From contig NZ_JACCFH010000001.1 in NCBI RefSeq assembly GCF_013410775.1, positions 1,302,001 through 1,366,000 on the forward strand: a stretch of DNA of 64,000 bases, read 5' to 3'. A program made the position numbers and the translations under genes. This stretch comes from Sphaerotilus montanus (GTDB lineage: Bacteria; Pseudomonadota; Gammaproteobacteria; Burkholderiales; Burkholderiaceae_C). Below, in pieces: positions 1 to 64,000 of the stretch. Position 1 is the stretch's first letter, and each line of letters begins with the position of its first letter. The notes under the pieces were generated by a model. It made no database searches. It worked only from the letters and a program-made list of their open reading frames with translations, and had not been told where the DNA came from.

Positions 1-110
1 GCACCGGGATGGCGCTCCTTGCCGCCGGACTGTGGCGTGGCGTCGCTGACCTGCGGCCCGAGCAGGGCTTCCAGACCGCGACCGAGACCTTTGGGCTTCT
101 TGGTGACCAT
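1..110 (-). CDS. parB: ParB chromosome-partitioning protein, N-terminus only
   Basis: Reading leftward from an ATG at 110, the translation begins MVTKKPKGLGRGLEALLG, the characteristic N-terminal start of chromosomal ParB (Spo0J) in betaproteobacteria, and runs off the window edge after 36 codons. ParB binds parS sites near the origin and works with the ATPase ParA in chromosome segregation. The DNA-binding core is outside the window. The gene follows the alpha/beta hydrolase by 30 bp on the same strand and may be cotranscribed with it. No parA lies immediately upstream; argC is there instead. Confidence 0.85.
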   Translation of the reverse strand, partial: MVTKKPKGLGRGLEALLGPQVSDATPQSGGKERHPG

Positions 111-140
111 CCGGCGATTGTCCGCGATATTGGCGTGGTT

Positions 141-743
141 TCAGGGCTGAACGCCGGGGGCATTCACCAGTACCGCCACCAGCGCCAGGCCGGCCGGCCA
201 GTCCCCGAGACCGGACTCGGCATTGAGGTGCCCGCGCGGACCCGCGTCCACCACCCGTGCACCCCAGTCGGCGCACAGGGTGGCGGCCCGGTCCGGCGCG
301 CAGTAGGGATCGTCCGACGACACCACCGCCGTCGCCGCAAACGGCAGGCGGCCGCGGCGGATCGGCCGCCAGTTGTGCAGCTGCGGCGGCATGTCGGCGC
401 GCTCGGTGTCGGGCGGTGCCACCAGCAGCGCACCCTGCACGAGGCCCGTGTGGCGGCTGTGTTCGGCCCACGCGGCGACGAGCTGGCAGCCGAGACTGTG
501 CGCGACGAGCACGGCCGGACGCCGGTCCGGCCCGGACAGCAGCACATCGTCGAGCCGCGCCATCCAGTCGCCACGGCGCGGCCAGGTCCAGTCGTCCTGC
601 TCGACCTGCGTGAAGCCGTGCAGCGCCGCCCAGCGGGTCTGCCAGTGGCCTTCGCCGGAGCCGAGCCAGCCGGGCAGCAGCAGCACGCGGCAGGCCTGCC
701 AGGCCGCAGCCGTGTCGATCGAGGTGTTCATCGTCATGTCCAT
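141..743 (-). CDS. RBBP9/YdeN-family alpha/beta hydrolase
   Basis: A protein of about 200 residues with a short-chain alpha/beta hydrolase layout. An early [15 protein letters not shown] segment is typical of the RBBP9/YdeN family. It is followed by the nucleophile elbow AHSLGC (Ser in G/H-x-S-x-G context), an acid in SSDDPYC and a C-terminal His in GPRGHLN. The substrate is unknown. Three in-frame ATGs (743, 737, 731) are possible and none has a strong ribosome binding site. The gene sits directly upstream of parB, a position where hydrolases of this family are often seen in Burkholderiales. argC is divergent with only 40 bp between the starts. Confidence 0.8.
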
Positions 744-783
744 GCCGTATTCTTTCGCGTTCCACCGATCACGAGGTTCCCCC

Positions 784-1725
784 ATGAAGCATGCAGTGTT
801 TGTCGACGGCCAGGAGGGCACGACGGGCTTGCGCATCCACGAGTATCTGGCCAGCCGCGCCGACATCGAGGTCCTGCGCATCGACCCCGACAAGCGCAAG
901 GACGCCGCCGAGCGCGCACGGTTGCTCAACGCGGCCGACGTGGCCTTCCTGTGCCTGCCGGATGCCGCCGCGGTCGAAGCCGCCGCGCTGATCACGAACC
1001 CGAACACCTGCCTGATCGACGCCAGCACCGCACACCGGACCGTGCCGGGCTGGGCCTTCGGCCTGCCGGAACTCGCTGCGGGCCAGCGCGAACAGCTGCG
1101 CGCCTCCAAGCGGATCGCCAATCCGGGCTGCCACGCCAGCGCCTTCATCCTGCTGATGCGTCCGTTGGTGGACGCCGGGCTGGTGCCGGCCGCGCTGCCG
1201 GTGAGCGCCACCTCGCTGACCGGCTACTCGGGCGGCGGCAAGAAGATGATCGAGCAGTACCAGGCCGGTGGCGACGTGAAGCTGGAGTCGCCGCGCCCCT
1301 ACGCGCTGGGGCTGGCGCACAAGCACATCCCGGAAATGATGACCCACACGGGGCTGACGACCAAGCCGGTCTTCGTGCCGGTGGTCGGCAACTTCTACAA
1401 GGGGCTGTCGGTCACGATCCCGCTGCACCGCGCGCAACTGGCCCCCGGCGCCACGGCCGAGCGGCTGCACGCGGCCTTCGCCGAGCACTACGCGGGCGAG
1501 CCCTTCGTGCGCGTGATGCCGCTCAATGACCCGGCGACGATGGAAGGCGGCTTCTTCGACGTGCAGGGCTGCAACGACACCAACCGGGTCGATCTGTTCG
1601 TGTTCGCCAATGGCGAGCAGGTGCTGCTGATGGCGCGCCTGGACAACCTCGGCAAGGGGGCGAGCGGCGCGGCGGTGCAGTCGATGAACGTGCACCTCGG
1701 GGTCGAGGAAAACCTCGGTCTCTGA
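784..1725 (+). CDS. argC: N-acetyl-gamma-glutamyl-phosphate reductase, type 2
   Basis: ArgC reduces N-acetylglutamyl phosphate to the semialdehyde with NADPH, the third step of arginine synthesis, in the cytoplasm. The 313-residue product starts [22 protein letters not shown], the N-terminus of the shorter type 2 ArgC group. The catalytic cysteine is seen in [10 protein letters not shown], and the GYSGGGKKM segment of the domain interface follows. It stands alone between divergent and convergent neighbours, not in an arg operon. The ATG at 784 is the first start that gives the family N-terminus; the longer open frame upstream is antisense to the hydrolase. Confidence 0.93.
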
Positions 1726-1728
1726 CGC

Positions 1729-1753
1729 AAAAAAGCCCGGCGGTGCCGGGCTT
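1729..1753 (-). terminator. Rho-independent terminator of the SWIB gene
   Basis: A perfect 8-bp stem (1733-1740 with 1746-1753, AAGCCCGG/CCGGGCTT, 5-nt loop) is followed on the minus strand by six U residues. It lies 20 bp after the SWIB stop. argC converges from the other side and may share the hairpin without the U-tract. Confidence 0.85.
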
Positions 1754-1773
1754 GGTCAGGCAGGAAGCGCGAC

Positions 1774-2133
1774 TCAGGACAGCTGGTTGCTGATCAGCTT
1801 GGTCATCTCGAACATCGAGACCTGGTCCTTGCCGAAGATCGCCTTGAGCTTCTTGTCGGCGTTGATCATGCGCTTGTTGGCGGGATCCTGCAGGTCGTGC
1901 TGCTTGATGTATTCCCAGACCTTCTTGGTCACTTCGGTGCGGGGCAGCGGATTCTTGCCGACCACTGCAGCGAGCAGCTTCGAGGGGGTCATGGGCTTCA
2001 TGAAGGCTGCACTGGGCTTCTTGACCGCGGCCGCCGGGGCTTCAACCACCGGTGCGGCAACGGGTGCGGCAACAGCGACTTCGACTACTTGTGCGGGGGC
2101 CTTCTTCGCGGCGGCCTTCTTGGCAGTTGCCAT
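1774..2133 (-). CDS. SWIB/MDM2 domain protein
   Basis: A 119-residue protein with two parts. Residues 1 to about 40 are a Lys/Ala/Pro-rich, probably DNA-binding, disordered tail (MATAKKAAAKKAP start) that resembles histone H1-like tails. Residues 45-119 form a SWIB/MDM2 domain with MKPMTPSKLLAAVVG, the conserved WEYIKQHDLQDP and INADKKLKAIFG. Stand-alone SWIB proteins of this kind are found in Chlamydia and many Burkholderiales; a role as a nucleoid or topology-related protein is suggested but not proven. The gene is monocistronic with its own terminator. Confidence 0.9.
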   Translation of the reverse strand: MATAKKAAAKKAPAQVVEVAVAAPVAAPVVEAPAAAVKKPSAAFMKPMTPSKLLAAVVGKNPLPRTEVTKKVWEYIKQHDLQDPANKRMINADKKLKAIFGKDQVSMFEMTKLISNQLS

Positions 2134-2335
2134 GTGTGTTTTCTCCGTCTTGGATGGTGATGTGCCCGTGGGACTGGCACTGCTCGTCTATGGTACTGCG
2201 AGCCTCGGGCATTGAGAAGGCGTGTTCGGTCGGAAAGCCCCGGCGATCTCCGCCGATGTTCGTGGAGCTACGCATGAAAATCGCGCAGCGTGCCCTCTAC
2301 ACTGCCGCGTGACCCGAAGACAGCCTTGTGTCAGG

Positions 2336-2367
2336 GTCGGACAACTTCTCTTCAATACCGGTCCGAC
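2336..2367 (+). other. Inverted repeat in the leader of the terC-like gene
   Basis: GTCGGAC (2336-2342) and GTCCGAC (2361-2367) form a perfect 7-bp stem with an 18-nt loop, 19 bp before the TerC start codon. It could be a leader hairpin or an operator. It does not match the yybP-ykoY manganese riboswitch pattern that often precedes TerC-family genes. Confidence 0.35.
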
Positions 2368-2385
2368 AAGGTCCGAGAAAACGCC

Positions 2386-3120
2386 ATGGAACAGTTCCTG
2401 ACTCCCGAATTCTGGCTCGCTGTCGGCCAGATCATCATGATCGACATCCTGCTCGGCGGGGACAACGCGGTCGTCATCGCGCTGGCCTGCCGCAAGCTGC
2501 CGCCCGCTCAACGCCGTGCGGGCATTCTCTGGGGAACGGCCGGGGCGATCCTGTTGCGTGTCGTGCTGATCTTCTTCGCGCTGACGCTGCTGAAGCTGCC
2601 CTTCCTGAAGATCGTCGGTGCGCTGCTGCTGCTGTGGATCGGCATCAAGCTGCTGGTGCCCGAGGACGACGGTGACCACGAGATCCAGGCCAGCGACAAG
2701 CTCTGGGCGGCAGTGAAGACCGTCATCGTCGCCGACTTCGTGATGAGCCTGGACAACGTGATCGCCATCGCAGGCGCCGCGGAGACCGCCTCTGCAGGCC
2801 ACCAGATGCCGCTGGTCATCTTCGGCCTGCTGGTGAGCATCCCCATCATTGTCTGGGGCAGCCAGATGGTCATCAAGCTGATGGACCGCTTCCCCGCCGT
2901 CATCACCATCGGCGGCATGCTGCTGGGCTGGATCGCCGGCACGATGGCCGTCACCGACCCCGCGGTCGCAGGATGGCTGTCCGATGCAACCGGCGGCGGT
3001 GCTGCCACCGGTGCCGAGCCGCAGGTCAGCGCCACGATCCGCTACGGCGCCGGCGTCTTCGGCGCGCTGCTGGTGCTGGCCGCCGGCAAGCTGATGGCCA
3101 CCCGAAAACCAGCCGCCTGA
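2386..3120 (+). CDS. TerC-family integral membrane protein
   Basis: A 244-residue membrane protein with about seven hydrophobic segments. It carries the two signature acidic motifs of the family, DILLGGDNAVVIAL (about residues 20-33) and DFVMSLDNVIAIAG (about 118-131), which are thought to bind metal in the membrane. The family is linked to manganese export and metal loading of exported proteins, and to tellurium resistance in some hosts. The ATG at 2386 fits the family N-terminus; the upstream reading frame has no family similarity. It is separated from the downstream kinase by 75 bp. Confidence 0.88.
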   Translation: MEQFLTPEFWLAVGQIIMIDILLGGDNAVVIALACRKLPPAQRRAGILWGTAGAILLRVVLIFFALTLLKLPFLKIVGALLLLWIGIKLLVPEDDGDHEIQASDKLWAAVKTVIVADFVMSLDNVIAIAGAAETASAGHQMPLVIFGLLVSIPIIVWGSQMVIKLMDRFPAVITIGGMLLGWIAGTMAVTDPAVAGWLSDATGGGAATGAEPQVSATIRYGAGVFGALLVLAAGKLMATRKPAA

Positions 3121-3160
3121 GCCGGCAGACCTTCGCGCGGGCCATCGGCGCTGCGATACT

Positions 3161-3178
3161 GTGAGACCGAGATCTCAC
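3161..3178. promoter_or_regulatory. Short inverted repeat upstream of the kinase gene
   Basis: GTGAGA and TCTCAC (3161-3166, 3173-3178) flank a 6-nt centre just 17 bp before the kinase start codon. It may be an operator or a small 5'-UTR hairpin for the kinase/phosphatase/FHA cluster. No matching factor can be named. Confidence 0.25.
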
Positions 3179-3195
3179 ATTCCAGACCGACCACC

Positions 3196-5838
3196 ATGAC
3201 CAGCCCACGTCCGATCTTCTGGAAACAGGACTGGGCGTGGGCCGTGCTCGCCATCGGTGTGGTCAGCTGGCTGCACGCCAGCACCGATCTGGCCCGGCTG
3301 CCGCAGCAATGGCTCCACGACCGGGCCATCACCAGCACCACGGCCTCGGTGCCAGCGTCGGAAGTCGCTCTGGTGATGATCGACGAGGCCAGCCAGGCAC
3401 GCCACGGCCGCGCCCCCTGGCCACGCGACCTGCATGCGCGGTTGATCGACCGGCTCGCACAGGCCAGCGTCGTCGTCGACACGGAACCGTTCATCGGCCA
3501 CGAGAGCGAACGTGCACTGGCCGAACTGCAGCACTTGCACGCCACCATCGCCGCCGACCCGGTGCTGGCCCGGTATCCCGAGCTGCCGGCGATGCTCGAA
3601 CGCAGCGAACTCAACCTCGACGGCGACGCCCGGCTCGCCGCCAGCCTGGAGCGCCACCAGCGCACGCTGCTGAGTCTGGCCGCCCTGCCGGAATCGGCAC
3701 TGTCCGCAGCCCCCCTTCTCTCCAAGGGCCAGCCTGCCGGAGCCCGCACGCCTGCAGGCGCTCCGCTGGCCGCGCCCTGGCCGCTGCCGCGGTTGCGCGA
3801 TGCGGCCGCCGGCGTCGGTCATGCCGAGATCCAGACCGACCCGGATGACGTGCTGCGCCGCCATGAACTGCAGCGACAGGTCGGGGCCTGGCGTGTCAGT
3901 TCGCTGGCCGTGCTGGCTGCCGGCATGCACCGCGGTCTCACGCCGGCCCAGATCGACACCGCGCTGCAATCGTCCCCGCCGCGCCTGGGCGGACGCACGC
4001 TGTCCGTGGACGCCCAGGGCTGGCTGACTCCGCTGTGGGCAACAGGCTCGGCAGCACAGGCCGGCCTGCTCGTCGTCAGCGCGCAGGACGTGCTCGACAA
4101 CCCGGCCACGGCCGCCCGCCTGCAAGGGCGTATCGTCCTCATCAGCCACGACAACACCGGCATGACTGCCCGCCACGTGCGGCTGCCCGACGGGCGCGCG
4201 ATCCACCCGGCCGAAGCCCTCGCGCGCATCACATCGTCACTGGTCAACGGCCGCTGGGTGCAGCAGCCAGGCTGGACGCACTGGATGCCCTGGCTGCTGC
4301 TGGTGGCAGTGGCGGGATGCGTGGTGCGTGTCGTGCCACGCGCGACACGCGGCACGGCGCTGGCCCTGTCGGGCGTGACCGCAGTCGTGCTGCTGCTCGT
4401 GCCGCACCTGCTGCTGGGGCTGGCACGAATCTGGATGCCGCTGACGCTGCCGCTGGCCGGCCTGCTGGCCGGCTGGGCAGGGCTGCGTCTGCACGCGCAC
4501 TGGCAGCGGCTGACGCCACAGCACACTGCCGCCCCCCCCGCACTGATCGAAGCCCCGGTGGCCGACACCATCATCACCACCTTCGACGTGATGCCACTGC
4601 CTGTGCAGGCCAGCGCCCCCATGCAGATGCCGCTGCCCCCGGCCCCGGCACAGCCCATGGCAAGGCACGAGATCGAGGACGACCCGGACACGGAGCTTCC
4701 TGCCGACTCCGGAGTCGAGACGGCCTCCATGGAGCTGACCGACTACGAGAAGACCCGTCCGATTCCGCGCAACCCGGACGAGTTCGCGGACGAGGCCTCG
4801 ATGCGCGCACTCGAAAAGACCCAGCCGCTCTCGCGCGACGAAGTGCTCGCCAGCACGGCGCTGACCGCAGTCGAGGCCCCGCGGGAACTGCCACGTCTCG
4901 GCCCCTACCAGCTCGACCGGGAACTGGGCCGTGGCGCGATGGGGCGGGTCTATCTGGCGCATGACACGGACACCGGACAGGAGGTCGCGGTCAAGACGCT
5001 GGCCCTGGCGCGCGAATTCGATGGCCATGCGCTCCAGGAAGCCCGCCAGCGCTTCCACCGCGAAGCCGAAGCGGCAAGTCGACTGCACCACCCCGACATC
5101 GTGCGGGTGTTCAGTGCCGGCGAAGCGCACGGCATCGCCTACATCGCCATGGAGCGCCTGACCGGACACGACCTGACCCAGCACCTGCGTGCCGGCAGCC
5201 TGCTGCCGATGGCGACCGTCGTGGCCATCGGCACGCGGATCGCCACCGCACTGGCGCACGCCCATGCGCTGGGGGTGATCCACCGCGACATCAAGCCGGC
5301 CAACGTCATGATCGATCTGGCGCGCGGGCAGGTGAAGGTCACGGATTTCGGCATCGCCCGCGTTTCCGGTGCCAGCCGCACCCGCACCGGGCTGATCCTG
5401 GGCTCGCCGTCGTACATGTCGCCCGAGCAGATCGCCGGGCGCCAGGCCGACGGCCGCAGCGACCTGTACTCGCTGGGCGTGCTGATGTTCCACATGCTCA
5501 CCGGAGAGCTGCCGCTGTCGGGCCACACGATGACCGAGCTGATGGGCGCGATTGCCAACACGCCGGCACCCGACGTGCGCAGCCTGCGGCCCTCGGTGCC
5601 CGAAGCGCTGGCGGACGTGCTGGGCATCCTGCTCGACAAGCGGGCCGAGCTGCGCTATCCGGACGGACTCGAACTGGCCACCGACCTGCACCTGATTTCC
5701 TCCATGCTGCAGCGCAGCAGATCGGAGCGCCACGACTTCCCCGTGCTCGGATCGGTGGAGGAATACGCGGCGGGACCATTCCCGCACACGGCGCAGATGC
5801 CCGTGCCGAAAGCCACCGCGTCACAATCACGCCGCTGA
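3196..5838 (+). CDS. CHASE2-domain serine/threonine protein kinase
   Basis: An 880-residue membrane-anchored Ser/Thr kinase. It has one N-terminal membrane helix (about 13-30), an extracytoplasmic CHASE2 sensor domain (about 40-345, with APWPRDLHARLIDRL), and three membrane helices (about 355-425). A linker of roughly 140 residues follows, then a Hanks-type kinase domain (about 573-830). Visible motifs are the glycine loop LGRGAMGRVYLA, VAVKTL lysine, catalytic HRDIKPANV, DFGIAR and SPEQ. The linker carries TDYEKTRPI (Thr about 520) and LEKTQPL (Thr about 543), likely phosphoacceptor sites. The PP2C phosphatase starts 4 bp after its stop and an FHA protein follows, so the three form a phosphorylation module. 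Confidence 0.93.
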   Translation: MTSPRPIFWKQDWAWAVLAIGVVSWLHASTDLARLPQQWLHDRAITSTTASVPASEVALVMIDEASQARHGRAPWPRDLHARLIDRLAQASVVVDTEPFIGHESERALAELQHLHATIAADPVLARYPELPAMLERSELNLDGDARLAASLERHQRTLLSLAALPESALSAAPLLSKGQPAGARTPAGAPLAAPWPLPRLRDAAAGVGHAEIQTDPDDVLRRHELQRQVGAWRVSSLAVLAAGMHRGLTPAQIDTALQSSPPRLGGRTLSVDAQGWLTPLWATGSAAQAGLLVVSAQDVLDNPATAARLQGRIVLISHDNTGMTARHVRLPDGRAIHPAEALARITSSLVNGRWVQQPGWTHWMPWLLLVAVAGCVVRVVPRATRGTALALSGVTAVVLLLVPHLLLGLARIWMPLTLPLAGLLAGWAGLRLHAHWQRLTPQHTAAPPALIEAPVADTIITTFDVMPLPVQASAPMQMPLPPAPAQPMARHEIEDDPDTELPADSGVETASMELTDYEKTRPIPRNPDEFADEASMRALEKTQPLSRDEVLASTALTAVEAPRELPRLGPYQLDRELGRGAMGRVYLAHDTDTGQEVAVKTLALAREFDGHALQEARQRFHREAEAASRLHHPDIVRVFSAGEAHGIAYIAMERLTGHDLTQHLRAGSLLPMATVVAIGTRIATALAHAHALGVIHRDIKPANVMIDLARGQVKVTDFGIARVSGASRTRTGLILGSPSYMSPEQIAGRQADGRSDLYSLGVLMFHMLTGELPLSGHTMTELMGAIANTPAPDVRSLRPSVPEALADVLGILLDKRAELRYPDGLELATDLHLISSMLQRSRSERHDFPVLGSVEEYAAGPFPHTAQMPVPKATASQSRR

Positions 5839-5841
5839 TCC

Positions 5842-6648
5842 ATGGACCGCCCGCGTGTCTTTCCCATGACTTTCGAGTTCTTTTCCGCGACCGACCGAGG
5901 TCGCATCCGCAACAACAACGAAGACTCGGTCGCCCTGGACGAGCCGGCAGGCCTGATGGTGCTGGCCGACGGCATGGGCGGCTACAACGCCGGCGAGGTC
6001 GCCAGCGGCATGGCCACGGCCTTCATCCAGCGCGAACTGGGCCAGTGGCTCACAGAAGCGGGGCCGGAAGCGTCGGACCGCGAGGTGCGCCGGGCCATGG
6101 ACGTCTGCGTGGACAACGCCAACCGCGCCATCTTCAACGCCGCCCACGCCGAGCCGCAGTACGCCGGCATGGGCACCACGCTGGTGGTGGGCGTGTTCCG
6201 GGGCAGCCGGCTGCTGCTGGGCCACATCGGCGATTCGCGGGCCTACCGCTGGCGCGACGACCGCCTGATGCAGCTCACCCGCGACCACTCGCTGCTGCAG
6301 GAGCAGATCGACGCCGGACTGATCTCGCCCGAGCAGGCGGCCAACAGCCACCAGAAGAATCTGGTGACCCGGGCCGTCGGCGTGGAGGATGTGGTGCTGC
6401 TCGAAGCCCATGTCCACGCCGTCCATCCCGACGACTGGTTCCTGATGTGTTCGGACGGCCTGTCGGACATGCTGGACGATGCGCAGATCTCCGCCGTCCT
6501 CCGGGAACATGCCGAGATCGACAAAGCGGCACAGGCACTGATCGATGCTGCCAATCAGGCGGGCGGGCGGGATAATATCGCTGTGATACTGGTAGCCGTT
6601 CACGCCCTGCCCGGTGCAGGCCAGGCGTGGTGGCCATTCCGGCGCTGA
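5842..6648 (+). CDS. PP2C-family serine/threonine phosphatase
   Basis: A soluble 268-residue PP2C (PPM) phosphatase expected to reverse phosphorylation by the neighbouring kinase. The metal-binding and catalytic motifs are complete: RIRNNNEDS, ADGMGGYNAGE, MGTTLV, GDSRAYRW, TRDHS, TRAVG, SDGLSD and GGRDNIAV. Two in-frame ATGs exist; 5842 follows the kinase stop by 3 bp, while 5866 gives MTFEFFSATDRGR, nearer to the usual family start. Neither has a clear Shine-Dalgarno sequence, so translation is probably coupled to the kinase gene. Confidence 0.93.
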   Translation: MDRPRVFPMTFEFFSATDRGRIRNNNEDSVALDEPAGLMVLADGMGGYNAGEVASGMATAFIQRELGQWLTEAGPEASDREVRRAMDVCVDNANRAIFNAAHAEPQYAGMGTTLVVGVFRGSRLLLGHIGDSRAYRWRDDRLMQLTRDHSLLQEQIDAGLISPEQAANSHQKNLVTRAVGVEDVVLLEAHVHAVHPDDWFLMCSDGLSDMLDDAQISAVLREHAEIDKAAQALIDAANQAGGRDNIAVILVAVHALPGAGQAWWPFRR

Positions 6649-6692
6649 GATCAAGGGACCAGGTCCCAGACGCCAAGCTTCAGAGGTTGCTC

Positions 6693-7376
6693 ATGCCCAA
6701 ACTTGTTGTTTCGCTGGACGGTGTTGTCATCAAGGAAGTTCAGCTCACCAAGGACAAGACCACCTTGGGCCGGCGTCCTTACAACGACATCGTGATCGAC
6801 AACCTCGCCGTGAGCGGGGAGCACGCCGTGCTGCAGATGGTCGGTCAGGATGTCTACATCGAGGACCAGAACAGCACCAACGGCACGTACATCAACGGTC
6901 GGGCCATCAAGAAGCAGCTGCTGCAACACAACGACACGATTGAAATCGGAAAGTACAAGATCAAGTATCTGGTCGAGGACAGCTCCGATTACGAGAAGAC
7001 CATGATCCTCAAGCCGGGCCAGCACCAGCCCGGACTGCATGGTCGACCGACCGCACCGACCATGCCCAGCGCATTCCCGCCCTCCGGCTTCGGCGGACTG
7101 GCGGCTGGTACCGTGCCGCAGGCGTCCATCCGGGTGCTGTCGGGTGCGGCCGCCGGGCGCGAGGTGGTGCTCACCAAGGTCGTGACCACCGTCGGCAAGC
7201 CAGGCGTGCAGGTGGCCTCGATCACCAAGCGTCCGGGCGGCTACGTCTTCGCCCATGTGGAAGGCAATGCCCGTCCGACCGTCAACGGCACCCCGGTGCA
7301 GTCCGATCCGGTGCATCTGAAGGATGGGGACGTGATCGAACTCGCCGGCACGCAGATGCAGTTCATGCAGCCCTGA
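6693..7376 (+). CDS. Twin FHA-domain protein with DYEKT phosphoacceptor-like motif
   Basis: A 227-residue protein with a canonical FHA domain at about residues 1-95. The phosphothreonine-binding signature is intact: LGRRPYNDIVID, SGEH and NSTNGTYING. A degenerate second FHA-like domain (about 140-227, VNGTPVQ, LKDGDVIELAG) lacks the GR and SxxH residues. Between them is DYEKTMILKPG with Thr 103. The same DYEKT pentapeptide occurs in the linker of the adjacent kinase. By analogy with GarA-type proteins, phosphorylation of Thr 103 by the kinase and intramolecular FHA binding is an attractive inference. The start at 6693 gives the clean FHA N-terminus. Confidence 0.9.
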   Translation: MPKLVVSLDGVVIKEVQLTKDKTTLGRRPYNDIVIDNLAVSGEHAVLQMVGQDVYIEDQNSTNGTYINGRAIKKQLLQHNDTIEIGKYKIKYLVEDSSDYEKTMILKPGQHQPGLHGRPTAPTMPSAFPPSGFGGLAAGTVPQASIRVLSGAAAGREVVLTKVVTTVGKPGVQVASITKRPGGYVFAHVEGNARPTVNGTPVQSDPVHLKDGDVIELAGTQMQFMQP

Positions 7377-7417
7377 GCGGGCAAGTCGGCCCGTGTGCTT
7401 GTTCACGTCGACAGACT

Positions 7418-7474
7418 CTTGCGCCCACGGCAGGGCGCAAGCAGTGCGGAAGTGCGCAGGCACTCGCTTGCGCC
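7418..7474 (+). other. Overlapping hairpins between the FHA and phosphodiesterase genes
   Basis: CTTGCGCCC (7418-7426) pairs perfectly with GGGCGCAAG (7433-7441). The latter can instead pair with CTTGCGCC (7467-7474), enclosing a further AGTGC/GCACT stem at 7451-7464. The two folds are mutually exclusive. No U-tract follows, so this is not an ordinary intrinsic terminator. Function unknown. Confidence 0.45.
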
Positions 7475-7532
7475 GGGGTGAGGCTGGGGGCAGCATGGCC
7501 GCCTTTGTTGCAAGTCCTCACCTGGAATCCTG

Positions 7533-8315
7533 ATGAATCTGCGTGTCCTTGGCTGCTCGGGCTCGATCGCCCTCGACAACCGGACCACGTCCTTCCTGCT
7601 GGACGAGCATGTGCTCGTCGATGCAGGAACCGGTGTGGGTGACCTGACCCTGGACGAGTTGGCCGCGATCGACCACATCGTGCTGACCCACTCGCATCTG
7701 GACCACGTGCTGGGCATCCCGCTGATCGCGGACAGCGTCATGCAGCGCCGCCTGGCGATGACCCCGTTCCGGCCGATCCAGGTGCACGGCCTGGCCGAGA
7801 CGCTCGACGCATTGCGCCAGCACGTCTTCAACAACGTGATCTGGCCGGACTTCACCCGGCTGCCACACGAGGGGCGCCCCATCCTGGAGCTGGTGCCCTT
7901 CCGGACCGGTGATCACCTGGCGCTCGCCGGATTGCAGATCGAGGTGCTGCCCGCCTGGCACACGGTGCCGGCCTGCGGTTTTGCCGTGGACACGCCGTCG
8001 GGTCTGTGGGTGTTCACTGGCGACACGGGACCCAATCCGGCGCTCTGGGAACGGCTGCGCGGGCGCCCGATCGCGCAGCTGGTGATCGAGACGGCGTTCA
8101 ACGACGACGAACGCGCGCTGGCCGAGATCAGCCGCCACCTCTCGCCATCCATGCTCGCAGCCGAACTGCTGCACCTGGATGTGGACAGCGACACCTCGAT
8201 CGCCATCACCCACGTCAAGCCCGGCGAGATGGCCGCAGTCACCGGCCAACTGGCTGCGCTCGACCTGCCGCTGCCCGTCTTCGCGCTGACCCGGGGCGAA
8301 CGCTACCGGTTCTGA
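7533..8315 (+). CDS. MBL-fold 3',5'-cyclic-nucleotide phosphodiesterase-like protein
   Basis: A 260-residue metallo-beta-lactamase-fold hydrolase. The metal-binding motif is THSHLDHVLG (about residues 50-59), with further ligands in AWHTVPACG, FTGDTGP and THVKPGE. The overall order (LGCSGS start, late ITHVKP) matches the class II cyclic-nucleotide phosphodiesterase family found in proteobacteria, which cleaves cAMP or cGMP. Substrate specificity cannot be read from the sequence. It follows the kinase cluster after a 156-bp spacer with strong secondary structure and may be independently transcribed. Confidence 0.82.
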   Translation: MNLRVLGCSGSIALDNRTTSFLLDEHVLVDAGTGVGDLTLDELAAIDHIVLTHSHLDHVLGIPLIADSVMQRRLAMTPFRPIQVHGLAETLDALRQHVFNNVIWPDFTRLPHEGRPILELVPFRTGDHLALAGLQIEVLPAWHTVPACGFAVDTPSGLWVFTGDTGPNPALWERLRGRPIAQLVIETAFNDDERALAEISRHLSPSMLAAELLHLDVDSDTSIAITHVKPGEMAAVTGQLAALDLPLPVFALTRGERYRF

Positions 8316-8322
8316 TCGCGGC

Positions 8323-9081
8323 TCAGAGCCGCAGCGCGTCCCACCCGGTGCGCACGATCAGCGCGCCCACCACGGCGATGAACACGCCGCGCACGAAGCC
8401 GGCACCATGGCGCAACGCCAGCCGCGCGCCCAGCAGGCTGCCGAGCACATTGGCCACCGCCATCGTGGCGGCCACCGGCCACCAGACATGTCCGGTCGAG
8501 GCGAACAGTGCCAGCGCGGCCACGTTGGTGGCCGAGTTGAGCAGCTTGGCCGCCGCCGAGGCGTGCAGGAAGTCGTAGCCCAGCACGCGCACGAACAGGA
8601 AGACGAAGAAGCTGCCAGTTCCGGGGCCGAAGAAGCCATCGTAGAAACCGACCAGCGCGCCGATCCCTGTGGCTTGCACGGCCTCCCGGCGAGCGGAGGA
8701 ACCGGGTGTGTGGGTGCGGCCCAGATCCTTGCGCACCAGCGTGTAGACCAGCACCGCCAGCAGGATGAAGGGCAAGGCCCGCCGCAGGCCCGTGGCGGGC
8801 ACCTGGGTCACCAGCCACGCCCCGGCAAAGCTGCAGGTCAGCGCTGCCGCGGCAGCCGGCACCAGCGTGGCCCAGTTCATCGTCACGCGGCGGGCGTACT
8901 GCGCCGTTGCCCAGGCGGTGCCCCAGACGGCGGCACCCTTGTTGGTGCCGAACAGCGTGGCCGGCGCTGCAGCCGGGTAGACCGCGAACAGCGCAGGCAC
9001 CAGGACCAGCCCGCCCCCGCCCACGATCGCATCGACAAACCCTGCCAGCCCCGACGCCAGCGTCACCCACACCAGTTCCAT
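8323..9081 (-). CDS. TauE/SafE-family sulfite/organosulfur exporter-like protein
   Basis: A 252-residue polytopic membrane protein with about eight hydrophobic segments and the repeated glycine-rich motifs of the TSUP (TauE/SafE/DUF81) family. These are GFVDAIVGGGGLVLVPAL near the N-terminus and GFYDGFFGPGTGSFFVFLFV in the second half. Members move sulfite, sulfoacetate or related anions. The substrate is not predictable here. It converges with the phosphodiesterase gene (7 bp between the stops). Confidence 0.9.
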   Translation of the reverse strand: MELVWVTLASGLAGFVDAIVGGGGLVLVPALFAVYPAAAPATLFGTNKGAAVWGTAWATAQYARRVTMNWATLVPAAAAALTCSFAGAWLVTQVPATGLRRALPFILLAVLVYTLVRKDLGRTHTPGSSARREAVQATGIGALVGFYDGFFGPGTGSFFVFLFVRVLGYDFLHASAAAKLLNSATNVAALALFASTGHVWWPVAATMAVANVLGSLLGARLALRHGAGFVRGVFIAVVGALIVRTGWDALRL

Positions 9082-9104
9082 CCCGCCCGCCCCTGAAAAA
9101 CAAA

Positions 9105-9127
9105 AGGCACCGGGGTTGCCGGTGCCT
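9105..9127 (-). terminator. Intrinsic terminator just upstream of the TauE-like gene
   Basis: A perfect 9-bp stem AGGCACCGG/CCGGTGCCT (9105-9113 with 9119-9127) is followed on the minus strand by a U-rich tract (TTTTGTTTTT, 9096-9105). It stands 24 bp before the TauE start codon and 300 bp after the GMC oxidoreductase stop. It either ends a long GMC 3'-UTR or small RNA, or attenuates TauE. Confidence 0.7.
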
Positions 9128-9427
9128 CTGAATTGTCTCTCACTGCGCTCTTGCGCTGCATTCTCGGAGCGTCAGACCTGCCTGGATGTTTTATTGGTGG
9201 CAGGGTGATGGTGTTGTTGTTGGCGCCTGTTGTTGGCGCCTGTTGTTGGCGCTTGGTGAACCAGTCTCCTCAGTCCCTCGCTCCTGCACGCAGCCACGGA
9301 GGGTCTGCGTTTGCGAGTGGCGGAAATGTAGGGGCTGGCGAACGGCCCACATATTCGGGGTTTCCCGCACCAACATGGCGTGTTGTCGCCATGTAACGCT
9401 CCAGGAATGCCCCGAAATGGGCATTGG
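9128..9427. other. Gene-free spacer between GMC oxidoreductase and TauE genes
   Basis: No coding signal is seen on either strand. On the minus strand the stretch opens, directly after the GMC stop, with two small hairpins: AATGCCC/GGGCATT and CATGGCG/CGCCATG. It also contains a three-copy 13-bp tandem repeat (9215-9253) and ends at the terminator 9105-9127. A small RNA on the minus strand is possible but no promoter is evident. Confidence 0.4.
9215..9253. repeat. 13-bp tandem repeat, three copies
   Basis: The unit TGTTGTTGGCGCC occurs at 9215-9227 and 9228-9240 exactly and at 9241-9253 with one final mismatch. It is preceded by a run of GTT triplets. It is non-coding and may vary in copy number by slippage. 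Confidence 0.8.
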
Positions 9428-11089
9428 TCAAGCCAGACGGTCCGCCAGCACCCATTGCGCCGCCCGCTCCGCCAGCATCAGCGTCGGCGAGTTGGTGTTG
9501 CCACTGGTGATCGTGGGCATCACGCTGGCGTCCACCACCCGCAGTCCGGCTACGCCACGCACCCGCAGGCGCGAATCGACCACGGCGGTCGGGTCGTCCG
9601 CACGCCCCATCCTGCAGGTGCCCACGGGGTGGAAGATGGTCGTCGCGATGTCCCCGGCCAGGCGCGCCAGGTCCTCGTCGCTCTGGTACTGCACGCCGGG
9701 CTTGAACTCCTCGGGCCGGTAGGGCTGCATCGCGGGTTGCGCCACGATGCGCCGCGTCACGCGCAGCGAGTCGGCCGCCACCTGCCGGTCCTCGGGCGTG
9801 GAGAGGTAGTTGGCGAAGATGGCCGGCGCGTCCTCGTGGCGCGGCGAGGTGATGCGCACGTGGCCGCGCGAGGTCGGGTTGAGGTTGCAGACGCTCGCCG
9901 TGAAGGCGTTGAACGCGTGCAGCGGCTGGCCGAAGGCATCGAGCGAGAGGGGCTGCACGTGGTACTCGATGTTGGGCCACACGAACGCATCCGAGGTCCG
10001 CGTGAAGGCGCCCAGCTGCGAGGGCGCCATGCTCATCGGCCCGGTGCGGCGCAGCAGGTATTCCAGCCCGATCTTCGCCTTGCCCCAGGACGTGGCAGCC
10101 AGCGTGTTGAGCGTCTTCACCCCCTGCACCTTGTAGACCGAGCGGATCTGCAGGTGGTCCTGCAGGTTCTCGCCGACGCCGGGCAGGTCGTGCTGCACCG
10201 GGATGCCGTGCTGCTGCAGCAAGGCACCCGGCCCGATGCCCGAGAGCTGCAGGATCTGCGCGCTGCCGATGCTGCCGGCGCACAGGATGACCTCGCGGGT
10301 GGCGGTGACGGTCTCGACACCATGCGGCGTGACCACCTCGGCGCCGGTGCAGCGCAACAGGCCGTCGGCCCCGCGCTCGGTCAGCAGGCGGCGGACGTGG
10401 GCGCCGGTCCACATCTCGAAGTTGGGCCGGCCGAAGCAGGTCGGGCGCAGGAAGGCCTTGGCGGTGTTCCAGCGGAAACCCGATTTCTGGTTGACCTCGA
10501 AGTAACCCACGCCCTCGTTGGTGCCGCGGTTGAAGTCGTCGGTGGCGGGGATGCCGGCCTGCTGCGCGGCCTGGGCAAAGGCATCCAGCACGTCCCAGCG
10601 CAGGCGCTGCTTCTCGACGCGCCATTCGCCGCCATGGCCGTGCAGCGCCTTGAAGGCTTCGGATGTCTGTGCCGCCTGGTCGGGGTCGAGCCGCCAGTGG
10701 TTCTCGTGCTGGCGGAAGTACGGCAGGCACTGGTCCCAGCGCCAGGAGTCATCGCCGGTCAGCGCAGCCCACTGGTCGTAGTCACGCGACTGACCACGCA
10801 TGTAGATCATGCCGTTGATGCTGGAGCAGCCGCCCAGCACCTTGCCACGCGGGTAGCGCAGCGTGCGGCCGTTGAGCCCAGGATCGGCCTGGGTCTGGTA
10901 GAGCCAGTCGGTGCGCGGGTTGCCGATGCAGTAGAGGTAACCGACCGGGATGTGGATCCAGTGGTAGTCGTCGTGGCCGCCCGCTTCGAGCAGCAGGACG
11001 CGGCTGAGGCCCTTGGCGTCGCTGAGGCGGTTGGCCATCAGGGCGCCCGCCGTGCCGGCGCCGATGACGATGTAGTCGAAACTGGGCAT
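9428..11089 (-). CDS. GMC-family FAD-dependent oxidoreductase (choline dehydrogenase-like)
   Basis: A 553-residue glucose-methanol-choline oxidoreductase. The N-terminal FAD-binding motif is DYIVIGAGTAGALMANRL; GGCSSINGMIYMRG is the first GMC signature, GSIGSAQILQLSGIGP the second. The catalytic His lies in HPVGTCRMG and the C-terminal motif is TSGNTNSPTLMLAE. It most resembles the BetA/alcohol dehydrogenase branch, but no betaine genes are near, so the substrate alcohol is unknown. ATG 11089 is preceded by GGAG at suitable spacing; a GTG seven codons upstream is less likely. Confidence 0.92.
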   Translation of the reverse strand: MPSFDYIVIGAGTAGALMANRLSDAKGLSRVLLLEAGGHDDYHWIHIPVGYLYCIGNPRTDWLYQTQADPGLNGRTLRYPRGKVLGGCSSINGMIYMRGQSRDYDQWAALTGDDSWRWDQCLPYFRQHENHWRLDPDQAAQTSEAFKALHGHGGEWRVEKQRLRWDVLDAFAQAAQQAGIPATDDFNRGTNEGVGYFEVNQKSGFRWNTAKAFLRPTCFGRPNFEMWTGAHVRRLLTERGADGLLRCTGAEVVTPHGVETVTATREVILCAGSIGSAQILQLSGIGPGALLQQHGIPVQHDLPGVGENLQDHLQIRSVYKVQGVKTLNTLAATSWGKAKIGLEYLLRRTGPMSMAPSQLGAFTRTSDAFVWPNIEYHVQPLSLDAFGQPLHAFNAFTASVCNLNPTSRGHVRITSPRHEDAPAIFANYLSTPEDRQVAADSLRVTRRIVAQPAMQPYRPEEFKPGVQYQSDEDLARLAGDIATTIFHPVGTCRMGRADDPTAVVDSRLRVRGVAGLRVVDASVMPTITSGNTNSPTLMLAERAAQWVLADRLA

Positions 11090-11179
11090 GTTCTGGGATC
11101 TCCGTGGCACCGCACTCTAAGCGCTGGCACGGGCGGCGGCACTCGGTCGAAACGCCAGTGCAGCAGTTCCGCCAGCGGT

Positions 11180-11821
11180 CTACCCGCTCACATGCGAAGC
11201 CAGGACCGGAAACAGCTTGACCAGCCCCTCGGCCATGATCTCCACCGCCAGCGCCGCGAGGATCAGCCCCATCAGCCGCGTCATCACGTTGATGCCGGTC
11301 TTGCCCAGCAGCCGTGCGATCGCGCCGGAGGCGGAGAAGGCGAGAAAGGTGGCGGCCCCCACGACCACGCCATACCCCACCAGCGCCGCCAGGTGCCACC
11401 AGTGGCGGGCCTGATCGGCATAGATCACCATGGTCGAGATCGTGGCAGGTCCGGTCAGCAACGGAATGGTCAGCGGCACCACGGCAATGCTGTCGCCCGC
11501 ATCCGCGCGCTGCTGGCCGTCACTGACATCGTCCGAGCGGGACTCGGCCGGCTGCGCGTTGAGCATCTGCAGCGCGCTGATCAGCAGCAGCGTCCCGCCA
11601 CCGACCTGGAACGATGCCAGCGAGATGCCGAAGAACTCGATCACCTTCAGCCCGGCCAGCGCACTGATGGCGATGACGAGGAAGGCCGAGAAGCTCGACA
11701 CCCGGATCGTGCGCCGACGCTGTTCAGGCGTCAGGTGCTGGGTGAAGTGGATGAAGAACGGCACGACACCGATCGGATTGACGATGGCCAGCAGCGCCAC
11801 CAGCGGTTTGAAAAGATCCAT
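11180..11821 (-). CDS. MarC-family integral membrane protein
   Basis: A 213-residue protein with six predicted membrane helices in the MarC/YchE/YhgN pattern. It starts with MDLFKPLVALLAIVNPIGVVPFF and contains the conserved PLTIPLLTGPATISTMVIYA and the late GINVMTRLMGLILAALAVE. The family was once linked to multiple antibiotic resistance, but its function is unknown. It lies on the same strand as the GMC gene with 90 bp between them. Confidence 0.92.
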   Translation of the reverse strand: MDLFKPLVALLAIVNPIGVVPFFIHFTQHLTPEQRRRTIRVSSFSAFLVIAISALAGLKVIEFFGISLASFQVGGGTLLLISALQMLNAQPAESRSDDVSDGQQRADAGDSIAVVPLTIPLLTGPATISTMVIYADQARHWWHLAALVGYGVVVGAATFLAFSASGAIARLLGKTGINVMTRLMGLILAALAVEIMAEGLVKLFPVLASHVSG

Positions 11822-12042
11822 GGGGGGGATTCTGCGCCCGCACCGTTTCGGGGTTTACCCCTGAAACGCCCTTCAACGGACCAATCAGTGCAAAAAATCT
11901 GCGCAGCCTTACAACACTTCTTGCGGTAGGGATGCTCACAGTGCTTGACCGTCATACATAATGATCCCTCGTGATTGGACGCGGCGCCTTTTCTCTGTTC
12001 CCTGGAATGAGTGCTGGCTGTAGCTCCGCCACATGGTCCTCT

Positions 12043-12057
12043 GGTACCTCAGGTACC
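12043..12057 (+). other. Small hairpin in the RRM gene leader
   Basis: GGTACC, a TCA loop and GGTACC form a perfect 6-bp hairpin 24 bp before the RRM start codon, close to where the ribosome binding site should be. A structured leader would suit the cold- or stress-responsive control common for RRM proteins; this is inference. Confidence 0.35.
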
Positions 12058-12081
12058 CTGTTTCTTGAAAGGCGCTCTTCC

Positions 12082-12582
12082 ATGGGCAACAAACTCTATG
12101 TGGGCAATCTCGCCTACAGCGTCCGCGACGAAGATCTGAACGACGCGTTCTCCCAGTTCGGTGCGGTCAGCTCCGCCAAGGTCATGATGGACCGCGAAAC
12201 CGGTCGCTCCAAGGGCTTCGGTTTTGTCGAAATGGGCTCAGATCCCGAAGCGCAAGCCGCAATCAATGGCCTGAACGGCCAAGCAATCGGTGGTCGTGCC
12301 ATCGTCGTCAATGAAGCCCGCCCGCGTGAAGAGCGTCCGGGTGGCTTCCGCAGCCCCTACGGTGGCGGCGGTGCTGGCGGTGGCCGCAGCGGTGGCGGCG
12401 GCTACGGTGGCGGCGGCGGTGGTGCCGGCGGCCCTGGCGGCGGCGGTGGCGGCGGTTTCCGCAGCCCCTACGGCGGCGGTGGCCGTCGTGAAGGCGGCGG
12501 CGGCACCGGTGGCGGCGGTGGCCGCAGCGGTGGCGGCGGCTACGGTGGCGGCGGCGGCGGCTACGGCGGCGGCGGCTACTGA
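12082..12582 (+). CDS. Glycine-rich RRM RNA-binding protein
   Basis: A 166-residue protein with one RNA recognition motif at residues 1-80 (RNP2 LYVGNL near residue 4, RNP1 KGFGFVEM near 45) and a long Gly-rich, RS/Y-spotted tail from about residue 88. Bacterial proteins of this type bind single-stranded RNA and are often induced by cold. The tail contains two near-copies each of a FRSPYGGGG and a GGGRSGGGGYGGGGGG segment, so it grew by internal duplication. The start at 12082 gives the family MGNKLYVGNLAY N-terminus. Confidence 0.93.
   Translation: MGNKLYVGNLAYSVRDEDLNDAFSQFGAVSSAKVMMDRETGRSKGFGFVEMGSDPEAQAAINGLNGQAIGGRAIVVNEARPREERPGGFRSPYGGGGAGGGRSGGGGYGGGGGGAGGPGGGGGGGFRSPYGGGGRREGGGGTGGGGGRSGGGGYGGGGGGYGGGGY
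12344..12580 (+). repeat. Internal GC-rich repeats encoding the Gly-rich tail
   Basis: Two blocks recur in frame. The TTCCGCAGCCCCTACGG block is at about 12346 and 12457, and the GGCCGCAGCGGTGGCGGCGG block at about 12382 and 12521, joined by runs of GGC/GGT. Such DNA is prone to slippage, so tail length may vary between strains. Confidence 0.7.
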
Positions 12583-12640
12583 TTTCGACAGAGCATTGGT
12601 TCGCTGATGCTCTGACTGAAATACAGCCCCTGAATCAAGA

Positions 12641-12672
12641 CAAGGCGCCAGATCGCAAGATCTGGCGCCTTG
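12641..12672. terminator. Strong hairpin terminator between RRM and SDR genes
   Basis: A 14-bp perfect stem, CAAGGCGCCAGATC with GATCTGGCGCCTTG and a GCAA tetraloop, lies between the convergent RRM and SDR genes. The U-tract is short on both strands (TTGTTG on plus, TTGTCTTG on minus). The stem is strong enough to serve both directions. Confidence 0.75.
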
Positions 12673-12694
12673 TTGCATTGGCGCCTCCCGTTCG

Positions 12695-13504
12695 CTAGTT
12701 CGGTGTGTCCTCGCGGCGCTGCTTGCGTCCGCGACCCGCGATCAGCCGGTCGTAGAGCGCCCTCGGCAACAACCGGAGCCCCACCACCACCCACGCCATC
12801 GGCCACGGCACGACCGCGAAACGCGCTCCACGGGCGATGAGCGGCAAGGCCCTGTCGGCGAAATCGCCAGGTGCGATCAGGAAGGGCATGGGGTACCGGT
12901 TGCCACGGGTGAGCGGCGTGTCCACAAACCCAGGCACCAGCGTGACCACCCGCACGCCATCGGCGCGCAACTCCACGCGCAGACTTTCGCAATAGGCCAC
13001 GACCGCGGCCTTGCTGCCGCAGTAGCCCCCATGCCCCGGCAGCCCGCGGATGGCCGCCACGCTCGCGACACCGACCAGCGTCCCGCTGCGCGCCAGCCGC
13101 ATCGGACGAATGAACGCATGGAAGGTGGCCGCCATGCCGATCACGTTGGTCTCGTACAGCTCGCGCAGCACGTCCAGATCCGCCCGCTCCGCCGTGTCGA
13201 TGCCCACGCTGAGGCCCGCATTGGCGATGACGACCAGCGGCAAGCCCTGCTCGACCAGACAGCGCATCGCCGCCGCCACGATGGCGTCGGTGTCCCGCAC
13301 ATCGGCCTGGTAGACGGCGGCCCGCTCCGGCCCCAGGCCCTGCCCGGCCAGCCACTGCTGCACCACGTCCGCACGCCGCGCCACCAGCGCCAGCCGCCAG
13401 CCCTCCTGCGCATAGGCGGCCGCCAGCGCCTGCCCGATGCCGCTGGATGCGCCGGTGATGAAGACCAGCGGGGAACGCTCGCGCGCGATCTGGTCGTGGT
13501 TCAT
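12695..13504 (-). CDS. Short-chain dehydrogenase/reductase
   Basis: A 269-residue classical SDR. The NAD(P)-binding motif FITGASSGIGQALA is at about residues 15-28, NAG at about 95, catalytic Ser in GVASVAA, and YCGSK gives the Tyr and Lys of the active site. PGFVDTPL follows. The substrate is unknown. Its ATG overlaps the lptC stop by 4 nt (ATGA), so it is translated as the last gene of the kdsD-kdsC-lptC operon. That slot is usually taken by lptA. It may still act on a lipid or sugar precursor of the envelope, which is inference from position only. Confidence 0.9.
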   Translation of the reverse strand: MNHDQIARERSPLVFITGASSGIGQALAAAYAQEGWRLALVARRADVVQQWLAGQGLGPERAAVYQADVRDTDAIVAAAMRCLVEQGLPLVVIANAGLSVGIDTAERADLDVLRELYETNVIGMAATFHAFIRPMRLARSGTLVGVASVAAIRGLPGHGGYCGSKAAVVAYCESLRVELRADGVRVVTLVPGFVDTPLTRGNRYPMPFLIAPGDFADRALPLIARGARFAVVPWPMAWVVVGLRLLPRALYDRLIAGRGRKQRREDTPN

Positions 13505-14184
13505 CGCCGGGCAGGCAGATGCCCCCGCACGGCGCCCTGCAGATCGAGCCGGCCGTCGGCGTGGTCATAGACCAGCGTGCGGGCCTCGATGACGCTGGCG
13601 CCTTGTCGCAAGGTCACCGGGCGGGCGCTGCGGACCTGGTCGGCGCGCCGGTCGAACACCATCTCTTCGCTGCTGAAGGTCATCGGTGCCTCTTCTCCGG
13701 GCAGCAGATCGCGGACCACGGTCGCGCCACCGGTGAGCCGCACCTCGTTGCCGTCGCCGGTGGCGGTGGCACGGGCCGCCGTGGCACGCAGCGTATGCCC
13801 CTGGTCGTCGCGCCAGCGCAGGCGGACACCGTCGATCTCCAGCGTGTCCGTGTCGGGGTAATGGCGCACGACGTCCCCTTCGACCACGCCCCGCGCCGGT
13901 CCGGCGGACACGTAGTGCTGCACCGAGAACCCCCGCATCTCGTAATCCGGCTCGTGCCGGACCTCGGCCGGCATGCGCTCCTGCTCCGGTGCGGGCGTGC
14001 TCTGGACCAGCCACCAGGTCGCCGCGGCGAGCAGCGCCATCAGGAACAGCGGCAGATTGCCCAGCAGCGCATGGCGCATGCGCACACCACGCGGCAGCGC
14101 GGGATGGCCCGCAGCCTCCGGCAGCCGGCTCAGCAGCGGCGGCAGCGGCAGCGGGGTGACGTCGTCGTCGTCGAGGGGCGCCAC
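13501..14184 (-). CDS. lptC: LptC, LPS export bitopic membrane protein
   Basis: LptC is the bitopic inner-membrane partner of LptB2FG that hands lipopolysaccharide to LptA. The 227-residue product has a cytoplasmic N-terminal tail of about 40 residues and a single membrane helix (about 43-62). A periplasmic beta-jellyroll domain follows, with VVEGDVVRHYPDTDTLEIDG, LTGGATVVRD and a C-terminal VYDHADGRLDLQGAVRG typical of LptC. The tail is longer than usual. It lies 10 bp after kdsC. lptA and lptB do not follow within the window. Confidence 0.87.
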   Translation of the reverse strand: MAPLDDDDVTPLPLPPLLSRLPEAAGHPALPRGVRMRHALLGNLPLFLMALLAAATWWLVQSTPAPEQERMPAEVRHEPDYEMRGFSVQHYVSAGPARGVVEGDVVRHYPDTDTLEIDGVRLRWRDDQGHTLRATAARATATGDGNEVRLTGGATVVRDLLPGEEAPMTFSSEEMVFDRRADQVRSARPVTLRQGASVIEARTLVYDHADGRLDLQGAVRGHLPARR

Positions 14185-14194
14185 GGTCCCGGGC

Positions 14195-14794
14195 TCAGCG
14201 CGCCGCGCCGTCGAGCGTGGTCAGGTGACCGGCCAGCAACTCGCCGTAGCGCCCTGCGGCCATCAGCAGCACATCGCAGAACTCGCGGGCTGCGCCCTGC
14301 CCGCCGGGCATGGCCGTGACGTGGTGGGCCGCAGCCTGGACCTCGGCGTGCGCCTGGGCGGGCGCACAGGCCAGCGCACAGCGCACCATCAGCGGCAGGT
14401 CCGGCCAGTCGTCGCCGATGACGGCCAGCGCGTGCCAGTCCAGTCCCAGGGTCTGCAGCACCTGCTCGGCGGCGGCCAGCTTGTCGTGGATGCCGTAGAG
14501 CGCATGGACGATGCCCAGATCGGCGCAGCGCCGCCGCACCGCCGGCGTGTCGCGCCCCGTGATCACCACCGGCGTGATGCCGGCGCGCGCCAGCAGCTTG
14601 ATGCCGTGGCCGTCCAGCGTGCTGAAGGCCTTGACCGTCTCGCCGGACTCGCCGATGTAGATGCGGCCGTCCGTCAGGCAGCCATCGACATCGAAGACCG
14701 CGGCCCGCACGGGCTGTGCGCGCAGCAGGAGAGCAGGCGGAAACTGCAGCGTCGGCGTGACCGGACGGGGCCAGACAGGGGTCGGAATCGGCAT
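14195..14794 (-). CDS. kdsC: 3-deoxy-D-manno-octulosonate 8-phosphate phosphatase
   Basis: KdsC removes the phosphate from KDO-8-phosphate, giving KDO for the LPS inner core. The 199-residue HAD-type C0 phosphatase has the nucleophile motif FDVDGCLTDGRIYI, motif II in PVVITGRDT and motif IV GDDWPDLPLM. The start at 14794 sits 2 bp after the kdsD stop, so the two are translated together. Confidence 0.94.
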   Translation of the reverse strand: MPIPTPVWPRPVTPTLQFPPALLLRAQPVRAAVFDVDGCLTDGRIYIGESGETVKAFSTLDGHGIKLLARAGITPVVITGRDTPAVRRRCADLGIVHALYGIHDKLAAAEQVLQTLGLDWHALAVIGDDWPDLPLMVRCALACAPAQAHAEVQAAAHHVTAMPGGQGAAREFCDVLLMAAGRYGELLAGHLTTLDGAAR

Positions 14795-14796
14795 GG

Positions 14797-15822
14797 TCAG
14801 ATCACCTTCGCGCGCATCAGGTCGTTGGTGTTGAGGGCGCCGATCAGGCGGCCCTCGGCGTCGTGGACCAGCAGCGTGGTGATGCAGGCCTCTTCCATCA
14901 GCGTGGCCGCCTCGACGGCCAGCGCGTCGGCGCGGACACTGCGCGGCCGGCTCGGGCGCAGCAGATCGGCGGCGGTCAGCGTGCGCAGATCGGTGCCCTG
15001 CTCGACCGCGCGGCGCAGGTCGCCGTCGGTGAAGACGCCGATCGCCCGGCCCTCCCCGTCGACGATGGCCGTGGCGCCCAGGCCCTTGGCGCTCATCTCG
15101 CGCATCATCTCGACGCAGCCCGCCGCGGGCGTGACCCGCGGCACCGCATCGCCCTGCCGCATGATGTCGTGGACGTGCGTGAGCAGCTTGCGCCCGAGCG
15201 CCCCGCCCGGGTGCGAGCGCGCGAAGTCCTCGGCGCGGAAGCCGCGGGCATCGAGCAGCGCCACCGCCAGCGCATCGCCCAGCGCGAGCTGCGCCGTGGT
15301 GCTGGCCGTGGGGGCGAGGTTCAGCGGGCAGGCTTCCTGTGTCACGCGGTTCGAGAGCACCAGATCGGAGTGCGCCGCCAGCGTCGACTCGGCCCGGCCG
15401 GTCATGCCCACCAGCGTCACGCCCAGGCGCTTCAGGGCCGGCAGGATGGCCGCCAGCTCGTCGCTCTCGCCGGAGTTGGAAATCGCCAGCACCACGTCAC
15501 CGCGGGTGACCATGCCGAGGTCGCCATGGCTGGCCTCGGCCGGGTGGACGAACAGCGCCGGCGTGCCGGTGGAGGCCAGGGTGGCGGCGATCTTGCGTCC
15601 GACATGGCCACTCTTGCCCATGCCCATCACGACCACGCGACCGCTGCTGCGCAGGATGGTCTCGACCACCGCCGCGAAGCCCGCGCCCTGCTGGTCCTGC
15701 AGTTGCAGCAGCGCCTCGGCCTCGATGCGCAGCGTCTGACAGGCCATGCGGATGGCCCGCTCGGCATCGAAGGGAGGGGCGGCAGGGGAAGGAGTCACTG
15801 AATCTCGGGCCGGGGGCTGCAT
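14797..15822 (-). CDS. kdsD: D-arabinose 5-phosphate isomerase
   Basis: KdsD converts ribulose 5-phosphate to arabinose 5-phosphate, the first step of KDO synthesis. The 341-residue protein has an N-terminal SIS domain (about 50-185, with VVVMGMGKSGHVGRKIAATLAS and the conserved HPAEASHGDLG) and two C-terminal CBS domains (about 220-341, including GVFTDGDLRR). It is the first gene of the leftward LPS operon and is divergent from the KefC-type gene with 27 bp between the starts, an arrangement common in betaproteobacteria. Confidence 0.95.
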   Translation of the reverse strand: MQPPARDSVTPSPAAPPFDAERAIRMACQTLRIEAEALLQLQDQQGAGFAAVVETILRSSGRVVVMGMGKSGHVGRKIAATLASTGTPALFVHPAEASHGDLGMVTRGDVVLAISNSGESDELAAILPALKRLGVTLVGMTGRAESTLAAHSDLVLSNRVTQEACPLNLAPTASTTAQLALGDALAVALLDARGFRAEDFARSHPGGALGRKLLTHVHDIMRQGDAVPRVTPAAGCVEMMREMSAKGLGATAIVDGEGRAIGVFTDGDLRRAVEQGTDLRTLTAADLLRPSRPRSVRADALAVEAATLMEEACITTLLVHDAEGRLIGALNTNDLMRAKVI

Positions 15823-15849
15823 TAGGATAGGGCGATTCTAGGACGGTGC

Positions 15850-17850
15850 ATGGCCAGCAATCTCGATCTCGCGCTTCTCTACCTGCTCGCTGCCGTGATC
15901 GGCGTCGTTGGCTGCCGGCTGCTGAAACTGCCCGCCATGCTGGGCTACCTGATCGTCGGCGTGCTCATCGGCCCCAACGCACTGGCGCTGGCGCGGGACT
16001 CGGCGGGCATCCGCTACCTGGCGGAGTTCGGTGTCGTCTTTCTGATGTTCGTGATCGGCCTGGAGTTCAACCTGCCCAAGCTGCGCAGCATGCAGCGCCT
16101 GGTGTTCGGGCTGGGCGCCGGGCAGGTGGTGCTGACCGTGCTGGGCGCGGCGCTGGGCAACGGGCTGCTGGCAGTGCTGTTCAAGCTGCTCGGTCAGCCC
16201 TGGGAGCTGAGCTGGCAGGGCGCTGCGGCACTCGGTGCCGCCATGGCCATGTCGAGCACGGCCATCGTCGTCAAGATGATGGCCGAACGCCTCGAACTGG
16301 AAAGCGAACACGGCCGCAACGTCATGGGCGTGCTGCTGTTCCAGGATCTGGCCGTCGTGCCGTTGCTGGTGCTGATTCCCGCGCTGGCCGAGGGCGGCGA
16401 TGACCTCTGGCGCACCCTGGGCAGCGCGCTGGTCAAGGCCGCCGCACTGCTGACCCTGCTGCTCTGGGGCGGGCAGCGGCTGATGCGCTGGTGGCTCACG
16501 CTGGTCGTGCGGCGCAAGAGCGAGGACCTGTTCATCCTGAACATCCTGCTCATCACGCTCGGACTGTCCTGGCTGACCGAGCATGCCGGGCTGTCGATGG
16601 CGCTGGGCGCCTTCGTGGCGGGCATGCTGATCGCCGAAACCGAGTTCAAGCACCAGGTGGAGACCGACATCCGGCCCTTCCACGACGTGCTGCTGGGTCT
16701 GTTCTTCATCACCATCGGCATGAAGCTCGACTGGCGGCCGGTGCTGGAGCAATGGCCGCTGGTGCTCGCGCTGAGCGTGGTGCCCGTGCTCGCCAAGGCC
16801 GGCATGGTGGCCGTGCTGGCCCGGCTGTTCGGCTCGGCGCCGGGCGTGGCCATCCGGACCGGCCTGTACCTCGCGCAGGCGGGCGAATTCGGCTTCGTGC
16901 TGCTCACGCTAGGCGCCGAGGTGCATCTGGTCGGCGCACAGTGGATGAGCCCGGTGCTGGCCTCGATGGTGCTGTCGATGCTGGCCACGCCCTTCATCAT
17001 CATGGGCAGCAACCGCATCGTGATGCGGCTGTCGGCGACCGACTGGCTGATGCAGTCGGTGCAGCTCACGACGATCGCCAAGAAGTCGATCCGCACCGAG
17101 GCGCACCTGATCATCTGCGGCTACGGCCGCAGCGGCCAGAACCTGGCCCGGTTGCTCGACCAGGAACACATTCCCTACATGGCGCTCGACCTCGACCCCG
17201 ACCGCGTGCGCCAGGCGGCTGCGGCTGGCCAGAGCGTCGTCTTCGGCGACGCGGCCAAGCTGCCGAGCCTGATCGCCGCCGGCCTGTCGCGCGCCACGGC
17301 AGTGGTCATCACCTACCACGACACCCCCTCGGCGCTGAAGGTGCTGCAGCATGTGCGCGAACACGCGGCCCACGTGCCGGTGGTCGTGCGCACGCCGGAC
17401 GACACCGATCTGGAGCGCCTGCGCGCGGCGGGCGCCACCGAGGTGGTGCCGGAGGCGCTCGAAGGCTCGCTGATGCTGGCCAGCCACGCGCTGGCGCTGG
17501 TGGGCGTGCCGATGCGGCGGGTGATCCGCATCACGCAGGACGCGCGCGACGCCCGCTACGGCCTGCTGCGTGGCTACTTCCACGGCGCCGACGACGACAC
17601 CGTCAGCGAGCTGCAGCAGGCGCGGCTGCAGTCGGTGAGCCTGCCGCCGGGCGCGCCGAGCGTCGGTCAGCGCCTGGGCGACCTGACGCTGCACGTGATG
17701 GGGGTGTCGGTGGTGTCGGTGCGCCGCGCGACCGGCCAGGTCGTGGCCACAGGCGACGAGGATCTGGTACTGGCCGGCGGGGATGTGCTGGTGCTCAGTG
17801 GTCTGCCGGAAACCCTGGCGCTGGCCGAAAGCCGCCTGCTCAAGCGCTGA
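15850..17850 (+). CDS. KefC/YbaL-type CPA2 cation:proton antiporter
   Basis: A 666-residue monovalent cation:proton antiporter of the CPA2 family. The N-terminal part (about 1-390) has roughly 12 membrane helices. It is followed by an RCK N (TrkA-N) domain beginning HLIICGYGRSGQNLARLL with the Rossmann GxGxxG and acidic DLD, and an RCK C (TrkA-C) domain at the C-terminus. It exchanges potassium or sodium for protons and is probably gated by nucleotide or thiol ligands through the RCK domain. The start follows the divergent kdsD by 27 bp. Confidence 0.93.
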   Translation: MASNLDLALLYLLAAVIGVVGCRLLKLPAMLGYLIVGVLIGPNALALARDSAGIRYLAEFGVVFLMFVIGLEFNLPKLRSMQRLVFGLGAGQVVLTVLGAALGNGLLAVLFKLLGQPWELSWQGAAALGAAMAMSSTAIVVKMMAERLELESEHGRNVMGVLLFQDLAVVPLLVLIPALAEGGDDLWRTLGSALVKAAALLTLLLWGGQRLMRWWLTLVVRRKSEDLFILNILLITLGLSWLTEHAGLSMALGAFVAGMLIAETEFKHQVETDIRPFHDVLLGLFFITIGMKLDWRPVLEQWPLVLALSVVPVLAKAGMVAVLARLFGSAPGVAIRTGLYLAQAGEFGFVLLTLGAEVHLVGAQWMSPVLASMVLSMLATPFIIMGSNRIVMRLSATDWLMQSVQLTTIAKKSIRTEAHLIICGYGRSGQNLARLLDQEHIPYMALDLDPDRVRQAAAAGQSVVFGDAAKLPSLIAAGLSRATAVVITYHDTPSALKVLQHVREHAAHVPVVVRTPDDTDLERLRAAGATEVVPEALEGSLMLASHALALVGVPMRRVIRITQDARDARYGLLRGYFHGADDDTVSELQQARLQSVSLPPGAPSVGQRLGDLTLHVMGVSVVSVRRATGQVVATGDEDLVLAGGDVLVLSGLPETLALAESRLLKR

Positions 17851-17859
17851 CGCGCGGCC

Positions 17860-18327
17860 TCACGCCACAGCGATCCGCAGGGTCAGACTGGCGCGCAGCC
17901 GCGCCACCATCACCGCACCGGCGGCCCGCAACACCTCGTTGGCGATCAGCGGGGCACGGGCGGTGAGTTCCTCGAAACGCGGCAGGTGCAGCGCCCACAC
18001 GATGGAGGGGGTCATCGCCTCGACATTGGCGGAGTGCGGCTGGTCGCTGAAGAGGCCCGTTTCGCCGACCAGCGCGCCAGGGCGCATCAGGGCGATGCGG
18101 CTGGTGCCGGGGGCGGCACCGCTCACGTAGACCTGCAAGGTGCCCTGGCCGACGAAGTAGGCGGCCCGGTCGCAGTCGTTCTGCTTGATGAGCAGGTCGC
18201 CAGCGCGCAACTGGTAAGCCGTCAGGTAGGCGGCAAATTGGCGCCACTGTCCCAGGTCCAGGCGTGCGCGAAAGGCATCGTCCGCCCGGTAGGACTGGAC
18301 AGCCTCGATCAGTTCATCAATTCCCAT
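17860..18327 (-). CDS. Stand-alone cyclic nucleotide-binding-fold protein
   Basis: A 155-residue protein made almost entirely of a cNMP-binding beta-barrel (about 20-140: FAAYLTAYQLRAGDLLIKQND, YFVGQGTLQVYV, MRPGALVGETGLFSDQPHSANVEAM). The phosphate-binding cassette keeps the GE but the cAMP-contacting Arg before the Ala is replaced (PHSA), so cAMP binding is doubtful. There is no DNA-binding domain. It converges with the antiporter gene, 9 bp between the stops. Function unknown. Confidence 0.85.
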   Translation of the reverse strand: MGIDELIEAVQSYRADDAFRARLDLGQWRQFAAYLTAYQLRAGDLLIKQNDCDRAAYFVGQGTLQVYVSGAAPGTSRIALMRPGALVGETGLFSDQPHSANVEAMTPSIVWALHLPRFEELTARAPLIANEVLRAAGAVMVARLRASLTLRIAVA

Positions 18328-18436
18328 GGCGCACTCCTGCTGATGGTGGCATTCCCATCCGAGCGCTGAACATGCCAGAGTGCCCGGATTGACGCTGATT
18401 CAGATCGTAACAAGTCCACCAGCAGAAGGGCATCGT

Positions 18437-19852
18437 CTACTTGCCGATGCAGAAGCGCGTGAATATGTCACCCAGCAGGTCGTCCGGCGTGTAGGCGCCC
18501 GTGATCTCGCCCAGGGCGTCGTGGGCCAGACGCAGCTCCTCGGCCAGCAGATCCAGCGCCGAATCGGCCTGCGCCGCCCAGCCACGCGCCTGGCCGAGAT
18601 GGTCCTGCGCCTGCCGCAGCGCCTTCAGGTGGCGGGTACGGGCGATGAACACCCCTTCCGGCGAGGCATGCCAGCCGGCCAGCGCCAGCAGCGTCTCGCG
18701 CAGGGTCTGCAGGCCGTCGTGGGTCCGGGCCGACAGCGCGAGCGCCCTGCTTCCTTCAGGCAGCGCCGCCAAGGCCGATGCAGCCCGGTCCGCGGGCGCC
18801 GCGTCGGCCTTGTTGTAGACGTGGACCAGCCGCTGGCGGTCCGGCAGGCGGGCCTCGATCGCGCGGTCCGCCTCGGCGTAGACGGGGTCGTCGCAGCGGG
18901 TCAGGTCGTGCAGCAGCAGCACGGCGTCTGCCTCGGCGATCGCGCCCCAGCTGCGCGCGATGCCGATGCGCTCGACCTCGTCACTGGCTTCCTCGTCCGA
19001 GCGCAGACCAGCGGTGTCGATGATGTGAACTGGCACGCCCTCGATCTGCAGCGTCTCGCTGACCTTGTCGCGCGTGGTGCCGGGAATCGGCGTGACGATG
19101 GCCAGCTCGGCCCCGGCCAGCGCGTTGAGCAGCGAACTCTTGCCCGCGTTGGGCTGGCCGGCGATCACGACCTTCAGCCCCTCGCGCAGCAGCGCGCCCT
19201 GCTGCGCGGTGTCGAGCACGGCTGCCAGTTGGCCGGCCAGCCGGTCGAGCCGGCCGCGGGCGTCGGCCTTTTCCAGGAAATCGATCTCTTCTTCGGGGAA
19301 ATCCAGCGTCGCCTCGACCAGCATGCGCAACTCGATCAGCCGGTCGCGCAAGGCCGTGATCCGCTCCGAGAAGGCGCCCGAGAGCGAGCGCGCCGCGCTG
19401 CGGGCCGCCGCCTCGGTGCTGGCGTCGATCAGGTCGGCCACGGCCTCGGCCTGGGCCAGATCGAGCTTGTCGTTCAGGAAGGCCCGCTCGGTGAACTCGC
19501 CCGGCTCGGCCAGGCGCAGAGCCGGCAAGGAGCCGTCCGCCGCTGCGGCCTGCAGGCAGCGGGCGAGCAGCAGCTGGAGCACCACCGGACCGCCGTGGGC
19601 CTGCAACTCCAGCACGTCCTCGCCGGTGTAGCTGTGGGGTGCCGGGAAATAGAGTGCGAGCCCCTGGTCGATCGGAACGCCGTCAACACCGAGAAACGGG
19701 CCATAGGTGGCGTGTCGCGGCACCAGCGTGCGCCCGGTGAGCGCCTGGATCAGCGGCTGCAACGCGCGGCCGGACACCCGCACGATGCCCACGGCCCCCC
19801 GTCCGGGTGCGGTGGCGATGGCAATGATGGGGTCCTGGTGTCGAGCGAGCAT
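18437..19852 (-). CDS. mnmE: tRNA-modification GTPase MnmE
   Basis: With MnmG, MnmE makes the 5-carboxymethylaminomethyl group on U34 of certain tRNAs. The 471-residue product has the N-terminal folate-binding domain ([22 protein letters not shown]) and a helical middle. The inserted G domain has [24 protein letters not shown] and NKAD, and the protein ends in the obligatory C-terminal CIGK. The start at 19852 (MLARHQDP) fits the family; an in-frame ATG at 19861 adds three residues. It belongs to the conserved rpmH-rnpA-yidD-yidC-mnmE block, here with a terminator between yidC and mnmE. Confidence 0.96.
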
Positions 19853-19881
19853 GGCGCGCATTCTCGCCGAGCAGCGCCCAG

Positions 19882-19917
19882 AAAAAACGCCCTGTCGGAC
19901 CAGCCGGACAGGGCGTT
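19882..19917 (-). terminator. Intrinsic terminator between yidC and mnmE
   Basis: An 11-bp stem AACGCCCTGTC/GACAGGGCGTT (19886-19896 with 19907-19917) with a 10-nt loop is followed on the minus strand by six U residues. It ends transcripts coming from yidC about 270 bp past its stop and lies 20-35 bp before the mnmE start. mnmE therefore needs its own promoter or read-through. Confidence 0.85.
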
Positions 19918-20184
19918 GCGGATTCGCGCGGAGGGGAGCCAGCTACAAAAGCATTCAACCCCCAGAGCCAAGACTGTTGCAGCGAGCCTCCCGGCCCCGA
20001 ATGCGGCTCTCAAAGCCTGCTGCAACACTCCCGGGTCAAACCCCGCAAAACGAATGATGCACGGGGAATGTGACAGTCTCAAGGCCCGGTTTGCATCAAC
20101 CGTTTCGAGGTGTGGGGCTTGTCGCGGCCGGATTCCACGGTGCATGGAACCCGACCGGATCTGGCGGGAAAACCCCCATCAAGC
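19918..20184. other. Gene-free spacer between yidC and its terminator
   Basis: No reading frame with coding character is seen. The stretch contains an imperfect long inverted repeat, TTGCAGC near 19977 with GCTGCAA near 20021, enclosing about 40 nt. With the terminator at 19882-19917 this would give a structured yidC 3'-UTR or a small RNA on the minus strand. No clear promoter is visible. Confidence 0.35.
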
Positions 20185-21864
20185 TCAGCGATTGAGGCCC
20201 AGCTGCCGGTTGATCATCCACTGTTGCGCAATCGCCAGCAGGTTGTTGACGAACCAGTACAGCACCAGACCAGCCGGGAAGAACAGGAACATCACGCTGA
20301 ACACGAGCGGCATGATCCACATCATCTTGGCCTGCATCGGATCCGGCGGCGTCGGGTTCAGCCAGGTCTGGAACAGCGTGGAAATCGTCATCAGCGCCGG
20401 CAGGATGTAGTAAGGATCCTGCACGCTCAGGTCGGTGATCCAGCCGATCCACGGTGCCCCGCGCATCTCGACCGAGGCCAGCAGCACCGAGTACAGCGCG
20501 ATGAAGAACGGCATCTGGATGAAGATCGGCAGGCAGCCGCCCAGCGGGTTGACCTTCTCCTCGCGGTAGATGCGCATCATTTCCTGCTGCATCTTCTGCG
20601 GGTCGTCCTTGAAACGCTCGCGCATCTCCTGGACCTTGGGGTTGACCGCCTTCATCTTGCCCATCGAGCGGTAGGCGCTGGCGTTGAGCCAGTAGAACGC
20701 GATCTTCAGCAGCACCACCAGCGCCACGATCGACCAGCCCCAGTTGCCCAGCATGCCGTGCAGCTTGTCGAGCAGCCAGAACAGGGGCTTGGCGAGGATC
20801 GTCACCCAGCCGTAGTCCTTGACCAGTTCCAGCCCAGGGGCCAGTGCTTCGAGCTTCTTCTCTTCCTGCGGACCGGCGTAGAGCGTGGCGTCCACGGCCT
20901 GCGTCGCACCGGCGGCGATGGGTGCCAGCGGCAGCGTCATCGACGTCGAATAGAGGTTGGTGCCTTCGCGCTTGGTCTGGAAGCTGCGTTCCCGCTTGTC
21001 GCCGACCAGCCAGGCACCGACGAAGTGGTGCTGCACCATCGCGATCCAGCCGTTGTCGGCAGACTTCTCGTGGTCGGCCTTGCCCTTCTCGATGTCGGAG
21101 AAGTCGACTTTCTGGAACTTGCCCTTGTCGGTGTAGATCGACGGGCCGGTGAAGGCAGTCGGGCCCATGAACATCGAGGAGGACGGCACGGTGCCGTCGC
21201 GGGCAAGCTGCAGGTAGAGCTGCGGCGCGATCGGTGCGGCCGTGCCGTTGATCACTTCGTGGCGCACCTTGACCGCGTAGTCGCCCCGCTTGAAGGTGTA
21301 GGACTTGCGCAGCTTCACGCCGCCCTGGTCCGGCGACTCGAAGGTCAGCGTCAGCTCGTTCTGCCCGTCGGCCAGCGTGCGCGGGCCGGGCAGCAGGTTC
21401 ATCACCGTCAGGTGGTTGGGCAGTGCCGCCTCGCCCGCCATGCGGGGGATCAGGCCCGAGTCGGCCTGGTAGACCCGCCCGGCCGACTGGTCGAACAGCA
21501 TGACGGGGTTCTTCGCGTCCTGGTCATCCTTGTAACGCGGCAGGGCCATGCGCACGATGGAGCCACCGCGGGTATCGAACGTGGCCTGCACCAGATCGGT
21601 CGTGATGTCGATCTTCTGCGAGACCGGCACACCCGCTGTCGCCGCAGGCAGCGCGGCCACGCCGGCCACGGCCGCCGAAGCGGCTCCGGCCACGGCCGGC
21701 ACACCCGCCGCACCCGCCTGAGCCGGCGCAGTCACGGCCGGCGGCGGCGGGGCAAACATCGACGGCTGCCCGTTGTGCTTGCTCCAGCCATCCCAGAGCA
21801 TCACGAGCGAGACGGAGAAAACGCCCCACAGCACGGCGCGCCGCGTATCGGTCATACCGGTCAT
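20185..21864 (-). CDS. yidC: Membrane protein insertase YidC
   Basis: YidC inserts and folds inner-membrane proteins, alone or with SecYEG. The 559-residue product has an N-terminal membrane helix (RRAVLWGVFSVSLVMLWDGW), a long periplasmic beta-sandwich domain (about 60-360) and a C-terminal five-helix core with YGWVTILAKPLFWLLDKLHG, GGCLPIFIQMPFFIALY and the terminal LYWFVNNLLAIAQQ. The ATG at 21864 overlaps the yidD stop (ATGA), so coupled translation favours it over the ATG at 21855. A Pro/Ala-rich stretch follows the first helix. Confidence 0.96.
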   Translation of the reverse strand: MTGMTDTRRAVLWGVFSVSLVMLWDGWSKHNGQPSMFAPPPPAVTAPAQAGAAGVPAVAGAASAAVAGVAALPAATAGVPVSQKIDITTDLVQATFDTRGGSIVRMALPRYKDDQDAKNPVMLFDQSAGRVYQADSGLIPRMAGEAALPNHLTVMNLLPGPRTLADGQNELTLTFESPDQGGVKLRKSYTFKRGDYAVKVRHEVINGTAAPIAPQLYLQLARDGTVPSSSMFMGPTAFTGPSIYTDKGKFQKVDFSDIEKGKADHEKSADNGWIAMVQHHFVGAWLVGDKRERSFQTKREGTNLYSTSMTLPLAPIAAGATQAVDATLYAGPQEEKKLEALAPGLELVKDYGWVTILAKPLFWLLDKLHGMLGNWGWSIVALVVLLKIAFYWLNASAYRSMGKMKAVNPKVQEMRERFKDDPQKMQQEMMRIYREEKVNPLGGCLPIFIQMPFFIALYSVLLASVEMRGAPWIGWITDLSVQDPYYILPALMTISTLFQTWLNPTPPDPMQAKMMWIMPLVFSVMFLFFPAGLVLYWFVNNLLAIAQQWMINRQLGLNR

Positions 21865-22163
21865 ACAGGTGTCTTTCGAAAGGAGGAAAACAGTCGGTGC
21901 GACTGGTCTGGGACCGGATCATGCCCGCCCGCGCACCACGGGTGGCAGCGCGCGATGCGGCCGACCGTCAGCGCGCCGCCACGCAACGCCCCATGGCGCT
22001 CCAGCGCGACCAGCGCATAGGCGGAGCACGTCGGCTCGAAACGACAGGAAGATCCCAGCCAGGGACTCAGCACCAGGCGGTAGGCATGGACCACGCCGAT
22101 CAGCCCCTGTCGAGGCCAGGCCCGGACACGGTGCTGCAGCGTCGGGGGGTCAGTGTGGGACAT
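21861..22163 (-). CDS. yidD: Membrane protein insertion efficiency factor YidD
   Basis: A 100-residue YidD (HlyA/DUF37 family) that helps YidC-dependent insertion. It contains the family core YRLVLSPWLGSSCRFEPTCSAYALVALERHG with its paired Cys and GRIARCHPWCAGGHDPVP. The ATG at 22163 gives MSHTDPPTL; the longer open frame upstream lies over rnpA in another phase. The stop overlaps the yidC start by 4 nt. Confidence 0.93.
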   Translation of the reverse strand: MSHTDPPTLQHRVRAWPRQGLIGVVHAYRLVLSPWLGSSCRFEPTCSAYALVALERHGALRGGALTVGRIARCHPWCAGGHDPVPDQSHRLFSSFRKTPV

Positions 22164-22203
22164 GGCTGGGGGTGGGCCGACTGTGCACGGTTGAGGGATC
22201 GCG

Positions 22204-22689
22204 TCAGCTTGACCCGACCGGTACCGCGGGCACCAATGCGCGGCGCGCCCGCCGGGCGGCATCGCCCAGCAGCGCATCGATTTCCGCATGCAGCAGCGCC
22301 GCCAGCGCCTCCGAGCGGGCGCTCGGAAACAGCTTGCGATCCAGGGGGGCACGCAGGCGCACCACCCAGTCACCGGACACCAGTTGATCGAGATGACGCC
22401 GGATGCCGGCACGGATCTGGACCTTGACCTGCGTGCGGGTCACCGAGCGCCGGGCATGTCGCTTCGGCACCACCAGACCCAGTCGCAGCAAGTTCATTTC
22501 CGGAGAGTCATCCACAGAGTTGTCCACAGATTCATCCACAGCCCCCGAGCTGGTCAGAGACGGCTTGTGGCCTGTTGACAACTTTGTTGTCGCGAGATGG
22601 TGCACCATGAAATGGGCACTGCGCGCGATGGGCCGAACCGCCATGGCCGACTCGAACCGGGCAGCCCCGGTCAGCGGCGTCAGGACCAT
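22204..22689 (-). CDS. rnpA: Ribonuclease P protein component with an internal insertion
   Basis: The protein cofactor of RNase P, which matures tRNA 5' ends. The 161-residue product is long for RnpA (about 110-130). The N-terminal strand and helix (LTGAARFESAM, RSAHFMVHHLA) are separated from LRLGLVVPKRHARRSVTRTQVKVQIR (the RNR-type motif region) by an insertion of about 30 residues at roughly 40-70. This insertion contains the acidic DESVDNSVDDSPE repeat, whose DNA carries three DnaA-box-like sequences. Insertions here occur in other Burkholderiales RnpA proteins. ATG 22689 is chosen; a GTG at 22707 is also in frame. Confidence 0.9.
   Translation of the reverse strand: MVLTPLTGAARFESAMAVRPIARSAHFMVHHLATTKLSTGHKPSLTSSGAVDESVDNSVDDSPEMNLLRLGLVVPKRHARRSVTRTQVKVQIRAGIRRHLDQLVSGDWVVRLRAPLDRKLFPSARSEALAALLHAEIDALLGDAARRARRALVPAVPVGSS
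22508..22540. promoter_or_regulatory. Array of three DnaA-box-like 9-mers inside rnpA
   Basis: TCATCCACA (22508-22516), TTGTCCACA (22520-22528) and TCATCCACA (22532-22540) each differ by one base from the DnaA box TTATCCACA. They are spaced exactly 12 bp apart in the same orientation. They lie about 590-620 bp before dnaA, within the coding insertion of rnpA. Confidence 0.6.
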
Positions 22690-22739
22690 GGATCCGGTTG
22701 CGCTCACCGCGTCGCAACGGGCGCTGGACGCCCCGGAAC

Positions 22740-22874
22740 TCAGACAGCCAGGCGCTTGCGGCCCTTGGCGCGGCGTGCATTCAGCACAGCGCGGCCGCCG
22801 CGCGACTTCATGCGCACGAGGAAGCCATGGGTACGGGCGCGGCGAACCTTCGACGGTTGGTAGGTGCGTTTCAT
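22740..22874 (-). CDS. rpmH: 50S ribosomal protein L34
   Basis: The 44-residue L34 ([22 protein letters not shown] to KGRKRLAV) is complete and of standard length. An AGAGGA ribosome binding site precedes the ATG at 22874. It is the first gene of the leftward rpmH-rnpA-yidD-yidC block, diverging from dnaA across the origin spacer. Confidence 0.98.
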
Positions 22875-23125
22875 CTTGAATCCTCTAGCCTTGGCTTGGG
22901 CTCGGTCTTGAGCCTGTTCCGATTGGGCACCCCTCTGGCACCCCAATTCGGGAAACCCACGATTACAGCAAAAACTCCCTTGAAAGTCAACGACTTGCTA
23001 CACACGCACTGGCCGCGCGCGGGGATTGACCCCTCGCCCAAAACTGTGGATAACCGCAACCCGGGGTTGCCTGATGTCGATACAATCGCGCCCCTTCTCC
23101 TGAGGTTGTCCACAATTTTTAGAAC
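22875..23125. other. oriC: Candidate replication origin (rpmH-dnaA spacer)
   Basis: The 251-bp spacer separates the leftward rpmH block from the rightward dnaA-dnaN-gyrB block, the conserved oriC position in many bacteria. It holds a perfect DnaA box (TGTGGATAA, minus orientation, 23045-23053) and a one-mismatch box (TTGTCCACA, 23106-23114). An AT-richer stretch near 22955-23000 could unwind. Few boxes are present for an origin; the rnpA array may be part of the same element. Confidence 0.6.
22962..22990 (-). promoter_or_regulatory. Sigma-70 promoter for rpmH
   Basis: On the minus strand TTGACT (22990-22985) and TGTAAT (22967-22962) are separated by exactly 17 nt, close to the -35 and -10 consensus. 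Transcription would start near 22955, giving a leader of about 80 nt before rpmH. Confidence 0.7.
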
Positions 23126-25111
23126 ATGCATTTGGACCTGTGGCAACGAGGCTGTGAGCGCCTCGCCGCCGAGCTGCCGGCACAGCAGTTCAACACGTGG
23201 TTTCGCCCGTTGCCGCCCGCCCAGGTGTCGGCGGCCGGCGAAGGCTACCTCGTGGGTCTGCGTGTTCCCAACCGGTTCAAGATGGACTGGATCCGCTCGC
23301 AGTTCGCGGCGCGGATCGAGCGGCTGCTGAGCGAGATCGCCGGCAAGCCGGTGCGGCTGGAGCTGTCGCTGGGCAGTGGCGGCGACCCTGTGCCTGCACC
23401 TGCACCGCACACCCCCGAGCCCCCTCCCCCGCCGCCCGCGACACCGGTGCAGATGTCGATGATCGACTTCCTGCCCCTGCCGGCCGACATGGCCTCGGCC
23501 GCACCGGGCACCGCGCGAGCGAGCACGCCCCGTCCCCGCTCGCGCGCGGTGGGTCTGAACAGCAACGCCGCCGGTCTTCTGCCGCCCACACCCGACACGA
23601 CACCGGCGTTCCGGACGGGCCGGACGCCCTCCGGCATGCCGGGGCTGCATGAATTGCTGACCTTGCCCGTCGCCGGCCACCCGGCTCCGCCTGCCACCAT
23701 GCCCGGCCCGACGCCGGCGGCCCGTGCACCGTCGCGCCGCAGCCCGGCCGCCGCCGCGCCCGCAGTGCCCGCCGAAGTGCCCGCCGAGCCTCCCCCCGAA
23801 CCCGCCGCCGCACCGGTGGCCACGGTGGTCCCGGCGTCGAGCAGCGCGATCTCCGCCGCGTCCGCGCTGGCCAAGGCCTCGGCGGCCGTGGCCTCGCGGC
23901 GCAAGCGTGTCGCCGGCACCAAGGCGGCAGAAGCGGCCGCCGCACCGCAGCCCGTGGCCGCACCGCCCGCCCCCGCCACCAGCAGCGCCCATCCGGGCGC
24001 GGGGGCCGCCGCCGGCTCCAGCGCCTTCCTGGGCGGCGCGCCGACCATCATCATCCCGACGGTGCCGCCCCCGATGGCGCCGTCCAACACCCGCGGGCGC
24101 ATCAACCCCGCCCTCACTTTCGACACGCTTGTGCCCGGCCGCGCCAACCAGATGGCCCGCACCGCCGCGATGCACGTCGTCAGCTCGCCCGGCGGCATGT
24201 ACAACCCGCTGTTCCTCTACGGCGGCGTCGGCCTGGGCAAGACACACCTGATCCACGCCGTCGGCAACGCGCTGCTCAAGGAACACAAGGACGCCCGCGT
24301 GCTCTACCTGCACGCCGAGCAGTTCATCTCCGACGTGGTGCGCAACTACCAGCGCAAGACCTTCGACGAACTCAAGGCCAAGTACCACTCGCTCGACCTG
24401 CTGCTGATCGACGACGTGCAGTTCTTCGCCGGCAAGGACCGCACGCAGGAGGAGTTCTTCAACGCCTTCGAGGCCCTGCTGACCAAGCGCGCCCACATCA
24501 TCATGACCAGCGACACCTACCCCAAGGGGCTGGTGGACATCGACGAGCGTCTGACCTCGCGCTTCGATGCCGGACTGACGGTGGCGATCGAGCCGCCGGA
24601 GCTGGAGATGCGGGTGGCGATCCTGATGAAGAAGTCGGTCGCAGAAGGCAGCCAGATGCCCGAGGACGTGGCCTTCTTCATCGCCAAGAACGTGCGCGCC
24701 AATGTGCGGGAGCTGGAGGGGGCGCTGCGCAAGGTGCTGGCCTACTCGCGCTTCAGCCACAAGGACATCAACATCGCGCTGGCCCGCGAGGCGCTGAAAG
24801 ACCTGCTGTCGATCCAGAACCGGCAGATTTCGGTCGAGAATATCCAGAAGACCGTCGCCGATTTCTACAAGATCAAGATCGGCGACATGTACAGCAAGAA
24901 GCGCCCCGCCAGCATCGCCCGGCCGCGCCAGATCGCCATGTACCTGGCCAAGGAAATGACCCAGAAAAGCCTGCCCGAGATCGGTGACCTGTTCGGCGGG
25001 CGCGACCACACGACGGTGCTCTACGCGGTCCGCAAGATCGCCGCCGAGCGCCAGAAGAACACCGAACTCAACCAGCAGCTCCACGTCCTGGAACAGACCC
25101 TCAAAGGCTGA
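23126..25111 (+). CDS. dnaA: Chromosomal replication initiator DnaA with enlarged domain II
   Basis: DnaA binds DnaA boxes and opens oriC. At 661 residues it is about 200 longer than E. coli DnaA. Domain I is at about 1-85 ([25 protein letters not shown]) and domain II at about 86-320, a huge Pro/Ala-rich linker. Domain III AAA+ starts near 324 ([19 protein letters not shown]) with Walker [11 protein letters not shown] (about 366) and Walker [11 protein letters not shown]. Domain IV ends with the signature [15 protein letters not shown]. dnaN follows after 14 bp. A DnaA box lies 12 bp before the start, consistent with autoregulation. Confidence 0.97.
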
Positions 25112-25125
25112 AAGACCCCTCCATC

Positions 25126-26274
25126 ATGATCGTGTTGAAAGCACCGCAGGACAAGCTCCTGGCCGCCTTGCAGTCCGTCTCGGGCATCGTCGAGCGCCGA
25201 CACACCCTGCCCATCCTGGCGAACGTGATGATCCGCCGCCACGCCGGGCAGTGCGAGTTCACGACCAGCGATCTCGAGATCCAGGTCCGCACCAGCGCGG
25301 CGATGGACGGTGACAAGGGCGACTTCAGCACCACCGTCGGCGCGCGCAAGCTCATCGACATCCTGCGCACGCTGCCGCCGGACCAGACCGTCACGCTCAG
25401 CGCCGCGCAGAACAAGCTGACGCTGCAAGGGGGCAAGAGCCGCTTCACGCTGCAGACGCTCCCAGCCGACGACTTCCCGCTGGTGCAGGAAGCCGCCGAC
25501 TTCGGCCCCACCTTCAGCGTGCCGCAGAAGACGCTCAAGGGCCTGATCGACCAGGTGCACTTCGCGATGGCGGTGCACGACATCCGCTACTACCTGAACG
25601 GCATCCTCTTCGTCGCCGAAGGCCACACGCTGACGCTGGTCGCCACCGACGGCCACCGCCTCGCCCTCGCGCAGGCCACGCTGGACGTGGAGATGCCGAA
25701 GCAGGAGGTGATCCTGCCGCGCAAGACCGTGCTGGAGCTGCAGCGCCTGCTCAAGGACGGCGCCAAGGATGCCAAGCCGGCCAAGGACGGCAGCGAAGCC
25801 GAGGCCGCGCCGATCGCGATGTGCTTCGCCGCGAACCAGGCGCGCTTCACCTTCAGCGGCATGGAGTTCGTCACCAAGCTGGTCGAAGGCAAGTTCCCGG
25901 ACTTCAACCGCGTCATCCCCAAGAACCACAAGCAGCACATCACGCTGGGCCGCGGCGCGCTGCTGACCAGCCTGCAGCGCGCGGCCATCCTGACCAGCGA
26001 GAAGTTCAAGGGCGTGCGGATGAACTTCGAGCCGGGCGCGCTGCGCATCGCCTCGAACAACGCCGAGCAGGAAGAGGCCAAGGAAGAGCTGGAGATCGAC
26101 TACAGCGGCCCGTCGATCGAGATCGGCTTCAACGTCACCTACCTGATGGACGTGCTCTCGAACATGGACCAGGAGCTGGTGACGCTGTCGCTGCAGGACG
26201 CCAACAGCTCGGCACTCTTCACGGTGCCCGAGCAGGACGGCTTCAAGTACGTCGTGATGCCGATGCGGATCTGA
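25126..26274 (+). CDS. dnaN: DNA polymerase III beta sliding clamp
   Basis: The 382-residue clamp holds polymerase III on DNA. The start MIVLKAPQDKLLAALQSVSGIVERRHTLPILANV is canonical, and the C-terminal SALFTVPEQDGFKYVVMPMRI ends in the usual MPMR. A small Lys/Asp/Glu-rich insertion (about residues 206-228, KDGAKDAKPAKDGSEAEAAP) lengthens it relative to the E. coli protein (366). It is 14 bp behind dnaA, so cotranscribed. Confidence 0.97.
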   Translation: MIVLKAPQDKLLAALQSVSGIVERRHTLPILANVMIRRHAGQCEFTTSDLEIQVRTSAAMDGDKGDFSTTVGARKLIDILRTLPPDQTVTLSAAQNKLTLQGGKSRFTLQTLPADDFPLVQEAADFGPTFSVPQKTLKGLIDQVHFAMAVHDIRYYLNGILFVAEGHTLTLVATDGHRLALAQATLDVEMPKQEVILPRKTVLELQRLLKDGAKDAKPAKDGSEAEAAPIAMCFAANQARFTFSGMEFVTKLVEGKFPDFNRVIPKNHKQHITLGRGALLTSLQRAAILTSEKFKGVRMNFEPGALRIASNNAEQEEAKEELEIDYSGPSIEIGFNVTYLMDVLSNMDQELVTLSLQDANSSALFTVPEQDGFKYVVMPMRI

Positions 26275-26413
26275 TGCCAGCCCCGGCGTGTCAGCCGGGT
26301 CGGCGACAATCGACCTTTGACCGACACCCCGACACACGCGCGACACGCAAGCGGGCCCCGGCCCGCTTCGGCATTTTTGCAAGGGCGACGGCGACAGCCG
26401 CCAACCCCGGTGA

Positions 26414-28975
<2,562 letters not shown>

Positions 28976-28989
28976 CGAGGGGGTCCGTC

Positions 28990-29721
28990 ATGGCCCCTCC
29001 TCTGATCATCGAAATCCTCGGCCGCACCGACCAGGGCATCACGCGGCCCTTCCGGTGTCTGGCTGACGACGGTCATCACTACTACGTCAAGAGCGTCGGT
29101 GCCCATTGGCGCTCCGTCGTGTGTGAGTGGATCGCTGGTCGGCTCGCCGAGGCACTCGGCCTGCCGATCGCGCCGTTTGCGCAAGTGGAACTCGACGAGG
29201 GGCTGGTGAAGGCCTATGGCGATCACGATCTGGCGCCAGGACTGGCATTCGGCTCCCGAGTAGCCACCTCTGTTCACGAATTCGAACCTTCACTGATACG
29301 GCACTGCCACGCAGACTTTCGCCGCGATCTGCTGGCCTTCGACTGGTGGGTTCGCAACGAGGATCGGCAACTGGGAGACACCGCGGGTCGCCCCAACTTG
29401 CTGTGGCAGAGCACGACGGCTCGACCCGTGGTGATTGACCACAACAACGCCTTCGATCGCCAGTTCGACGCTGCCAGCTTCCTCGATTGGCACATCTTCC
29501 GCGCCGAGTGGCCCACGATCGCCAGCGACCTGGTGCGGCAAGCCGAGTACGCGCAGCGGTTCACAGCCGTGGCCGCCCGCGCAGAAGAGTTCTGGCGTGA
29601 ACTGCCGCACAATTGGGTGTTCACGGAAGACGGTACGCCCCGGATCACCTTGCAGGAAATCCAGTCCGTGCTGCACCGTGCCGATCAGCCCGACTTCTGG
29701 CACAGCGCCCCTTCCTCCTGA
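28990..29721 (+). CDS. HipA-like protein kinase, copy 1
   Basis: A 243-residue protein of the small HipA-like kinase group that lacks the N-terminal HipA domain. Likely kinase residues are Lys34 (YYVKSVG), an FGSR segment (88-91), the catalytic loop FDWWVRNEDRQLGD (Asp125) with Asn136, and the DFG-equivalent VVIDHNNAFD (Asp150). A GAGGGGG ribosome binding site begins 3 nt after the gyrB stop. A DUF3037 gene follows after 10 bp and should be its functional partner. HipA kinases phosphorylate host proteins and cause growth arrest; whether this group does is unknown. No HipB-like DNA-binding antitoxin is present. Confidence 0.82.
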   Translation: MAPPLIIEILGRTDQGITRPFRCLADDGHHYYVKSVGAHWRSVVCEWIAGRLAEALGLPIAPFAQVELDEGLVKAYGDHDLAPGLAFGSRVATSVHEFEPSLIRHCHADFRRDLLAFDWWVRNEDRQLGDTAGRPNLLWQSTTARPVVIDHNNAFDRQFDAASFLDWHIFRAEWPTIASDLVRQAEYAQRFTAVAARAEEFWRELPHNWVFTEDGTPRITLQEIQSVLHRADQPDFWHSAPSS

Positions 29722-29731
29722 CCTGTCCACC

Positions 29732-30580
29732 ATGGCCCGCCACATCGCCCACTACACCCTCGTGCGCCTGCTGCCGCAGTCGGACTCGGGAGAGTTCGCG
29801 AACATGGGCGTGGTGGTGGCCTGTCCGGCGCTGGGCTTCTTCGATTTCCGGCTGATCACCCGCTACCGGCGCATCACGCAGTTCTTCGAGGAGTTCAACC
29901 GCGAGCTGTTCACCCAGGTGCGGCGCGAGGTGGAGGCTGAACTGGCGCATCTGCGGGACCACCTGCACCAGCGGCAATTCGCCAGCGGGTGCCGGGAAGA
30001 GGCGCTGGCGTTGCGGCTGGTGCAGGATCTCGTGCAGCCTCGGGAGACCATGGTCCGTTACGCGCCGCTGCGGGTGGCGATGACGGAGGATCCGCGGCAA
30101 TTGCTGGATCAGGTCTTCGCACGCTATGTGCAGCGCAGCAGCGAGGAGACCAAGAGCCGTCGGGAAGACGCGATGGTGCGGCTCGTGCGCGAGGCGCTGC
30201 AGCAGGACCGGCGCTTGAACGCATTGTTCCGCGCGGACGAGGTCGGTACGCCGGACTATCAGGTGCCGTTCCCGCTGGTCCACCGCCAGGATGGCCAGAC
30301 GCTGGCCGCCATCAAGCCGCTGGACCTGACGCAGCCCGACCCGCAGCAGATCTACGAACACGGTGGGCGCTGGGCGGAACGGTTGCGTCGCCTGAAGCGG
30401 CTGGGCGCCATGCCGGACCACGGTGTGCTGGTCACGACGGAGGCGCCGCCACCGGAGGACGAGCGGCGGCATCTGGCTTACCGCGACATCGTGGGGGAGT
30501 TGCGGGAACTCTCGGTGCAGGTCAGTGGGGTGGAGCAGGCGGGACAGATTCTGGCGTTTGCGCGGGGACAGATTCACTGA
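29732..30580 (+). CDS. DUF3037-family protein, copy 1
   Basis: A 282-residue soluble protein. The N-terminal region (about 1-120) carries the DUF3037 signature [23 protein letters not shown] with the conserved GE-x-x-N-x-G-V-V core at 20-29. The remainder is charged and helical and matches no fold I recognise. It is 10 bp behind the HipA-like gene. Families with this domain repeatedly occur beside HipA-like kinases, which suggests an antitoxin, adaptor or substrate role; that is inference. GC content is close to that of the host. Confidence 0.75.
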
Positions 30581-30581
30581 T

Positions 30582-30800
30582 CGAAAACGCTGTCGGCCGC
30601 CAGCGCTTCGAGGGCCTGGGCGAAATGAACCCCGAGCGGAAACCACGATGGACCCGAACGTGCGCCGCCTGCTGCGCGTGCAGATCGAGGATGCGGTCGA
30701 GGCGGGCAAGGTGTTCACGATGCTGATGGGGGATGAGGTGGAGCCTCGGCGGGACTTCATCGAGACCAATGCCTTGCGGGCAGCCAATATCTACGCTTGA
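30582..30800 (+). pseudogene. gyrB': Duplicate gyrB 3'-end fragment
   Basis: This stretch matches gyrB 28750-28975 with about 15 mismatches over 219 aligned bases (about 93% identity), including the ending [14 protein letters not shown]-stop against [15 protein letters not shown] 7-bp deletion after CCCGAGC (30637) breaks the frame. It begins 1 bp after the DUF3037 stop, so HipA-like/DUF3037 copy 1 lies exactly between two gyrB 3' ends. This looks like displacement of the native 3' end by an incoming segment that carried its own. AT-rich DNA without genes follows to 30933. Confidence 0.9.
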
Positions 30801-30933
30801 TTCATATCTAATTAAAAGAGAAGTAAATAGGCTCAGTTATATTGGACCCATTTACCTATCAGATAATACGATCTTGAAAATCCTCAATCGACTAGCTGCA
30901 CCTCTAAATTAAGCTTCGCGAGCTAGAGCAGCC

Positions 30934-31812
30934 TCATGCTCTAGCAGAAACCAGTGGTGTCTCGCTTATGGGATCAAGTAGCGTCGAAAGATGCAACGAC
31001 TTCGAGATAAAATCCGCCAGCCACTGTCTGTCGTTTGCGCTTTCCATGCTGACGACAACGCTCGCCTTGCGACTCAACATCGAGACGGCTGGCTTCATCG
31101 TCGAATAGTCATCAGCAGCTACGATAGCGATACGCTGACTACTCTTTTGAAGTTCATCCTGCGCAAGATCGAGCACCAGAGCCTTATGGCTAGCTTCGTT
31201 GCGAAGAGGCTTCGTGTAACTATTGTGCCCTCTGAGATCGAGCGTTTCGATCACATGGACGGCACCGTTCTTAAGAGCAAACTCCGCAAAAAGTTCTTCA
31301 GTTAAGCTCAGCGGATATCCGGATACAACCCGATTTTTGGATAAATCCTGCAGTTTCGAAGAATACAAGTGCTGAGTCCGAAGCCAAGCGGTGAGTTGCG
31401 CGTTCAAACCTGAACGGCGCGCACGCGACTTCACAATTGTGGCAACGTTGCGCGGCGGCATCACGAGGCGCTCAAGCAAGCGCTCGACCTGCACCTCAAG
31501 GTCTTCGGCATTCTCGCTAGTGATCGTCCCGCCCGTTTCAGAAAGCCGTAGCGGCGCCATGGCTTGCTTGAGCCACAGCCAACGCTCATCTGCACTGTCG
31601 AACCGTTGAATTGCCGCGAGCCACGAGTGCTGCCACTCTTCCAAGTTGACACGCGAGTAGTTAGGCATCAATGCGCTAAGCCTACTTGGAAGCATGCGAA
31701 GACGCAGATCCGGGCCAGCGTCGGTGTGAAGGACGATCCCGACATTCAAGACCTCCCCTCGCAGCCTGTCGGGCACGATCTGCAGGAGTGTGAAGGGAAT
31801 TTTTTCGCTCAT
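30934..31812 (-). CDS. DUF3037-family protein, copy 2
   Basis: A 292-residue protein, intact. The N-terminus IPFTLLQIVPDRLRGEVLNVGIVLH has the same GE-x-x-N-x-G-V/I-V core (residues 19-28) as copy 1, but overall similarity is low, so the two are old divergent relatives, not a recent duplication. Base composition is clearly lower in GC than the flanks, a sign of transfer. The ATG at 31812 follows the original stop of the HipA-like copy 2 by 7 bp once the IS element is removed, so it was the second gene of that operon and now lacks its promoter. Confidence 0.72.
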   Translation of the reverse strand: MSEKIPFTLLQIVPDRLRGEVLNVGIVLHTDAGPDLRLRMLPSRLSALMPNYSRVNLEEWQHSWLAAIQRFDSADERWLWLKQAMAPLRLSETGGTITSENAEDLEVQVERLLERLVMPPRNVATIVKSRARRSGLNAQLTAWLRTQHLYSSKLQDLSKNRVVSGYPLSLTEELFAEFALKNGAVHVIETLDLRGHNSYTKPLRNEASHKALVLDLAQDELQKSSQRIAIVAADDYSTMKPAVSMLSRKASVVVSMESANDRQWLADFISKSLHLSTLLDPISETPLVSARA

Positions 31813-31882
31813 GATCTGACTACACAAGCATGCCACAGTCCATCAGCCGCTGGTTGAACGCCGGCGACTCCCACCACTTGAC

Positions 31883-31910
31883 AATGGGGCACTTCTAGAA
31901 ACCGACCCTG
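31883..31910 (+). repeat. IS left end: AATG target duplication plus terminal inverted repeat
   Basis: AATG (31883-31886) precedes the left inverted repeat 31887-31910, which starts GGGCACTTCTAGAAACCG. It matches the right repeat at 23 of 24 positions. Confidence 0.9.
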
Positions 31911-33165
31911 ACCGCCGCCTGAGCCGCGCGCTGCGGCAAGATACCGCCCCATGATCACACCCCGCACCAAGCCATCGAGCTTCTTTCCTGAGGAGGCCGC
32001 GGACGACCTGTTCGTGGTGCAGCAGCGCAAGGCCAAGCTGGAGGGCTACGTACAGACGCTGGCGGCGATGGACGAACTGATCGACTTCGCAGCGATGGCC
32101 GCGGCGGTGGACAAGGCCTGCCCTCGCGCTGACCGCAGCAAGGGCGGACGCCCGCCGTACCCGACCGAGGCGCTGGTGCGCATGGTGTTCCTGCAAGGGC
32201 TGTACAACCTGTCGGACGAGCAGTGCGAGCACCAGGTGCTGGACAGGATGAGCTTCCAGCGGTTCTGCCGGCTGGACGGCGCGCTGAACATTCCGGACGC
32301 ACGCACGCTGTGGAACTTCCGGCAGCGGCTGGCCGAAGGCGGGCTGGGAGGCCGGGCGATTTTCGAGGCGTTGAGCCAGCAGTTGCAGCGGCACGGCTTC
32401 ATCCCGAGGGGCGGGCAGATCGTGGACGCCAGCATCGTGCAGGCGCCGATCACGCAGGCCAACGCCCGGGAGCGCGATGCGCTGAACAAGGGGGAGGCGC
32501 CCGAGGGCTGGAGCAAGAAGCGCCTGGCGCACACCGACCGGGACGCGCGCTGGACGCAAAAGCACGGCAAGTCGTACTACGGCTACAAGCTGCACGGCAA
32601 CGTGGACGCACGCTACAAGCTGATCCGCCAGATGAAGATCACGGCGGCCAACGCCGACGACGGACAGCAACTGCCCGACGTGCTGCAGGTGGCGAACACG
32701 CGCAAGCGGCTGCTGGCCGACCGGGGCTACGACAGCGCGGCCAACCGTCAGACGCTGCAGCAGCACGGACTGGCCGACGGCATCGCGCGTCGCGCCAAGC
32801 CAGGGCAGACGGCCAAGGTTCGACTCAAGCAGCGCAACAAGACGATCAACCGCACGCGGGCGCGGGTCGAGCACGTGTTCGCGGCGCTGAGCCAGCAGGG
32901 CGGCAAGTGCGTGCGGGCGATGACGCTGGCGCGCAATGCGCTGGCGATCACGCTGCAGTGCGCGGCCTACAACGCGCGCAGGCTGGTGTGGCTGGTCAAG
33001 AGCGCAGGTCCGTCCGCACAGCCCGCGTGAGGGGAAAAACCCCGTCGCGGGGCACCGCGGCGGCGGGGACAGGGGCTCGCCGCCGTCATCCACTGCTCGT
33101 CTGAGCTGGATTTGTGCAGGCTCAGACCAGGTTCAGGGCTGCAGGGCCGGTTTCTAGAAGTGCCC
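31887..33165 (+). mobile_element. IS5-family insertion sequence
   Basis: A complete 1279-bp element with 24-bp terminal inverted repeats (one mismatch), a single transposase gene and 4-bp AATG direct repeats at 31883-31886 and 33166-33169. It is GC-rich, unlike the AT-richer DNA around it. It interrupts the 3' end of HipA-like copy 2, adding Gly-His-Phe and a stop from its own inverted repeat, and separates that gene from DUF3037 copy 2. The intact ends and gene suggest a fairly recent, possibly active insertion. Confidence 0.95.
31951..33030 (+). CDS. IS5-family DDE transposase
   Basis: A 359-residue DDE transposase. The N-terminal domain (FFPEEAADDLFVVQQRKAKLEGYVQ, YPTEALVRMVFLQGLYNLSDEQ) leads into the RNase-H-like core with Asp in IVDASIVQAP (about 157), Asp in LLADRGYDS (about 256) and Glu in RARVEHVFAAL (about 307), followed by a conserved AYNARRL tail. 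All three catalytic residues are present and the frame is intact. Confidence 0.95.
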   Translation: MITPRTKPSSFFPEEAADDLFVVQQRKAKLEGYVQTLAAMDELIDFAAMAAAVDKACPRADRSKGGRPPYPTEALVRMVFLQGLYNLSDEQCEHQVLDRMSFQRFCRLDGALNIPDARTLWNFRQRLAEGGLGGRAIFEALSQQLQRHGFIPRGGQIVDASIVQAPITQANARERDALNKGEAPEGWSKKRLAHTDRDARWTQKHGKSYYGYKLHGNVDARYKLIRQMKITAANADDGQQLPDVLQVANTRKRLLADRGYDSAANRQTLQQHGLADGIARRAKPGQTAKVRLKQRNKTINRTRARVEHVFAALSQQGGKCVRAMTLARNALAITLQCAAYNARRLVWLVKSAGPSAQPA

Positions 33166-33169
33166 AATG
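33142..33169 (-). repeat. IS right end: terminal inverted repeat plus AATG duplication
   Basis: The right inverted repeat 33142-33165 reads GGGCACTTCTAGAAACCG inward from its outer end and is followed by the AATG target duplication at 33166-33169. Confidence 0.9.
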
Positions 33170-33831
33170 GCATTGATGCGCACAGCAGACAACCAAGCAC
33201 CTGGCATCGCCGTCAGCCATTCCTGAACCTCTCTCGAAGTGACGGTCGCAATGCTGCTGAGCGTCAAGGCTGCGTCGGTCGAACTCCACAAGCCGTGTTT
33301 TCTTAGCGTCATGATGTTCATCATGGTGGTCGTGTTGGATGGCATCGGCACAGGGTCAACGGGCCAACCGCGCATGAGAAGTCCCCGGGAGAAATCCATC
33401 GCAATCACAGTATGATCGCCGGCCAGCCTCTGAGAGCGGAACAGGAAGTTATTTAGGTGTCGATCGTCATTCGCCACAAACAGATCAAGGGCAAATATGC
33501 GACTAATTGCCGCAACTCCGCCCTGGAGCAGAGGTTCACGCTGTTCCGGGGGAATATCCGACCACTGGAATACTCCTCCTTCAAATCGAGAGCCGAAGTG
33601 TTCTTCGCTGCCATTGCGGAGAACTGCACACGGTGGCAATGCAATTTGGAGTCTGTAGCCGAGGTGGTAGCAAAACCACTCCGAAGCGGGCAAATCAGCA
33701 CCATCAGACTGTCGCTTAGTTGCGTACTCGAACCCATCACGACCAATGCTGACCACCTTTAGGTCGGCGGAACTAGGCAGCCCGCTAGTGATCTCGCTAG
33801 CCACGTCAACCGGAAAGAGTGACATCGTCAT
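33154..33831 (-). pseudogene. HipA-like protein kinase, copy 2, truncated by the IS element
   Basis: The first 222 residues are native. Lys39 (FEYATKR), FGSR (79-82), the catalytic loop ALDLFVANDDRHLNNFLF (Asp123, Asn128) and AMDFSRG (Asp146) parallel copy 1. The IS supplies the last three residues (GHF) and the stop. Joining 33166 to 31882 restores 20 further codons (VKWWESPAF...GMLV) and a stop, giving 242 residues against 243 in copy 1. The kinase core is intact, so the truncated product may still fold, but it has lost its helical tail and its link to DUF3037. GC content is low, consistent with transfer. Confidence 0.85.
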
Positions 33832-34069
33832 TTATTGAGGTCTCGATTTTATGACGCCACGGCTCCCTATGGTCTTTGCGCGGCAACAATTTTTTAGATT
33901 TTACTGTAGAAGTGTCTAGGAGCTGAGATCCGCTCTCGAACAAATGCATCGCGTCGCGCTCGATCTGTAGATCGCGGCCAGCACAAAAGTGTACCCAATA
34001 TGAAAACCAAGCAAGGCCATACCTACGATTTTTTTGTCGCAGCGTAGCAAGCACCTACCCAAGTTTCAG
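33832..34069. other. AT-rich spacer upstream of HipA-like copy 2
   Basis: This 238-bp stretch is markedly AT-richer than the host DNA. An 82-codon minus-strand frame (33806-34054) crosses it and overlaps the HipA-like start, but has no recognisable domain and no good ribosome binding site. A run of T residues near 34030-34036 marks the edge towards the helicase gene, where host-like GC resumes abruptly. Confidence 0.4.
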
Positions 34070-35995
34070 TCAGACTTGAGCAACGACAGGCGAATACTCC
34101 TCCCTGACGCCAGCCCGCTCGCCCAGCGCGAGCGCAACCTTCTCCACCGCCCCCGACTCCCCACAAGCCCCCAACACCAGCCGATACGTCGCCCGCGTCA
34201 TCGCCACATACAGCAACCGCCATTCCTCCTCCTCGCTGTGGTGCGCGTCCGGCACCGCCTGCAGCCCGACGATGGCGACGGTGTGGAACTCCAGCCCCTT
34301 GGAGGCGTGCAGCGTCGTGAGCTTGACGCTGTCCGGCTCCCACGTCCCCGCGCGCTGCAGGCGCTGGGTGCGGATGCCGCGCAGGTGCAGCGCCTTTTCC
34401 ACCGGGTCGAGCAGGTCATGCCGGCGCGCCAGGATGCCGATGTCGGCCGGTGACACGCCGTCCGTCAGCGCATCGACGAGGCGGTCGGCGACCAGTTCGG
34501 CCTCCTCGCGCGGCGTGCGTCCGCGCAGCAGTTCCGGCGCGGGGCCGCTGCGACCGGCGCCGAGCGGGGTCTGCTGGACGATGTCGCTGTCGCCCTCGCC
34601 CACCCCGTCCGGCTCGCCGCCGCGCAGCAACTGGCCGGCGGTCGCGGTGGCGAGCTTCAGCACCTCGGCCGTGTTCCGGTAGTTGACCTTCAGCACGCTC
34701 GTGCGCCCGCGCGCCTCGATGCCGACGCTGGCGAAGCTGAACTTGCGGCGCGGCTGGCGGTAGATCGACTGCGCGTCGTCGTAGAGCACCAGCAGCGAGT
34801 TCGTCGCCGGATCGACCAACTGGGGCGCCAGCCGCAGCCACGCATCCTCGAAATCGTGCGCCTCGTCGATCATCAGCGCCGCGTACTGCGCCCGCGGGAT
34901 GCGGCCATGCGCCACCGCCTCGACCACCCGGTCGGCCAGCGCGTCGTAGTCCGGCCGGAAGCCCTTCTTCGGGATGCCGAGCTGGTAGGTGTCGGCCATG
35001 TCGTAGCACCAGCCGTGGAAGGTCCGCACCTGCACCCGCTCGTCCAGCCCCCGCTGCCGCATCAGCGCGTCGATGCGCGCCGCCAGCGGCCGGTTGTAGC
35101 AAAGCACCAGGATCGGCCAGTCCGGCCGCGCCGCGGCGGCCAGCTGCTGGGCGCGGTAGACGAGGATCATCGTCTTGCCCGACCCGGCCACGCCGTGGAT
35201 GACCCGGTGCCCCTCGCCCATCGAGCGCGCGAGCTGCTCCTGCTGCAGGTCCATCACCAGCATCAGCGCCTCGCTCGGCGACGGCGCCACCGTGGCACCC
35301 GGCCCGCTCGCGTCGTCGTCGTCCAGCAGCGAGGCCTGCGTCTGCAGCCGGATCTCGGGGAAGAGGTGCCAGCGGATGCGGTCGCGCTGCGGCAGGGTCA
35401 GCGCCGTCTTCAGGCGGAATTCCACCGTGAACATGCCCCACAGCCGCGCCTGGAAAGCGGCGGGATCCAGCTCCTCGGCCAGATCCTCGCGGGTCAGCGT
35501 GTTGGCCGGCGGAAAGAACTCGTCCCAGCGCGGATCGGTGATGCGCTGGCGCTCGATGTTGGCGAACACCACGCCGCAGCCCCAGGGCACGACCAGACTG
35601 CCTTTGTGGCGCCCTTCGGTCTGGCACAGGCCAGGGTCGCGCTGCATCTGGTTGACCAGCTCGATCGCGTAGCCGCGCGCCTGCAGGCCGGGGTGGATCT
35701 TGCTCACCCGCCCCTGCCCGTTCGCCAGGTTCAGCTCGACATCGTGGCGCGAGACATGGTGCAGCGCGCCAGCCCGCCAGCCCTTGACCTCCAGCACCAG
35801 CAGGCCGCGGCCCGGATGCAGCACCACGAAGTCCGGCAAGCGGCCCTTGTTGCCCACGGGCACGTTGTGCCAGACGAGGTAGTCGTCCTCCAGACAGCGC
35901 TGAAGCTGCCGCAGCACGCGCCGCTCGGCGCCCCCGTCCTCCGTGTTGCGGCAACGCGCCGCGATGTTCTGGTATCCCTGCGGAAAGATGGCCAC
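34070..35995 (-). CDS. NERD-domain UvrD-type helicase
   Basis: A 641-residue fusion of an N-terminal NERD nuclease-related domain (about 20-130; DFVVLHPGRGLLVLEVKGW keeps the D...E-x-K pattern) with a superfamily 1 helicase. Walker A is GVAGSGKTMIL (about 270), motif II LMIDEAHDF, motif III LYDDAQSIYR, then LHASKGLEFHTVAIVGL and LLYVAMTRATYRLVL near the C-terminus. It probably processes DNA ends or foreign DNA; such proteins are frequent in defence islands. A GTG start at 35995 with GGGAG upstream is used. Fragments of a second copy occur at 36967-37137. Confidence 0.9.
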   Translation of the reverse strand: MAIFPQGYQNIAARCRNTEDGGAERRVLRQLQRCLEDDYLVWHNVPVGNKGRLPDFVVLHPGRGLLVLEVKGWRAGALHHVSRHDVELNLANGQGRVSKIHPGLQARGYAIELVNQMQRDPGLCQTEGRHKGSLVVPWGCGVVFANIERQRITDPRWDEFFPPANTLTREDLAEELDPAAFQARLWGMFTVEFRLKTALTLPQRDRIRWHLFPEIRLQTQASLLDDDDASGPGATVAPSPSEALMLVMDLQQEQLARSMGEGHRVIHGVAGSGKTMILVYRAQQLAAAARPDWPILVLCYNRPLAARIDALMRQRGLDERVQVRTFHGWCYDMADTYQLGIPKKGFRPDYDALADRVVEAVAHGRIPRAQYAALMIDEAHDFEDAWLRLAPQLVDPATNSLLVLYDDAQSIYRQPRRKFSFASVGIEARGRTSVLKVNYRNTAEVLKLATATAGQLLRGGEPDGVGEGDSDIVQQTPLGAGRSGPAPELLRGRTPREEAELVADRLVDALTDGVSPADIGILARRHDLLDPVEKALHLRGIRTQRLQRAGTWEPDSVKLTTLHASKGLEFHTVAIVGLQAVPDAHHSEEEEWRLLYVAMTRATYRLVLGACGESGAVEKVALALGERAGVREEYSPVVAQV

Positions 35996-36183
35996 GTCTG
36001 CACTCCCGAAGCGTGAATCGCTTTTTCTTGTTCAGGAGATCAGCAGACCATAGGGCACCCGGCGGGCCGGAGCCGTACCCAGCCTGGACGGCTGGAAATG
36101 ACAGATATTTCACGAACAAGCAACGAGCGGCCAGCGCTCGACACGATTGGCGCCCACCCCGGTTGTCCGATACGCTCGCGCCC

Positions 36184-36612
36184 ATGCCCTTCACCCTCGA
36201 CCTCTCCCCGCTGCGCCAGGCCCTGACTTCGCTGGAAGACAGCCTGCAAGTCGTCGCCGACGAGGCGTGGCTGCAGAACCAGTCGGCAGCCGTGCGCAAC
36301 ACGCTGTTCGCGGGCGTGATCCAGAACTTCGAGTTCGTCTACGAGCTGGGCATGAAGATGCTGCGCCGGCAGATCGAGGCCGAGTCGGCCACGCCGGGCG
36401 AGACGGACCAGCTCGGCTTCCGCGACCTGCTGCGCGTCGGGGCCGAGAAGGGGCTCATCGGCGATGTAGAAGCGTGGTTCCGCTACCGGCAGATGCGCGG
36501 CACCACGTCGCACACCTACGATCTGGCCAAGGCGCGGCAGGTCTACGAAGGTGTTCGACCGTTCCTGACCGATGCCCGTGCGCTGCTCAACGCGCTGGAG
36601 CGGCGGACATGA
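36184..36612 (+). CDS. HepT-like HEPN toxin (HI0074-type nucleotidyltransferase partner)
   Basis: A 142-residue all-helical HEPN protein. It carries R105-GTTS-H110-T-Y112, the RX4HXY motif in which Arg/His form the RNase site and the Tyr is the residue AMPylated by MntA-type antitoxins in characterised HepT/MntA pairs. It starts just before the nucleotidyltransferase gene and overlaps it by 4 nt (ATGA), the usual operon layout. In older annotation it would be a nucleotidyltransferase substrate-binding subunit. Confidence 0.85.
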   Translation: MPFTLDLSPLRQALTSLEDSLQVVADEAWLQNQSAAVRNTLFAGVIQNFEFVYELGMKMLRRQIEAESATPGETDQLGFRDLLRVGAEKGLIGDVEAWFRYRQMRGTTSHTYDLAKARQVYEGVRPFLTDARALLNALERRT

Positions 36613-36959
36613 ATCCCCGAGACACGGACGGGCTGGCGGCCCGGCTCGCAATCGAGCCGCGGCATCTGCAGATCGTCCGGAACGTGCTCTCCCGGCTCGT
36701 GCCGGACCGGGAGGTCTGGGCCTTCGGTTCCCGCGCGGGGGGCGGCGCCCACCCGCCTAAGCCTTGGTCGGATCTGGATCTGGCCGTGATCGGGCCGGCG
36801 CCGCTGTCGCTGGACGAGCAGGCGACGCTGGCTGAAGCCTTCTCGGAATCGGACCTGCCCTGGCGCGTCGATGTGGTGGACAGCGCGACGCTCAGCACAA
36901 CCTTCCGCGAGCGCCTCGCCGCTGAACACCTGCTGCTGCAAAAACCGTCAGCGCGTTGA
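36609..36959 (+). CDS. MntA-like minimal nucleotidyltransferase (antitoxin)
   Basis: A 116-residue minimal nucleotidyltransferase. The active site is VWAFGSRAGG (Gly40-Ser41) followed by PWSDLDL (Asp55, Asp57), with a third acidic residue likely in WRVDVVD. The spacing is GS-X13-DxD, three residues longer than the usual GS-X10-DxD because of a Pro-Pro-Lys insertion. MntA relatives neutralise HepT by adding AMP to its Tyr. The gene is translationally coupled to hepT. Confidence 0.85.
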   Translation: MNPRDTDGLAARLAIEPRHLQIVRNVLSRLVPDREVWAFGSRAGGGAHPPKPWSDLDLAVIGPAPLSLDEQATLAEAFSESDLPWRVDVVDSATLSTTFRERLAAEHLLLQKPSAR

Positions 36960-36966
36960 CACCCAA

Positions 36967-37165
36967 CAGGGTGCGCAGGTTCAGCGCCTTTTCCACCGGG
37001 TCGAGCAGGTCATGCCGGCGCGCCTGGAAGGCGGCCGGGTCCAGCGCCTCGGCCAGATCCTCGCGGGTCAGCGTGGTGGTCGGCGGGAAAAACTCGTCCC
37101 AGTGCGGACCGGTGATGCGCTGTCGCTCGATGTGGTGGATGGCACGACGCTCAGCGCGACATTGA
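36967..37165. pseudogene. Composite scar of helicase and MntA-like gene fragments
   Basis: Three fragments are joined end to end. 36967-37022 matches helicase DNA 34378-34434 (minus strand, RRHDLLDPVEKAL-LR). 37020-37137 matches helicase 35446-35567 (IERQRITGPHWDEFFPP, LTREDLAEALDPAAFQA). 37128-37163 matches the MntA-like gene at 36867-36902. The joints fall at short shared sequences, CGCGCC and CGCTCGATGT. The helicase pieces are about 1 kb apart in the intact gene, so a second copy of this locus was deleted and rearranged here. Confidence 0.8.
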
Positions 37166-37174
37166 GTGCCTGCC

Positions 37175-37218
37175 ATTTTTAGTGTAAAAATCAATTCGGG
37201 CACGCCAATCAGCATTGG
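37175..37218 (+). promoter_or_regulatory. AT-rich leader with two inverted repeats before the histidine kinase
   Basis: ATTTTT/AAAAAT (37175-37180 and 37186-37191) and CCAAT/ATTGG (37205-37209 and 37214-37218) lie 13-56 bp before the kinase start. The promoter or an operator for the two-gene signalling operon is probably here. No clear -35/-10 pair is identified. Confidence 0.3.
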
Positions 37219-37230
37219 ATAAAACTGGCC

Positions 37231-38658
37231 ATGGACCGATTTGACCCCCTCTGGTTGGCTACGGTACAGGCCGTGTTTAGCGCCGATTCGCCGGTCGGCA
37301 AAGCCGTGCTGGACCGTGGGCTCCGCTACGTGTTCATCAACAAGACCCTGGCCGCTTTCAATGGTTGCTCGATCGAGGACCACCTTGGCCACACCGTTGA
37401 AGAGATCCTGCCAGAGGCTTACCCGATATTGGCCCCATTGCTGCATGGCGTGCTGGAAGGCAGCGCACCCCACGCCGAGTTCAGAGTCAGCGTGGAAATG
37501 CCGCATGCTCCCGGTGCGCTCAGCGAATGGGAGGCCACTTACCTCCCGATCCCAATGGAAGACGGAACTGTCGGCGGGGTCTACGTCCAAGCCGTCAACC
37601 TGACGGCCAAGTTGCTGGCAGAGCAGGCGTTGGCCAACAGCGAAAAGCAGTTGCGCCGCGTCCTGGACAGCCTGTTCGCCTTCGTCGGGGTGATGTCACC
37701 CGACGGCACCCTGCTCGAAGCCAACCGGGCGCCGTTGAAGGCGGCCGGCATTGACGCGCAGGATGTCCTGGGCCGTCCTTTCTGGGAAACCTATTGGTGG
37801 AGCTATTCGCCCGAGATCCAGGACTGGATGCGACAGGCCTGTGTGCGGGCGGCACAGGGTCAGGTGGTGCGCAAGGATGTGACGGCGCGCATGGTGGACG
37901 ACACGCGCATGACGCTGGACTTCATGCTCGTCCCGATGCGGGACGACAACGACCGCATCACGCACCTGATTCCGTCTGCCATCGACATTTCCGACCGGCT
38001 GGCAGCCCAGCAGCGGACCGAGTCCGCGTTGCGGGAGCGAACCGTCCTGCTGCAGGAGGTTCATCACCGGGTCAAGAACAACCTTCAGATCATCGCCAGC
38101 CTGCTGAACCTGCAGGCCCGCAACGTGGCGCCTGAAGCCAGTCAGGCCCTGCAGGACAGCCAGAATCGCGTCGTGGCCATGGCACTGACCCACCAGCTTC
38201 TTTACGAGCGCAACGATTTCTCGACACTGGAACTGGGGCCCTATTTACGTCGGTTGATGGCCAGCCTGCGCGACGCACACGGGGAGATCCGACACCGTGT
38301 GGACCTTCGGGTGGATGCTCCGGACTCGGGATTGAGCATCGACCTGAATCAGGCGGTACCGGTCGCACTGGTGGTGAACGAACTGCTGATCAACGCGCTG
38401 AAGCACGGGTTTGGCGTCGACGGGCAAGGCGAAGTCGCCGTGCGCGCGGAATGGAGCGATCAACGCATCGCGGTCACCGTGGCGGATACCGGGAAAGGGC
38501 TGCCCGCAGGCTTCGACTTTCGCACCTTCTCGAGTCTGGGGCTGCGCCTGGTCACGTTGCTGACCGAGCAGCTGGGCGCCGAAATGCGCTGGCCGATGGC
38601 AGGCCAACCGGGCTCAGTCTTCACCTTGCTGCTGCCAACCGGAGTCAGGCCGTCATGA
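37231..38658 (+). CDS. PAS-PAS-HisKA_2 sensor histidine kinase
   Basis: A soluble 475-residue histidine kinase. It has two PAS domains (about 15-125, and 135-255 with VMSPDGTLLEANRAPL), a HisKA_2 dimerisation/phosphotransfer segment (LLQEVHHRVKNNLQIIASLLNLQAR, His about 275) and a HATPase domain (N box VVNELLINALKHGF, DTGKGLPAGF). No membrane helix is seen, so it senses a cytoplasmic signal. The next gene overlaps its stop by 4 nt and encodes a receiver-GGDEF-EAL protein, its likely phosphoacceptor. Confidence 0.92.
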   Translation: MDRFDPLWLATVQAVFSADSPVGKAVLDRGLRYVFINKTLAAFNGCSIEDHLGHTVEEILPEAYPILAPLLHGVLEGSAPHAEFRVSVEMPHAPGALSEWEATYLPIPMEDGTVGGVYVQAVNLTAKLLAEQALANSEKQLRRVLDSLFAFVGVMSPDGTLLEANRAPLKAAGIDAQDVLGRPFWETYWWSYSPEIQDWMRQACVRAAQGQVVRKDVTARMVDDTRMTLDFMLVPMRDDNDRITHLIPSAIDISDRLAAQQRTESALRERTVLLQEVHHRVKNNLQIIASLLNLQARNVAPEASQALQDSQNRVVAMALTHQLLYERNDFSTLELGPYLRRLMASLRDAHGEIRHRVDLRVDAPDSGLSIDLNQAVPVALVVNELLINALKHGFGVDGQGEVAVRAEWSDQRIAVTVADTGKGLPAGFDFRTFSSLGLRLVTLLTEQLGAEMRWPMAGQPGSVFTLLLPTGVRPS

Positions 38659-41081
38659 CACTACCCGCAGGTGTCTACGGCGCTTCTGCCGCGGCCAGCC
38701 TTCTGATCGTCGAAGACGAGCGCATCGTGGCGCTGGACCTGACCCTGACGCTCGAATCACTGGGCTTCCGGGTGGTTGGCACGGCCTCGAACCAGAATGA
38801 AGCCGTGCGCCTGACCATGTCGTACAGGCCCGACCTGGTTCTGATGGATATCAACCTGGGCAGTGGAGGCGACGGTATCCACGCTGCCGAGGAAATCGCG
38901 CGATTTGCCGACGTGCCGGTGGTCTTCCTCACTGCGTACGCTGACAGCGAGACCCTGCGCCGAGCGGGGCAAGTGGCGCCTTACGGCTATCTGGTCAAAC
39001 CGGTTCGACAACGCGAACTCAACGCCACGGTCCAGATGGCACTCGCCCGCATACACGCTACCCGCGGGCGCCTTCAGGCCGAGCGGCGCTTGCGGCTTGC
39101 CTTGGACGCCGCGAAGATGGGTGTGGTGACCTTGAATGAAGGGACCGACCTGATCGAGATCGACGGGCACTTCCCGCCCATCGCCGACAGATCGGTGCGG
39201 ACACTGCACATGGAAGTCAGGGAGTTCCTGCTGTATCTCACCGAAGATGCACAGGCCAAGGTGAGGCATCTGCTGGACCAGGGTGGCGACCTGCACATGG
39301 TCACGCGATGGCGCGCCCCGGATGCAGGCATGCCCACGCGGTGGCTGGAGGTACACGCCAGCTATTTCGCCACTGAACTGGCGATCGTCGGCATATGCCG
39401 CGACGTCACGAGGCAAGTGGAACAAGAAGAGAGCGCGCGCCAGGCAATCGTCGTGTTTGAGTCGGCCGCCGATGCCATCCTGATACTCGGCCCGCAGGGA
39501 CACGTCACCACGGCCAACCCGGCCTTCATTCGGTTGACGGGCTGGCCAATCGCCGAAATCCGGGGGCAGCATCCCAACGACTTTCTGCACGCCAGGCGCA
39601 ACAGCGACCGCCAATTGCTGGAAGACACTCCATTGGACTTCCTCGGCCATGCCGAGATCCTGTGCCAGCGGCACGATGGCAGCACCTTTCCCGCATGGGA
39701 ACACGTGGCGCCAGTGCGTGACGATGCCGGCGTCGTCTGCAACCGGGTCCTGACGTTCACAGACATCTCTGCATTGCGCTCGGCCGAGACCCAGGTTCAG
39801 CATCTCGCCTATCACGACCCGTTGACCGGGCTTGGCAATCGCAACCAGCTGCGCAATATCTTGACGGCGTTGCCCCCACCAACGACTGGTCAGGACGATG
39901 CCGCGCTTCTCTTCCTGGATCTGGACGGATTCAAGGTCATCAACGACAGCCTGGGTCACGACGCGGGCGATGCGCTGCTCGTCAACATGACCGATCGCTT
40001 CCGCAGCGTGCTGCGCCAAGGTGACGAGGCCATCAGACTGGGAGGCGACGAGTTCCTGCTGTTGGTCCGGTCGGCGCGTGACGCAGACATCGATGCGCTG
40101 GCGCAGCGACTGCTGCGGGTGGTGTGGGAACCATTTGCCCTCGCGACAGGTTCTTCGGTGCAGGTGTCTGCCAGTATCGGCATCGCGCTTTACCCGCGCG
40201 ACGGAGCCACACCCGACGCGCTGCTCCGTGCGGCCGACATCGCCATGTATGCCGCCAAGGGCGCCGGTCGGAATCGCTACGCTCGCTACAGTCCCAAGAT
40301 GGCCGAGGCGGCGAATGAACGCCTTGCCGTCGAGCAAGGACTGCTGCAGGCCATCGCCAACGGCGAACTCAGCCTCCATTTTCAACCCCTGGTGACCCTG
40401 GACGGGCAAACCATGGTGGGTGCGGAGGCACTTTTGCGATGGCAGTCCGCAACCTTGGGGGTGATCAGCCCCGATCGCTTCATTCCGGTAGCGGAGGAAA
40501 GCGGGCTTATCCAGGCCCTGGGTCGCTGGGTTCTGCACAAGGCGCTGACCACCTGGGCGCAGTGGCAGCGCGACGGACTGGTTCAAGGCCGACTCGCCAT
40601 AAACGTGTCTGCGCTGCAGCTTCAGGACGATCAATTCGCTGAAGATCTGGCGCGTGAACTCAAGGCGACGGGCATGGACCCCAGGGAACTCGAGATCGAG
40701 GTGACGGAAACTGCCCTGCAACGGGTCACTCACATCGAGCATCGCCTCAGCAGGATCGCCGAACTGGGCGTCAAGATTGCACTGGATGATTTCGGCACCG
40801 GCTACTCATCCTTGTCGATTCTCAAGATATTGCCCTTGCACCGACTCAAGGTGGATCGCGCCTTCGTCCGTGATGTGGTTGGAAATGCGTCGGACCAGGC
40901 GATCGTGCGCGCCATCGCAGCCATGGCCGATGCGCTGGGTCTGGAGCTCATTGCCGAAGGTGTCGAAAGCCAGGGACAACAGGAATACCTGCTGCGCATC
41001 GGCGTGAAGGAAGCTCAGGGCTGGCTGTTCGCAAAAGCCATGAGCGCACCGGACTTCATGGGCTGGCTGGCTTCGCATTGA
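38655..41081 (+). CDS. Response regulator REC-PAS-GGDEF-EAL (cyclic di-GMP turnover)
   Basis: An 808-residue response regulator. The receiver domain (about 15-130) has EDE, DLVLMDINLG phosphoacceptor Asp, FLTAYAD Thr and YLVKPV Lys. A degenerate PAS and a clear PAS (about 265-375, ILGPQGHVTTANPAFIRLTGW) follow. The GGDEF domain has an intact RLGGDEF with an RQGD inhibitory site five residues before it. The EAL domain has GAEALLRW, INVSALQ, EVTET, ALDDFGTGYSS and EGVES. Both cyclic di-GMP synthesis and hydrolysis look possible. It is translationally coupled to the kinase. Confidence 0.93.
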   Translation: MTLPAGVYGASAAASLLIVEDERIVALDLTLTLESLGFRVVGTASNQNEAVRLTMSYRPDLVLMDINLGSGGDGIHAAEEIARFADVPVVFLTAYADSETLRRAGQVAPYGYLVKPVRQRELNATVQMALARIHATRGRLQAERRLRLALDAAKMGVVTLNEGTDLIEIDGHFPPIADRSVRTLHMEVREFLLYLTEDAQAKVRHLLDQGGDLHMVTRWRAPDAGMPTRWLEVHASYFATELAIVGICRDVTRQVEQEESARQAIVVFESAADAILILGPQGHVTTANPAFIRLTGWPIAEIRGQHPNDFLHARRNSDRQLLEDTPLDFLGHAEILCQRHDGSTFPAWEHVAPVRDDAGVVCNRVLTFTDISALRSAETQVQHLAYHDPLTGLGNRNQLRNILTALPPPTTGQDDAALLFLDLDGFKVINDSLGHDAGDALLVNMTDRFRSVLRQGDEAIRLGGDEFLLLVRSARDADIDALAQRLLRVVWEPFALATGSSVQVSASIGIALYPRDGATPDALLRAADIAMYAAKGAGRNRYARYSPKMAEAANERLAVEQGLLQAIANGELSLHFQPLVTLDGQTMVGAEALLRWQSATLGVISPDRFIPVAEESGLIQALGRWVLHKALTTWAQWQRDGLVQGRLAINVSALQLQDDQFAEDLARELKATGMDPRELEIEVTETALQRVTHIEHRLSRIAELGVKIALDDFGTGYSSLSILKILPLHRLKVDRAFVRDVVGNASDQAIVRAIAAMADALGLELIAEGVESQGQQEYLLRIGVKEAQGWLFAKAMSAPDFMGWLASH

Positions 41082-41149
41082 ACCCGCACCGCATCGCTGG
41101 TCGCAGGCTTCCTGAGTCCGACGCGCAAAGTTCTGCCTAGCGAAAACGG

Positions 41150-41280
41150 TCACTGGTGGGCTGTTTGCACGGGCCCATCCTGTCGGGACAGCTTGAACAC
41201 CGCCACGGCCTGCACCATCCGCTGGACGCTGCGGCCGATCAGCGACTTGATGTCCTTGGCTGCTGCGGTACGGACCAGCA
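41150..41280 (-). pseudogene. Remnant of a methyl-accepting chemotaxis protein C-terminus
   Basis: The minus strand reads RTAAAKDIKSLIGRSVQRM, like the AAKEIKSLIG-SVERV helix of the MCP signalling domain, fused directly to VQAVAVFKLSR, the usual C-terminal end of such receptors. The roughly 80-100 residues normally between them are missing and there is no start. It is a deletion remnant between the EAL gene and the VOC gene; the rest of 41082-41324 shows nothing else. Confidence 0.6.
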
Positions 41281-41324
41281 GCAGGACCGAGGAGGAACCT
41301 TGTTCGGATGCCCCCTGACCAGAA

Positions 41325-41708
41325 TCAGCCGCGCGGCACGCGGTACAGCCCGCAGAGCTTGTTCCCGTCCGGATCGCGCAGATAGGCCAGATAGAGCTTG
41401 CCGGCCGGGCCTTCGCGCAGGCCGGGCGGGTCTTCGCAGGTGGTGCCGCCGTTGGCCAGACCGGCCGCGTGCCAGGCGTTGACCTGCTCCGGCGACTGGC
41501 AGGCAAAGCCGGTGGTGCTGCCGTTGGCGACCGTGGCGGGCTGGCCGTCGATGGGCAGGCTCACCGAGAACACGCCCGTCTTGGTGCGCCAGAAGATGCG
41601 GTAGCGGTCGACACCGCCGGGAGGCACGTCGAGCGTGCCGAGCACGGCGTCGTAGAACGCCTTGGACCGGTCGAGGTCGTTGGTGCCGAGCATGATGTGC
41701 GAAAACAT
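41325..41708 (-). CDS. VOC (glyoxalase/bleomycin-resistance) family protein
   Basis: A 127-residue single-domain-pair VOC protein: MFSHIMLGTNDLDRSKAFYDAVL at the N-terminus and a C-terminal YLAYLRDPDGNKLCGLYRV with the conserved DPDGN-K/x motif. Metal ligands are probably the His at position 4 and late acidic residues. The substrate is unknown. It is monocistronic. Confidence 0.9.
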   Translation of the reverse strand: MFSHIMLGTNDLDRSKAFYDAVLGTLDVPPGGVDRYRIFWRTKTGVFSVSLPIDGQPATVANGSTTGFACQSPEQVNAWHAAGLANGGTTCEDPPGLREGPAGKLYLAYLRDPDGNKLCGLYRVPRG

Positions 41709-41822
41709 GGGGGTCTCCTGTGGTCCTGTTGCAATGGTTGCCAGACCAGCCTAGCACCGCCCCCACCCCCCACCCCGTCATCCTCGCGACAGCGAGGATC
41801 CACCCGCTCGCCCAGCCCCAGC

Positions 41823-42674
41823 TCAGCGCAACGCCGCTTCCACCATCGCCGCCAGCGCCGTGGTCGGCCGCCCGATCAGTGCGCTCAGCCGGTGGCCGTC
41901 GTCGAACAGCCCGCCCTTGGACGCGCCCACGTCCGAGTCCGCCAGCAGGTGCGCCAACGGCTCCGGCAGACCCGCGCCCAGCAGCGCGCCGCGGTAATCC
42001 GCTTCCGGCAGGTTGACGTACGGAATCGCGCGCCCCGTCTGGCGGCCCACCTCGGCGGCGAACTCGGCCAGCGTGTACGACGTGTCGCCCGCCAGTTCAT
42101 GGACCTGTCCGGCCTGGTCGTCGCGGGTCAGCACCGCGGCGGCGGCGTCGGCATAGTCGGCGCGCGCGGCGGAGGCGATGCGGCCCTCGCCCGCGCTGCC
42201 GATCACCGCGCCGTGTTGCAGCACGGCGGGCAGGCTGGCGAGGTAGTTTTCGGTGTACCAGCCGTTGCGCAGCAGCACATGCGGCACGCCCGACGCGCGC
42301 AGCAGCGCTTCGGTCGCGGTGTGCTCGGCGGCGAGGCCGAGCGGCGAGGTGTCGGCGTGCAGCAGGCTGGTGTAGGCCAGCAGCGCGACGCCGGCGCGGC
42401 GGGCGGCGTCGATGACGTTGCCGTGCTGCGCGACACGCTCGCCCAGCGCGCTGGACGAGATCAGCAGCACCTTGGTGGCGCCCTGGAAGGTGGCGTCGAG
42501 CGTGGCGGGCTGCGCGTAGTCGGCCTGGCGGACCTGCACGCCGAGCGCGGCGAGGTCCGCGACCGCAGCGGGCTGGCGCACGGCGGCGACGATGCCCGCG
42601 GCGGGCACGGTCTTCAGCAGCGACTGGATGACGAGGCGGCCGAGTTGGCCCGAGGCTCCGGTGACGACGATCAT
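41823..42674 (-). CDS. NmrA-like NAD(P)H:quinone oxidoreductase, QorB type
   Basis: A 283-residue atypical SDR of the NmrA/QorB group. It begins MIVVTGASGQLGRLVIQSL (GxxGxxG Rossmann motif) and includes LISSSALGERVAQHGNVIDAARRAGV and NGWYTENY, which are typical of QorB (YtfG). QorB reduces quinones with NADPH. A HxlR regulator is encoded divergently, as with ytfG/ytfH in E. coli, which supports the assignment. Confidence 0.85.
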   Translation of the reverse strand: MIVVTGASGQLGRLVIQSLLKTVPAAGIVAAVRQPAAVADLAALGVQVRQADYAQPATLDATFQGATKVLLISSSALGERVAQHGNVIDAARRAGVALLAYTSLLHADTSPLGLAAEHTATEALLRASGVPHVLLRNGWYTENYLASLPAVLQHGAVIGSAGEGRIASAARADYADAAAAVLTRDDQAGQVHELAGDTSYTLAEFAAEVGRQTGRAIPYVNLPEADYRGALLGAGLPEPLAHLLADSDVGASKGGLFDDGHRLSALIGRPTTALAAMVEAALR

Positions 42675-42718
42675 GGCGAGAACTCCTGAATAGAACGAGC
42701 CGCCAGCTTAGCCAGAAC

Positions 42719-42764
42719 ACTTACCAAAAGTAAGTACACACCAAAAAGTAAGTAAACAATCCAC
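42719..42764. promoter_or_regulatory. Probable HxlR (QorR-like) operator region
   Basis: ACTTAC and GTAAGT (42719-42724, 42730-42735) form an inverted repeat around CAAAA. A second half-site series AAAAAGTAAGTAAAC follows at about 42743-42757. The sites sit in the 133-bp divergent promoter region of the qorB-like and hxlR-like genes, where HxlR regulators normally bind. Confidence 0.65.
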
Positions 42765-42807
42765 AACCAGGCTGGCGGGGCGCACGCGGGCGCCGTACAG
42801 TTCCCGC

Positions 42808-43218
42808 ATGCACGCGCCCTCCTCTCCTGCCCCCGCGCCGACCCTCTCCCTGCAGGAGCAGCTGCGGCGCGGCAACCTCTTTGCCGAGGCCTGCCCGTCA
42901 CGCGAGGTGCTGCAGCACGTGACGAGCCGCTGGGGCGTGCTGATCCTGGTGGCGCTGCTCGACGGCACGCACCGCTTCAGCGAACTGCGCCGCAAGATCG
43001 GCGGCGTCAGCGAGAAGATGCTGGCGCAGACGCTGCAGGCGCTGGAGAGCGACGGCTTTGTGCTGCGCACGTCCTTCCCCGTCGTGCCGCCGCATGTCGA
43101 GTACAGCCTCACGCCCATGGGCACCGAGATCGCGGGCCAGGTGCAGACGCTGGCCGACTGGATCGAGCACAACCTGTCCACCATCCTCCAGACCCGGGCG
43201 GCGCGGGCCGAGGCCTAG
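42808..43218 (+). CDS. HxlR-family transcriptional regulator
   Basis: A 136-residue winged-helix regulator of the HxlR/MarR-like group: CPSREVLQHVTSRWGVLILVALLDGTHRFSELRRKIGGVSEKMLAQTLQALESDGFVLR, then the wing YSLTPMGTEIAGQVQ. A Cys (CPSR) precedes helix 1, the position of the redox-sensing Cys in QorR/YodB-type members, so quinone or aldehyde sensing is plausible. It is divergent from the qorB-like gene and probably represses it. Confidence 0.9.
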   Translation: MHAPSSPAPAPTLSLQEQLRRGNLFAEACPSREVLQHVTSRWGVLILVALLDGTHRFSELRRKIGGVSEKMLAQTLQALESDGFVLRTSFPVVPPHVEYSLTPMGTEIAGQVQTLADWIEHNLSTILQTRAARAEA

Positions 43219-43230
43219 ACCGCGCGCCCC

Positions 43231-43485
43231 GTGCCGATCGCCCTGCCCCGGATCGATCCGGCCCGCTGCACCGGCTGCGGCTGGTGCATCGCGGTCTGTC
43301 CGCCGCATGTGCTGTCGCTGCAGGTGGTGCAGTGGAAAAAACGCTCGGTGCTGGACGACACCGGGGGCTGCACCGGCTGCGCGCAGTGCGCGGTGCGCTG
43401 TCCCTTCGGCGCGATCCGGATGCACAAGGTGCAGCCACCGGATTCCAGCTCAAGCACGCGCGAACTGGACCGATATTCCCCTTGA
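43231..43485 (+). CDS. 2[4Fe-4S] ferredoxin-type protein
   Basis: An 84-residue protein with two 4Fe-4S motifs, CTGCGWCIAVCPP and CTGCAQCAVRCPF, typical of small electron carriers. Start is GTG at 43231, 12 bp after the HxlR stop. The partner enzyme is unknown; it may be coexpressed with the regulator gene. Confidence 0.9.
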   Translation: MPIALPRIDPARCTGCGWCIAVCPPHVLSLQVVQWKKRSVLDDTGGCTGCAQCAVRCPFGAIRMHKVQPPDSSSSTRELDRYSP

Positions 43486-43553
43486 ATTGCGGCGACCGGC
43501 ACGGGCTGGACGCCACGGGCAGCGGGTGCTGCACACGATCTGGTTCGGGAGAC

Positions 43554-45314
43554 ATGGACACGCCATACGGACAGGGACTCAACAGCATCCGCTGGCGGTT
43601 CGCACTGGCCAGCGCCGTGCTGACCATCGTCGGCGTGCTGCTGCGCGAACACCTGATCGGCCACGCGGACGGCCTGACGCAGACCGGCCTGTCCTCGTTG
43701 CTGCTGCTGACCTGCGCCGTCGCCTCGATCACCTTCTGGATGGCCAGCAAGTTCACCCGCTCGATCGAGTCGCTGCGGGACAGCACGGAGGCCATCGCCA
43801 CGGGCACGCTCGACAGCCCGGTGACGGTGGACTGCGCCTGCGAGGTCGGCGGACTGGCCAGCAGCTTCCGCAAGATGACGCAGCGCATGAACGCCAACCT
43901 GCTGCGCATCAACACCCTGGCCTACACCGACGCGGTCACCGGGCTGCCCAACCGCAGCGTCATCGACCACCTGCTCGGCCATGCGCTGGCGCCGCAGCGG
44001 CAGGGGCGCTTCGAGGCGGCGATCTTCTTCATCGGTCTGGACGGCTTCAAGCACATCAACGACCGGCTCGGCCACCAGGGCGGCGACGAGCTGCTGCGGC
44101 AGGCCGCGCAGCGCATCCTGGAACAAGGCTTCGGCCGGACGCTGCAGACGCTCGACCCCTGCACCGACACCTTCGGCAGTCCCTGTGACCGCCTGCCGGA
44201 AGACCTGGTGCTCGCCCGATTCACCGGCGACGAGTTCGTCGCCATCCTGCCCGGCATGACCGACCGCGCCGCGCTGCGCGCGCTCGGCGAGCGTCTGGTC
44301 AGCACCTTCCAGGAGCCGTTCCGCATCGGGACGCAGGACGTGATCGCCCATCCGCGCGTCGGCATCGCGCTGACCCCGGAGGACACGGGCAGCGCGGCCG
44401 ATCTGCTCACCTTCGCCGACCTGGCGATGCATTGCGCCAGGCGCGACCAGCGCGAGCGGCTGGTGTTTTTCGACCAGGACATCCGGGAGGCCCTGCTTGC
44501 GCGCACCGACACCGAGTCGGCGCTGCGGCTGGCGCTGCAGCGCGGCGAGCTGCTGCTGCACTACCAGCCCAAGGTCGATGCCAGCACCCTGGCGCTGACC
44601 GGCGTCGAGGCACTGGTGCGCTGGCAGCATCCGCAGCGCGGCCTGCTGGCGCCGGCCGCCTTCATCGACGTGGCGGAGCAGGCAGGCCTGATGGGCGCGC
44701 TCGGCCAGCAGGTGATCGCGCTGGCGGTGGCGCAGTGCCGCCTCTGGCTTGAGGCGGGCATCCGGCGCCCGGTCGCGGTGAATGTCTCGCCCTCGCAGTT
44801 CGCCAGTCCCCAGTTCGTGCCCCAGCTGCTCGCCACGCTCCGGCAGGCGCAGGTTCCCGCCACGCTGCTGTCGGTCGAGATCACCGAGTCGATCGCGATG
44901 TCCGCCACCGCCGAGGTCGAGGAACGCCTGAGCACGCTGCGCGAGGCCGGCATCCGCATCGCCATCGACGACTTCGGCGTCGGCTTCTCCAACCTGTCGC
45001 AGCTGTCGCGGGTGCCGATGGACGACCTGAAGATCGACCGCTCGCTGGTGATGGCCATCGGCGAGAACCAGAAGAGCGAGGTCATCATCCGCGCCATCAT
45101 CGGCATGGCCCACGCGCTGGGCTACCGCACGATCGCCGAGGGCATCGAGACCCCGCAGCAGCAGGCCTACCTGAAATCACTCGGCTGCAACGCCCTGCAG
45201 GGCTACCGGTTCGCCCGGCCGATGGACGCCGAGGCGCTGGAGGCCTGGGTGGTCGCGCGGGCCGTGCCCGCGGCGAGCATCAGCGCTGGCACCAGCACCG
45301 TGTCCGAGCGTTGA
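43554..45314 (+). CDS. Membrane-bound GGDEF-EAL protein with degenerate GGDEF
   Basis: A 586-residue inner-membrane protein. It has two N-terminal membrane helices (about 12-32 and 45-65) with only a short periplasmic loop, then a HAMP-like segment (KFTRSIESLRDSTEAIATGTLDSPV). The GGDEF domain has the motif RFTGDEF, where the first Gly is Thr, so synthesis of cyclic di-GMP is doubtful. The EAL domain has all key residues: GVEALVRW, NVSPSQF, EITES, IDDFGVGFSN, KIDRSLV and EGIET. It is probably a phosphodiesterase. The ATG at 43554 is the first start consistent with a membrane N-terminus. Confidence 0.9.
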   Translation: MDTPYGQGLNSIRWRFALASAVLTIVGVLLREHLIGHADGLTQTGLSSLLLLTCAVASITFWMASKFTRSIESLRDSTEAIATGTLDSPVTVDCACEVGGLASSFRKMTQRMNANLLRINTLAYTDAVTGLPNRSVIDHLLGHALAPQRQGRFEAAIFFIGLDGFKHINDRLGHQGGDELLRQAAQRILEQGFGRTLQTLDPCTDTFGSPCDRLPEDLVLARFTGDEFVAILPGMTDRAALRALGERLVSTFQEPFRIGTQDVIAHPRVGIALTPEDTGSAADLLTFADLAMHCARRDQRERLVFFDQDIREALLARTDTESALRLALQRGELLLHYQPKVDASTLALTGVEALVRWQHPQRGLLAPAAFIDVAEQAGLMGALGQQVIALAVAQCRLWLEAGIRRPVAVNVSPSQFASPQFVPQLLATLRQAQVPATLLSVEITESIAMSATAEVEERLSTLREAGIRIAIDDFGVGFSNLSQLSRVPMDDLKIDRSLVMAIGENQKSEVIIRAIIGMAHALGYRTIAEGIETPQQQAYLKSLGCNALQGYRFARPMDAEALEAWVVARAVPAASISAGTSTVSER

Positions 45315-45345
45315 CGCCCACCAGGAGCGGCCTCGGGAGCCAGGC

Positions 45346-46260
45346 TCAGGGCTCGGTCAACTGGTCCCCCCACGACTCCACCAGGCGCTCCAGTGTCAGG
45401 GCCACCACTCGGCAAGCCGGTGACAGCTTGCCTTGCCTGGGAAACGACAGCGCCACGTGACGGCACAGTTCCGGCCGAACCAGCCGACTGGCCTGCACCC
45501 GTCCAGCCTTCAAGTCGCTCGCGATCGAATAGGGCCCGAGCACGGAGTACAGGCCGGGGGTCCGCGCCACGAGCTCCTTCTGCACGGTGAGCGAATCGGC
45601 TTCAGCCACCGGCTCCAGCCGGAAGCCCAGCCCTCGGGCCGTCTCGTCCAGCGCATTGCGCCAGTGGCTCGGCCGACGGGGCAGCACCAGCGCCAAGCCC
45701 TTGAGCGTGGAGAAGTTCACCGTCGGCGCCTGCGTCAGCACATCGCCGGGAGCGGCCACCAGGAAGGTGTGGGCCACGCACAGTTGCCGTTCGTCGCTGC
45801 CGGTCGGCTTGCTGTAGCGGAAGAGCACGGCCAGGTCCACTGCCCCGCTGTCCAGCATCGCGTCGAGTTCGGACCCCTGTGCTTCGGCGACGTTCAGCCG
45901 TATCGCCGGGTGCGCAGCCCGCAGGTGCGTGAACAGGTGGGTGACCAGCGGATGCGCCGCCGACGGGATGATGCCCAGACGCACCTCCCCCATCAGCTGG
46001 CCCGCCTCTTCCCGCAGTTCCTGCTCCAGCTGCTCGGTGGCCTGCAACCACGCGCGCAGCCGGCTGGCGGCGCGTGCGCCCTGCTCCGTGAGTTCGACGC
46101 CGCGGCCGGTGCGGCGGAAGAGACGGCCGCCGCACTGCTGCTCGAAGTCCGTGATCTGCCGGCTCACGTGCGACTGCACGGTCTGCCGCCGTGCCGCCAC
46201 CTTGCTCAGGCTGCCGGCCTCGGCCACTTCCAGGAACAGCTTCACCGTTGTGATGTTCAT
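45346..46260 (-). CDS. LysR-family transcriptional regulator
   Basis: A 304-residue LysR regulator. The N-terminal winged helix (TTVKLFLEVAEAGSLSKVAARRQTVQSHVSRQITDFEQQCGGRLFRRTGRGVELTEQG) is followed by a substrate-binding domain. A GGGGGAA ribosome binding site supports ATG 46260. It is divergent from the DapA-family gene and most likely controls the downstream catabolic/transport cluster through the inverted repeat at 46281-46296. Confidence 0.92.
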   Translation of the reverse strand: MNITTVKLFLEVAEAGSLSKVAARRQTVQSHVSRQITDFEQQCGGRLFRRTGRGVELTEQGARAASRLRAWLQATEQLEQELREEAGQLMGEVRLGIIPSAAHPLVTHLFTHLRAAHPAIRLNVAEAQGSELDAMLDSGAVDLAVLFRYSKPTGSDERQLCVAHTFLVAAPGDVLTQAPTVNFSTLKGLALVLPRRPSHWRNALDETARGLGFRLEPVAEADSLTVQKELVARTPGLYSVLGPYSIASDLKAGRVQASRLVRPELCRHVALSFPRQGKLSPACRVVALTLERLVESWGDQLTEP

Positions 46261-46280
46261 CCGGGTTCCCCCTGATCGAG

Positions 46281-46296
46281 TTGCCAAAATAGGCAA
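46281..46296. promoter_or_regulatory. Probable LysR operator
   Basis: TTGCC, a 6-nt AT-rich centre and GGCAA form an inverted repeat in the 143-bp divergent region, 21 bp upstream of the lysR start and about 110 bp before the DapA-family start. Length and symmetry suit a LysR recognition site. Confidence 0.55.
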
Positions 46297-46403
46297 GTCT
46301 GAATGATGTGAAGTCTATCTACCGGCAGAAGACATCGGTGCCTACAGTGCACTCACTCGCCCAACAACTCGCCCCACACCGCACGTTCTTCAAGGAGATA
46401 CCC

Positions 46404-47339
46404 ATGAGCAAGCCCGGTTTCGACATGCGCGGCCTGAACCCTGCGCCCATCACCCCCTTCACACGCGACGGCGCCGTCGACTACGCCGCGATCCAGCGCC
46501 TGGGTCGCTGGCTCGCCAGCGTGCCTGGCGTCAAGAGCCTGACCGTGCTCGGCCACGCCGGCGAAGGCACCTTCCTCGAACGCGACGAGCAGTTCAAGGT
46601 CATCGAAGCGTTCCGGGAATCGGTCGGTGACAGCATTCCCATCATTGCCGGCATCACGCTGGAAGGCACGCAGGTCGCGGCCGAGGAAGCCAAGCGCGCC
46701 GTCAAGGCGGGGGCCAAGGCCGGTCTGGTCTACCCCTCGCACGGCTGGCTGCGCTTCGGCTACCAGAAGGGCGCGCCGCAGGACAAGTACAAGGCGATCC
46801 ACGAGGCCAGCGGCCTGCCGCTGATCCTGTTCCAGTACCCCGACGCCACGAAGTGCACCTACGACCTGCAGACCCAGCTCGACATCGCCGCGCAACCCGG
46901 CGTCTTCGCGATGAAGAACGGCGTGCGGAACATGAAGCGCTGGGACCGCGAGATTCCGGTCATTCGCCAGGAACGCCCGGATCTGCAGATCCTGACCTGC
47001 CACGACGAGTACCTGCTGCACACGATGTTCGACGTGGACGGCGCACTGGTCGGCTACGGCTGCATCGCGCCGGAACTGCTGGTCGAGATGATCGCCGCCG
47101 GCAAGGCCAAGGACTACAAGAAAGCACGGGAACTGCACGACCGGCTGCTGCCGGTGACGGCCAACGTGTACCACCGCGGCTCGCACATGGAAGGCTCGGT
47201 GGCGCTGAAGTGGGCCCTGGTGGCGCGTGGCATCCTCGACCACGCGACGGTGCGTTCGCCGCTGCTGCCGCTGGCCGAAGGTGCCGAGCGGGAGATCGCC
47301 GACGCCATGGGCCTGGCTGGCCTGGACCGCGTCGTCTGA
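46404..47339 (+). CDS. DapA-family (DHDPS/NAL) aldolase or dehydratase
   Basis: A 311-residue class I aldolase-fold enzyme. The N-terminal PAPITPFTRDGAVDYAAIQRLGRWL, GHAGEGTFLERDEQ and PIIAGI are family hallmarks. The Schiff-base Lys is probably in VFAMKNG, and the usual YNxP Tyr segment appears as FQYPD. It is not biosynthetic DapA by context; the cluster with a LysR regulator, a Bug binding protein and a porin points to catabolism of an imported organic acid. An AAGGAG site precedes the start. Confidence 0.88.
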   Translation: MSKPGFDMRGLNPAPITPFTRDGAVDYAAIQRLGRWLASVPGVKSLTVLGHAGEGTFLERDEQFKVIEAFRESVGDSIPIIAGITLEGTQVAAEEAKRAVKAGAKAGLVYPSHGWLRFGYQKGAPQDKYKAIHEASGLPLILFQYPDATKCTYDLQTQLDIAAQPGVFAMKNGVRNMKRWDREIPVIRQERPDLQILTCHDEYLLHTMFDVDGALVGYGCIAPELLVEMIAAGKAKDYKKARELHDRLLPVTANVYHRGSHMEGSVALKWALVARGILDHATVRSPLLPLAEGAEREIADAMGLAGLDRVV

Positions 47340-47412
47340 GGCTGCAGGGCTGCCTCGGGGACGGCGCCTTGACGCGCCGTCCCGCCATCCGTCGGGATTC
47401 AAAGGAGACACC

Positions 47413-48387
47413 ATGCGACTCATCCATCTTCTGGTGGCTGGCGTGCTCGCTGCCAGCCTGCCAGCTTTCGCGCAGACGATGGGCACCTTTCCAGAGCGTG
47501 ACAAGCGGCTCTTGATCGTCGTGCCGTTTGCGGCCGGCGGCGGGGTCGACGCAGCCGCCCGCCTGCTGGGCGAGCAGCTGCGCAAGCAACTGGGCATGAC
47601 CGTGGTCGTCGAGAACAAGGCCGGTGCCAGCGGCACGATCGGCGGCAAGTTCGTGCAGACGTCGACCAGCGATGGCTACACGCTGCTCTTCTCGGCCGCC
47701 ACCCACGTGCTCGCGAAGCAGGTGCTGAGCAAGCCGCCCTATGACCCGCAGACCGACTTCGCGCCCGTCGCGCGCACCGGCACCGCGCCGCTGATGCTGG
47801 TGATGTCCCCCAGCAAACCGCAGAAAGGACTCGACGAGATCGTGTCGGCGGTCAAGAAGGAGCCCGGCAAATGGACCGCAGGCATTCCAGCCTCCGGCGC
47901 GCCAAGCCACCTGGCGACGCTGAAGCTGGCCAGGCAGGCACAGGTGAACTTCACGGTCGTGCCGTACAAGGGCACGCAGCCAGCGCTGATGGACGTGGCC
48001 GGCGGTCACACGGATCTGCTGCTCGACTCCATGATCGCGCTTCAGCAGATGGCCAGGACCGGCAAGGTGAAGGGCGTGGCCGTCTCCTCGGCGAAGCGGA
48101 GCTCCCTGGCACCGGACCTGCCGACGTTTCGAGAGAGCGGCCTGTCGGACTTCGTCTTCGAGTCGTGGTACGGCGTCTGGGCGCCGAAGGACACACCGCC
48201 CGACCGGATCGCCGCCCTGAATGTGGCGATCAACGCCGCCACGGCCGAGCTGGCAAGGTCTGGTCAGCTCGCCAACCTGGGTTTCGAGCCGGTCACCGAG
48301 ACGCCCGGCCAGTTCCGGAGTCACATCGCAGCCGAAGTCGCCGAAGGCGCCGAACTGCTGCGGTCGGCCGGCTTCAAGCCTGAGTGA
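47413..48387 (+). CDS. Bug-family tripartite tricarboxylate transporter binding protein
   Basis: A 324-residue periplasmic solute receptor with a signal peptide (MRLIHLLVAGVLAASLPAFA, cleavage near residue 21). The Bug family pattern is clear: RLLIVVPFAAGGGVDAAARLL, VVVENKAGASGTIGG, YTLLFSAATHV, and late APDLPTFRESGLSDF with WYGVWAPKDTPPDRI. Bug proteins bind carboxylates for TctAB-type carriers. No tctA or tctB gene is nearby, so a distant membrane pair is used or the protein only senses. AAAGGAG precedes the start. Confidence 0.93.
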   Translation: MRLIHLLVAGVLAASLPAFAQTMGTFPERDKRLLIVVPFAAGGGVDAAARLLGEQLRKQLGMTVVVENKAGASGTIGGKFVQTSTSDGYTLLFSAATHVLAKQVLSKPPYDPQTDFAPVARTGTAPLMLVMSPSKPQKGLDEIVSAVKKEPGKWTAGIPASGAPSHLATLKLARQAQVNFTVVPYKGTQPALMDVAGGHTDLLLDSMIALQQMARTGKVKGVAVSSAKRSSLAPDLPTFRESGLSDFVFESWYGVWAPKDTPPDRIAALNVAINAATAELARSGQLANLGFEPVTETPGQFRSHIAAEVAEGAELLRSAGFKPE

Positions 48388-48477
48388 AGGCGCGGCCCGG
48401 CCGCCCGCGCGCGGCGGGGCCGATCCAGTCGAACCAACACAAGCCGGCCGCAGCGCCGGCATTCCGGAGACATGTTC

Positions 48478-49602
48478 ATGCACCACCTTGCCCACCATGC
48501 AGGCGTCGCCCTCACGGCCGCCAGCGCCGCCCTCCTGTTGGCGGCACCGACCACGCAGGCACAGACCTCCCAGGTCACGATCGCTGGAACCATGGATCTC
48601 GCCTTGCGCCAGGTGAAGAACGGCGACCTCGGCACCCTGCGTTCACAGGTCAGTGGCTCCAACCTCACCAGCAAGCTGGTCGTGCGTGGGCGGGAAGACC
48701 TGGGCAACGGGCTCCATGCCGGCTTCTTTCTGGACGCCACGATCGGAGCCAATACCGGAACAGCCAATGCCCCCTTCTGGGATCGGCGCTCGACAGTCGA
48801 GCTGGGCCACCAGCGCTACGGCGAGATGCGCCTCGGGCGTGACTGGGCACCGACGCATCTGGTGTGGTCCGGATTCGATCCGTTCACCACGCTGGGGATT
48901 GCCAGCGCGAACTCCTTCCGCAACGTCTTCGTGTCGCGCGCGCTGGGCCAGGCCTTCGGTGCCAGCGCCGCGGCCGCAGCGGCCAACCCGACGCTGCGTG
49001 TCAACAATGCGGTCGAATACTTTCTGCCAAACACCCTCGGCGGCGTCTACGGCGCGCTGATGGTCAGCGCGGGCGAGGGTGGCACCGCTGGCTCCGGTGC
49101 CACGCGGGGCGCGGGCGGCCGACTCGGATGGACCAACAAGACGGTCGACGTGGCACTGGCCCGATACCAGACGCGCAATGCCAATGCAGGTCGATCCTTC
49201 ACCGATCAGGCCTGGGGTGCGTCATACAACTTCGGACCTGCGCGGGTCAGCGTCGCGCAGCGCAAGTGGAGCTACGTGTCGGACACGACGACCAATACGC
49301 TGCTGGGCGTCCAGATTCCGGTCGGCGCGGGCACGATCAAGCTGAGCTACGTCCATGCCGACCAAAGCGGTGCCACCGCGGCGTTGAACGCCAACGATGC
49401 CAGTCTCTGGGGTGCCGGCTACGTCCACAACCTGTCGAAGCGCACGGCGCTCTATGGGCATGTGGCGCGGCTGTCCAACCAGGCCGGTGCAGCGTTCTCG
49501 GTCCCTGGCGGAGTGGCGACCAGCGGGCTGTCGACGGCCACGAACTACTTCGGCGGCAAAGCCTCGACGGCCTTCGAGTTTGGCGTTCGCCACAATTTCT
49601 AG
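48478..49602 (+). CDS. Gram-negative outer-membrane porin
   Basis: A 374-residue general porin of the betaproteobacterial OmpC-like type. It has a signal peptide ending in TQAQT, a first strand SQVTIAGTMDLALRQV, the L3-type PFWDRRSTVELGHQRYGEMRLGRDWAP region and a C-terminal Phe (FEFGVRHNF) needed for outer-membrane assembly. GGAG is 8 nt before the ATG at 48478; an ATG at 48472 is too close. It likely admits the substrate handled by the preceding Bug and DapA-family products. Confidence 0.93.
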   Translation: MHHLAHHAGVALTAASAALLLAAPTTQAQTSQVTIAGTMDLALRQVKNGDLGTLRSQVSGSNLTSKLVVRGREDLGNGLHAGFFLDATIGANTGTANAPFWDRRSTVELGHQRYGEMRLGRDWAPTHLVWSGFDPFTTLGIASANSFRNVFVSRALGQAFGASAAAAAANPTLRVNNAVEYFLPNTLGGVYGALMVSAGEGGTAGSGATRGAGGRLGWTNKTVDVALARYQTRNANAGRSFTDQAWGASYNFGPARVSVAQRKWSYVSDTTTNTLLGVQIPVGAGTIKLSYVHADQSGATAALNANDASLWGAGYVHNLSKRTALYGHVARLSNQAGAAFSVPGGVATSGLSTATNYFGGKASTAFEFGVRHNF

Positions 49603-49607
49603 TGGCT

Positions 49608-51326
49608 CTACACGTCGCTGCGGCCCAGATGCCGCGACGCCCGCCCACTGCGCAGCACCGACCACGCCAGCCACAGCGCCCCGCCCCCCGCCGCCAGAAA
49701 CCCCAGCAGCCCGAAGGCCGGGAGCCCCAGCAGGGACGGCCCGCCCTGCACCGTCATCACGATCGACGAGCCGATGATCAGCGCGGCCACCACCAGCGCC
49801 ACCGTCAGCCGGCTCGCGGCGCGGTCAAGCTGGTCGGCGACCTGCTCCAGATGGCGCACCTCGACATGCACCTGCACCCCGGTGCGCTTGGTCAGCCGCA
49901 GCAGCCGCGTGATCTCGCGCGGCAGGCCGGTGAGCAGCTGGGCCGCGTGCAGTGCCGAGGCCCAGCCGCGCTGCGCGAGGGCCTTGGGTTCGTAGCGCGC
50001 CCGCAGCGCCGCCTCCAGCAGCGGCTGGGCCTCGGTGGCCATGTGGAACTCGGGCGCCAGCATGCGGCCCAGGCCTTCGAGGGTGATGAAGGTCTTGATC
50101 AGCAGCGCCAGATCCGCCGGCAGCGCCAGCCGGTAGTCGCGCAGGATGGTGGTCACGTCGCCCAGCATGCCGCCCAGGCTGAGCTTGGCGAGCGCCGTGC
50201 CGCGGTACTGGTCGACGAAGGTGACGACGTCCTGCTGCAGCGCTTCCAGGTCGGGCGCGGTGCCGGTCGAGGCGTCCTGCGTCCACGCCATCAGCACGTC
50301 GGTGACCGCGGCGGGGTCGCGCTGCACGAGGCCCAGCATCAGCGACAGCAGCTGGTCGCGCCGCGTGTCGCTGAGCCGGCCGACCATGCCGAAGTCGATG
50401 AAGGCCAGCCGGTTGCCGGGCAGGTAGAAGACGTTGCCGGGGTGCGGATCGGCGTGGAAGAAGCCATCGTCGATGATCATCTTCAGCACGGCGTGGGCGC
50501 CGCGCTGCGCCAGCACCATCCGGTCGAGGCCGGCGGCGTCCAGCTGCGCCAGGTCGTTGCCGGGAATGCCGACGATGCGCTCCTGCACGTTGACGCGCTC
50601 GCGGGTCCAGTCCCAGTAGACGCGCGGCACGACGATGTGCGGCCGGTCGGCGAAGTTGGCGGCGATGCGCTCGGCGCTGTGGCACTCGCTGGAGAGATCG
50701 AGTTCGCGGCGCAGCGAGCGGCCCAGCTGCCGCACCAGCCCGACCGGCTGGTAGGGGCGCAGCTCGGGCCACTCGTCCTCGGCCAGCAGCGCCAGCCGCT
50801 CCAGCAGGCGCAGATCGGCCTCGATCACCGGCCGGATGCCGGGGCGGCGCACCTTGACGATGACGGGGGTGCCGTCGTGCAGTTCGGCGGCGTGGACCTG
50901 CGCGATCGACGCCGCCGCCAGCGGCACGGTGTCGAAGCGGGCGAAGACCTGCTCGGGCGGAGCGCCGAGGTCCTCGGTGAGCTGGTCGCGCAGCAGGGCG
51001 TAGTCGACGGTCGGCGCCTGGCTGTGCAGCTTCTCGAACTCGGCGATCCAGGCAGGGCCGAACAGGTCGGCGCGGCCGGCGAGGATCTGGCCGAGCTTGA
51101 CGAAGGTCGGCCCCAGCTCTTCCAGCGCGAGCCGCAGCTGCACCGGCGCCTCCAGCTGCACCAGCTCGGCGGCGTGGTCCAGGTGCAGCACGTGGCCGGC
51201 GCGCGCGAGCCGGTCGGCCCAGCCCAGCCGGCGCACCAGATCGCCCAGGCCGTGGCGGATGAAGACCGCGGCGATCTCCTTCAGGCGGCCCAGGTCGCGG
51301 GCGGCGGTGAACGTGGTGAACGGCAT
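49608..51326 (-). CDS. UbiB/ABC1-family atypical kinase
   Basis: A 572-residue ABC1/UbiB protein with the Ala-rich loop AAASIAQVHAA, KVRRPGI lysine, the KxGQ signature FVKLGQILAGRADL, the catalytic HADPHPGN and metal-binding FIDFGMVG, and two C-terminal membrane helices (about 510-560). UbiB supports ubiquinone synthesis or transport through ATPase activity; this may be a second UbiB-like copy since no ubi genes are nearby. It follows the S9 peptidase by 27 bp on the same strand. Confidence 0.92.
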   Translation of the reverse strand: MPFTTFTAARDLGRLKEIAAVFIRHGLGDLVRRLGWADRLARAGHVLHLDHAAELVQLEAPVQLRLALEELGPTFVKLGQILAGRADLFGPAWIAEFEKLHSQAPTVDYALLRDQLTEDLGAPPEQVFARFDTVPLAAASIAQVHAAELHDGTPVIVKVRRPGIRPVIEADLRLLERLALLAEDEWPELRPYQPVGLVRQLGRSLRRELDLSSECHSAERIAANFADRPHIVVPRVYWDWTRERVNVQERIVGIPGNDLAQLDAAGLDRMVLAQRGAHAVLKMIIDDGFFHADPHPGNVFYLPGNRLAFIDFGMVGRLSDTRRDQLLSLMLGLVQRDPAAVTDVLMAWTQDASTGTAPDLEALQQDVVTFVDQYRGTALAKLSLGGMLGDVTTILRDYRLALPADLALLIKTFITLEGLGRMLAPEFHMATEAQPLLEAALRARYEPKALAQRGWASALHAAQLLTGLPREITRLLRLTKRTGVQVHVEVRHLEQVADQLDRAASRLTVALVVAALIIGSSIVMTVQGGPSLLGLPAFGLLGFLAAGGGALWLAWSVLRSGRASRHLGRSDV

Positions 51327-51353
51327 CGGTGCGGTGCGGAATGCCGGGACGGC

Positions 51354-53423
51354 TCAGGCGCCGAGCTGCGCCCAGAGGTAGGCGAACTCCAGTGCCTGCA
51401 GGTGCGCGCGCTGCGTGTTGTCGGCCGCACCGCCGTGGCCGCCTTCGATGTTCTCGTAATAGAGCACCGGGTGGCCCAGCGCCTCCAGCTTCGCCACCAT
51501 CTTGCGGGCGTGGCCGGGGTGGACGCGGTCGTCGCGGGTCGAGGTGGTGAACAGTGCCCGCGGGTAACGCACGTCGGCGCGCACGTTCTGGTACGGGCTG
51601 AATTGCTTGATCCACGCCCACTGTTCGGGCTGGTCCGGGTCGCCGTATTCCGCCATCCACGAGGCCCCCGCCAGCAGCCGGTGGTAGCGCTGCATGTCCA
51701 GCAGCGGCACCTGGCAGACGACGGCGCCGAACAGGTCGGGCCGCTGCGTCATCGCCGCACCGACCAGCAGGCCGCCGTTGCTGCCGCCCATGATGCCGAG
51801 CCGCTCGGGGCGCGTGACCTGGGTGCGCACGAGGTCTTCGGCCACCGCGATGAAGTCGTCGTAGCTGCGCTGCTTGTGTTCGCCCACCGCGGCCTGGTGC
51901 CAGGACGGACCGAACTCGCCGCCGCCGCGGATGTTCGCGACCACCAGCACGCCGCCCCGCTCGTACCACGCCAGCCCGAAGCCACCCGAGTACCACGGCT
52001 GCATCGACACCTCGAAGCCGCCGTAGCCGTAGAGCAGCGTCGGGTTGTCGCCGTCGTCGCGGCCGCCCTTGGGGCGGACGATGAAGTACGGCACCTGCGT
52101 GCCGTCGGCGCTGGTGGCGAAGCGCTGTTCGGCGGTCATGCCGGCGCTGTCGAAGTAGCGCGGACGCTGCTTGAGTACCTCGACGGCATCGGTGCCGGCG
52201 CGGGCCAGCATCAGCGAGTCAGGCGTCAGGAAGTCGGCATACGTGACCCAGTAATGCTCGGCGAGCGGGTCGTCCGGGATGTGCGGATCGTGCAGCGCAG
52301 CGATGCCGAGCGTGCCCGGGCCGGGCAGCGGCACGGCGCGGCGCTGCCACTGGCCATCGACCAGCCGCAGCTCCTCGACCCGGTTCGCCACCTGATCGAG
52401 CACGTTCAGCAGCACATGGCCGCGGGTCCACGTGCTGCCACCGAGCGAGCGGGTCGGCGTCGGGGTGAACAGCGCGGTCCACTGCGGGTGGCCGGCGAGC
52501 AGGTCGTCCGCCTGCGCGACCAGCAGCGCGCCGGCCGGGTGCGTGGTGTCGCCCTGCACCAGATCGCTGCGCAGCTCCATCACCGCCCAGTGTTCGTGGA
52601 AGCCGAGGCTGGCGTCGGCCGGCTTGTCGAGGTGCTGCAGCGCGCCGTCTGCGCCGACCAGCCACATCTCGGTGGTGTAGAAATCGACCGAGCGGCCGTG
52701 GATGACACGCTCGAAGCCCGGCGTGTCGTCCACGCTGACCCAGGCGGAGACATCGCTCGCTTCGCCTTCGTGGATCGTGACCGCCTCGCGCAAGGGCGTG
52801 CCGCGGCGCCAGCGCTTGATGACCCGCGGGTAGCCGGAATCGGTGAGCGAGCCGGGACCGAAGTCCGTGCCGACGACGAGCGTGTCGGCGTCCAGCCAGC
52901 CCGCGCTGCTCTTGGCCTCGGGCAGCGTGAAGCCGCCGTCGTCCGCGTCAAGGAAGCGCTTGTCGACCAGATCGAACTCGCGCACCACGGTCGCGTCCGC
53001 CCCACCGCGGGACAGCGAGATCAGACAGCGCCGCCACTCGCCGCCGGGCACGGCGGGCGAGAGCGTGTCGCTGCCGTGCCAGACCCAGTTCTCGCCTTCG
53101 ACCGCGCCCAGCGCGTCGAGGTCGAGCACGGTGTCCCACTCGGGTTCGGCTTGCCGGTAGCTCTCCAGCGTGGTGCGGCGCCACAGGCCGCGCACGTGCT
53201 CGGCGTCCTGCCAGAAGTTGTAGAAGTGCGGGCCGACGCGGCTGACGTAGGGAATGCGCTCGCGGCTGTTCAGCAGCGCCAGCAGCCGGGGCTTGAAGTC
53301 GGCGTATTCGGGGCGGGCGCAGAGTTCGGCCTGCGAGCGGGCGTTGTGGGCACGCACCCAGTCGAGCGCAGCCTCGCCCTGCACGTCTTCGAGCCAGAGG
53401 TTCGGGTCCAGCGGTTCCGTCAT
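51354..53423 (-). CDS. S9-family prolyl oligopeptidase
   Basis: A 689-residue cytosolic serine peptidase: N-terminal beta-propeller domain (about 70-400) and C-terminal alpha/beta hydrolase domain. The nucleophile elbow is [13 protein letters not shown], with the catalytic Asp in SRDDRVHP and His in [39 protein letters not shown] and [14 protein letters not shown] are typical of the family. There is no signal peptide. Its start overlaps the ybeY stop (ATGA). Confidence 0.93.
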
Positions 53424-53890
53424 GGGGTGCTTTCGGTGCTTTCGGCGTAGGGGTCGGCAAATCCGAGGGACGCCATGATCTCGCGTTCACGTTCCTCCAT
53501 GTACTCGGCGGCTTCCTCGTCGTCCTCGTGGTCATAGCCCTGGGCGTGCAGCGTGCCGTGGACGAGCAGGTGGGCGTAGTGGGCGAGCAGGTCCTTGCCG
53601 TTCGCGGCGGCTTCGGCCTCGACCACCGGCGCGCACAGCACCAGGTCCGCCGACACCACCGGCTCGGCGCTGTAGTCGAAGGTCAGCACGTTGGTGGCGT
53701 AGTCCTTCTGGCGGAAATCGAGGTTCAGGCGCCGGCCCTCCTCGGCATCGACGATGCGGACCGTGATCTCGCCGGGCAGCTCCAGCGCCGCGCGGACAAA
53801 GCGCGCCACCTTGTGCCGCGGCAGCACCGCGCGGTGCCGTGGGTCGGCGAATTGCAGGGACAGGCTCAGGTCGGGGCGGGCAGCGGGCAT
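53420..53890 (-). CDS. ybeY: Endoribonuclease YbeY
   Basis: A 156-residue zinc endoribonuclease for 16S rRNA 3'-end maturation and ribosome quality control. The metal site [11 protein letters not shown] (111-121) is intact and TNVLTFDY precedes it. The ATG at 53890 starts 13 bp after the phoH stop, the conserved phoH-ybeY order. Confidence 0.95.
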
Positions 53891-53903
53891 GGTGGGTCGG
53901 CGC

Positions 53904-54932
53904 TCAGCGTTCGGGGTGGAAGTCCGGATGGAAGTCGTCGGCCGCGGCGGTGGGCCGTGCGGCATCGTAGGCCTCGACGATGCGCGCCACCAGCGGGTGA
54001 CGCACGACGTCGGCGGAGGTGAAGCGGGTCATCGCGATGCCGCGCACCTTGCGCAGGATGCGCGCCGCATCGGCCAGCCCGCTGACCTGCCCCTTCGGCA
54101 GATCGACCTGGCTGGTGTCGCCCGTCACCACGCAGCGCGAGCCGAAGCCGATGCGGGTGAGGAACATCTTCATCTGCTCGGGCGTGGTGTTCTGCGCCTC
54201 GTCGAGGATGACGAAGGCGTGGTTGAGCGTGCGCCCGCGCATGAAGGCCAGCGGGGCGACCTCGATCTGGCCTTTCTCGAAGGCCTTGCCGACGCGGTCC
54301 ATGCCCATCAGGTCGTAGAGCGCGTCGTAGAGCGGGCGCAGGTACGGGTCCACCTTCTGCGCCAGGTCGCCGGGCAGGAAGCCGAGCCGCTCGCCCGCTT
54401 CGACCGCCGGCCGCGTGAGGATGATGCGCTGCACCGTGCCGCGCTCCAGCGCATCGACCGCGCAGGCCACCGCGAGGAAGGTCTTGCCCGTCCCCGCCGG
54501 ACCGAGGCCGAAGGTGATGTCGTGGCCGAGGATGTTGTGCAGGTAGGTGGTCTGGTTGCGGGTGCGGCCGGCGAGTTCGCTGCGGCGGGTGCGCAGCACG
54601 ATCTCGGGTTCGGCAGCCACCTCGGCGCCCGCCAGCGGCTCGCCGGCGTGGACCACCCGCAGCGCCGGTGCATCGTCCCGCAGTGCCTGGACCAGCGCGA
54701 GCTGCAGCTCGGCCGGCTCGATCGCCTCGGCAGCGCGGTCGTAGAGCTGCTGCAGCAAGGCCACCGCCCGCTCGGCGGCGCGGCGCGCGCCCTCGACCCG
54801 GAACGATTCGTTGCGCCGGCGGATGCTGACGTCGAAGGCGGCCTCGATCGTGCGGAGGTGCTCGTCCAGTGCTCCGCAGACATGCGCGAGCCGGCGGTTG
54901 TCCTGGGGGATGAAAGCGTGGCGCAGGATCAC
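53904..54932 (-). CDS. PhoH-family ATPase
   Basis: A 342-residue PhoH/YbeZ protein with Walker [17 protein letters not shown], Walker [22 protein letters not shown] and the conserved [11 protein letters not shown]. An N-terminal KH-like region (about 25-75) precedes it. YbeZ works with YbeY in RNA metabolism. It heads the leftward phoH-ybeY-peptidase-ubiB run, and diverges from the sensor kinase gene. Confidence 0.94.
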
Positions 54933-55052
54933 GGGATGAATGTGAACTATGAGGCAAGGGCCGGGAGCGTGATTGTCGCCGCCCGTCCGGGGTGCCTGTG
55001 GTCCGGCAGAATCAAAAGCTTGGGTTCAATTCTTCCGGATTTCACCATTTCA

Positions 55053-57005
55053 GTGGCCACGCCTCCCGCGCCAGCGACTCCCGCACCATCGCCCGGCTGG
55101 CTGACACAGCTCCGGTCCATCGGCTCCGACCGCGGTCGTCCGCTGCTGCTGGCCCTGCACCCTGCACGCTGGGGGCTGATGGTGGTGGCACTGATCCTGA
55201 TCGGTCTGTGGATGGTCGAGATCGGCGGCCGTGCCAGCCCGGAGGGCATCACCACCGTGCGCAACGCCGTGGTGGTGCGTGCCCCGACCCGTGAAGTGCC
55301 GGTCACCGGCGCCGCCAGGCTCATCACGCTGCCGGACGCCTGGGACCATTCCCCCAAGCTCACCGCACCGCTGTGGTACCAGCTGCGCTTCGACCTGCCC
55401 GCCGCCCCGTCTCCGGGGACGATGCAGGGGATCTATTTCGAACGCCTGTGCGCCGCCTGGGAGGTCCGCATCAACGGATTCCGCCTCGCCGCCCGCGGCA
55501 ACGTGTCGTCGCCACGGCCCCACAACTGCCTGGATCCGGTGCTGATCACGCTGCCGCCCGCACTGCTGAAACGCGCCGACAACCAGCTCGACATCCAGAT
55601 TTCCGCGCAGGTGCGCTCGCAGGTCGCCGTGAGCGAGCACGCCGGCTACCTCTCGCCGGTGCGCATCGGGCGCATGGACGTGCTGGAAGAGGAACTGCGC
55701 CGCGCCCGCACCTTCAACGTCAGCGCGACCCAGGCACTGGCCCTGCTGGCCGGGCTGGTCGGCGCCGCCGCGCTGGCGCTGGCGACACTGAGCCGCCTGC
55801 CCTACCTCGGCTACTTCGGCGCGGCCAGCGTGGGCTGGGCGCTGCTGTGCGCGCTGCTGACGGGCGCACGGCTGCCGATGTCGGTGGTCGCCCACGAGTG
55901 GCTGATCGGCGCGCTGATGCCACCGGTGGCCGTGGCCAGCATCCTCTCGCTGATGCGCTACAGCGGCATCAAGGTGCGCTGGCTGGAGCTGTCGGTGGCG
56001 CTGCAGAGCATCGTCGTGCCGCTGAGCCTGGTGATCGCGGCACCCGACCGCATCAGCACGATCACCCATCCCTGGATGGTGATCCTGTCGCTGGAGGTCG
56101 CCGCCGCGACCATCGCCTTCCTGCACCGGGCCTGGAACTTCTCGCCGGCCGATTTCTGGGTGGTCGCCTCGGCCCTGATCACGGGGCTGTTCGTGCTGGT
56201 CTTCGAAGCCCTGTTCGTGCCGGTCACGCTGCTGCTGCCGGGCAACCACGCGCTGAGCATCGCGGCCGTGGTGATGTTCTCGGGCATGGTGCTGCGCCTG
56301 TACCAGCAACTGCACAGCGAGGTGCTCGTTGCCGAACAGGGCCGCGCGCAGGCCGAGCGCCGGGTGCAGGAAATCTCCGCCGACATCGAGAAGAACTACA
56401 GCCACATGGCCGAACTGCGCGTCGAGCAGGTCACCGCCAAGGAGCGCAAGCGCATCGCCGCCGACCTGCACGACGACCTCGGCGCCAAGCTGCTGACCAT
56501 CGTGCACACCAGCGACAACGAGCGCATCGCCACCCTCGGCCGCGAGGCGCTCGAAGAGATGCGGCTGTCGGTGCGCGGCCTGGGCGGGCGCGCGATGCAG
56601 CTTGGGGACGCCATCGGCGACTGGCGCAGCGAGGTGATGATGCGCATGTCGCAGGGCGGCGTGGAGCTGGCCTGGAACACGCCCGACGACCTGCTGATGA
56701 GCGAGCGGGCCATGAGCGCACGCGCCTATGTGCAGACCACGCGCATCCTGCGCGAGGCGGTGAGCAACATCCTCAAGCACAGCGGCGCGACCCACGCCGA
56801 GATCTCGATCCGCCAGGACATCAACGACTTCGAGCTGACGATCTCGGACAACGGCAAGGGCATCCCGATGGAGCTGGATGGCAAGCTCGACCGCGGCCAC
56901 GGCATGTCCACGATGAAGGGCCGCGCCAAGCAGCTGCAGGGCCAGTGCCTGGTCGAATCCGGCCCCGGCTACGGCACGACGATCCGCCTGACCCTGCCGC
57001 TGTGA
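55053..57005 (+). CDS. 7TM sensor histidine kinase, NarX/HisKA_3 type
   Basis: A 650-residue membrane sensor. One membrane helix (about 35-55) leads to an extracytoplasmic beta-rich domain resembling 7TMR-DISM sensors (IYFERLCAAWEVRINGFRLA). It is followed by about seven membrane helices (about 225-425), a coiled segment, the HisKA_3 motif KERKRIAADLHDDLGAKLL and a HATPase domain (EAVSNILKHSGATHAEI, DNGKGIPMEL). The GTG at 55053 is preferred; an ATG at 54936 would leave only 3 bp to the divergent phoH start. The response regulator follows after 166 bp. Confidence 0.88.
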   Translation: MATPPAPATPAPSPGWLTQLRSIGSDRGRPLLLALHPARWGLMVVALILIGLWMVEIGGRASPEGITTVRNAVVVRAPTREVPVTGAARLITLPDAWDHSPKLTAPLWYQLRFDLPAAPSPGTMQGIYFERLCAAWEVRINGFRLAARGNVSSPRPHNCLDPVLITLPPALLKRADNQLDIQISAQVRSQVAVSEHAGYLSPVRIGRMDVLEEELRRARTFNVSATQALALLAGLVGAAALALATLSRLPYLGYFGAASVGWALLCALLTGARLPMSVVAHEWLIGALMPPVAVASILSLMRYSGIKVRWLELSVALQSIVVPLSLVIAAPDRISTITHPWMVILSLEVAAATIAFLHRAWNFSPADFWVVASALITGLFVLVFEALFVPVTLLLPGNHALSIAAVVMFSGMVLRLYQQLHSEVLVAEQGRAQAERRVQEISADIEKNYSHMAELRVEQVTAKERKRIAADLHDDLGAKLLTIVHTSDNERIATLGREALEEMRLSVRGLGGRAMQLGDAIGDWRSEVMMRMSQGGVELAWNTPDDLLMSERAMSARAYVQTTRILREAVSNILKHSGATHAEISIRQDINDFELTISDNGKGIPMELDGKLDRGHGMSTMKGRAKQLQGQCLVESGPGYGTTIRLTLPL

Positions 57006-57171
57006 GGCTACCGAGTCCAACAGGTCGTCATCGTTCACGAATTCCCGTCATTTTCGTAACCGTGTTCATCTTCACCCTACAGCGACCGATATAGCCGTCA
57101 CACTGCCCTACTCTCTTGAGAACCCCCTTGAGAACAGTGCGCAGGCCACCTGGTCCGCCCGAGGAAAGCCC

Positions 57172-57843
57172 ATGAAAACCATTCTGCTGCTCGAAGACCT
57201 TCCCGAAATCCGCGCCTGGCTGCGCGCCCTGGTGATGCAGGTGTTCCCTGGCTCCACCGTGGTCGAGTCCGCCCGGGTGCACGACGCGCTGCAACAGGTC
57301 ACCGCCCACCGCTTCGACCTGGCGATGATCGATCTGGGCCTGCCGGACGGCTCGGGCGTCAAGGTGGTGCAGGCGCTGCGCGAGTCGCAGCCGGATGCGC
57401 AGTCGGTGGTGGTCACCATCCACGACGACGACGACCACCTCTTCCCCGCGCTGCAGGCCGGCGCCTACGGCTACCTGCTGAAGGAGCAGCCGCGCGAGCA
57501 GCTGATGGAACACCTGCAGCGCATCAGCCAGGGCGAGCCGCCGCTGTCGCCGTCGATCGCGCGCCGGATGATTTCCTACTTCTCGGCCCAGGCCAACAAG
57601 CCGGCGCTGCAGCCCTACCCCGCGGCCGACACGCTGATGCCCAACGTGCAGCTGACCGAGCGCGAGCGCGAGGTGCTGCTGCGCGTGGCCAAGGGCTTCA
57701 CGCTGCCGGAAATCGGCGTGCAGCTCGGCCTGAGCCGCCACACCATCGCCGACTACGTCAAGCAGATCTACCGCAAGCTCAACGTGAGTTCGCGTGCCGA
57801 GGCCGCGCTCGAAGCGCAGCGCCTGGGTCTGTTCCGCCGCTGA
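57172..57843 (+). CDS. NarL/LuxR-type response regulator
   Basis: A 223-residue regulator: receiver domain (ILLLEDLPEIRAWL acidic pocket, MIDLGLPDGSG phosphoacceptor Asp, VTIHDDDD, YLLKEQP Lys) and a C-terminal LuxR helix-turn-helix (LTEREREVLLRVAKGFTLPEIGVQLGLSRHTIADYVKQIYRKLNVSSRAEA). It is the likely partner of the upstream HisKA_3 kinase. The output genes are unknown. Confidence 0.94.
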   Translation: MKTILLLEDLPEIRAWLRALVMQVFPGSTVVESARVHDALQQVTAHRFDLAMIDLGLPDGSGVKVVQALRESQPDAQSVVVTIHDDDDHLFPALQAGAYGYLLKEQPREQLMEHLQRISQGEPPLSPSIARRMISYFSAQANKPALQPYPAADTLMPNVQLTEREREVLLRVAKGFTLPEIGVQLGLSRHTIADYVKQIYRKLNVSSRAEAALEAQRLGLFRR

Positions 57844-57886
57844 TGTGGTCCAGGCCGGCGGGTCGCCCCGCGCATAATCGCGCCCC

Positions 57887-58462
57887 ATGATCGGACGACT
57901 CACCGGCACCCTGGCGGAAAAATCCCCGCCCCAGATCCTCATCGATGTGAACGGCGTCGGCTACGAAGTCGACGTCCCGATGAGCACCTTCTACAACCTC
58001 CCGCACCTCGGCGAGCGTGTCACGCTGCACACGCACTTCGTCGTGCGCGAGGACGCGCAGCTGCTCTACGGCTTCCTCACGCCCGCCGAGCGCGAGACCT
58101 TCCGCCAGCTCATCCGCATCACCGGCGTCGGCCCGCGCATCGCGCTGGCGGTGCTGTCGGGCATGAGCGCGGGTGAGCTGGCGCAGGCCGTCAGCACGCA
58201 GCAGGCCGGCCGGCTCGTCAAGGTGCCCGGCATCGGCAAGAAGACCGCCGAGCGGCTGCTGCTCGAACTCAAGGGCAAGCTCGGTCCGGATCTCGCGCTG
58301 CCGGGTGCGGCGGTGCAGACCGATGCGCAGTCCGACATCGTGCAGGCGCTGATCGCGCTGGGCTACAACGAGAAGGAAGCGGCGGCGGCGATCAAGCTGC
58401 TGCCGGTGGACATCGGCGTGAGCGACGGGATCAAGGCAGCGCTGAAATCACTGGCGAAATAA
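57887..58462 (+). CDS. ruvA: Holliday junction DNA helicase subunit RuvA
   Basis: The 191-residue junction-binding subunit. [32 protein letters not shown] opens the OB domain, the helix-hairpin-helix motifs [14 protein letters not shown] and [17 protein letters not shown] follow, and domain III ([13 protein letters not shown]) binds RuvB. Complete and of standard length. ruvB is 47 bp downstream. Confidence 0.97.
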
Positions 58463-58509
58463 CCAGTCCTGCGCACCCGCGCCGGGGGCTTTGACGGACA
58501 ATCGCCCGC

Positions 58510-59586
<1,077 letters not shown>

Positions 59587-59616
59587 ACCGCCGTCCAGCC
59601 AGCCACTCAGGTTTTT

Positions 59617-60303
59617 TCAGGACAGGCTGTGCGCGGGCGTGCTGCCATCGCGCCCGCCATCGCTGCTTTCTTCCAGTGCTGCGCCGTCCAGGTGCTGCGT
59701 ATCTCCCCACCCGACCATCGTCAGCCGCGTCCCCGTGAACAGCAGCCGGTTGATGCTCGCATTGCCGAGCTGCCAGGTGCGCGGCGCCTCGATCGGCATG
59801 CCGCAGGCGGCGCGGTAGAGGCAGTCGAGCACGCCGCCGTGGGCCACCATCACCACCGTCTGCCCGGGATGGGCCGCGGCCAGCCGGTGCACGGTGTCGA
59901 TCGAGCGGGCGTAGAACGTCCGCAGCGACTCGGCGCCCTCGGGCTCGAAATCCGGCTCGCGGGCTTTCCAGCGCTGGACCAGTTCCGGATGGATCGCCTC
60001 GACCTCGGCGACGGTGCGGCCCTGGAACAGCCCGAAATTGCGCTCGCGCAGGCCAACATCGTGCAGCACCGGCAGGCCGATGCGCCGCGAGATCGCATTG
60101 GCGGTCTCGGCAGCGCGCACCAGGTCCGACGCATACAGCACCGCGATGTCTTCGTCCGCCAGCGCCTCGGCGACACGCTCGGCCTGCCAGAAGCCGGTGT
60201 CGTTCAGCGGGATGTCGAACTGGCCCTGGATGCGGGTGTCGACGTTCCATGCCGTCTCGCCGTGGCGGATCGCCAGGATGCGGGTGCTGCTGCCGTGGCC
60301 CAT
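59617..60303 (-). CDS. Histidine phosphatase (phosphoglycerate mutase-like)
   Basis: A 228-residue member of the histidine phosphatase superfamily with the RHG motif ILAIRHGETAWNVD, second Arg in SDLVRAAETA, LRERNFGLFQG and the late catalytic His in VMVAHGGVLDCL. The GpmB/CobC-like branch has many substrates and the specific one is not evident. Confidence 0.9.
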   Translation of the reverse strand: MGHGSSTRILAIRHGETAWNVDTRIQGQFDIPLNDTGFWQAERVAEALADEDIAVLYASDLVRAAETANAISRRIGLPVLHDVGLRERNFGLFQGRTVAEVEAIHPELVQRWKAREPDFEPEGAESLRTFYARSIDTVHRLAAAHPGQTVVMVAHGGVLDCLYRAACGMPIEAPRTWQLGNASINRLLFTGTRLTMVGWGDTQHLDGAALEESSDGGRDGSTPAHSLS

Positions 60304-60307
60304 CGCG

Positions 60308-60943
60308 TCAGGCTCCCGCGCCGAGGCGGCGGTTCAGCGTGTAGCTGCCGGTGAGGCTGGCCTGGCCGAGCACGTGGCCTTCGATCGCCGCGCGCACCTG
60401 CGCCCCGGTGAACGCGCCGTCGACCGGGCAGCGCTCCAGGTCGGTGGCGTAGAGCGTGAACACGTAGTGGTGCAGCAGGCTGTCGTTGAACGGCGGGAAG
60501 GGACCGTCGTAGCCGAAATAGTCGCCGGCCATGTCGGGGTTGCCGGCGAACCAGCCGGTGTAGTCGTTCAGGCCGTGGCGGGCGCCGTGCAGCGTGGCCG
60601 GACCGGGCTTGCCGCGTGCGGTGAAGCCCTGGCTGAACGCGCCCTCGGCGACGCCGGTCAGCGTCGCCGGCAGGTCGACCACCACCCAGTGGAAGAAGTC
60701 CACCCGCGGCAGGTCGGCCGGCACCTCGCGGTCGGTCTGGTTCACGTCGTCGCCGCGGCTCGGCACGTCCGGGTCGTGGCAGACCAGCACCAGCGAGCGC
60801 GTGCCAGCGGGCAGGTCGCTCCAGGCGAGGTGCGGGCTGACGTTGTCCGAGAAGGTGACGATGCTGGCATCGTCCGGGCGGCCGGCGGCGAAACGGGCGG
60901 GGATGGCGGCGCCATCGGTCAGGCTGGCGCTGTGCAGCTGCAT
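60308..60943 (-). CDS. YbhB/YbcL-family PEBP (Raf kinase inhibitor-like) protein
   Basis: A 211-residue phosphatidylethanolamine-binding-protein fold: LVLVCHDPDVPSRGD and FFHWVVVDLPAT form the ligand pocket, and DYFGYDGPFPPFNDSLLHHYVFTLYA is the third conserved block. Bacterial function is unclear. It is 4 bp upstream of the phosphatase gene on the same strand. Confidence 0.92.
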   Translation of the reverse strand: MQLHSASLTDGAAIPARFAAGRPDDASIVTFSDNVSPHLAWSDLPAGTRSLVLVCHDPDVPSRGDDVNQTDREVPADLPRVDFFHWVVVDLPATLTGVAEGAFSQGFTARGKPGPATLHGARHGLNDYTGWFAGNPDMAGDYFGYDGPFPPFNDSLLHHYVFTLYATDLERCPVDGAFTGAQVRAAIEGHVLGQASLTGSYTLNRRLGAGA

Positions 60944-60981
60944 GTCGGGTCTCCTTCGAAGTGCGGGGGATGCGGGGTGTA

Positions 60982-61305
60982 TCAGACGCCCCAGACGATG
61001 TCCTTGCCGGCCGCGTGGGCGAGCTTGAGCAGCTCGATGAACGGCCAGGCGCGCTGGCGCAGGCTGACTTCCTTGGGCGGGGGCATCGTGTGGCCCTCCG
61101 CGGCGGCATCGGCCTCGGCGGTACGGCGGGCGCGCTCTTCATCGGCCACGGCGTGCTCCAGCGCGGCGATGGCGGCGGGCATCTGATCCGGGAGGAAGAT
61201 GCCTTGCGCCGCCGGCTCGCGGCCCACCAGCGCCATGATGCGGTCGCCAACGGGGGCGGTCATGATCAGGTCACCGGCGACCTTGGACTTGAACTTGTAG
61301 AGCAT
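60982..61305 (-). CDS. DUF1840-family protein
   Basis: A 107-residue protein typical of DUF1840, a small family common in betaproteobacteria: MLYKFKSKVAGDLIMTAPVGDRIMALVGREPAAQGIF and a C-terminal VSLRQRAWPFIELLKLAHAAGKDIVWGV. No catalytic motif is seen and the function is unknown. It lies in the same leftward run as the PEBP gene. Confidence 0.88.
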   Translation of the reverse strand: MLYKFKSKVAGDLIMTAPVGDRIMALVGREPAAQGIFLPDQMPAAIAALEHAVADEERARRTAEADAAAEGHTMPPPKEVSLRQRAWPFIELLKLAHAAGKDIVWGV

Positions 61306-61359
61306 GGCGATCCTCCTGCGTCATCGGGGTCGATGGGATGGAACGATTGTGCAGCAGGC

Positions 61360-62121
61360 TCAGTGCGCCGCGCTGTCAGCGGACACGCCGAGTGCAGCAG
61401 CGATCTGCGTGCGCACCGCCTCGCCCAGCGCGCGCCGGTCGAGGCCATCGACGGGCTGCTGCGGCAGGATGTCGATGTGCACCACCAGCCCCTCGGCGCA
61501 GACGATGGTCCAGAGGCTCTCGGCCAGCGTCATGTCGCCGATGTAGGCCGCCGCCGGGCTGACGGCATGGTCCGGGTCGGAAAAGCGCAGCGCCAGCGGC
61601 TGCAGCGGCGTGCCGGTGGCGACCGCCGCCTGCAGCAGGTTGGCGTGGAAGGGCAGCAGGTGGTGGCCGTCGGAGGTCGTGCCTTCGGGGAAGACGGCGA
61701 CCGTGTCCCCCTCGCGCAGCGCCTGCGCCGACTGGTGCACCACGCGCAGCGCATCGCGCTTGTTCTCGCGCTCGATGAACAGCGTGCCGGCCGCGCCGAT
61801 CAGCCAGCCGAGCACCGGCCAGGCCTTGACGTCGGACTTGGACACGAAGCGCGCCTGCGGACAGACCGCATGCACGGCGGTGATGTCGAGCCACGAGACA
61901 TGGTTGGCGACCACCAGCTGCGGGCCGAGCTGGAAGCGCCCCATGGGCTGCAGGCGCATGCCCAGCAGCGCCAGCAGCTTGGCGGACCACCACTGGATGC
62001 GGGCGCAGCGGTGCGCGGCACTGGCGCCGTCGAACTCGCGCCAGGCCACCCAGACGCCGTGCAGGATGTGCACGACCACCCGGCCCAGGCGCCAGACCGC
62101 CCGCAAGCGGCGCAGGAGCAT
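61360..62121 (-). CDS. 1-acyl-sn-glycerol-3-phosphate acyltransferase-like protein
   Basis: A 253-residue PlsC-family acyltransferase: catalytic NHVSWLD (HX4D, about residue 75), substrate-binding FPEGTTSDG (about 145) and an N-terminal amphipathic or membrane helix. It transfers an acyl chain to a lysophospholipid. The ATG overlaps the stop of the dihydroorotase-like gene by one base (TGATG), so translation is coupled to pyrimidine genes, a pairing seen in related bacteria. Confidence 0.9.
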   Translation of the reverse strand: MLLRRLRAVWRLGRVVVHILHGVWVAWREFDGASAAHRCARIQWWSAKLLALLGMRLQPMGRFQLGPQLVVANHVSWLDITAVHAVCPQARFVSKSDVKAWPVLGWLIGAAGTLFIERENKRDALRVVHQSAQALREGDTVAVFPEGTTSDGHHLLPFHANLLQAAVATGTPLQPLALRFSDPDHAVSPAAAYIGDMTLAESLWTIVCAEGLVVHIDILPQQPVDGLDRRALGEAVRTQIAAALGVSADSAAH

Positions 62122-63428
62122 CAGCGCGTCTCGTGGGCGACGGTGCCGGCCACGAGCGTGGTGCGCACGCGGCCAGGCAGCGCCATGCCGGTGTCGGCGA
62201 AGGCGAAGGGTGTGTACTTGCCCTGGCTGAGCAGGGCATCCGGCGTGACCGGCCACAGCGCGTCCGGGTCGAACACGCAGACATCGGCCACGCCGCCCTC
62301 GACCAGCCGGCCGGCACTCGACGACAGCGAGCCCAGCGCATCGCCCAGCACGCGCACCGGCTCGGAGGTGACCCGCGCCAGCGTCGCTGGCAGCGACAGG
62401 CCCACGTCCGCACCCCACTTCAGCGCCATGCTCAGCAGCAGCTCCAGCCCGGTCGCGCCCGGCTCGGCCTCGGCGAAGGGCAGCGTCTTGGCGTCGCCCT
62501 CGACCGGTGTGTGGTCGGAGACCAGCGCGTCGATCGTGCCGTCGGCCAGCGCAGCGCGCAGCGCGTCGCGGTCGCGGCCCTGGCGCAGCGGCGGCGTCAG
62601 GCGCATCGCGGGGTTGAAGTAGCCGATGTCGATCTCGGTCAGGTGCAGCGAGTTGATGCTGACGTCGGCCGTCACCGGCAGGCCTTCGGCCTTGGCGCGG
62701 CGCAGCAGCTCGACGCCCGCGGCGCTCGACAGCCGGCACAGGTGGACCCGCGCGCCCGTGGAGCGCATCAGCTCGAAGATGGTGTGCAACGCGATCGTCT
62801 CGGCCGCCACCGGCACGCCGGACAGGCCCATGCGCGTGGCCACGCCACCGCTGGCCGCGACGCCCTTGCCGAGCCAGTAGTCCTGCGGGCGCAGCCAGAC
62901 GGTGTAGCCATAGGTCGCGGCATAGAGCATGGCGCGTTGCAGCACCAGCGTGTCCCGGACCGCCACTTCCGCCTGCGAGAAGCCGACGCAGCCCGCCTCG
63001 GTCAGCTCGACCATCTCGGTCAGCGTCTCGCCCTTGAGGCCCCGGGTCAGCGCACCCAGCGGAAACAGCCGGCACAGGCTGAGCTTGCGGGCGCGGAACT
63101 TGAGCATCTCGACCAGGCCCGGCTCGTCGAGCGCCGGGTCGGTGTCGGGCGGGCAGACGAGGCTGGTCACGCCACCGGCGGCGGCGGCGTTCAGCTCGCT
63201 CTCCAGCATGCCCTTCTGCTCCTGGCCGGGCTCGCGCAGGCGCGCGGCCAGATCGACCAGACCGGGGGCGACCACACAGCCCTTGGCATCGAGCGTGCGG
63301 TTCGGGTGGAAATCGGTGGGCGTGCGGCCGATGCCGACGATGCGGCCGGCGGCGATGGCCACATCGGTGACCTCGTCGCGCCCGGAGGCCGGGTCGATCA
63401 CGCGGCCGTTCTTGATCAGGATCTTCAT
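62121..63428 (-). CDS. pyrX: Dihydroorotase-like PyrX (catalytically inactive PyrC homologue)
   Basis: A 435-residue amidohydrolase-fold protein aligned with class I dihydroorotase throughout ([28 protein letters not shown]). The zinc-binding D-x-H-x-H-x-R of the active enzyme is replaced: [13 protein letters not shown] has Ala-Ala-Arg in place of the His pair. Such pseudo-dihydroorotases (PyrC', PyrX) form a dodecamer with PyrB and are needed for transcarbamoylase activity. Its ATG overlaps the pyrB stop (ATGA). Confidence 0.92.
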
Positions 63429-64000
63429 GCCTCGTTCCCCGCAATGATGCTCATCACCGCCATGCGCACCGCGATGCCGAAGGTCACCTGCGGCAGGATC
63501 ACGCTGTGCTGCCCGTCGGCCACCGACGAGTCGATTTCCACGCCGCGGTTGATCGGGCCCGGGTGCATGACGATGCAGTCCGGCGCCGCCAGCGCGAGCT
63601 TCTCCTCGGTCAGGCCGTAGCTCTTGAAGAACTCGCCCGCGCTCGGCAGCATCGCGCCGCTCATGCGCTCGTTCTGCAGGCGCAGCATGATGATCACGTC
63701 GGCGTCCTTGATCCCTTCGGCCATGTCGTGGCAGACGCGCACGCCCATCTCGCGCAAGTCGCCGGGCACCAGCGTCTTCGGCCCGACGGCGCGGATCTCC
63801 GGCACGCCCAGCGTCGTCAGCGCATGGATGTCGGAGCGCGCCACACGCGAATGCACGATGTCACCGACGATGGCCACGCGCAGCTTGGTGAAGTCCTTCT
63901 TGTAGTGGCGGATCGTGTACATGTCGAGCAGCCCTTGCGTCGGGTGCGCGTGGCGGCCGTCGCCGGCGTTGACGACGTGGACATGCGGGGCGCAGTGCTG
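63425..64000 (-). CDS. pyrB: Aspartate carbamoyltransferase, C-terminal part
   Basis: The last 191 residues of PyrB; the start lies beyond the window. The visible part opens with [20 protein letters not shown], containing the carbamoyl-phosphate-binding HPTQ, then [15 protein letters not shown] and the Asp-binding domain with MRLQNERM and [13 protein letters not shown]. PyrB makes carbamoyl aspartate in pyrimidine synthesis and here should assemble with the PyrX encoded next to it. Confidence 0.95.

Follow-up and report, generated by a model that had tools for sequence, protein, structure and literature searches.

Two HipA-like kinase/DUF3037 gene pairs of different clades behind gyrB in Sphaerotilus montanus, one of them interrupted by an IS5-family element

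Introduction

The pairing of a HipA-like kinase with a DUF3037 protein is an already known arrangement. It has been published as DS-6/HipAD in connection with DefensePredictor, with its defence against phages tested by plating (PMC13092281, which cites Brenes and Laub 2025 for HipAD/DS-6). A HipA/DUF3037 pair also occurs in the Retron-Sda1 operon, where, according to PMC12548924, it acts as a stand-alone defence pair in plating assays, the kinase is required for defence, loss of the DUF3037 protein is toxic, and the authors regard the kinase as the toxin. The same system is included as PDC-M66 in PADLOC-DB of 2023. Here we describe two such pairs in S. montanus, called copy 1 and copy 2, that lie behind gyrB in the window (the whole 64,000-nucleotide stretch of DNA that was analysed).

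Results

Two convergent kinase/DUF3037 pairs

The features of the locus are collected in Table 1. An earlier note on this DNA had proposed two tandem kinase/DUF3037 modules forming an undescribed system. Both modules are present and are not chance resemblances, as the matches to PF20613 and PF11236 at copy 1 and to PF11236 at copy 2 indicate. They are convergent rather than tandem, with copy 1 on the forward and copy 2 on the reverse strand, and the system had been described before, as PDC-M66, as DS-6/HipAD and in Retron-Sda1 (PMC13092281 and PMC12548924). The parallel motifs reported for the two pairs were verified: K34/K39, FGSR in both, NEDR/NDDR and GEFANMG/GEVLNVG.

Table 1 Features of the gyrB-adjacent locus (positions in the window).
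Feature	Position	Strand	Evidence or remark
gyrB, upstream neighbour of the modules	26414..28975	+	
HipA-like kinase of copy 1, 243 aa, toxin-like	28990..29721	+	PF20613 (HipA_2) 1.3e-74; PDC-M66A 2.9e-8
Copy 1 DUF3037 protein (HipD-like antitoxin), 282 aa	29732..30580	+	PF11236 1.9e-21; PDC-M66B 2.1e-24
gyrB 3' end relic, decayed, 219 bp	30582..30800	+	deletion of 7 nt; 93% in gap-free columns against the live gyrB tail
Copy 2 DUF3037 protein (HipD-like), 292 aa	30934..31812	-	PF11236 1.1e-7, over cut-off
IS5-family element interrupting the copy 2 kinase gene in its 3' part	31887..33165	+	transposase 31951-33030; NF033581 2.5e-72
Copy 2 HipA-like kinase, 5' piece, 666 bp, 222 codons	33166..33831	-	HipA_2 6.5e-4, below cut-off; gene broken by the IS

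The copy 1 pair looks intact. The start of its kinase gene follows the gyrB stop by 14 bp, the two genes are separated by 10 bp on the same strand, and 1 bp lies between the end of the DUF3037 gene and a relic of gyrB. No HipB antitoxin gene stands beside the pair, since the 14 bp behind gyrB and the 1 bp before the relic leave no room for one, which bears out, at copy 1, the claim of a kinase lacking a HipB partner. The two proteins are homologous to the annotated HipA and HipD of phage PhiR5_1, with E-values of 2.8e-27 for the kinase and 2.2e-29 for the DUF3037 protein, the latter at an identity of only 27.9%. Residues N123, D125, R126 and D150 of the kinase are invariant among 20 aligned kinases, and the column of K34 is invariant across an alignment of 30 kinases that includes both copies.

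Comparison with the described systems placed both pairs close to HipAD/DS-6, which likewise joins a HipA-like kinase to a DUF3037 partner and, like copy 1, has no HipB-like antitoxin; in contrast, PMC13092281 describes DS-6B with DUF1829, and identity is low. Neither the copy 1 DUF3037 protein nor the HipD of PhiR5_1 had a DUF1829 match. All four kinase and DUF3037 proteins of the window match PDC-M66A/B (9.8e-5 and 4.4e-6 for copy 2), although copy 2 covers only part of each profile. The two-gene module is the same as that of Retron-Sda1 (PMC12548924). That system has a reverse transcriptase and a retron RNA, whereas no reverse transcriptase was found in the eight ORFs scanned at the locus. 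There was also no Rfam match at 28000-38000, and these two scans showed no retron association. HipBA and HipBST share the kinase fold, as seen with the copy 2 kinase model, but copy 1 has no HipB or HipS partner. The gene order of HipBA differs from that of the pairs here, in which the putative toxin gene comes first.

In a scan of 28600-34200, promoter-like and terminator-like sites occurred at near-chance levels (2 and 3 found, against shuffle means of 1.0 and 4.7). The promoter-like site at 33918-33889 (reverse strand) precedes the copy 2 kinase; no such site precedes the copy 1 kinase.

Copy 2 is a diverged and broken relative of copy 1

Copy 2 lacks an intact HipA_2 kinase gene: an IS5-family element interrupts it, and the piece that remains is HipA-like. 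The element has inverted repeats at its ends and a 4-bp target duplication (AATG), and is one of 18 full-length copies in the genome. The 242 residues and 7-bp spacing that the earlier note gave for copy 2 presuppose that the flanks of the element are joined. The DUF3037 protein scores 32.5 bits against PF11236 (cut-off 22.6), and three plasmid relatives of the kinase exceed the Pfam cut-off for HipA_2. Family-to-family comparison with the copy 1 kinases by hhalign gave 6.6e-12, and the kinase model matches HipA (3dnt, 3tpd), HipT (7vkb, 8ezs), CtkA and PI4K. In the same 30-kinase alignment, the columns of K39, E51, D116, N121, D123, R124 and N128 are invariant. Profile, fold and tree comparisons identify copy 2 as a diverged relative of copy 1, and both pairs represent one type of module. 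Their reported difference in GC content also stood, with copy 1 at 63.7/67.6% and copy 2 at 54.8/53.9%.

Pairing and clades among relatives

The earlier note had taken the partnership of kinase and DUF3037 protein to be constant, which proved correct from one side only. Among 399 genomes of the order (own genome excluded), 20 of 21 DUF3037 matches were immediately preceded, on their own strand, by a HipA_2 match, and among the best 80 of the 175 viral loci a kinase accompanied DUF3037 at 79. Seen from the kinase, pairing was weaker: 10 of the 31 HipA_2 matches in the order lacked a DUF3037 match, five of them over and five under the family cut-off.

Kinase and DUF3037 trees agree over 72 pairs (Mantel r 0.75; 0/2000 permutations) and put the two copies in separate clades, each with outside relatives of its own, which fits the proposal that they arrived separately. 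Copy 2 falls within one 13-member clade in both trees, with support of 0.996 and 0.983. This clade comprises prophages and plasmids with conserved gene order, and kinase and DUF3037 are paired at 13 of 14 copy-2-clade loci. Relatives of the copy 2 DUF3037 protein lie on Klebsiella, Rahnella and Komagataeibacter plasmids; with that protein as query there were three matches in plasmid records, no match in phage records and no relative in the genome contigs, and an alignment of the Klebsiella and Rahnella relatives searched against the genome contigs recovered one locus, in Pantoea eucrina. The accessible literature on the kinase/DUF3037 pair did not treat the copy 2 clade separately.

A gyrB relic between the pairs

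Between copy 1 and copy 2 lies the gyrB relic, which carries a deletion as well as changes at conserved positions. We read it as the old gyrB tail displaced when copy 1 arrived, the relative age of the two tails being judged by decay only. The replacement gyrB 3' end, for which no donor was found, seems to have come in together with copy 1. No second full-length gyrB tail was seen in 12 other genomes of the genus, which are mostly drafts; in one of these (G004) the contig ends inside copy 1, and in another (G005) there is only a piece of gyrB tail at a contig end. Defence-type genes account for several of the neighbours at the site, and the region behind gyrB is a site of defence and toxin-antitoxin turnover in the genus.

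Fold of the DUF3037 C-terminal half

The AlphaFold2 model of the copy 1 DUF3037 protein (pLDDT 90.6, pTM 0.61) shows in its C-terminal half a weak resemblance to the PD-(D/E)XK fold, its elements following one another as helix, three strands, helix and strand, without the full motif. Foldseek matches included the nuclease domains of XPF, Mus81 and Hef and restriction enzymes; the best PDB match was XPF, with a probability of 0.99 but an E-value of 1.4e-2, and GTPases and other folds were listed too. Nothing in the PDB matched the model at E <= 0.001, and profile searches against PDB sequences gave weak matches only. By eye, the (D/E)XK position reads A-I-K196, and this lysine is not conserved across the other DUF3037 groups. 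A group of DUF3037 proteins of about 130 aa has no C-terminal half.

Discussion

We consider it very likely that both modules are toxin-antitoxin defence pairs of the HipAD type (PDC-M66/DS-6), in which a toxin kinase held by DUF3037 is released by phage and acts abortively, with copy 2 probably inactive and copy 1 the later arrival. The families, pairing, fold, clades, gyrB relic and IS insertion come from the present analysis, and the requirement of the kinase for defence and the toxicity of DUF3037 loss from papers on relatives. The HipA-fold kinase encoded by the first gene would be bound and restrained by the product of the second (DUF3037, HipD). Phage infection may free the kinase, which would then phosphorylate an essential factor of host or phage, so that growth stops and infection is abortive. 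Copy 1 is probably transcribed together with gyrB, since it lies 14 bp behind it, and copy 2 is probably dead because its kinase gene is cut by the IS5 element. Copy 2 would be a separately acquired relative from another clade; DNA carrying copy 1 and the new gyrB 3' end may have inserted afterwards between it and gyrB, leaving the old tail behind.

The pairs could instead be selfish addiction modules, stabilising either the region next to gyrB or the mobile DNA on which they arrived, with phage defence incidental. The toxicity of DUF3037 loss in a relative (PMC12548924), the occurrence of pairs on plasmids and prophages, and a stacked site with turnover would all suit such modules, but published relatives protect against phages in plating assays (PMC12548924, PMC13092281) and several neighbours at the site are of defence type; we regard this explanation as possible, if rather doubtful. 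That both copies descend from one ancestor duplicated within the genome and later diverged is extremely improbable. Gene order and domain pair are alike and share one site, but the copies sit in separate clades and differ in their outside relatives, their GC contents are 9 to 14 points apart, and they are separated by a gyrB relic; local duplication was rejected on the trees, the GC difference and the relic.

The fold of the DUF3037 protein raises another alternative, in which this protein is a nuclease with a PD-(D/E)XK-like C-terminal half and the kinase is its regulator, not a toxin. The XPF, Mus81, Hef and restriction enzyme matches and the order of helices and strands point that way. The lack of any PDB match at E <= 0.001, the presence of GTPases and other folds among the matches, the A-I-K site with a lysine not kept in other groups by eye, and the DUF3037 group of about 130 aa without the C-terminal half all argue against it, as does the relative in which DUF3037 loss is toxic and the kinase is taken as the toxin by the authors (PMC12548924). 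We hold this alternative to be unlikely.

A broader and, taken as a whole, speculative scheme would make the gyrB 3' end a docking site in the genus and family. Modules for defence or of toxin-antitoxin type would land there in sense orientation at the stop codon, ride on the transcription of an essential gene, bring a replacement tail that keeps gyrB whole, and push older tails and modules downstream, so that different HipAD clades stack; the DUF3037 antitoxin would read DNA through its degenerate nuclease-fold domain.

The locus adds one intact-looking and one broken pair of the HipAD type. The deep second clade, with its prophage members and near-constant pairing, makes specificity and cross-neutralisation between clades testable, and the gyrB-tail relic offers a layered record of defence modules gathering at one core gene.

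Organization and family membership of the two modules

In the source genome (5.07 Mb; window at G000:C1:1302001-1366000), the genes dnaA, dnaN and gyrB are followed by the kinase and DUF3037 genes of copy 1, and the two copies, taken as a tandem in the earlier note, lie on opposite strands and are convergent. They are the only DUF3037 matches genome-wide at E ≤ 0.001, and no integrase was found among eight window ORFs scanned.

Features of the window around the two kinase–DUF3037 modules
Feature	Coordinates	Strand	Remarks
Copy 1 HipA-like kinase	28990-29721	+	PF20613, 1.3e-74
Copy 1 DUF3037 protein	29732-30580	+	PF11236, 1.9e-21
gyrB relic (decayed second 3' end)	30582-30800		Downstream of copy 1 DUF3037 gene
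Copy 2 DUF3037 protein	31812-30934	-	PF11236, 32.5 bits (cut-off 22.6)
IS5-family element	31887-33165		Separates copy 2 DUF3037 gene from kinase piece
Copy 2 kinase piece	33831-33166	-	HipA_2, 19.5 bits (cut-off 27)
NERD-UvrD helicase gene	34070-35995	-	PADLOC C3a187, E 3.8e-128
HI0074-like nucleotidyltransferase-binding (HEPN-type) gene and MntA-like nucleotidyltransferase gene	36175-36959	+
Pieces of second NERD-UvrD gene	36960-37231		55-56 and 111-115 bp matches to relatives' intact gene

The truncated copy 2 kinase falls below its Pfam cut-off, and three of its relatives, on Klebsiella, Komagataeibacter and Rahnella plasmids, score above it (30.1, 31.8 and 29.0 bits). When the copy 1 and copy 2 families were aligned with each other by hhalign, the kinases gave E 6.6e-12 and the DUF3037 proteins E 4.4e-7 (kinase–DUF3037 control, 0.41). 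The structure model of the copy 2 kinase (pLDDT 84.1, pTM 0.83) had 44 PDB matches at E ≤ 0.001, led by PI4K and including other eukaryotic kinases as well as HipA, HipT and CtkA. Because profiles, hhalign and the copy 2 kinase model agree, both copies are the same kind of module, as first proposed, and copy 2 does not fall into other families. The module had also been thought undescribed, but the pair is present in PADLOC-DB (2023) as PDC-M66A/B and is reported in two papers. In the Retron-Sda1 operon, deletion of the HipA kinase abolishes defence against Bas51, deletion of DUF3037 is toxic, and neither the retron RNA nor an active RT is required (PMC12548924); in DS-6, renamed HipAD, defence is lost when a predicted catalytic kinase residue is changed (PMC13092281).

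The copy 1 kinase retains its kinase motifs and begins 14 bp behind gyrB, with which copy 1 is likely transcribed, given this short gap and the lack of a promoter-like site before it in the scanned stretch. In copy 2, the IS5-family element (4-bp target duplication, AATG; one of 18 full-length genomic copies, seven of them at 100%) removes the final part of the kinase and parts the DUF3037 partner from their shared start, so that copy 2 is probably dead.

Between the copies, the gyrB relic matches the live gyrB tail at 93.1% over 217 aligned columns, and a spacer of 37.6% GC separates it from copy 2. The relic seems to be free of selection, since it carries a 7-nt deletion and deviates at four positions where 18 of 18 aligned relatives match the live tail. 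No second full-length gyrB tail was found in the other 12 genus genomes, of which G004 and G005 are uninformative owing to contig ends. Read most simply, copy 2 would have come to lie behind gyrB first, and copy 1 would have entered later at the gyrB stop, carried by DNA with a new gyrB 3' end, while the old end stayed behind; as a guess, homologous recombination at one junction may have been combined with illegitimate joining at the other.

Structure of the DUF3037 protein

The copy 1 DUF3037 model has a pLDDT of 90.6 and a pTM of 0.61, which makes the relative placing of its halves less sure. No PDB entry matched at E ≤ 0.001; the list was headed by XPF (E 1.4e-2, probability 0.99), BstEII, an R2 retrotransposon protein and Mus81-Eme1; Hef came tenth, and a mannanase, KRAS and Rab proteins were listed too. 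Among viral models, two unnamed proteins matched at E ≤ 0.001, followed by a phage restriction endonuclease (1.3e-2) and ERCC4-domain proteins. By the order of its predicted elements, the C-terminal half would fit a PD-(D/E)XK-like fold. Catalysis is unlikely because A-I-K stands where (D/E)XK is expected and, by eye, this position is not conserved across groups. We infer a DNA-binding role, in agreement with an AlphaFold3 prediction for DS-6B with DNA (PMC13092281). DUF3037 is also mentioned in eukaryotic RST1 and Focadhesin (PMC6711988).

Pairing and phylogeny

Across 399 genomes of the order, source genome included, DUF3037 was found in 21 genomes (23 matches) and HipA_2 in 30 (31 matches). 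Outside the source genome, 20 of 21 DUF3037 matches are immediately preceded by a HipA_2 match in the same orientation; the remaining one (G404) begins at a contig end. Eighteen of the 20 paired kinases have an open frame of more than 200 aa (the end of one, in G227, aligns poorly) and two (G181, G105) an in-frame stop. When IMG/VR was searched with our DUF3037 alignment and the best 80 of 175 relatives were kept, a kinase lay directly upstream in 79, the exception (L101) again being at a contig end. In the family sample (249 other genomes), the copy 2 DUF3037 query matched in four; two of these matches contain an in-frame stop, all four have a kinase-like ORF just upstream, and three belong to the copy 2 clade. 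A closer prophage group (13 IMG/VR loci and one Pantoea eucrina genome) has the kinase with a 4-nt overlap in 13 of 14 loci; in the viral contig L190 no kinase was found beside the DUF3037 gene. An apparent IS3-type element (by eye) occupies about 2000-3000 of L190, where the kinase would be. The constant pairing claimed for the module thus holds almost throughout from the DUF3037 side but not from the kinase side, where 10 of 31 HipA_2 matches lack a DUF3037 match (five over and five under the family cut-off; one, in G148, near a contig end).

Separately, five loci encode short DUF3037 proteins without the C-terminal half beside HipA-like kinases (130-131 aa in L033, L034, L036 and L037; 165 aa, by the start chosen, in L035).

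Trees were built from 72 pairs, with viral kinases thinned at 75% likeness and pairs without an open kinase frame left out. Kinase and DUF3037 trees were correlated (Mantel r 0.746; none of 2000 permutations as high, maximum 0.23). The 13-member copy 2 clade is identical in both (support 0.996 and 0.983), and copy 1 groups with the annotated HipA/HipD of Escherichia phage PhiR5_1 (47 members for kinase, 46 for DUF3037; support 0.63 and 0.83). The PhiR5_1 pair lies between cI and kil, and a copy-2-clade pair on a Klebsiella plasmid that carries phage genes is flanked by an S24-family gene and a kil gene. Upstream genes on the same strand include a repressor-like one in at least 33 of the best 80 of 175 viral loci and at least seven of 14 copy-2-clade loci, lower bounds because only four query proteins were used.

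The gyrB-adjacent site

gyrB is immediately followed, on the same strand, by a toxin-antitoxin- or defence-type gene in six of 13 genus genomes; in the other seven, selected ORFs were scanned.

Genes behind gyrB in the genus
Genome	Behind gyrB
Source	Copy 1
G004	Copy 1, 96.2% over 1557 bp, up to contig end
G001	DUF3800 protein (PDC-M04A), then orphan truncated DUF3037 gene (L054 1089-2528)
G005, G006	Relatives of the window HEPN-type gene (about 84% DNA), then nucleotidyltransferase gene (G005: from a 182-bp gyrB tail at contig end, gyrB body not found)
G010	Nucleotidyltransferase and HepT
G002	Sigma factor (scanned ORFs, as for all below)
G003	MFS, dioxygenase
G007	LysR, unassigned ORF
G008	Unassigned ORF
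G009	TerB, LysR
G011	NYN-OST-HTH, LysR
G012	Transposase; NERD-helicase relative also present

The G005 region also holds a Septu PtuA/PtuB-like pair (L058 7538-9936, -; 2.4e-49 and 1.5e-33), and on another G005 contig the copy 1 DUF3037 gene is represented by its final 170 bp. Six other genera were fetched and four scanned: a type I restriction system (G032) and a PDC-S09 gene (G019) lie right behind gyrB, and neither was found there in G028 and G015. In Helicobacter, a restriction system is reported directly downstream of gyrB (PMC4615327).

The IS in the copy 2 toxin gene and the antitoxin-only remnant of G001, whose truncated DUF3037 gene is 94.9% identical to that of copy 1 and has no kinase, fit a toxin-antitoxin logic, as two anecdotes. 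The NERD-UvrD helicase gene is 95.6-97.3% identical in G005, G006 (97.3%) and G010 (95.6%) and 78% in G012. In G004, core (93-94%) and module (96.2%) identities are close, so vertical descent of copy 1 is possible there, and the HEPN-type gene, at only about 84%, is a counter-case no higher than the core. In G001, G006 and G010, however, modules at the gyrB site are more like those of the source genome (94.9-97.3%) than is the dnaN-gyrB core (85-86%).
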